Position numbers and translations under genes: made by a program
In this document: in pieces, positions 1 to 20,224 of the stretch
Layout of the letters: every line of letters begins with the position of its first letter
How positions within the stretch are numbered: position 1 is the first letter of the stretch
Source of the DNA: a virus
Length of the DNA: 20,224 bases
Direction: 5' to 3' (one strand)
Virus record (IMG/VR): IMGVR_UViG_3300042154_003372
Span: 1 to 20,224 of that record
Notes under the pieces: model-generated
What the model saw: only the letters and a program-made list of their open reading frames with translations
What the model was told of the DNA's origin: nothing
Database searches by the model: none

Positions 1-219
1 TCAACCTTTTTTTCGGTCAGCCTTGCCAGTTGTTGGAGCGTCAACTCTATTTTCATTCAGTTCTGCTTTACTATCCTGGTCGGGTAGGGCATCCAATGGA
101 GCAGGGGCAGACGGCAATTCAACCAAACGGGCAACAAGGTTTTTGTATACTGGGTTGACTTGCATTACGTCGTAATCGCTTTGCGTGTATGTTGCTCCAC
201 TTAGGTTATCCTTCCACAT
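1..219 (-). CDS. Small hypothetical phage protein, 72 aa
   Basis: I do not recognise this protein. It is complete: the ATG complement is at 217-219 and the TGA complement is the first three bases of the window. It is hydrophilic, with an acidic/proline stretch in the middle and a basic tail ending in DRKKG; there is no signal peptide or membrane segment. Its start overlaps the end of the upstream 89-aa gene by 14 nt, so the two are translationally coupled and belong to one minus-strand unit that continues past the left edge. It lies downstream of the tape measure but in a separate transcription unit. A head or neck accessory role is only a guess from position. Confidence 0.6.
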   Translation of the reverse strand: MWKDNLSGATYTQSDYDVMQVNPVYKNLVARLVELPSAPAPLDALPDQDSKAELNENRVDAPTTGKADRKKG

Positions 220-475
220 TGTCTTTTGCTTTACGGGTTGTTTTCGCGTCGGTTGGTTCTGGAACTTGCTTTACTTCAACCCAACCAAGATCAATCATTG
301 ATTGCTTGTTCTTGATGGCAAATAATTCATGCGCCGGATCGCCGTTTTCGTCTTTCTTTGGAGGGATTGCATAGCCCTTGTACTGCTCACCCGCTTCAAC
401 TCCCACCGACTTCATAACGATATGCGTTTTGAATTTCTTAACACGGTCGTCGTTGAAAAATACGCTCAAATCCAT
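206..475 (-). CDS. Small hypothetical phage protein, 89 aa
   Basis: Unrecognised. I chose the ATG at 475 (MDLSVFFNDD); an in-frame GTG two codons upstream gives 91 aa but is less likely. A consensus promoter ends about 18 nt upstream of the ATG, so this is the first gene of a new minus-strand unit. The protein is soluble and mixed charge, with a core that reads like a small beta-rich domain (YKGYAIPPKK, then FAIKNKQSMIDLGWVEVK) and a charged tail. The next gene overlaps its end by 14 nt. Since no major capsid protein is found elsewhere in the window, these two genes may lead into a head gene beyond the left edge; that is inference from layout only. Confidence 0.65.
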   Translation of the reverse strand: MDLSVFFNDDRVKKFKTHIVMKSVGVEAGEQYKGYAIPPKKDENGDPAHELFAIKNKQSMIDLGWVEVKQVPEPTDAKTTRKAKDNVEG

Positions 476-492
476 AATCACTTATTTGCTTA

Positions 493-524
493 CAAAAGTA
501 TGAAACATTTGCGAATAAAACAAA
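493..524 (-). promoter_or_regulatory. Bacteroidota-type promoter for the 475-to-1 unit
   Basis: Read on the minus strand: TTTG (524-521), 20-nt spacer, TACTTTTG (500-493). This is a full match to the Bacteroidota consensus TTTG-N19/20-TAnnTTTG. The -7 box ends 18 nt before the ATG at 475, giving a very short leader. It is divergent from the palindrome promoter at 545-593, with only about 20 bp between their -33 regions, so a protein bound to the palindrome could affect both. Confidence 0.7.
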
Positions 525-544
525 CTGAATTTTTAGGTGGTAAA

Positions 545-593
545 AATACCATGTTTTGGGTATTTGTGAAGTGGGTTTAAAAATTGAATATTG
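545..593 (+). promoter_or_regulatory. Palindromic operator (copy a) with promoter-like -7 box
   Basis: The palindrome AATACC-ATGTTTTG-GGTATT lies at 545-564. Exactly 21 nt further on is GAATATTG (586-593), a weak match to TAnnTTTG in the same place as the -7 box in the other three copies. The start codon of the 76-aa gene follows at 613, behind the leader AAAATCAAACGAT that copies c and d also carry. The right arm overlaps where a -33 box would lie, so the palindrome either blocks the polymerase or replaces the -33 contact by an activator. Confidence 0.7.
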
Positions 594-612
594 AGGTACA
601 AAATCAAACGAT

Positions 613-843
613 ATGAGCCAAGCACAATTTACCGCCGAAATGATGATTGCCTTAGCAAAAGGCAATGTAGAAAAAGAGATGCAAGACATCGTGACTCAAG
701 AGGGGTTTGTCGATGATATATCCAAAGTCTCTTATGACATTCTCTTTTTCCTTACTCAAGGCGATGGGATAAAAATGGATGTTCGCCGCCAACGCCTATA
801 TATTGAGGCTAAAGTAAAAAAATATATTCAAGACTCAATTTAA
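613..843 (+). CDS. Hypothetical phage protein, 76 aa
   Basis: A short plus-strand gene in an otherwise minus-strand region. I recognise no family. It is predicted helical and soluble (MSQAQFTAEMMIALAKGN...), slightly acidic, without membrane segments. The start at 613 is supported by the conserved leader AAAATCAAACGAT immediately before the ATG. A palindromic operator/promoter lies upstream at 545-593 and a strong intrinsic terminator follows five bases after the stop. It is therefore a self-contained cassette lying between the tape measure and the next minus-strand unit, the usual form of a phage moron or accessory gene. Confidence 0.7.
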   Translation: MSQAQFTAEMMIALAKGNVEKEMQDIVTQEGFVDDISKVSYDILFFLTQGDGIKMDVRRQRLYIEAKVKKYIQDSI

Positions 844-847
844 CCCC

Positions 848-866
848 GCCCCGAAAGGGGCTTTTT
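848..866 (+). terminator. Intrinsic terminator after the 76-aa gene
   Basis: Stem GCCCC (848-852), tetraloop GAAA, stem GGGGC (857-861), followed by five T. The GNRA loop and G+C stem make it a strong plus-strand terminator. On the opposite strand there is no T tract, so it should not stop minus-strand transcription. Confidence 0.85.
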
Positions 867-888
867 ATCATCAATCAAATCAAGCAAA

Positions 889-1023
889 ATGACACCACTG
901 CTTATTCTTTTATCTGCGATCTTGATTTTATTGATCATCACACTGTACATTGAGGTGATGTTTTGGAAGTCTTTACTAGACTTAATCAAGGCGATTTTTG
1001 AATTTTTAAACCAAAAAAAATAA
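889..1023 (+). CDS. Small single-pass membrane protein, 44 aa
   Basis: A short ORF starting MTPLLILLSAILILLIITLY with one strong N-terminal membrane segment (about residues 3-21), then an amphipathic stretch (EVMFWKSLLDLIKAIFEFL) and a basic end. The ATG at 889 follows an A-rich leader 23 nt after the upstream terminator tail. The ORF ends CAA AAA AAA TAA; the A8 run (1013-1020) allows a -1 shift into a second hydrophobic frame ending at 1118 (see next entry). Small membrane proteins like this occur as holins or superinfection-exclusion proteins in phages, but nothing specific identifies it. It lies after a terminator, so it needs its own promoter or read-through. Confidence 0.6.
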   Translation: MTPLLILLSAILILLIITLYIEVMFWKSLLDLIKAIFEFLNQKK

Positions 1024-1029
1024 ACCAAC

Positions 1030-1118
1030 ATGCTGCCATAATCGTGCTGGTTTTTCTTCTGCTTGCTCCCGTCGTATTCGTTATTATTTCCTTGATAGTT
1101 GAGTGGATCAAGGGGTAA
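1030..1118 (+). pseudogene. Second small membrane ORF, frameshifted or read by -1 frameshifting
   Basis: A hydrophobic frame ending at the TAA at 1116-1118 reads AAIIVLVFLLLAPVVFVI, then SLIVEWIKG: a clear membrane segment. It has no ATG of its own in frame. Two explanations fit. (1) A gene starting at the ATG at 1030 (after leader TAAACCAAC) lost one base and now stops after MLP; restoring one base gives MLP-x-IIVLVFLLLAPVV. (2) A -1 slip on the heptamer A-AAA-AAA (1014-1020) joins it to the preceding 44-aa ORF, giving a 76-aa two-pass protein. It overlaps the convergent tape measure end by 11 nt. Confidence 0.4.
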
Positions 1119-3681
1119 TTACTTCCACCTCACCAATAACATCAATCTGCCTCACAACCCTATTCCCCTCCTTCCATTCCGTGACCATTTCCCCCGCGTC
1201 ATTCCGGTACTGGATAGGCCGTGTCCGCCAATAGTCGATTTGCTTATCTGCTGCCATCAGTGCGGCTTCTTTGTATGCGTCCTTCATTACATCAACTTGC
1301 AAGGACAGTTTACTTTCTTCCAACTTGCTTTGTTGCCCACGTAACCCCATAGCAAAGGCAAACAGCGGGTCAGAGTGTACACGCTGACCAAGCAAGGCAT
1401 AATGCACCAATTGCTTGTTTGACATCCGTTCAAAGCCTAAACGGGCGTTGTCGCTGGACTTCAATACTCGTTCATCCTTGGATAGGTTGACGGGTACGCT
1501 GTCACTTGTCCACGTTCCTTCACCCCGTACGCGCTCCGTACCAGTGGCAAAGTTTTGGGTGCGTCCTGCCTCGCTTGCTGCCTGAGATCGCCCAGCGGCA
1601 ACTAGTCGGGAAATGATCGCCAAACCGCCAACGGCCAATACAAGACCAATTAAGCCCTTTGAAGCTTCTGCACTAATCAGTTTTGCAACGGCTAATGTCA
1701 ATTCAACTGCCTGTTGCCCGGCTGCAATGATCTTTCGTTGATTCGCCGCCTTGCGTTCGATGTCTAGCTTTTTGTTTTCACTGTCTCGAAGTAGACGCTC
1801 CTGTTCTGCTACACGTTTCTTCGCCCCGTCTAGATCGTTGGCTAATCCTTCATCGGCCAACTTCTGCTGTTCTTCCAGTGCTTTCTTTTCAACCTCAAGG
1901 CGTTCATTTATCTTTCCGATTAGTGCGTCTTGTTGAGCTATCCGTAGCTCAAACCGGGCTTGTTCGGCTTCAAAAAATGCGTTTATGGCTTCCGGTGCAA
2001 GTTGGCCTATCAACTGCTTTGCTGCTTCGTTTCCTTTTTCTTTTTGCCGTGCCGCTTCCAAGCTTTGACCCTGAGTGATAGCCCCTGCAAGGGCTTTACC
2101 CGCTTCCAGCCCATCGGCGCGTAATCGTTCAGCTAATGGCTTTGCGGTTTGGGAAGAAACAAGATCGGTAATGTTTCCGGTTACTGGATCGGTAGCGGCT
2201 TTTAACAATCGCTCCAGCCCCCCCGTGACAACTTCAAGCGACTTGCCAAAACTAGCCCGTTCAAAATCAATATCCGCAATATCCTGTAAAGGTTTGAACA
2301 GTCGTTCAATATCTTGCGCGGTTTCGCCTGTTCCAAGTTCTTTTGCAAGTTTTGTATATTCCGCTCGAAGCCTTTCGACCTCAGCAGTAGCATTCGCGAA
2401 TTGCAATTGGATGCCGTCGTTTTCATCGCCAAGTTTTACCCGTGCCTCTGTGGTTGTAGTGAGTAGATCCTGGATAGACTTTTGTAGCCCTTCAATGCGC
2501 TGTTTTTCGGCTGCTGCTGCTTGCGATTGCTCCGCCCGGATAGATTGCGCCTGGTTGAATGCTTCGGATTGAATACCAAGCAAAGTTTCTTGTGCGTCAC
2601 CTAACTCCCCAATTTGAGCGAAAATCTGTGTTGCCCTCTTGAATGCTTCGGCCTGACTTATGCCTGATTGCTCAATTCGCTTTGCAAGGATCTCAGTGGT
2701 GAGTGTACCTTCTTTTGATAGTGCAACAATCTGCTTTGAGGATTTGATTTGCTGTTCTTGCCCGCCTGATATTCTCGCGTTTAATCCGATTTCGGTAAGA
2801 ATCCGTTTTTCATCTGCCTTTGCTTGCTGTTCTGATAATGCGGCGCGGCGTTTGGCTGCTGCTTCGCGGACTGCAAATGACTTGGTTGTATTATCCGCAA
2901 TCAGGTTCAACTGCTCAATTTCTTGCTTTCTGAGTGCGGCTGTTGCGGTCTGTTCTTGCTTTTGTCGCTCCAATCCAATACGCTGTGTTTCAAGCTTACC
3001 TTCAAGGGCGATTTGTTGCCTGATCTGGATATTGAAATCCGCTGTTTCCGCTGACGCATCCCTTACCGCATCCCTCAGTGACTTTTGACCCGTTGCGGCC
3101 TGTATCAACTGGTTACCCCACTTACCAAGTGCGGTTATGCCAATGTCAAGCGCAATTTTGCCCTGTGCCAAGCCTACACGTACTTTATCTAGGTTGCCCT
3201 GGAACTTCGAGAACGCAGCGACCAATGCAGCACCAACAACGGCAACCAAGGCCAATGCACCAAGACGAAGCACACCGAATCCTTTTGCAGCACCCGCCGC
3301 GTCCTTAGCTGCGCCTTGGCTACTTGAGCCAACATCTTTTAACCCGCCTTTTAGGCTTTGCAAGCTATCGGATAAGTCATTAAGCGACACCCCGCCAACT
3401 GATAAGTTACCAAACAAGGTTTTCAAGCCCCGGCTAAAGCGCCCGGTTTCTTGTTCGGCTTCCTTGGTTTTCTTTGCGGCTTTATCGACTTGCCCGGCGT
3501 ATTGGTCTAGTTGTTTTGAAGTCTTTGCAGTGTTGTCTGCAATGGCTTGGAGTGCGCCTGTTGCGTCCTGCTCTAACTTTTTATATTCGTTATCGGTACG
3601 CTCGATTTGATCGGCAATATCGGACATAACTTGCTCGACATTTGTATCGTCAACCCTGAACCGGAAAGTTGTATCTGCCAT
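1108..3681 (-). CDS. Tail tape measure protein, 857 aa
   Basis: The longest gene here. Tape measure proteins set tail length and sit inside the tail tube; 857 residues fits a siphovirus tail of somewhat over 100 nm by the usual ~1.5 Å per residue rule. Evidence: very long coiled-coil, Ala/Gln/Glu/Lys-rich body; hydrophobic segments near residues 138-158 (LRLGALALVAVVGAALVAAF) and 665-690 (GLIGLVLAVGGLAII); and a C-terminal FATGTERVRGEGTWTSDSVP followed by VNLSKDERVL, a signature of Bacteroidota tape measures. The ATG at 3681 is clear. In most phages the tail chaperones directly precede this gene; here a ParB-like gene with terminators on both sides is inserted between them, so the tape measure needs its own promoter (candidate at 3697-3704) or read-through. 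Confidence 0.93.
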   Translation of the reverse strand: MADTTFRFRVDDTNVEQVMSDIADQIERTDNEYKKLEQDATGALQAIADNTAKTSKQLDQYAGQVDKAAKKTKEAEQETGRFSRGLKTLFGNLSVGGVSLNDLSDSLQSLKGGLKDVGSSSQGAAKDAAGAAKGFGVLRLGALALVAVVGAALVAAFSKFQGNLDKVRVGLAQGKIALDIGITALGKWGNQLIQAATGQKSLRDAVRDASAETADFNIQIRQQIALEGKLETQRIGLERQKQEQTATAALRKQEIEQLNLIADNTTKSFAVREAAAKRRAALSEQQAKADEKRILTEIGLNARISGGQEQQIKSSKQIVALSKEGTLTTEILAKRIEQSGISQAEAFKRATQIFAQIGELGDAQETLLGIQSEAFNQAQSIRAEQSQAAAAEKQRIEGLQKSIQDLLTTTTEARVKLGDENDGIQLQFANATAEVERLRAEYTKLAKELGTGETAQDIERLFKPLQDIADIDFERASFGKSLEVVTGGLERLLKAATDPVTGNITDLVSSQTAKPLAERLRADGLEAGKALAGAITQGQSLEAARQKEKGNEAAKQLIGQLAPEAINAFFEAEQARFELRIAQQDALIGKINERLEVEKKALEEQQKLADEGLANDLDGAKKRVAEQERLLRDSENKKLDIERKAANQRKIIAAGQQAVELTLAVAKLISAEASKGLIGLVLAVGGLAIISRLVAAGRSQAASEAGRTQNFATGTERVRGEGTWTSDSVPVNLSKDERVLKSSDNARLGFERMSNKQLVHYALLGQRVHSDPLFAFAMGLRGQQSKLEESKLSLQVDVMKDAYKEAALMAADKQIDYWRTRPIQYRNDAGEMVTEWKEGNRVVRQIDVIGEVEVITP

Positions 3682-3696
3682 CGCTAACTATTTGTC

Positions 3697-3704
3697 GCAA
3701 GTTA
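3697..3704 (-). promoter_or_regulatory. TAACTTGC box upstream of the tape measure
   Basis: Minus strand TAACTTGC, ending 16 nt before the ATG at 3681. The same box lies upstream of the portal (9863-9870) and the 371-aa gene (13368-13375), and as TAACTTAC in the operator promoter at 16149-16156. It resembles TAnnTTTG. No good -33 box is seen: the position 20 nt upstream falls in the T tract of the preceding terminator. It is probably a promoter element, since the terminator at 3721-3748 would otherwise silence the tape measure. Confidence 0.4.
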
Positions 3705-3720
3705 TGCAATTTTGACAAAA

Positions 3721-3748
3721 TAAAAAAGCCGAGTGTTTCCACCCGGCT
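3721..3748 (-). terminator. Intrinsic terminator after the ParB-like gene
   Basis: Minus strand: AGCCGGGTG, loop GAAA, CACTCGGCT (one G-T wobble), then TTTTTTATTTT. It closes the ParB-like gene cassette and lies between it and the tape measure. The tail sequence GGCTTTTTTATTT recurs in the minus-strand terminators at 4712-4742 and 9886-9913. Confidence 0.8.
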
Positions 3749-3772
3749 CGTGTTGTAAAATAAGTCAATTAA

Positions 3773-4570
3773 CTATAATGGCGTTGGGAATTGTTCATCA
3801 ACTGGCTTGTATTTTAACATTGAAAGCTCATTCCCTTTTCTAAAGCAATTCCATGTTTTAATAATAAATGCAAGCTTAATAACGTCTTCTATTTTGTATT
3901 GTGAAGACATTCTAGAATCAATTAGTCGCTTTCTCAGCACATGCATTGTGTCATTTTTTACACCCTTGCCAGTGCAAATTTGCTGGACAAACTCAAATGA
4001 ATCTTCCTTGTTGATTTTAGCAAATAAAAATAAAACTCCACAAACCCAAGACTGAGACAATGCCCGGCTAAAGTCTTTGCTTAGTTTTTGACTAATAGCC
4101 CCACATTCATCCCATAAATCAGCATCCTTTAAATAATGTTCAACTATTTCTGGGTTTAAAAGGACGCTCCTTGCGGAATTTTTGTTTTTAGATGCCCAAT
4201 CTTGAAGCTGTATTGCCGCCGCTATAGTTATTCCGTTTTTTACTTTCATTATGCTAAGTGCATCCCCGCCAGTTCTTTTTTTACCTGTATCAATCACGTC
4301 GAAAATATTTTCGTTTAACCCAGTTGCTACATGTAAATAAACCCCTGTGTTAGCTCTAACAATTGCAAGCAACCTGTGTTGTCCATCTAAAAGCCTTCCA
4401 TTTTCTGCAATCTTTATAGGTTCGCACGTGTCTTCTCTCCATCCTCCATTTGCCATTTGTGCAGCATATCTTTTTACTACTGGCTCTGCAATCCTCCTAT
4501 TGTTTACATTACCAGTCGCCAATATTGATTTTGCAAAATCAGGCGTAACAAATACTTTTTCGATTTTCAT
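3773..4570 (-). CDS. ParB/sulfiredoxin-fold protein, 265 aa, moron-like cassette
   Basis: Resembles a phage family with a ParB N-terminal/sulfiredoxin-like fold. The diagnostic motif is GRLLDGQHRLLAIVRA at about residues 57-72, preceded by VVKRYAAQMANGGWRED (residues 31-47) and followed by VIDTGKKRTGGDALS. DGQHRL is the phosphate- or nucleotide-binding loop of the family. The C-terminal half is helical and unrecognised. Functions of these phage proteins are not established; relatives include nucleases, CTP-binding proteins and DndB-like proteins. The ATG at 4570 is clear. The gene has its own promoter (4681-4710), a structured ~95-nt leader ending in a terminator 20 nt before the ATG, and a terminator after the stop. 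Expression thus needs read-through of the leader terminator, which suggests attenuation control. Confidence 0.75.
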   Translation of the reverse strand: MKIEKVFVTPDFAKSILATGNVNNRRIAEPVVKRYAAQMANGGWREDTCEPIKIAENGRLLDGQHRLLAIVRANTGVYLHVATGLNENIFDVIDTGKKRTGGDALSIMKVKNGITIAAAIQLQDWASKNKNSARSVLLNPEIVEHYLKDADLWDECGAISQKLSKDFSRALSQSWVCGVLFLFAKINKEDSFEFVQQICTGKGVKNDTMHVLRKRLIDSRMSSQYKIEDVIKLAFIIKTWNCFRKGNELSMLKYKPVDEQFPTPL

Positions 4571-4578
4571 AATGAGTT

Positions 4579-4615
4579 AAAATAAAAAAGGCTGTCCGGT
4601 GATGTACAGACAGCC
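4579..4615 (-). terminator. Leader terminator (H3 of RNA A)
   Basis: A perfect 7-bp stem GGCTGTC/GACAGCC with a 12-nt loop, followed on the minus strand by TTTTTTATTTT. It lies between the promoter at 4681-4710 and the ATG at 4570, where a terminator only makes sense as an attenuator or as the end of a separate small RNA. Confidence 0.8.
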
Positions 4616-4675
4616 AAGGTTAGCAATTTTATTTGCTAATTGTTCCTTTGGGCGTACATCACTCCGTTCAAAGGA
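4579..4675 (-). ncRNA. Kissing-loop leader RNA A upstream of the ParB-like gene
   Basis: Read on the minus strand from a start near 4675. H1 is CCTTTG (4674-4669), an 18-nt loop, CAAAGG (4650-4645); its loop contains GTGATGTAC (4662-4654). H2 is TTAGCAA (4639-4633), a 6-nt loop, TTGCTAA (4626-4620). H3 is GGCTGTC (4615-4609), a 12-nt loop, GACAGCC (4596-4590), then TTTTTTATTTT; its loop contains GTACATCAC (4607-4599), the exact 9-nt complement of the H1 loop motif. The gene start is at 4570. The plus-strand RNA at 17750-17858 has the same plan with different sequence. Either a cis attenuator or a stand-alone small RNA; I know no described family like it. Confidence 0.7.
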
Positions 4676-4680
4676 TAGGT

Positions 4681-4710
4681 CAAAGATAATATAATATTTT
4701 TAATAACAAA
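4681..4710 (-). promoter_or_regulatory. Promoter for leader RNA A and the ParB-like gene
   Basis: Minus strand TTTG (4710-4707), 18-nt A/T-only spacer, TATCTTTG (4688-4681). A full match to TAnnTTTG. The predicted start about six bases on coincides with the first base of hairpin H1. The preceding operon's terminator ends right at the -33 box. Confidence 0.75.
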
Positions 4711-4711
4711 A

Positions 4712-4742
4712 TAAAAAAGCCCGCACTTTTCAGCACGGGCTT
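4712..4742 (-). terminator. Intrinsic terminator after the tail chaperone genes
   Basis: Minus strand AAGCCCG (4742-4736), inner T-G wobble pairs and a small loop, CGGGCTT (4723-4717), then a T-rich tail (TTTTTTATTTT). It ends the upstream tail operon 27 nt after the chaperone T-frame stop and runs straight into the -33 box of the next promoter. Confidence 0.82.
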
Positions 4743-4768
4743 AACAAAACCTGATTTATGGAAAATTA

Positions 4769-5637
4769 CTACTTGCTTTTTGCTTTTTCAATTTGGTTCA
4801 TTCTCATCTCTGTGATTTCATCGGCTTTAACCAGCAACCGCAGAAATTCAGGGTAGGGCATAGCCCAAAGATCACCCATGTCTATTTCGAGCATTTGAGC
4901 GACGAACAACACCATTTCAGTATACTTTTCATCGATCAAATCCGCTGTATTTTCCCACTTTCCGCGATGACTGGTTACAAATCCGTGAAGCCGAACACCC
5001 GCGCCGCTTTTTTGACTTTTTCCAACAATTGAGCTTGCAACGTGAGTTTGTATGTACTCCATTGCATAGCTAAGGTAAAAAAATCGTCTTCTATCAAGCC
5101 CTCCGCAGCCCAATCCTCAATCTTTCGGTTTGCATGGTCAATATCCCATGTTTTCAAGTCTTCGCCTGGTTCGTAGATGAAGAGGGTACACATAATTAAG
5201 GATGCTTGCCATTTGCGGTTCGACTCACTTAGCCCACGTTCTAAGTTGACAATCTCTTCAACCAGCCCGGTAAAGTTCGCGTCCTTGCCCCCTACAAGGG
5301 AGTTGCAAATCTTTTTCATTCTGGAAAGGCTGGAAATCACCTCACCCAACCCCGCATTGAACGGAACGACAACCGACATTTTTTCTAGTTCCCGTTGGCG
5401 GCGTAGGGGTAGTCCGTCCTTTGGGTTGCGAATATAATAATCCTTTCCGTTTGCCGTGAAGCCCGGTAACCAGGTTCCGTCCTCCGTAACAAGCCGATGA
5501 ACTTGACCCTGTTGCTTAGTAGTGTAGTATTCCGCAATGTCTGCGCCCAACGTCGTGCGCAATACCTCTGCCACGTCCTGCGTATCTTGTAGCCTTTCTT
5601 TAAGCGCATCGGCTTTTGATTTTTTCTTTCCAAACAT
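4769..5637 (-). CDS. Tail assembly chaperone, -1 frameshift fusion (G-T type), about 289 aa
   Basis: Many siphoviruses make two chaperones from overlapping genes before the tape measure: a short product, and a longer one by a -1 ribosomal slip. Here the downstream frame (stop TAG at 4769-4771) is in the -1 phase of the 220-aa ORF and has no good start of its own. A slip on C-AAA-AAA-G (5014-5007), codons GTC AAA AAA GCG, yields 210 residues of the first frame plus 79 of the second. The second-frame part (FVAQMLEIDMGDLWAMPYPE, then FLRLLVKADEI) looks like the T domain of known chaperones (a Trp/Pro turn followed by a helix). The P-site re-pairing is imperfect (AAA to CAA), so the exact slip codon is inferred. 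Unusually, the tape measure does not follow directly. Confidence 0.62.
4975..5637 (-). CDS. Tail assembly chaperone, short (G-like) product, 220 aa
   Basis: The zero-frame product of the chaperone pair. It begins MFGKKKSKADALKERL with a basic N-terminus and is mostly helical, with a small beta stretch (WLPGFTANGKDYYIRNPKDG, residues 55-74). The stop TAA is at 4975-4977. Tail chaperones bind the tape measure protein and guide tube assembly. The start ATG at 5637 overlaps the stop of the upstream 106-aa gene by one base (TAATG). Identification rests on position near the tape measure, size and the overlapping -1 frame, not on a diagnostic motif. A terminator follows the T-frame stop. Confidence 0.6.
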   Translation of the reverse strand: MFGKKKSKADALKERLQDTQDVAEVLRTTLGADIAEYYTTKQQGQVHRLVTEDGTWLPGFTANGKDYYIRNPKDGLPLRRQRELEKMSVVVPFNAGLGEVISSLSRMKKICNSLVGGKDANFTGLVEEIVNLERGLSESNRKWQASLIMCTLFIYEPGEDLKTWDIDHANRKIEDWAAEGLIEDDFFTLAMQWSTYKLTLQAQLLEKVKKAARVFGFTDL

Positions 5638-5957
5638 TATGCAAAATATTTTTGGTCAATGATGTGCGCAATCACACTAGACAACCCCGCACAAAGCAAG
5701 CTATCAATAATCGAATTGCCCCGTGAAATTGAGATCCAGAAAGCCAGTTGGCCGGCCTGACAGGTGGCGCAAGTGATAAGTATTTTTTCAGTCGCTTTGT
5801 GTACTCCGCTCCATTTATCGTAGTTGATGGGGAAGATTTTGTAAATCAACCCAGGCCACCACGCCAATAACCCGCCGTCCTGAATTAAGTAGCGGCGAAA
5901 AGTGATGGCCAAGGAAGCGGTCATTAGGCAGTAGATTGAAGCTTGGATATTAGTCAT
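5637..5957 (-). CDS. Small membrane-associated protein with CxxCxxGQ motif, 106 aa
   Basis: I recognise no named family. Two hydrophobic segments can be seen: near the N-terminus (ASIYCLMTASLAITF, residues 6-20) and near the C-terminus (IIDSLLCAGLSSVIAHIID). Between them is a Trp-rich loop and the motif CATCQAGQLAFW, a C-x2-C-x2-G arrangement reminiscent of a cysteine pair at a membrane edge. It lies in the tail gene series between the 199-aa protein and the chaperones, joined to both by one-base TAATG overlaps, so it is co-translated with them. A membrane protein in this place is odd for a tail operon; it could instead be a small structural protein with buried hydrophobic helices. Confidence 0.6.
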   Translation of the reverse strand: MTNIQASIYCLMTASLAITFRRYLIQDGGLLAWWPGLIYKIFPINYDKWSGVHKATEKILITCATCQAGQLAFWISISRGNSIIDSLLCAGLSSVIAHIIDQKYFA

Positions 5958-6556
5958 TAGCAGTCAATTGCCGTTCCGATCGTAATCAGTGATGCACAAT
6001 TCTTCGGAGCAGTAAACGTAAATTCAAAGTCAACCGCGAAAAACTCAAACGGTCGCACAAACAAATGTTTCTTGCCTGCGTAACTGTAATCCCCAAAGAT
6101 TGCATTTTCGTCTACCTCGGTAATACTTGCGCGCGTAACCGACAATGTAATTGGAACACCGGAAACCGTCGCACCCTGGACACTTGCAACACGGCTCACA
6201 AAGTCGTTGGCATAGATCGAACTCAGTCCATAAACAGGTGTTACTCCTTGTTTTTTGGGATTAATCCAGGCCACAAAGCGCATGGTTGCCGTTCCGGTCA
6301 CGTAGCGGCGTTCGCTGGAGTCTATTCTAGTTGCCCCGGCTTGCTCCCAGTACACCACGCTTTTAAATGCATCGTCCGGTGTGATGGGCGTGTATGGATC
6401 AGTTTCACTACACATCGGGTCGGAGTTGTAAGCCACAATCGGGTACACCTCGTTTGTTTTTTGGTCGTTGTATTTGGTCACAACCCCGCCGTATTTATCA
6501 ACCCAGTTTAAAGCCTGGATAGGAGTTCTAAAGACTTGTTCAAGTAGGTAGATCAT
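5957..6556 (-). CDS. Putative tail protein (tail terminator or tube candidate), 199 aa
   Basis: Unrecognised by motif. The protein is beta-rich, with alternating polar/hydrophobic strands (RRYVTGTATMRFVAWINP, then HLFVRPFEFFAVDFEFTF) and no membrane segment or signal peptide. It directly follows the gp10-like connector gene (ATGA overlap) and precedes the 106-aa gene (TAATG overlap). In HK97-like gene orders this slot is held by a tail terminator, then the major tail protein. At 199 aa either is possible. No other tail tube candidate lies between here and the chaperones, so it may be the tube protein itself; this is inference from order. Confidence 0.6.
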   Translation of the reverse strand: MIYLLEQVFRTPIQALNWVDKYGGVVTKYNDQKTNEVYPIVAYNSDPMCSETDPYTPITPDDAFKSVVYWEQAGATRIDSSERRYVTGTATMRFVAWINPKKQGVTPVYGLSSIYANDFVSRVASVQGATVSGVPITLSVTRASITEVDENAIFGDYSYAGKKHLFVRPFEFFAVDFEFTFTAPKNCASLITIGTAIDC

Positions 6557-6996
6557 ATTTGCAGATATTTTAGCACCCGTGTGTTATTAGCTTCCTCAGC
6601 TAAATCTAATTCTTCCTGAGATGGTCGTAGAATGTTGCCCCGCTTGTGAAGGACAGCGCTTTTCACCTTTTTTATGTTGTCGTCACCGTGTGCAGTAATT
6701 ACGACTGTGTGCACGCTTGTGTTGCCATCTACGTCAGGGTAGACGCTCGCCCACATGCGCCCCGTGCGCGTGTAGTCTACGTACTTTGTTTGAAACCCCG
6801 CCTTTGTTCGTTCTTTGGCATAATCAACATTGTATGGCCTGAATTTGGTGTTTAGATAATCCTCCCCGCTGCCTTGAATGCGCAACTTAATCAGGGTTGA
6901 AAGGTCAGCCCCGATAATTTGCAGTTCCCGTTCCCGGTTTGCCCGCAGGTCTGCGAGGTTTTGGCGGATTTTGGCGGCTGTTTGTGCGGCGGTCAT
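6553..6996 (-). CDS. HK97 gp10/Mu gpG-like head-tail connector, 147 aa
   Basis: Resembles the virion morphogenesis/tail completion family. Features seen: an N-terminal helix with a basic pattern (AAKIRQNLADLRANRERELQ), then FRPYNVDYAKERTKAGFQTK and YVDYTRTGRMWASVYPDV. The second block is the family's usual "activity: L/T-x-TGxM/L-x-S" segment, and the protein ends in a long helix. Such proteins attach the tail to the filled head. The start ATG at 6996 overlaps the stop of a 44-aa gene (ATGA), and its own stop overlaps the next start the same way. Position after portal and minor head genes fits the assignment. Confidence 0.65.
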   Translation of the reverse strand: MTAAQTAAKIRQNLADLRANRERELQIIGADLSTLIKLRIQGSGEDYLNTKFRPYNVDYAKERTKAGFQTKYVDYTRTGRMWASVYPDVDGNTSVHTVVITAHGDDNIKKVKSAVLHKRGNILRPSQEELDLAEEANNTRVLKYLQI

Positions 6997-7127
6997 TGCT
7001 CGTGGTGTTTTACGACGGCATCAATTGCATTGCCTATCTCTTTTGGCGAATGGTTAAGGTCGTTAATTTCCCCGCGCCTCCATAGGTTGAAGTGCTTTAG
7101 TATTTCGATTGCCTTTTTTAACTCCAT
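6993..7127 (-). CDS. Small conserved-type phage protein, 44 aa
   Basis: An ORF below usual size cut-offs. It begins MELKKAIEILKHFNLWRRGE and ends NDLNHSPKEIGNAIDAVVKH with HEQ. It is a helical, charged protein with the pattern ELKxAIEILxxxNxWRRGE...SPKEIGxAIDxVV, which I recall as common in small Bacteroidota phage and prophage proteins; its function is unknown. The stop TGA overlaps the start of the gp10-like gene (ATGA), which supports real coupled translation, and it fills the gap between the minor head gene and that gene. The codon pattern reads as coding along its whole length. Confidence 0.65.
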   Translation of the reverse strand: MELKKAIEILKHFNLWRRGEINDLNHSPKEIGNAIDAVVKHHEQ

Positions 7128-7161
7128 TATAGGTTTTGTTACTGCAATTTACAAAAAAAAA

Positions 7162-8049
7162 TCAACCCAATACATCGACTTTTGTGCCTCGCTTTTTCAA
7201 AAGCTCTACCATCTGCTCGGACAACCAAGATAGGTGATGCCTACAATTATAACCTCCACACGCTTCTTTAACGTCAACGTCTTTCATTTTACCGTCCCAC
7301 GAATCGTCATTCCATCCGTCAATAACTTCACGTGAGTAGATTTTACCCGCCCGCTTTTCGCAAAAGTCGCGCGTTTCACTCATTATTGTTCCAGAATACA
7401 AGGCAAATCCAAGCCCCAGTGTTGTCCCAAGGTTGTTTTGTGTTGTCCTGTCAAATATTTGAAACGCATCATGCGCGGCGCGTTCAAATTCCTTTACGAG
7501 CGTCCCATTGCCGCTATTGCTTGTCAACATTTCGTCTTTGAAGGTCTTTGTGAATGTCTTCAAGTCCATACCCCCGCTCACCCCCGACAACATGCGACGG
7601 CCTACCGACTCGGCAATATTTGCAGGATTGAAAGCCATGTCCAAAAAGCCCAATTCGACTATTTTATCTTTTTCAACATCAAACCCCCATCGCAGCATTA
7701 CAATTTTCTTTGCATTGGCGTAAATATCTTTATCTACACCAGGCGCGGCAATCTTAAAGTAGGATGTATTTACACCAAAAAGAGACAAGAAACGACCCGC
7801 AACCCAGCGCCCAAAATCTAGTAGCTTAGCCTTTAAGGTTTGCTGAAAGGCTACTGTCCCGTTATTTACTTTCTGAATATTCCGCGCTGAAAACTCTAAT
7901 TTGCCAACCTTCGTATCTAGCCCCAATATTACATCGGCAACAAAATTCCACGAATCTACCTCGATCCCACGCAAACGGGTTGTGGCCTGTGCTTCTGCAT
8001 CGGCTATCAACTTTTCACGGCGTTTTATCAGGTCTTCAAATTTGGCCAT
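7162..8049 (-). CDS. Minor head protein, MuF/SPP1 gp7-like, 295 aa
   Basis: Minor head morphogenesis protein that associates with the portal inside the procapsid. The C-terminal domain carries the family signature: YSGTIMSETRDFCEKRAGK (about residues 219-237), YSREVIDGWNDDSWDGK, and EACGGYNCRHHLSWL (about residues 263-277). The conserved Cys/His in ETRDFC and GGYNCRH are present. The N-terminal part is helical. It lies directly after the portal, with start and stop overlapping by one base (TAATG), the usual order in SPP1- and Mu-like modules. No protease or scaffold follows, which is unusual. Confidence 0.87.
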   Translation of the reverse strand: MAKFEDLIKRREKLIADAEAQATTRLRGIEVDSWNFVADVILGLDTKVGKLEFSARNIQKVNNGTVAFQQTLKAKLLDFGRWVAGRFLSLFGVNTSYFKIAAPGVDKDIYANAKKIVMLRWGFDVEKDKIVELGFLDMAFNPANIAESVGRRMLSGVSGGMDLKTFTKTFKDEMLTSNSGNGTLVKEFERAAHDAFQIFDRTTQNNLGTTLGLGFALYSGTIMSETRDFCEKRAGKIYSREVIDGWNDDSWDGKMKDVDVKEACGGYNCRHHLSWLSEQMVELLKKRGTKVDVLG

Positions 8050-9848
8050 TACTGGAACACTGGCAATTGGTTAAAAGAATTGGTTTCCACTGGTATTTCG
8101 GCAATAATCGCCACTACTTCATCAGCTATTTCCTTTCGTTGCGCTTCCATCGGGTACAAGTAGAACGCCGCGCCACGATCTTTTAACCGGGCTTGGATGT
8201 TATGCTGTATCTCCTGCCAGTTCTCCCAGGCCACCCGCTTAGGATCGGTTTTGGCACGTGTTGCAAGGATCATTGCAAGTTCTTCGGGTGATTTGTCGGA
8301 GAATGGTTTGAGCGCATCGAACGCCAATTGATCGTTTACAAAAGACGGGTTGTCCTTGTGTTTTTTCTTTAGCAGTGCATCCGAAATAGCTTTTTGGACT
8401 GAGTAGGGCGCTCCCGCTTGTTTTGCTTCTTTGAGGTCTGCAATCAATTCGCTTTCCTTTTTCATGGCGAAGTCCATCGGGAATGTAACGTGGTAGTTGT
8501 CGCCGTCCTTGAAAGCTCCGTAGTACTGCATTGCAACCCGATAAGCCAACGATTCAACTTGCCCAACCTTTAGGGCGATAGGATAGAGTTTATTGTAGAT
8601 ACGGGAGTAGTTGATGGTGATTTCCGTTGCCGTCTTGATGCTGACCGCCTCGGTTTGTTCCTGTGAGTAGATTACATAAGTAAGGATCGTTGATAGCTTG
8701 TCGATCTGTTCTTGTTGGTTGGTGAGTACCTCCATTGGTAGGCTCATATAGTGCGCTACTTGCGCGAGGTCTACAAACTCATCTTTGGAGTCTGGGAACT
8801 TGAATGTAACTGCATCTTGCTCACCCCCGTGTACGATCTTTCCAGTACCGCCACACGTTGCACAAGGTCGCTTGTGATCCGCTCCGTAATACCCGCCGAT
8901 ACAAGCCAAACCTTCACCGTCTACCGCCTCACAAGCCTTCACGTACTGGAATAACTTTGGATACATGTGGAGCATCCGGTTAAGGTCGTAGCTGGATTTC
9001 AAGCCCATCAAGTCAAGTAAATGACCCCGCGCTGGTTCGTACAACAATTCGCACGGCGCGTTTATGTCTAGTTCAGATTGGTAAGCCCCCAAGCGGATAG
9101 CAGGGGTTTCAAATGTGCCCGTTTCAAATATCCAAGCAAGATAATCCGGCGCGTCGTCGATAGTGTACGCTTGATCCTCATAACGTGGTTCGCTGTCATC
9201 ACCCATGTACTGAGCAAAAGCAGCGTACCCCGGCGCGTATAGGTAATAATGATTTACATGGGCGATTTCTTGCCCGCCGTCAATGCGCTTGGATTGGTAT
9301 TCTTCCTCGCTGAAAACAAGGTACTGCAAATTCCCATTCACGTCGTACTTCCAATCCACGGCGCGTTCAGATTCAACCAGCACAGGGTAGAACGTGTACC
9401 CGGCTGCATCTGGTAACTCTTTACGCTCAAAGATCAACCAGCTATTCGGGTCTTGCTCGTTCGCAATTTTCACGGCGTTGAATGCAAAATCCTGTATTGA
9501 TTGCCCGGCGTAGTATCGGCCTAAACTTTGCTCGACTTCCTGAAAGCGGGTAACATCTTGGAATATCCCCATCCGGTGTACACCGTCGGTTCGTTGCAGT
9601 TCTTCCACATAAGCAAGGGCTGGACTGATTGCGGCGGCTGTGATCGGGTTGGTGAGTCTTAACCGCTGTTTGGCTTGTTCTGGTGTTTCCCGTAATCGTT
9701 GGGTGCTTATATATTCGCCTTGTTCGTGCGCTGTCTTTGCAAAAACCATTTCGGCAAATTCATGCGGTTCTTTGGCCTTGTGCTGGTACGGGCTGCACCC
9801 GCCTTGGATGATGTTGGAAAGTATGGCTAATATTTGCTCTTGCTCCAT
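8049..9848 (-). CDS. Portal protein, about 599 aa
   Basis: The portal forms the dodecameric ring through which DNA enters the head. I chose the ATG at 9848 (MEQEQILAILSN); a TTG six codons upstream would give 605 aa. Evidence: size; position before the MuF-like gene; the long helical region (QEQIDKLSTILTYVIYSQEQ, then AVSIKTATEITINYSRIY); and a helical C-terminal part. An unusual insert at about residues 308-335 has C-x8-11-C spacing and then CATCGGTGKI, a DnaJ-like zinc knuckle, also seen as far as I recall in Bacteroidota portals. Upstream lie a terminator and a TAACTTGC box, so the portal heads a new transcription unit. Confidence 0.82.
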   Translation of the reverse strand: MEQEQILAILSNIIQGGCSPYQHKAKEPHEFAEMVFAKTAHEQGEYISTQRLRETPEQAKQRLRLTNPITAAAISPALAYVEELQRTDGVHRMGIFQDVTRFQEVEQSLGRYYAGQSIQDFAFNAVKIANEQDPNSWLIFERKELPDAAGYTFYPVLVESERAVDWKYDVNGNLQYLVFSEEEYQSKRIDGGQEIAHVNHYYLYAPGYAAFAQYMGDDSEPRYEDQAYTIDDAPDYLAWIFETGTFETPAIRLGAYQSELDINAPCELLYEPARGHLLDLMGLKSSYDLNRMLHMYPKLFQYVKACEAVDGEGLACIGGYYGADHKRPCATCGGTGKIVHGGEQDAVTFKFPDSKDEFVDLAQVAHYMSLPMEVLTNQQEQIDKLSTILTYVIYSQEQTEAVSIKTATEITINYSRIYNKLYPIALKVGQVESLAYRVAMQYYGAFKDGDNYHVTFPMDFAMKKESELIADLKEAKQAGAPYSVQKAISDALLKKKHKDNPSFVNDQLAFDALKPFSDKSPEELAMILATRAKTDPKRVAWENWQEIQHNIQARLKDRGAAFYLYPMEAQRKEIADEVVAIIAEIPVETNSFNQLPVFQ

Positions 9849-9861
9849 TGCGCTAGTTTGG

Positions 9862-9876
9862 TGCAAGTTACGGAAA
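9862..9876 (-). promoter_or_regulatory. TTTCCGTAACTTGCA box upstream of the portal
   Basis: Minus-strand TTTCCGTAACTTGCA, ending 13 nt before the portal ATG. An identical 15-mer lies at 13367-13381 before the 371-aa gene. The TAACTTGC part takes the place of a -7 box. The terminator T tract just upstream occupies the -33 position, so no good -33 box is seen here. Interpreted as a phage promoter element. Confidence 0.45.
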
Positions 9877-9885
9877 AGATGGGAA

Positions 9886-9913
9886 ATAAAAAAGCCCCGT
9901 GGTTAGCGGGGCT
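9886..9913 (-). terminator. Intrinsic terminator after the 65-aa gene
   Basis: Minus strand AGCCCCG (9913-9907), 7-nt loop, CGGGGCT (9899-9893), then TTTTTTATTT. A perfect 7-bp G+C stem. It separates the 65-aa cassette from the portal unit. Confidence 0.87.
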
Positions 9914-9922
9914 GATGATTGA

Positions 9923-10120
9923 TTACCAGTTTTCTGAGATATAGTCTACATATTGCTTTTTGGTCATGTTACTGTCACACATTTGGTACACTTCGAGTAA
10001 TCTTTCTTGCTGATCAGGAGTTACACCAATTTGTGAAGCGCGTCCAAAGTTGATGCGAACGCCGCTATAAATTGATCCGTAAAGAATTTCGTTGATCTGC
10101 TTTTTGGTTAACTTTTTCAT
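9923..10120 (-). CDS. Small hypothetical phage protein, 65 aa, own cassette
   Basis: Unrecognised. It begins MKKLTKKQINEILYGSIYSG and is basic, soluble and mostly helical, with a second helix after TPDQQERLLEVYQM. I chose the ATG at 10120. A TTG at 10162 lies upstream of the predicted transcript start, because the -7 box TACTTTTG is at 10156-10149. It has its own palindrome-operator promoter (10149-10197) and a strong terminator after the stop. It is thus an independently controlled single-gene insert between the 576-aa structural gene and the portal, and should be read as a moron-type gene co-regulated with the other palindrome-bearing units. Confidence 0.7.
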   Translation of the reverse strand: MKKLTKKQINEILYGSIYSGVRINFGRASQIGVTPDQQERLLEVYQMCDSNMTKKQYVDYISENW

Positions 10121-10148
10121 GTGCTTAGGTTTTGATTGTTTGATAGAA

Positions 10149-10197
10149 CAAAAGTAGTTCAATCACATTTTAACAGCAATACCCGAAACATGGTATT
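10149..10197 (-). promoter_or_regulatory. Palindromic operator (copy b) with consensus promoter
   Basis: Minus strand: palindrome AATACC-ATGTTTCG-GGTATT (10197-10178), then 21 nt, then TACTTTTG (10156-10149), a full TAnnTTTG match. A TTG at 10179-10177, 20 nt before the -7 box, overlaps the last bases of the palindrome. This is the best copy for placing the operator over the -33 element. The palindrome abuts the stop codon of the upstream gene, and a further AATACC arm lies two bases outside it (10200-10205 on plus). Confidence 0.8.
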
Positions 10198-11928
10198 TCA
10201 ATACCGCACATTCAAACTAAGCCGACACGTCAAAGTGTCGTAATCATCCTTCGTAACCTCCCCAACCCCTAACGCTGTTTCAACCGTACTCCCCGGCTCA
10301 AACACATCCCAAAAGCTGGTATTCGACAGGATAATTTCTATCTGTTCCCCAACCAACCGCCGCCGTGATGAATCAAACGTGACCGGATCGCCGTTCATTG
10401 TTCCGGTAGGGTAGAGGCGGTCGTATGTGTGATAATGCGCAAGTAGGTTCGCCCAGGCCAAATGTGAGTTGGGGTACAGGTTTCCATCGACCAAGTTGGT
10501 TTCTTGCACCAAGTAGTAATCCGACCCGTTACGATACGCCGCAATTGGAACAAACCCCTTGTCGTCTACCCTATCGGGGTTGCCTTGGATGTAAAGAACG
10601 TCGCTGTTCAAATCCTCCGCCGTGTATGGTATTTCGTCCTGTGCGTCGGACAAAAGGCATTCCTCCGCGTACCGGATAGGCTCACACGTGAACATAGGGC
10701 TTACTGTTTCCATCCACAACCAGCGTTCAGACTTCGCCGCGTCGGTGTTGTCGTACGTGGTTGAGATCTTCCCGTCAATCTGGTTGGAATAGGGTGAAGC
10801 GGTCAAATCTAACCCGGTCGCCTGGGCAAAGTAGGAAACGTGTTCAATCCTTAATTCACTCCCTGCGATCCGGTAACGGCAATTGTATTTAACCTCTAGC
10901 CATGACATTATTTTTTTAAATGACGTGCGGCCAACGGTTGCAATATTCGATGCCGTTGGCCTCTTAACGTCGCTTTTCTGGAAATAAAGCAGGTCTTGTA
11001 AATTTTCTAGTGCCTCAGTGTATGGGGTGTTTGTCGGAGCTGTGCTGTCTGGATTGATCCCGAAAAAGTCCGAAACGATGGACAAAGAACAAGGCGTGAA
11101 GGTTTCTAAGATATCATCCAGTCGCACGCCGTTCGGGATGTTCACGGCGGTAAAGTCTTCCCCTAACCCGGTCACGTCGTAGGCTTGTATGATCTGGTTC
11201 GGATTTGGGTCAAGAATGAACGACCGCGCCGGGCTATACACCCTGGCAATACGACGGGCAAAGCCGCCTGATACTGCAATCCAGCCGTCACCCGGTGGAG
11301 TAGATCCACCCGCCACAAATTCACGGGCATAGGTCGTTGTGATATTCGTTTCAGCGCGGTACAAGAAAGGATTTACCTGCGTTACCCCGTTGATTTCGTT
11401 GCGTATGATTGTCCAGCCTTGCGCGGATGTGTAGAAGCTTGATTGAGCTGTGCGAGGACTAGATAGTGGCCACGTTGCCGGGGTTGCTGGGGCTGGTTCG
11501 ACAACGGTTCTAATTTCAATTGTTCCAAGGAAAGGCTTTACGCTATGCTTGGTTGTACCGTCCAGAATGTTTATTTCCTGGTCGTATTCTTTTAAAAAGC
11601 AGGTGTAATCGTCGTTACTGTCTAGTTTTGCCGTGACAATACAAAGTAGTTCGTTGATGCTGGTTGCACTGGTATTGAGCTTAATATTTGCGTTGTACTT
11701 CGTTACCCCGTTGTACTTGATCTGAATAGGAATGTCACACGTACCTAAAGCGCGTTCGGTAATGATTTCTTGATACGATGCACCCACAAACAGCAATTCG
11801 GTGTTCAACACGCGGCGGTAGATACCCGTCTTGTCGTCCCGCGTGTCTTGGAAGTTGAGGGACTGGTAAACGGTTGAGGCAGTTAGATCAACTGTGCCAG
11901 CGGTGAAGGTGCCGAATATCGTGTACAT
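10198..11928 (-). CDS. Large putative tail/baseplate structural protein, 576 aa
   Basis: Not assigned to a named family. Start ATG at 11928 (MYTIFGTFTAG); it shares one base with the upstream stop (TGATG). The protein is beta-rich with Thr/Ser/Tyr-heavy composition typical of virion proteins. A middle section (SFKKIMSWLEVKYNCRYRIA, then GSELRIEHVSYFAQ) resembles the "short helix plus RxxxxxLRIEHxxYF" pattern of Bacteroidota phage tail or hub-like proteins. The C-terminus (RRRLVGEQIEIILSNTSFWD) is a likely beta domain. Its place between TerL and portal is odd for a tail protein. It forms a coupled unit with the 371-aa and 104-aa genes. Structural role moderately likely; exact part unknown. Confidence 0.6.
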   Translation of the reverse strand: MYTIFGTFTAGTVDLTASTVYQSLNFQDTRDDKTGIYRRVLNTELLFVGASYQEIITERALGTCDIPIQIKYNGVTKYNANIKLNTSATSINELLCIVTAKLDSNDDYTCFLKEYDQEINILDGTTKHSVKPFLGTIEIRTVVEPAPATPATWPLSSPRTAQSSFYTSAQGWTIIRNEINGVTQVNPFLYRAETNITTTYAREFVAGGSTPPGDGWIAVSGGFARRIARVYSPARSFILDPNPNQIIQAYDVTGLGEDFTAVNIPNGVRLDDILETFTPCSLSIVSDFFGINPDSTAPTNTPYTEALENLQDLLYFQKSDVKRPTASNIATVGRTSFKKIMSWLEVKYNCRYRIAGSELRIEHVSYFAQATGLDLTASPYSNQIDGKISTTYDNTDAAKSERWLWMETVSPMFTCEPIRYAEECLLSDAQDEIPYTAEDLNSDVLYIQGNPDRVDDKGFVPIAAYRNGSDYYLVQETNLVDGNLYPNSHLAWANLLAHYHTYDRLYPTGTMNGDPVTFDSSRRRLVGEQIEIILSNTSFWDVFEPGSTVETALGVGEVTKDDYDTLTCRLSLNVRY

Positions 11929-12242
11929 CAATTGAATAGTTGAACCATCAAGGATTCCTTGACAGTTTGTTTGTTTTGGATTGACTCAAACCTGCTTTGG
12001 TGAAACCAGTGAAATTCAGATACACCCTCTAGGTATTCAGGGTCTTTGTCGTTATACTTATCAAAGCAAATAAAATCACCTAAATTATCGTAAACAGTCA
12101 ATACCTCTCCAATAATCGGATGCCGTTGTGCTTGTGTTCCTACTGTGCTTTTTGCAACATCAGTAGTAGCAATTTTGGCAAAGTTTTCGGAGATACAAAC
12201 AACCCGATCACCTGTATTAAATTTTGGTTCTTCTCCTAACAT
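11928..12242 (-). CDS. Small SH3-like domain phage protein, 104 aa
   Basis: No named function. The N-terminal 80 residues look like a small beta-barrel: FNTGDRVVCISENFAK, then HPIIGEVLTVYDNLGDFICF, then a Trp/His turn (EFHWFHQSRF). The pattern "GDxVVC...P..GE.xTVYD" is seen in small SH3-like proteins of Bacteroidota and their phages. The start ATG at 12242 overlaps the upstream gene by 7 nt and the stop shares a base with the downstream start, so it is tightly coupled between two large putative structural proteins. It may be an accessory or chaperone for them. Confidence 0.6.
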   Translation of the reverse strand: MLGEEPKFNTGDRVVCISENFAKIATTDVAKSTVGTQAQRHPIIGEVLTVYDNLGDFICFDKYNDKDPEYLEGVSEFHWFHQSRFESIQNKQTVKESLMVQLFN

Positions 12243-13351
12243 ACCTCCATATTATCCTCACAAGCTACAAACGCCCGATTGGTTTCGTAAGAAAATGTTC
12301 CTTTCAAAATGACATCCGCTTCCACTGGTGTAAACTCGAACGTAGGCCGCCCGGTTGCTATACTCGTTCCTTGTCCGGTCATGGTGTCGTATAGGGTCAC
12401 GCTGGAATGATTTTGCAGCGCGTTCAATACAGCGGCCAGGTAGTCAGGCACGGGCGCAAAGTCCATCGTGAATTTTTCGGCGATGGTTTGGCTGTTGAAA
12501 AACGGTGTTCCCTTTGCATTGGCCTGTTGCCGGGTTTCCTGGACAACTAGCGGTGCGCGGTGGTAGACTTTCAGGTAGAGTTTCTGAATATAACCGTCTT
12601 GGTAGAACAAACCCAAATCCCGTATGTCGTTGGCATTGGTAAACGCGATGAAGTAGTATTGTTCGTTGGCGATGTTGTACGCCTCGCTCAGTAGCGTGAA
12701 AGAGATCGTTCCTGACACACTGGAGCTATTGAAAACAAGTACCCACACTTGCACCCAAGTTGATCCTTCAAATTCATGTGTGAATGTCACAAGAGTTGAA
12801 ACGCTTCCCGTACCGTCTGCCTCTGTGAGCCTCAAGGTGGAAATGTTGGCACTGTTCCAGGTTGTGCGGTTCACGGTATTGCCCGACTGCTCAAATGTGA
12901 TGGTACGCCTACCGTGGCCTATTGCAGTGGTGAAGGAGAAAGTAAGCACGTATTCATCGACTACTGTCTGCTGAATAGTGTAATCGATGACCTTTTCGTA
13001 CATCTGGCCAAATCGGCTATCTACACAAAAAGGATGTGAATAGTAGGTAGTTGAATCCAAAACAACCTTGAATTGATATTTCCCGTCCGCCAAACCCGCC
13101 GGGGCCGCATTGGCCTTGTATGTGGCAAACCCGCCATATGACGTAGTGCAAGCCGTTTCGATTCTGCTTGTGTCCATGTCCTGCTCTGTTCCGTCCTCTG
13201 CGACAATAACGAACTCGGTTACGGTGGTGATTGTTGTTTTGCGGATTTGGAAAGACAATAGCGACGGGGCGCAAACCAGCGGCGCGGGTTCGTCAAAGCC
13301 CGGTTGATAGGGATAGAAACTTAAGATATTGTACGGGTTGACTTGCGCCAT
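12236..13351 (-). CDS. Putative virion structural protein, 371 aa
   Basis: Unrecognised by specific motif. Start ATG at 13351 (MAQVNPYNILSFYPYQPGFD). The body is beta-rich with Ser/Thr runs, with segments like an Ig- or adhesin-type fold (DGKYQFKVVLDSTTYYSHPF), and a C-terminal region with YLKVYHRAPLVV and VILKGTFSYETNRAFVAC. It is soluble and lacks a signal peptide. It is the first gene after TerL, behind a promoter-like element (13368-13399), and is followed by the 104-aa and 576-aa genes with overlaps. Candidates are a baseplate/fibre component or a head decoration protein. It is not a recognisable HK97-fold capsid protein. Confidence 0.6.
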   Translation of the reverse strand: MAQVNPYNILSFYPYQPGFDEPAPLVCAPSLLSFQIRKTTITTVTEFVIVAEDGTEQDMDTSRIETACTTSYGGFATYKANAAPAGLADGKYQFKVVLDSTTYYSHPFCVDSRFGQMYEKVIDYTIQQTVVDEYVLTFSFTTAIGHGRRTITFEQSGNTVNRTTWNSANISTLRLTEADGTGSVSTLVTFTHEFEGSTWVQVWVLVFNSSSVSGTISFTLLSEAYNIANEQYYFIAFTNANDIRDLGLFYQDGYIQKLYLKVYHRAPLVVQETRQQANAKGTPFFNSQTIAEKFTMDFAPVPDYLAAVLNALQNHSSVTLYDTMTGQGTSIATGRPTFEFTPVEADVILKGTFSYETNRAFVACEDNMEVC

Positions 13352-13367
13352 GTTGTTGAATTTAAAT

Positions 13368-13399
13368 GCAAGTTACGGAAATTACATCATTTTGGCAAA
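13368..13399 (-). promoter_or_regulatory. Promoter-like element between terL and the 371-aa gene
   Basis: Minus strand TTTG (13399-13396), 20-nt spacer, TAACTTGC (13375-13368), 16 nt before the ATG at 13351. The -33 and spacing are consensus; the -7 is the TAACTTGC variant shared with the portal and tape measure leaders. The 15-mer TTTCCGTAACTTGCA begins immediately after the terL stop codon. Confidence 0.5.
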
Positions 13400-14710
13400 C
13401 TTCTTGACCGGCAACTCAAAGGCCATGCGCATCATTAAACTTTCTGCCAAGTCAGGCGAAAACCCAAGAATCTGCTTAACCGCTTCTTTTGGCGTTGTCG
13501 TTATCTTCCCGTCCTTTTCTGTGTGGTGCTTTCGGATGTTTTCCAGTTCCAAAACGGTTTGTTCTTTGTATTCGCCTGACTTAATGTAAATCCCGTTCTC
13601 GCTGATCTTCTTTGCCAGCATGTAGAAACATTGGGCTTTCAAGTGCAGGTAGTTGATCTTATGCTTCCCGTCCTGAATCGGAGTCGACCCGTTGTTGAAT
13701 GGTTGAGCCGTCTTGAGATACCCACGAAGGAATGCCCCCACCCCGTCCGCATCATAGGCGATGTTTCTTTGCGGTACACCGTATTGCAATGCCTTTTCCC
13801 TTAGTAGCTTTTCCACTTCGTCAGCGTCGCATTTGTCGATTGCGTACGTTGCAACGACTACCCACCCATGCCAAACACGAATAACAAAGCGGTCAGAGCC
13901 ATGTAGGGCAATGTCTGCGGTAATGTACTTTTGTCCGGTTTCCTGCACAAAGGAATTGGTGAATATATCTTCCAGTGCTTTTTCTGGAAACAGTATCGAA
14001 TCGTCGCTAACCCCCTCCGCCAGGTACAACGCCGTGAAAACTGATAATGGCAAATCTTGCCTTGCTTGTTCGATTTCCTTTTCATCTAGGATGCCAGCCC
14101 GTACCGCGTCGTAGGCTGTGACTCGGAAGGCTGCGTATTCGGTTGGGTCGGTTTTGGCTTTGTTGGTGAGCTTGTGCCCCCAATTGCTTTGTCCTGTGTA
14201 GTTGCCAATGAATTTAACCGGGGCTTTGGTGAACGTGACGGTAGAACGGAGGGCAAACCACGCGGCTTGTTTGGCGCGGGTGAACTCGTCGAAGACCACG
14301 CCGTACACATCTTCCCCGTATAGGTTATCCGGCGTATCGGCAGACTTGAAAGATATAATTGTACCTTTTGGGGTTGTGATAGCAAGATCGGAGTTATTGA
14401 ATTTATAGCCCGGCGCATTAAGGATGTGGCGTTTCATGCGGGCAAAGGCGATTTTAGCCTGTGAGTACACCGGGGCAACCCACCACATATTCCACCCTGG
14501 TTTAACTCCGTCCGTATACCACACCGGATCAAGGCCGTGCGCCAACCGGAAAAGCCAGTAAATATGTGAGAATGTTTTGCCCGTCTTTGTGGAAGCCTCG
14601 ACAACCGAAAAGCGTTGCGGGCAATTCAGGAAAGCCTTTTGATAGTCTGCAAGCTTTGGCGGCTTGATTGTGATTTTTATTCGGCTACTATTCCTCGTTG
14701 CTACTGTCAT
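13382..14710 (-). CDS. terL: Terminase large subunit, about 442 aa
   Basis: The DNA-packaging motor: ATPase plus nuclease. I chose the ATG at 14710 (MTVATRNSSR); a TTG five codons upstream is in frame but lies further inside the small terminase gene. Walker A is ASTKTGKT at residues 39-46. Walker B is VYGVVFDE at 135-142 with D141/E142, followed by FTRAKQAAWFALRSTV. A likely motif III coupling segment is APVKFIGNYTGQSNWG. The C-terminal RNase H-like nuclease shows acidic residues in KYITADIALHGSD (about D266) and NIAYDADGVG (about D320, D322). Length fits the family. It overlaps terS by 23 nt. Confidence 0.95.
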   Translation of the reverse strand: MTVATRNSSRIKITIKPPKLADYQKAFLNCPQRFSVVEASTKTGKTFSHIYWLFRLAHGLDPVWYTDGVKPGWNMWWVAPVYSQAKIAFARMKRHILNAPGYKFNNSDLAITTPKGTIISFKSADTPDNLYGEDVYGVVFDEFTRAKQAAWFALRSTVTFTKAPVKFIGNYTGQSNWGHKLTNKAKTDPTEYAAFRVTAYDAVRAGILDEKEIEQARQDLPLSVFTALYLAEGVSDDSILFPEKALEDIFTNSFVQETGQKYITADIALHGSDRFVIRVWHGWVVVATYAIDKCDADEVEKLLREKALQYGVPQRNIAYDADGVGAFLRGYLKTAQPFNNGSTPIQDGKHKINYLHLKAQCFYMLAKKISENGIYIKSGEYKEQTVLELENIRKHHTEKDGKITTTPKEAVKQILGFSPDLAESLMMRMAFELPVKKFAKMM

Positions 14711-15242
14711 CGAAAGATATTTCAACGTTATTCATCTCAATCTTTTCAGGAGCATTAAACCCACCCATTTTATTGAGTATCTCCAGCGCCTTGAGTTTGT
14801 CATATTGCTTTACCTTCACGGTTTCGATAGCCTGAACTATGCTCGCTCCGCTTTCTTCATCACCCCCAATGGATTTTATCACACGTGTGGATGTAGTCAC
14901 TTCTGAAATGGTGGACTTTACATCATCCGGTAGGTCACACCAGTCTTCTAGACTTTCCCATGTTCTACGTATGTCAGCACCAGAGCCGTAGGCTATTTTA
15001 GCAAGCTCTTGCATGTTCCGAAGCATCGATACACCAGCGAACTCTAAGGCATTATCTTTGATGAATTGAATGTATTTTGCGCATTCAGGTTTTCTCAGGT
15101 TTTCACTACCAATTGAATACGCTGTTTTTTCACTATACCCAGCTTCCTTAGCTGCCTTTGTTGCGTCCCAGACACGGCAATACATCTCGCAGAAAATGCG
15201 CTGCTTTTCGGTTAAGTCGCCTATGTTTGAGTACTCTATCAT
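14688..15242 (-). CDS. terS: Terminase small subunit, 184 aa
   Basis: DNA-recognition subunit of the packaging complex. The N-terminal helix-turn-helix pattern is typical of the Terminase_2-type family: LTEKQRIFCEMYCRVWDATK, then AAKEAGYSEKTAYSIGSENL and RKPECAKYIQ. The middle is helical (oligomerisation), and the acidic C-terminus (EISFDDSSNEE) fits the part that contacts the large subunit. The ATG at 15242 overlaps the previous stop (ATGA). It lies immediately before terL, the normal order. Confidence 0.88.
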   Translation of the reverse strand: MIEYSNIGDLTEKQRIFCEMYCRVWDATKAAKEAGYSEKTAYSIGSENLRKPECAKYIQFIKDNALEFAGVSMLRNMQELAKIAYGSGADIRRTWESLEDWCDLPDDVKSTISEVTTSTRVIKSIGGDEESGASIVQAIETVKVKQYDKLKALEILNKMGGFNAPEKIEMNNVEISFDDSSNEE

Positions 15243-15523
15243 ACTTTTTTCTTCATGGAACGAGCTTGCTTGCGCTGCTCAAATTTCTCCAGTGCTTTCA
15301 TATCGCCACTCAAAGCCATAGACCACAATTTTTGATCTATGGCATAGCCCGCCATGTCTTTACCTTTTTGCACCAGTTTCGCAAACTCAGAAGGGGAAGA
15401 CAAGAGTTTTACCACCTCATCTTCCCTCCAACCCAAAATAGAGGCCATCCGTGAAGCATCATAACCGAATGCCCCAAAATTTGTAATGGCCTCTATTTCT
15501 TTTTCGCTTAAAGTTCGCTCCAT
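15239..15523 (-). CDS. Small DNA-binding-type protein next to terS, 94 aa
   Basis: Unnamed. The sequence FGAFGYDASRMASILGWRED (residues 16-35) followed by EVVKLLSSPSEFAKLVQKGK reads as a helix-turn-helix with a long helical tail (MAGYAIDQKLWSMALSGDMK, then ALEKFEQRKQARSMKKKV). As I recall, proteins of this shape often precede the terminase genes in Bacteroidota phages. It could be a second terminase-associated DNA-binding factor. Start ATG at 15523; it overlaps the upstream gene by 16 nt and the terS start by four bases (ATGA). Confidence 0.62.
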   Translation of the reverse strand: MERTLSEKEIEAITNFGAFGYDASRMASILGWREDEVVKLLSSPSEFAKLVQKGKDMAGYAIDQKLWSMALSGDMKALEKFEQRKQARSMKKKV

Positions 15524-16131
15524 GCTTTTTGTTTGACGGGTTGTTGCCCGAAAAATTTATCCATCGCCTTAGATACAGTAAAGTTATCCCCAGTGAAGCC
15601 TTTCGGCATTACCCCAAATGTATGTTCAACGAAAGACATAAAGAAATTAAACACTTCATCGCCTTCATCTAGTTCAAAATGTTCCACTGTTTTGTTGGCG
15701 TTCAAGTTCATTGAATGGCGAATACATACCTTATACTCATCATTCCAGATCAAAGTGAACTTTCCGTGAAGCTCACTTGTGCGGATGTTTTCCTTTCCAA
15801 AAATATCCTCAAGGCTTGCGGCGTACTGCTTTTGGCGAGTTTTGTAGCTGTGATCAGTGACGATAGTAAAAGATTGGATTAACCCGCTATCCACCATCCA
15901 CTTTACTTGGTGCGCATCCTTAATGCCCGCGCTCCAAGTGGCTACACAAACGTGAGCTTTCCCTACTTTGGATAAACAAGATCGGATAATATCAATAAGG
16001 GAAAACTTACCATTTGTCAACCCAATTACCCGGCAACCTTTACTGAAATTGGCAAAAACCTGATCACTTTCAGATGTTGCAAAAACACCCAATTCGGATT
16101 CCTTGAATCTAAAATTACTTACATTTTTCAT
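15508..16131 (-). CDS. PLD-fold (HKD-like) protein, 207 aa
   Basis: First gene of the morphogenesis operon. The phospholipase D-like fold is suggested by SELHGKFTLIWNDE (H122-x-K124 with D131) followed by HSMNLNANKTVEHFE (the S-x-N-L-x-x-N element, N143-N145, E150), and a Rossmann-like N-terminal half (AHVCVATWSAGIKD, then SFTIVTDHSYKTRQ). PLD-fold proteins include single-HKD nucleases that act as dimers. The spacing and a single HxK make activity uncertain. It has the palindromic operator promoter upstream and the conserved leader AAAATCAAACGATT before the ATG at 16131. Roles could include DNA processing at packaging; unproven. Confidence 0.68.
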   Translation of the reverse strand: MKNVSNFRFKESELGVFATSESDQVFANFSKGCRVIGLTNGKFSLIDIIRSCLSKVGKAHVCVATWSAGIKDAHQVKWMVDSGLIQSFTIVTDHSYKTRQKQYAASLEDIFGKENIRTSELHGKFTLIWNDEYKVCIRHSMNLNANKTVEHFELDEGDEVFNFFMSFVEHTFGVMPKGFTGDNFTVSKAMDKFFGQQPVKQKAWSEL

Positions 16132-16148
16132 AATCGTTTGATTTTCAT

Positions 16149-16197
16149 GTAAGTTATAAAATAAAAACGGGTTAAAAAATACCCTAAAAATGGTATT
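16149..16197 (-). promoter_or_regulatory. Palindromic operator (copy c) heading the morphogenesis operon
   Basis: Minus strand: palindrome AATACC-ATTTTTAG-GGTATT (16197-16178), exactly 21 nt, then TAACTTAC (16156-16149), then leader GAAAATCAAACGATT and the ATG at 16131. The -7 box is the TAACTT variant seen in other phage leaders here. This copy should govern the packaging and head/tail genes, so the protein that binds it is likely a main late-gene regulator. Confidence 0.72.
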
Positions 16198-16324
16198 CGG
16201 TGTAATTGATTTGGCTATACATTTACCGCAAATTTACGCGGAAAAGTGATAAAATCAAACCCTAAGCAATCCGACACTTGCGAATATTGCCCAGAAAGAA
16301 TTTTACTGGAAAAGTTCATTGACT

Positions 16325-16594
16325 TCATACCCATTCTGCCACCTGATTCTCTTCATCAAACTGCAAACAGCCATCCCCGATAAACATCGGCTTCACGTCT
16401 TTTGCGCCTGGAATAACAGGCTTTTCAAAGCTTTGCTTTTCTGGTTTCGTTGGCTGCGGAGCTTGCACTACCGCTTTCGGCTTGGACTGCTCAAGCGTAG
16501 CAATTCGGGCAGCGTGATTATCCGAAGCAACCCAAAGACGATGCAGCCAAAAAGATTGAACTGCTGCAAAGGTAAAAAATAGGAATCCTATCAT
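16325..16594 (-). CDS. Small membrane-anchored hypothetical protein, 89 aa
   Basis: Unrecognised. The N-terminus MIGFLFFTFAAVQSFWLHRL is a single membrane anchor or uncleaved signal, followed by a short coiled part and a Pro/Lys/Gln-rich linker (VQAPQPTKPEKQSFEKPV), then a short C-terminal segment. Topology suggests the bulk lies on one face of the inner membrane. The start ATG at 16594 overlaps the upstream stop (ATGA). It is the last gene of the four-gene minus-strand group. The plan (anchor, helix, proline-rich linker) is like Rz/spanin-type proteins, but no lysis genes are adjacent, so this is only a possibility. Confidence 0.6.
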   Translation of the reverse strand: MIGFLFFTFAAVQSFWLHRLWVASDNHAARIATLEQSKPKAVVQAPQPTKPEKQSFEKPVIPGAKDVKPMFIGDGCLQFDEENQVAEWV

Positions 16595-16821
16595 TGCTCC
16601 GTTTTTTGAAAGATTTGCTCAAGAACGCCAGGTTGTTGTTCTTCCAGTTTTTCAATTGCTTGGTTTGCCTCCCACTTATGCAGCAGCGCTTCAATCGCCT
16701 GGTTTGCCGTAGTATTTACTCCCCGCTTTGCTTGCAGGAATCCCACAATCTCCATCAAACGCGTATGGGTTGCCTCAGTCAAGGCTATACTTTTTTTCTT
16801 AATCAAGTCATTGTTTGCCAT
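16591..16821 (-). CDS. Ribbon-helix-helix-like small protein, 76 aa
   Basis: Candidate DNA-binding regulator. The segment KKKSIALTEATHTRLMEIVG (residues 8-27), then KRGVNTTANQAIEALLHKWE, matches the beta-helix-helix layout of Arc/MetJ-type proteins: a short strand (SIALTE), helix 1, a Thr-rich turn, helix 2. The C-terminal tail is helical (AIEKLEEQQPGVLEQIF). It overlaps its neighbours on both sides (14 nt upstream, ATGA downstream). Palindromes such as AATACC-N8-GGTATT are a plausible target type for such dimeric or tetrameric proteins, but there is no direct evidence linking them. Confidence 0.6.
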   Translation of the reverse strand: MANNDLIKKKSIALTEATHTRLMEIVGFLQAKRGVNTTANQAIEALLHKWEANQAIEKLEEQQPGVLEQIFQKTEQ

Positions 16822-16993
16822 CCTGAAACGCTTTTAGTAAAGATAAAATAAATTCAGCCTCTAAAACAGAGACTAAAACGCCGTCCTCGTCTCTCCAAGA
16901 GATCGCGCCTTTATCCCCCCCATTCTTTTTAATGAAGGAGCTTTCGCGCTCTATGTCTTCCGATAGCCTTTTGATCAACTCTTTAACATCCAT
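16808..16993 (-). CDS. Small hypothetical protein, 61 aa
   Basis: Unrecognised. It begins MDVKELIKRLSEDIERESSF and is charged and helical, with a short middle turn (KNGGDKGAISWRDEDG) and a final helix. The ATG at 16993 shares one base with the upstream stop (TAATG) and the end overlaps the next gene by 14 nt, so it is translated within the four-gene unit. Confidence 0.55.
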   Translation of the reverse strand: MDVKELIKRLSEDIERESSFIKKNGGDKGAISWRDEDGVLVSVLEAEFILSLLKAFQDGKQ

Positions 16994-17268
16994 TACAATA
17001 CTTCGTTTACGATTTCAAAAGCAACCTCAGTGATCTTTTCGTCAATGTCTGCCATGAACTCAATGTCATTCAACATATTGCCCAAATCCTCAGCAACGCG
17101 GCAAAGCTGCGTAAGAGTTGATTCAAGCAACTTCGCCCGCTCAAGCCTGTCCACAGTATGTGATTCAACTACATTTGCAGCATCTTGTAAGTTGCCGCTC
17201 ATGTAATTTATGGCAGTTGTGACAATCTGCATCTTTTGAATAATCGAAAGATCTTCTAAATTTTTCAT
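16993..17268 (-). CDS. Small helical hypothetical protein, 91 aa
   Basis: First gene of the minus-strand group 17268-16325. I chose the ATG at 17268 (MKNLEDLSIIQKMQIVTTAI); an upstream extension to 17298 would run through a terminator-like hairpin (17281-17303). The protein is acidic and nearly all helical, with heptad-like spacing (ERAKLLESTLTQLCRVAEDL), suggesting a helical bundle or dimer. No known family. The A-rich leader AAAACCAAAAACG before the ATG is like other starts here. The hairpin with a T tract directly upstream suggests attenuation of the whole group. Confidence 0.6.
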   Translation of the reverse strand: MKNLEDLSIIQKMQIVTTAINYMSGNLQDAANVVESHTVDRLERAKLLESTLTQLCRVAEDLGNMLNDIEFMADIDEKITEVAFEIVNEVL

Positions 17269-17280
17269 CGTTTTTGGTTT

Positions 17281-17303
17281 TAAAAACCGGGCGCACAACC
17301 CGG
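17281..17303 (-). terminator. Terminator-like hairpin in the leader of the 17268-16325 group
   Basis: Minus strand CCGGG (17303-17299), 7-nt loop TTGTGCG, CCCGG (17291-17287), then TTTTTA. It lies 13 nt before the ATG at 17268. A TATCTTTA box (17340-17333) is the nearest -7-like element upstream but lacks a clear -33, so the promoter is uncertain. No upstream minus-strand gene needs terminating here, so an attenuator is likely. Confidence 0.6.
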
Positions 17304-17380
17304 CGACATTAGTAACTGTAAACTCTGCGATTTAAAGATACAAACTATTTTTATATTTCTTATAGTTTTATCGGGAAAAG

Positions 17381-17412
17381 TTTGCGGGTTTGGAAAATAG
17401 GTTGTAGATTTG
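17381..17412 (+). promoter_or_regulatory. Consensus promoter for the 17418-17534 small RNA
   Basis: TTTG (17381-17384), 20-nt spacer, TAGATTTG (17405-17412): a full match to the Bacteroidota consensus. No ORF follows before the terminator at 17511-17534, so it drives a non-coding transcript. Confidence 0.78.
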
Positions 17413-17417
17413 TAACT

Positions 17418-17534
17418 ACAAGTTGATTTACAGATCATCTAATTATAGCCTGCGTTTACAGGACGTGGTTTACGGCTCTGATTTGTGGAAATGGAATCTA
17501 ATCAACCACCCCCGGCTCAGTGCTGGGTTTTTTT
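17418..17534 (+). ncRNA. Candidate small non-coding RNA, about 115 nt
   Basis: Bounded by a consensus promoter ending at 17412 and an intrinsic terminator at 17511-17534. The transcript ends pair: GTTGATT (17422-17428) with AATCAAC (17500-17506), extended by AGAT (17432-17435) with ATCT (17496-17499), giving an 11-bp closing stem with a 3-nt bulge. Inside are short hairpins CCTG/CAGG and AGCC/GGCT and a repeated GTTTAC. No start codon with a useful ORF is present. It does not match the kissing-loop plan of the RNA at 17750-17858. No family recognised. Confidence 0.6.
17511..17534 (+). terminator. Intrinsic terminator of the small RNA
   Basis: CCCGGC (17511-17516), loop TCAGT, GCTGGG (17522-17527), one G-T wobble, then seven T. 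A strong plus-strand terminator with no coding gene upstream. Confidence 0.87.
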
Positions 17535-17568
17535 GAATGAAGCAGCAAAGGCTGTTTAAGATAAATTT

Positions 17569-17640
17569 GGGCTTGTGGTGTAAATGGTATAGCACAGATG
17601 GTTCGGCTGAAAAGAGCTGGTTCGAATCCAGTCAAGTCCA
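17569..17640 (+). tRNA. tRNA-like element with abnormal anticodon arm
   Basis: The acceptor GGGCTTG (17569-17575) pairs with CAAGTCC (17633-17639), then discriminator A and no encoded CCA. The D arm is GTGT/GCAC with loop AAATGGTATA. The T arm is GCTGG-TTCGAAT-CCAGT with a normal loop. Between the D and T arms only 20 nt remain (17596-17615) where a tRNA needs at least about 21-23, and they form no 5-bp anticodon stem; the best pairing is CAG/CTG with a 9-nt loop. It is therefore a degenerate tRNA, a tRNA mimic, or a tRNA too unusual for me to assign an anticodon. The D-arm start TGGTGTAA is like Bacteroidota tRNA-Gln. Confidence 0.5.
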
Positions 17641-17647
17641 CAAATCA

Positions 17648-17705
17648 GGCCACAAAGGGGTAATTGCCAGAGAATTAAGTCAATGGATTTACCCCGATGT
17701 AGGCC
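17648..17705 (+). other. Large imperfect hairpin between tRNA-like element and promoter
   Basis: Nested stems GGCC (17648-17651)/GGCC (17702-17705) and GGGGTAA (17657-17663)/TTACCCC (17689-17695), with a possible CCA/TGG inside. No gene overlaps it. It may be the 3' part of a transcript including the tRNA-like element, or a protein-binding site upstream of the promoter at 17715-17744. Confidence 0.4.
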
Positions 17706-17714
17706 GGGAAAGAA

Positions 17715-17744
17715 TTGATTTTTTGATTTTATTTTGTATATTTG
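17715..17744 (+). promoter_or_regulatory. Promoter of the replication module and leader RNA B
   Basis: TTG (17715-17717), 19-nt A/T/G spacer, TATATTTG (17737-17744), a full match to TAnnTTTG. The predicted start is a few bases before hairpin H1 of the leader RNA, the same arrangement as at 4681-4710. Confidence 0.78.
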
Positions 17745-17749
17745 TGATA

Positions 17750-17858
17750 ATGTATGTGCCTTGAAGGAGAGAGCAAAGCACATATTTCGCAAAGTATTTT
17801 CATGGGATTATACTTAACAGTCTAAGGCTGCCTGAACTCTCTCCAGGTGGCCTTTTTT
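17750..17858 (+). ncRNA. Kissing-loop leader RNA B upstream of the replication genes
   Basis: H1 is TATGTGC (17753-17759), an 18-nt loop, GCACATA (17778-17784); its loop holds GGAGAGAG (17766-17773), six bases in. H2 is AAGTAT (17792-17797)/ATACTT (17810-17815). H3 is GGCTGCCTG (17826-17834), a 9-nt loop, CAGGTGGCC (17844-17852), then T6; it holds CTCTCTCC (17837-17844), the exact complement of the H1 motif. The plan is the same as RNA A: an 18-nt H1 loop, the motif starting at loop position 7, an A/T-rich middle hairpin, then a terminator. The zinc-finger gene starts 26 nt after the T tract. Cis attenuator or small RNA. Confidence 0.7.
17826..17858 (+). terminator. Leader terminator (H3 of RNA B)
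   Basis: A 9-bp stem with two G-T wobbles, a 9-nt loop, then TTTTTT. It lies between the promoter and the first replication-module gene, so transcription of that module must read through it. Confidence 0.8.
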
Positions 17859-17883
17859 ATTGTCAAAATTTAAACTGCGAGAT

Positions 17884-18195
17884 ATGAAACAGAGACTTGT
17901 CAAGGCTCGCAAAGACCACGAATGCGAGGGATGCAATGAAGGCATCAAGAAAGGCGAAAAGTACGAGCTACTAGAAGCCAGAGTTCCAAAATACAAAAAT
18001 GGTGACGATGAGGCCGGGCAAATCGGAGTCGAGTTTTTAAGATACAAAACTTGCTTTCGTTGCTGGGAGGTGCAATTTGACACATGCACAGGTGGATGTG
18101 ATTTTGTACTAGAAAGAGATATGGACGATCACGGCGCACCTACTGGTGATCTTGCTTGTATCAATTGTGGAACCGTAAAACCCGCCATGCAATGA
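17884..18195 (+). CDS. Zinc-ribbon protein, 103 aa
   Basis: First gene of the plus-strand replication module. I chose the ATG at 17884 (MKQRLVKARKDHECEGCNEG); a TTG at 17860 lies next to the leader terminator and is unlikely. Cysteine pairs: C-E-G-C at about residues 14-17; C-F-R-C in YKTCFRCWEVQFDTCTGGCD, plus two more Cys; and a final C-I-N-C in ACINCGTVK. The first motif with KKGEKY is typical of small zinc-binding phage proteins. Zinc binding is likely; the function (nucleic-acid binding or regulation) is not known. The stop overlaps the next start (ATGA). Its expression depends on read-through of the RNA B terminator. Confidence 0.7.
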   Translation: MKQRLVKARKDHECEGCNEGIKKGEKYELLEARVPKYKNGDDEAGQIGVEFLRYKTCFRCWEVQFDTCTGGCDFVLERDMDDHGAPTGDLACINCGTVKPAMQ

Positions 18196-19112
18196 GCAAG
18201 ATAACCCGCCAAAAGCGCACCGATAACTTTACGGTCGTAAATAACGACGTGATCCAAAACAAAGACCTTTCCTGGGCTGCAAAGGGAATGCTAGTTTACC
18301 TGCTACACCTTCCCGACAATTGGCAAATAAATGTTGCCGATCTTTCCAATCGTTCCAAAAATGGCCGTGACGGTACGGCTGGAATCATTAAGGAATTGAT
18401 GACAGCCGGGTACATTTCACGGGTGAAGATCAAGAATGAAAAAGCCCAATTCAAAGGCTACGATTATACCGTAACCGATAAACCCGTAAACGGGAAAGCC
18501 GTAAACGGTTTATCCGTAGACGGAACTTCCGTAAACGGGAAAGCCGTAACAAGTAAGTACTATCAGGAGGAAATACTAAGTGAAGTAAATACTAATGAAG
18601 TAAACAATGTCGAAAAAGAATTTTCGACCGTCACCCTGATTGATGAAGTAGACGAAATGATGGTTGAAATTCACCACGTGCCGGAATACTTCGACATCGA
18701 ACAAAAAGAGCCAAAAGAAAAAAGTTCCGCGAAAAAAGAAAAGGTAGCCGACCCCGCCCCTATCACTTTGATGTGGTTGGAATATGAAAATCGGTTTGCT
18801 GATTTGAATCGGGGAGAGAAACCAGTCTTTCACAAAAAATACTTGCGCTCACTAAAGACCCTGTTTGCCGTGCTGCGAGAACGAACGATTACAAAGGGCA
18901 TTGTCCCTTTGAACGACGTGCAACCCTGGTGCGACTTTCTGGATATGGCAAAGGATTACCTCAAAGCCAACCCGAAAGAGGCATACTTGCACGGAAGGTT
19001 TGACCCCATTGGGATTGAAGCGGAATTCAATAAATGGATTACCACATTGAACAACCGCCCAAAAACCGAAGCTGAAAAGTGGGTTGAATGGGGTAAGCGG
19101 CAGGGATTATAA
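18192..19112 (+). CDS. Winged-helix replication initiator (lambda O/DnaD-type), 306 aa
   Basis: Likely origin-binding replication protein. I chose the ATG at 18192 (MSKITRQKRTDNFTVVNNDV), overlapping the previous stop (ATGA). The N-terminal winged helix is VIQNKDLSWAAKGMLVYLLH, then LPDNWQINVADLSNRSKNGR and IIKELMTAGYISRVKI (residues 20-90). Then comes a stretch of pentapeptide repeats (PVNGK, AVNGL, SVDGT, SVNGK) at about residues 98-117, encoded by 15-bp iterons that probably form the origin. An acidic/lysine-rich linker leads to a helical C-terminal domain (YLRSLKTLFAVLRERTITKG, then PWCDFLDMAKDYLKANPKEA) that may contact the helicase or its loader. The origin-inside-initiator layout is as in lambda O. 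Confidence 0.75.
   Translation: MSKITRQKRTDNFTVVNNDVIQNKDLSWAAKGMLVYLLHLPDNWQINVADLSNRSKNGRDGTAGIIKELMTAGYISRVKIKNEKAQFKGYDYTVTDKPVNGKAVNGLSVDGTSVNGKAVTSKYYQEEILSEVNTNEVNNVEKEFSTVTLIDEVDEMMVEIHHVPEYFDIEQKEPKEKSSAKKEKVADPAPITLMWLEYENRFADLNRGEKPVFHKKYLRSLKTLFAVLRERTITKGIVPLNDVQPWCDFLDMAKDYLKANPKEAYLHGRFDPIGIEAEFNKWITTLNNRPKTEAEKWVEWGKRQGL
18469..18558 (+). repeat. 15-bp iterons: putative replication origin inside the initiator gene
   Basis: Six 15-bp units in exact register start at 18469, 18484, 18499, 18514, 18529 and 18544. The middle four begin CCGTAAACGG, CCGTAAACGG, CCGTAGACGG and CCGTAAACGG; the outer two are degenerate (CCGTAACCGA, CCGTAACAAG). The core is a near-palindrome CCGT-AA-ACGG. 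An A/T-rich stretch and a perfect 8-bp inverted repeat follow (18559-18628). Iterons within the initiator gene followed by A/T-rich DNA match the lambda-type origin plan. Confidence 0.75.
18609..18628. repeat. Perfect inverted repeat next to the iterons
   Basis: GTCGAAAA-AGAA-TTTTCGAC: two 8-bp arms, 4-bp spacer, about 50 bp after the iterons and after an A/T-rich stretch. Lambda-type origins have a similar inverted repeat in their A/T-rich part. It lies within the coding region (residues about 140-146 of the initiator). Confidence 0.55.
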
Positions 19113-19133
19113 GATCAAAAAAAGACAAAAACA

Positions 19134-19928
19134 ATGGAAAACAATACACAAATTCAACCACACACCTCACAGCTACCCGCAGTCCCCGACGTAGACCCGA
19201 AACAAGTGTCTTGGATTGCCCAGGTACGGCAAAACCCCGTCCGCTTGATGGAAAACGAAACCGCGCGGCTTGAAGTAGCAAAAGCGATCATTTCAATTGC
19301 TGCCTATGTTGTGCAACCGGAGGATTTTGTAATCAACCAGTTTGCACAGGACTTCAAAGAAGCCTATCCCAACCTTAACCCGATGGAATGCGCCGCCGCT
19401 GTCAAGATGCAAATGACTGGCAAATTAGGCGAAAGCGACAACCGGATTTTTTACGGTGGCAAGTTTAGTATTTCGATCATGTTTGCAATCCTGAATGAGT
19501 ACTTAGAATGGCGCAAGGGGGTTGTAGCGGCGATTGTGAACGCAGAAGATGAATCCCGGAGAGAACAGGAAAGGCTGGTACAAAAAATGGCCTGGATTGA
19601 GGCGCTTGAAGTCGATAAGGCCGCGTTTCTGCGTGGTGAGTATGGAGAGTTGAAAAGCTGGAAGGATGTCCCTGGGGAGTGGTTTGATTGGGCGATTAGC
19701 GAAAATATATTGACATGGGAGAAAGGTGAAAAAATGAAACGGGTTGAACAGGCGAAGCAAGAAGCTACCAATGAATTGAAAGCACAGAACGAGACTACCC
19801 GCCGCGCTGGTCGGATTGGTGAGATTTTACAGGGCGCACAGTTTGAAATCAGTGTTGAATCCCGTGCGCGCATCATCCAGCGGAAACGGGCTATTTGGGA
19901 TAAGTTGATACAGCCAAGCAGACAATAG
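19134..19928 (+). CDS. Replication-module protein, helicase-loader position, 264 aa
   Basis: Not recognised by motif. The ATG at 19134 follows an A-rich leader 21 nt after the initiator stop. The protein has a proline-rich N-terminal 25 residues, then a helical domain (ARLEVAKAIISIAAYVVQPE; FAQDFKEAYPNLNPMECAAA; FYGGKFSISIMFAILNEYLE). A long charged coiled coil fills the C-terminal half (NAEDESRREQERLVQKMAWI; KMKRVEQAKQEATNELKAQN). There is no Walker motif, so it is not a DnaC-type ATPase loader. By analogy with lambda O-P the gene after the initiator often recruits the host helicase; this is inferred from position only. Confidence 0.65.
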   Translation: MENNTQIQPHTSQLPAVPDVDPKQVSWIAQVRQNPVRLMENETARLEVAKAIISIAAYVVQPEDFVINQFAQDFKEAYPNLNPMECAAAVKMQMTGKLGESDNRIFYGGKFSISIMFAILNEYLEWRKGVVAAIVNAEDESRREQERLVQKMAWIEALEVDKAAFLRGEYGELKSWKDVPGEWFDWAISENILTWEKGEKMKRVEQAKQEATNELKAQNETTRRAGRIGEILQGAQFEISVESRARIIQRKRAIWDKLIQPSRQ

Positions 19929-19957
19929 GAATTTTGAAGGGGATCTACCGTTTTGAA

Positions 19958-20006
19958 AATACCATGTTTGTGGTATTTTTTGGTAAATTTTAAATGTCGA
20001 CCTTTG
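19958..20006 (+). promoter_or_regulatory. Palindromic operator (copy d) with promoter
   Basis: Palindrome AATACC-ATGTTTGT-GGTATT (19958-19977), exactly 21 nt, then GACCTTTG (19999-20006), one base off TAnnTTTG in its fixed positions. Leader GAAAATCAAAACGAT precedes the ATG at 20024. Same design as copies a, b and c. Confidence 0.75.
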
Positions 20007-20023
20007 TTGAAAATCAAAACGAT

Positions 20024-20224
20024 ATGAAAAGTGTAAAAATTCAAGTAAAACTTGTGCCGTCTCATGTTGAAGATCGGCTGGTGAATGTTTCCCTGCATCA
20101 ATTAGGCGTAAAGGCCCTCGAAGATTGGGAAAAATTAAATTATGTTGAAAAAAATGACCTTGTAGCCAAATATGTAGGCAAGTTAGATCAGCCATATTGG
20201 GATTTTGAAGAATTTAAAATCAAA
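20024..20224 (+). CDS. Hypothetical protein, partial (runs off the right edge)
   Basis: Starts at the ATG at 20024 and stays open for 67 codons to the window end. It begins MKSVKIQVKLVPSHVEDRLV and continues with LHQLGVKALEDWEKLNYVEK. Unrecognised; soluble, mixed alpha/beta by appearance. The start is supported by the conserved leader and the palindromic promoter directly upstream, so it is the first gene of a new plus-strand unit under the shared operator. Confidence 0.65.
   Translation, partial: MKSVKIQVKLVPSHVEDRLVNVSLHQLGVKALEDWEKLNYVEKNDLVAKYVGKLDQPYWDFEEFKIK

Follow-up and report, generated by a model that had tools for sequence, protein, structure and literature searches.

Promoter-proximal leaders with matching hairpin loops in an uncultured phage group: candidate transcription attenuators with private loop codes

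In phages P1 and P7, the C4 antisense RNA and its target lie on one transcript, and specificity differs between heteroimmune phages. C4 prevents a leader ORF from being translated and exerts its effect through polarity. The repC attenuator of the Staphylococcus plasmid pT181 is controlled by a kissing contact with the antisense RNA RNAI, which sets termination, and swapping of loops changes its specificity (PMC3753616). For the CI RNA of phage P4 (seqA, seqB and seqC), complementary segments lie on an untranslated leader before the replication genes and transcription terminates prematurely (PMC4825925). In the case of IsrK of Gifsy-1, a short terminated RNA and a read-through mRNA start from one promoter and the short form acts on the long form in trans (PMC4825925). 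In phage HK022, two put RNAs share sequence, contain two stem-loops each, and let polymerase pass terminators (PMC9378689).

Here we describe two leaders, RNA A and RNA B, in a 20,224-nt stretch of viral DNA (the window), probably from a Bacteroidota phage. In both, the loop of the first hairpin, H1, is complementary to the loop of the leader's own intrinsic terminator. Because related phages alter the letters and keep the match, this pairing is probably a real switch that controls expression of the gene behind it.

RNA A and RNA B in the window

RNA A occupies the minus strand from 4709 to 4584 and consists, in order, of a promoter, H1, an A/T-rich hairpin (H2) and an intrinsic terminator (Table 1). 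A sequence-only reading had placed such an element at 4579-4710, a span that covers RNA A well. Its description held for the consensus promoter with a start at H1, the 18-nt loop of H1, the A/T-rich middle hairpin, the terminator, and the perfect 9-nt complement between the two loops. It had set the gene start 20 nt past the stem; the gene does lie close behind the leader, and the exact distance is 19 nt. The loop match was also taken to be unlikely by chance, in line with a frequency of ~4e-4 for a match this long in shuffled loops of RNA A. The RNA A fold was more stable than 200 of 200 shuffles (z -5.3).

The second RNA of the same plan that the reading had noticed is RNA B, which lies on the plus strand from 17715 to 17858, ahead of the replication operon. 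Its loop match has a chance of ~2.5e-3 in shuffled loops. RNA A and RNA B have the promoter and the plan in common, and no stem or loop sequence. Their middle elements also differ, and RNA B is without an inverted repeat of the H2 kind. A replication-initiator-like gene, ending at 19112, comes after the first gene behind RNA B, and this first gene differs from phage to phage.

Table 1. Positions of the leader elements and adjacent features in the window
Feature	Position	Strand	Description
Terminator of gene upstream of RNA A	4712..4743	minus	GCCCGTGCTGAAAAGTGCGGGC then T6; insulates RNA A unit
RNA A promoter	4681..4709	minus	TTG 4709-4707, N18, TATCTTTG 4688-4681; pattern scan
RNA A H1	4644..4675	minus	TCCTTTG / 18-nt loop AACGGAGTGATGTACGCC / CAAAGGA; 7-bp stem
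RNA A H1 pairing segment	4662-4654	minus	GTGATGTAC
RNA A middle hairpin H2	4620..4639	minus	TTAGCAA-N6-TTGCTAA; at DNA level also an inverted repeat
RNA A intrinsic terminator	4584..4615	minus	Stem GGCTGTCTG..CGGACAGCC 4615-4590, then six U
RNA A terminator-loop segment	4607-4599	minus	GTACATCAC; complements H1 loop GTGATGTAC 9/9
RNA A cargo gene	3773..4570	minus	265-aa ParB-like protein, phrog_5931; ATG at 4570
Terminator after RNA A cargo gene	3722..3748	minus	AGCCGGGTGGAAACACTCGGCT then T6
RNA B promoter	17715..17744	plus	TTG, N19, TATATTTG
RNA B H1	17752..17785	plus	8-bp stem, 18-nt loop
RNA B H1 pairing segment	17766-17773	plus	GGAGAGAG
RNA B conserved middle element	17802..17812	plus	ATGGGATTATA
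RNA B intrinsic terminator	17824..17858	plus	Loop pairs with H1 loop
RNA B terminator-loop segment	17837-17844	plus	CTCTCTCC; pairs with GGAGAGAG
First gene behind RNA B	17860..18195	plus	Start TTG 17860 or ATG 17884

A leader peptide (ATG GGA TTA TAA/TAG) in RNA B was considered and is unsupported: RNA A has no ATG there, and an identical 11-mer stands ahead of an unrelated terminator. The element ATGGGATTATA recurs in two related phages (G003, 39145, plus strand; G009, 2165-2155, minus strand), each time shortly 5' of an ordinary intrinsic terminator that ends a late gene, so that it may be a terminator-associated signal.

The region 5' of RNA B contains several other features. Four phages share a conserved structured stretch, GGCCACA.AGGGGTAATTGCC..TTTACCCCGATGTAGGCC, which lies directly 5' of the RNA B promoter (17640-17710 in the window) and is possibly an operator, an origin or an RNA. 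At 17569-17640 there is a degenerate tRNA-like sequence (Rfam tRNA, 37.8 bits; none by ARAGORN), and G003 and G009 have similar stretches upstream of RNA B. A further consensus promoter with a terminator ~110 nt on (17382-17535) lies 5' of the tRNA-like stretch and is kept in G003 and G009.

Loop codes and cargo genes in related phages

Searches with the cargo protein, the terminase, DNA patterns and covariance models yielded the relatives G003 (44 kb), G009 (44 kb), G010 (15.6 kb) and the contig L003; a further contig, L002, carries the window's region in nearly identical form. The terminases of G003 and G009 are 93% identical to that of the window. Both leaders are present in the window, G003 and G009, while the fragments G010 and L003 contain RNA B and RNA A, respectively.

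The resulting eight leaders on five contigs are alike in order and spacing. TTG-N18..20-TAnnTTTG was found in 8/8, fitting the Bacteroidota consensus TTG..TAnnTTTG. The -7 box ends 4-10 nt ahead of H1 in every copy, which puts the expected transcription start at H1 or a few nt ahead of it. All eight consist of a promoter, a leader, an intrinsic terminator and a gene directly behind, as in attenuator leaders broadly defined, and the path from the leader promoter to the gene leads only through the terminator. A pattern scan revealed no other promoter for the genes behind the leaders and no opposite-strand consensus promoter over RNA A or RNA B. Other consensus promoters in the clade phages are without such leaders, and no further copy of the pairing sites able to act in trans was evident in these phages.

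Six different loop codes were found in the window and the four related contigs, each matching its own terminator loop at 8-9 of 9 positions. In RNA A, the window's GTGATGTAC/GTACATCAC is replaced by GTGATGCAC/GTGCATCAC in L003, with two double compensatory changes in the H1 stem, and by GGTAGAGTG/CACTCTACC at the same locus of G009. The RNA B codes are GGAGAGAG/CTCTCTCC in the window, GTGAGACCC/GGGTCTCAC in G003, GTGGAACC/GGTTCCAC in G009 and TGTGGAACC/GGTTCCACA in G010. The codes diverge between close relatives whose flanks are ~90% identical. Comparison of all H1 loops with all terminator loops gave 8-9 for cognate pairs and longest runs of 3-6 for non-cognate pairs, with the sole exception of RNA B from G009 and G010, whose near-identical codes cross-match at 8-9.

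In the alignment of the four RNA A sequences, 5 of 10 tested loop-loop pairs were changed on both sides and 0 of the 9 pairs of the window's kiss were broken, in a small sample (six codes in all, with four sequences of each leader type). None of 500 shuffles attained the whole-structure count, and slid-register controls gave 0-1. The sequence-only reading had named loss of loop complementarity with persisting stems as evidence against itself, and had proposed to look for compensatory changes in both loops; the former was not observed among the six codes, and the latter were. These comparisons strongly support the view that loop-loop pairing is conserved by compensatory change. The H2 sequence is constant across every RNA A copy despite the differing loops. 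As the middle element is constant within a class while the loops change, that of each class probably has its own partner.

RNA A forms an insulated unit of terminator, promoter, leader, gene and terminator. The RNA A leader of G003 is almost unchanged, yet a different gene of 211 aa stands behind it, whereas L003 carries the same leader type and a 95%-identical ParB-like gene in another phage, oriented against its neighbours. The same leader with different genes across phages indicates that leader and cargo gene are exchanged independently, recombining at the leader. The 211-aa gene (L008:1422-2057) has relatives in unrelated phage contigs and gave no Pfam or PADLOC match. A type IV CRISPR-Cas module that looks complete (csf3/cas5, PAPS reductase, csf2/cas7, cas11 and csf1) was observed within the late operon of G009 (L137:2416-5680, minus strand).

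To examine the occurrence of such leaders, a promoter-free descriptor (hairpin, terminator and loop match of at least 8) was applied. In the window it picked out RNA A and RNA B (the latter at 17752-17854, plus strand) and nothing else, and five shuffled windows gave no match. The full descriptor (promoter, H1, terminator and loop match of at least 8) returned 8 loci in ~134 kb of clade DNA and 0 in 1.89 Mb of other DNA, mostly Bacteroidota phages and genomes. When the descriptor was applied to the surroundings of related terminases, at 80 viral and 27 genome loci, no member outside the clade emerged. A candidate found by DNA pattern (L021) sits inside a coding gene and was discarded as a false positive.

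A cmscan of the window and its relatives against Rfam 15, at the gathering score and also at permissive E-values, found no family covering the leaders, in agreement with the earlier statement that no described family with this plan is known; the tRNA-like stretch gave the only match. Nucleotide comparison of RNA A, RNA B and the G009 copies with 50,697 phage records gave no convincing match. The covariance search proposed for Bacteroidota recovered relatives within the clade; among 395 Bacteroidota genomes per model (R1 and R2) it gave only weak matches at chance level, and those of R1 had no loop match by the promoter-based descriptor. Within the reach of these searches, which gave no convincing match in the 395 Bacteroidota genomes or in cultured phages, the family appears confined to a single group of uncultured phages.

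Folding, proposed mechanism and alternatives

The energies of the competing structures were compared via free and forced folds. When the RNAs were folded to the end of the terminator loop only, the long-range helix dominated in 8/8 (P 0.88-1.00). A kinetic antiterminator would require such behaviour, although it follows almost automatically from any 8-9-bp match. With the 3' arm of the terminator present, the terminator fold won in 7/8 and RNA A of G009 was balanced; in L003 and G009 the two alternative folds lie within 3.4 kcal/mol. Only L003 showed a significant extension of the pairing into the stems (p 0.0003); the extension was weak in the remaining copies of RNA A, and RNA B had none. 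We therefore reject a classical extended antiterminator as a general feature, and the common feature is the loop-loop contact.

We propose, with a probability of about 0.6, that both leaders act as promoter-proximal attenuators of transcription, and that read-through is set by competition between the terminator and a private pairing of 8-9 bp. The 5' arm and loop of the terminator would emerge from polymerase earlier than the 3' arm, and the emerging loop could pair with the H1 loop over 8-9 bp, nucleated loop to loop; in RNA A the pairing might extend into the stems. This would oppose closure of the terminator hairpin, and the balance would lie between a short RNA of ~95-110 nt and read-through into the gene. 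The effect of the pairing, its direction and its trigger are what we infer from the sequences: pairing would favour read-through, and an occupant of either loop would tip the balance. No trigger was found in these analyses; the likeliest input, and the most economical candidate, would be the short RNA itself, which on accumulating would exert negative feedback on newly made transcripts. Such feedback would also account for the retention of a separate code by each leader. The loop-loop pairing could instead be compatible with the terminator, or help it. More tentatively, the loops may form a self-recognition code, by which the short RNA shuts only leaders of the same code. This would amount to a protein-free, rapidly diversifying copy-number control or exclusion, separate for replication (RNA B) and exchangeable cargo (RNA A).

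A related possibility, which we entertain with reserve, is same-transcript antisense immunity or incompatibility in the style of P4 CI and P1 C4, where the short RNA would act in trans on the leader of another phage of identical code, whether incoming or sister, and shut its operon. RNA B, with antisense and target on one leader before replication genes, would suit such a role, as would the diversification of private codes between close relatives, and P4 CI likewise pairs with two complementary sites on its own leader (PMC4825925). However, RNA A precedes cargo rather than replication genes, no Rfam match to P4 or C4 was obtained, and classical immunity is doubtful because no tyrosine integrase and no evident lysogeny region were found in the window, G003, G009 and G010 (records that may be incomplete). 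Rather unlikely is a small RNA as the product, in which the kissing helix would lock the outer hairpins of a stable ~95-110-nt molecule and expose the middle element to a protein or target, read-through being incidental. While the very stable fold of RNA A, the strong-looking terminators and the middle elements, fixed within a class as the loops vary freely, are consistent with this, such a scaffold has no need of a distinct loop code per copy. Moreover, the middle elements of RNA A and RNA B are unlike, and every leader has its own promoter and directly precedes a gene for which no second promoter is visible.

The sequence-only reading had also raised antitermination in the manner of put, with a folded leader that binds RNA polymerase so that terminators are passed. 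Like HK022, these phages have two promoter-proximal RNAs with stem-loops (PMC9378689), but the analogy proved weak: the put RNAs share sequence and bind polymerase, whereas RNA A and RNA B have no stem or loop sequence in common, their loops change freely, and they end in a hairpin that, with its U-tract, is itself a terminator. We consider it very improbable here. Equally improbable is a function at the DNA level, with the H2 repeat of RNA A (TTAGCAA-N5/6-TTGCTAA) as an operator and the hairpins secondary; the repeat is conserved, palindromic and present once per phage, but the loop covariation would be left unexplained and RNA B has no such repeat. Short matches do occur, with 23 kisses of at least 8 in the 1.89 Mb when no promoter is required, yet a chance match of no function is contradicted by the covariation, the six cognate codes and the 8 full matches within the clade against 0 outside, and its likelihood is negligible.

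Comparison with described systems

If the attenuator reading is true, these leaders represent an attenuator found in nature that is switched when the H1 loop pairs privately with the loop of its own terminator, with a freely changeable code. Orthogonal attenuator families have been made by loop swapping in synthetic biology (PMC3753616), and this clade appears to have evolved orthogonal attenuators by loop change in nature, twice per phage. The leader accompanies the exchangeable cargo genes of these phages or persists when they are replaced. The leaders also offer an unusually direct test of co-transcriptional loop-loop contact against intrinsic termination.

As in P1 and P7 C4, antisense and target share a transcript, but the partner here is an intrinsic terminator. 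The plan is like that of pT181 in its loop-loop contact and in a leader, ahead of a replication gene, that contains a first hairpin, a terminator and possibly an antiterminator. An antiterminator helix of the pT181 type is energetically possible before the 3' arm in 8/8, with extension beyond 8-9 bp significant only in L003. In pT181 the partner is a separate antisense RNA; in these leaders it is the transcript's own terminator loop, which the pairing occupies. P4 has a processed CI RNA and two target sites, whereas these leaders have two segments, both hairpin loops and one of them a terminator; no second target site of the P4 CI kind is present, the complement of the H1 loop occurring once on the leader, in the terminator loop. 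IsrK, unlike these leaders, acts on translation of orf45/anrP, and the passages on it in PMC4825925 that were consulted describe no loop-terminator code. The leaders resemble pT181 attenuation or P4/P1 same-transcript antisense control without fitting the definition of either, and their distinguishing feature is that both pairing partners are hairpin loops of one RNA, one being the terminator.
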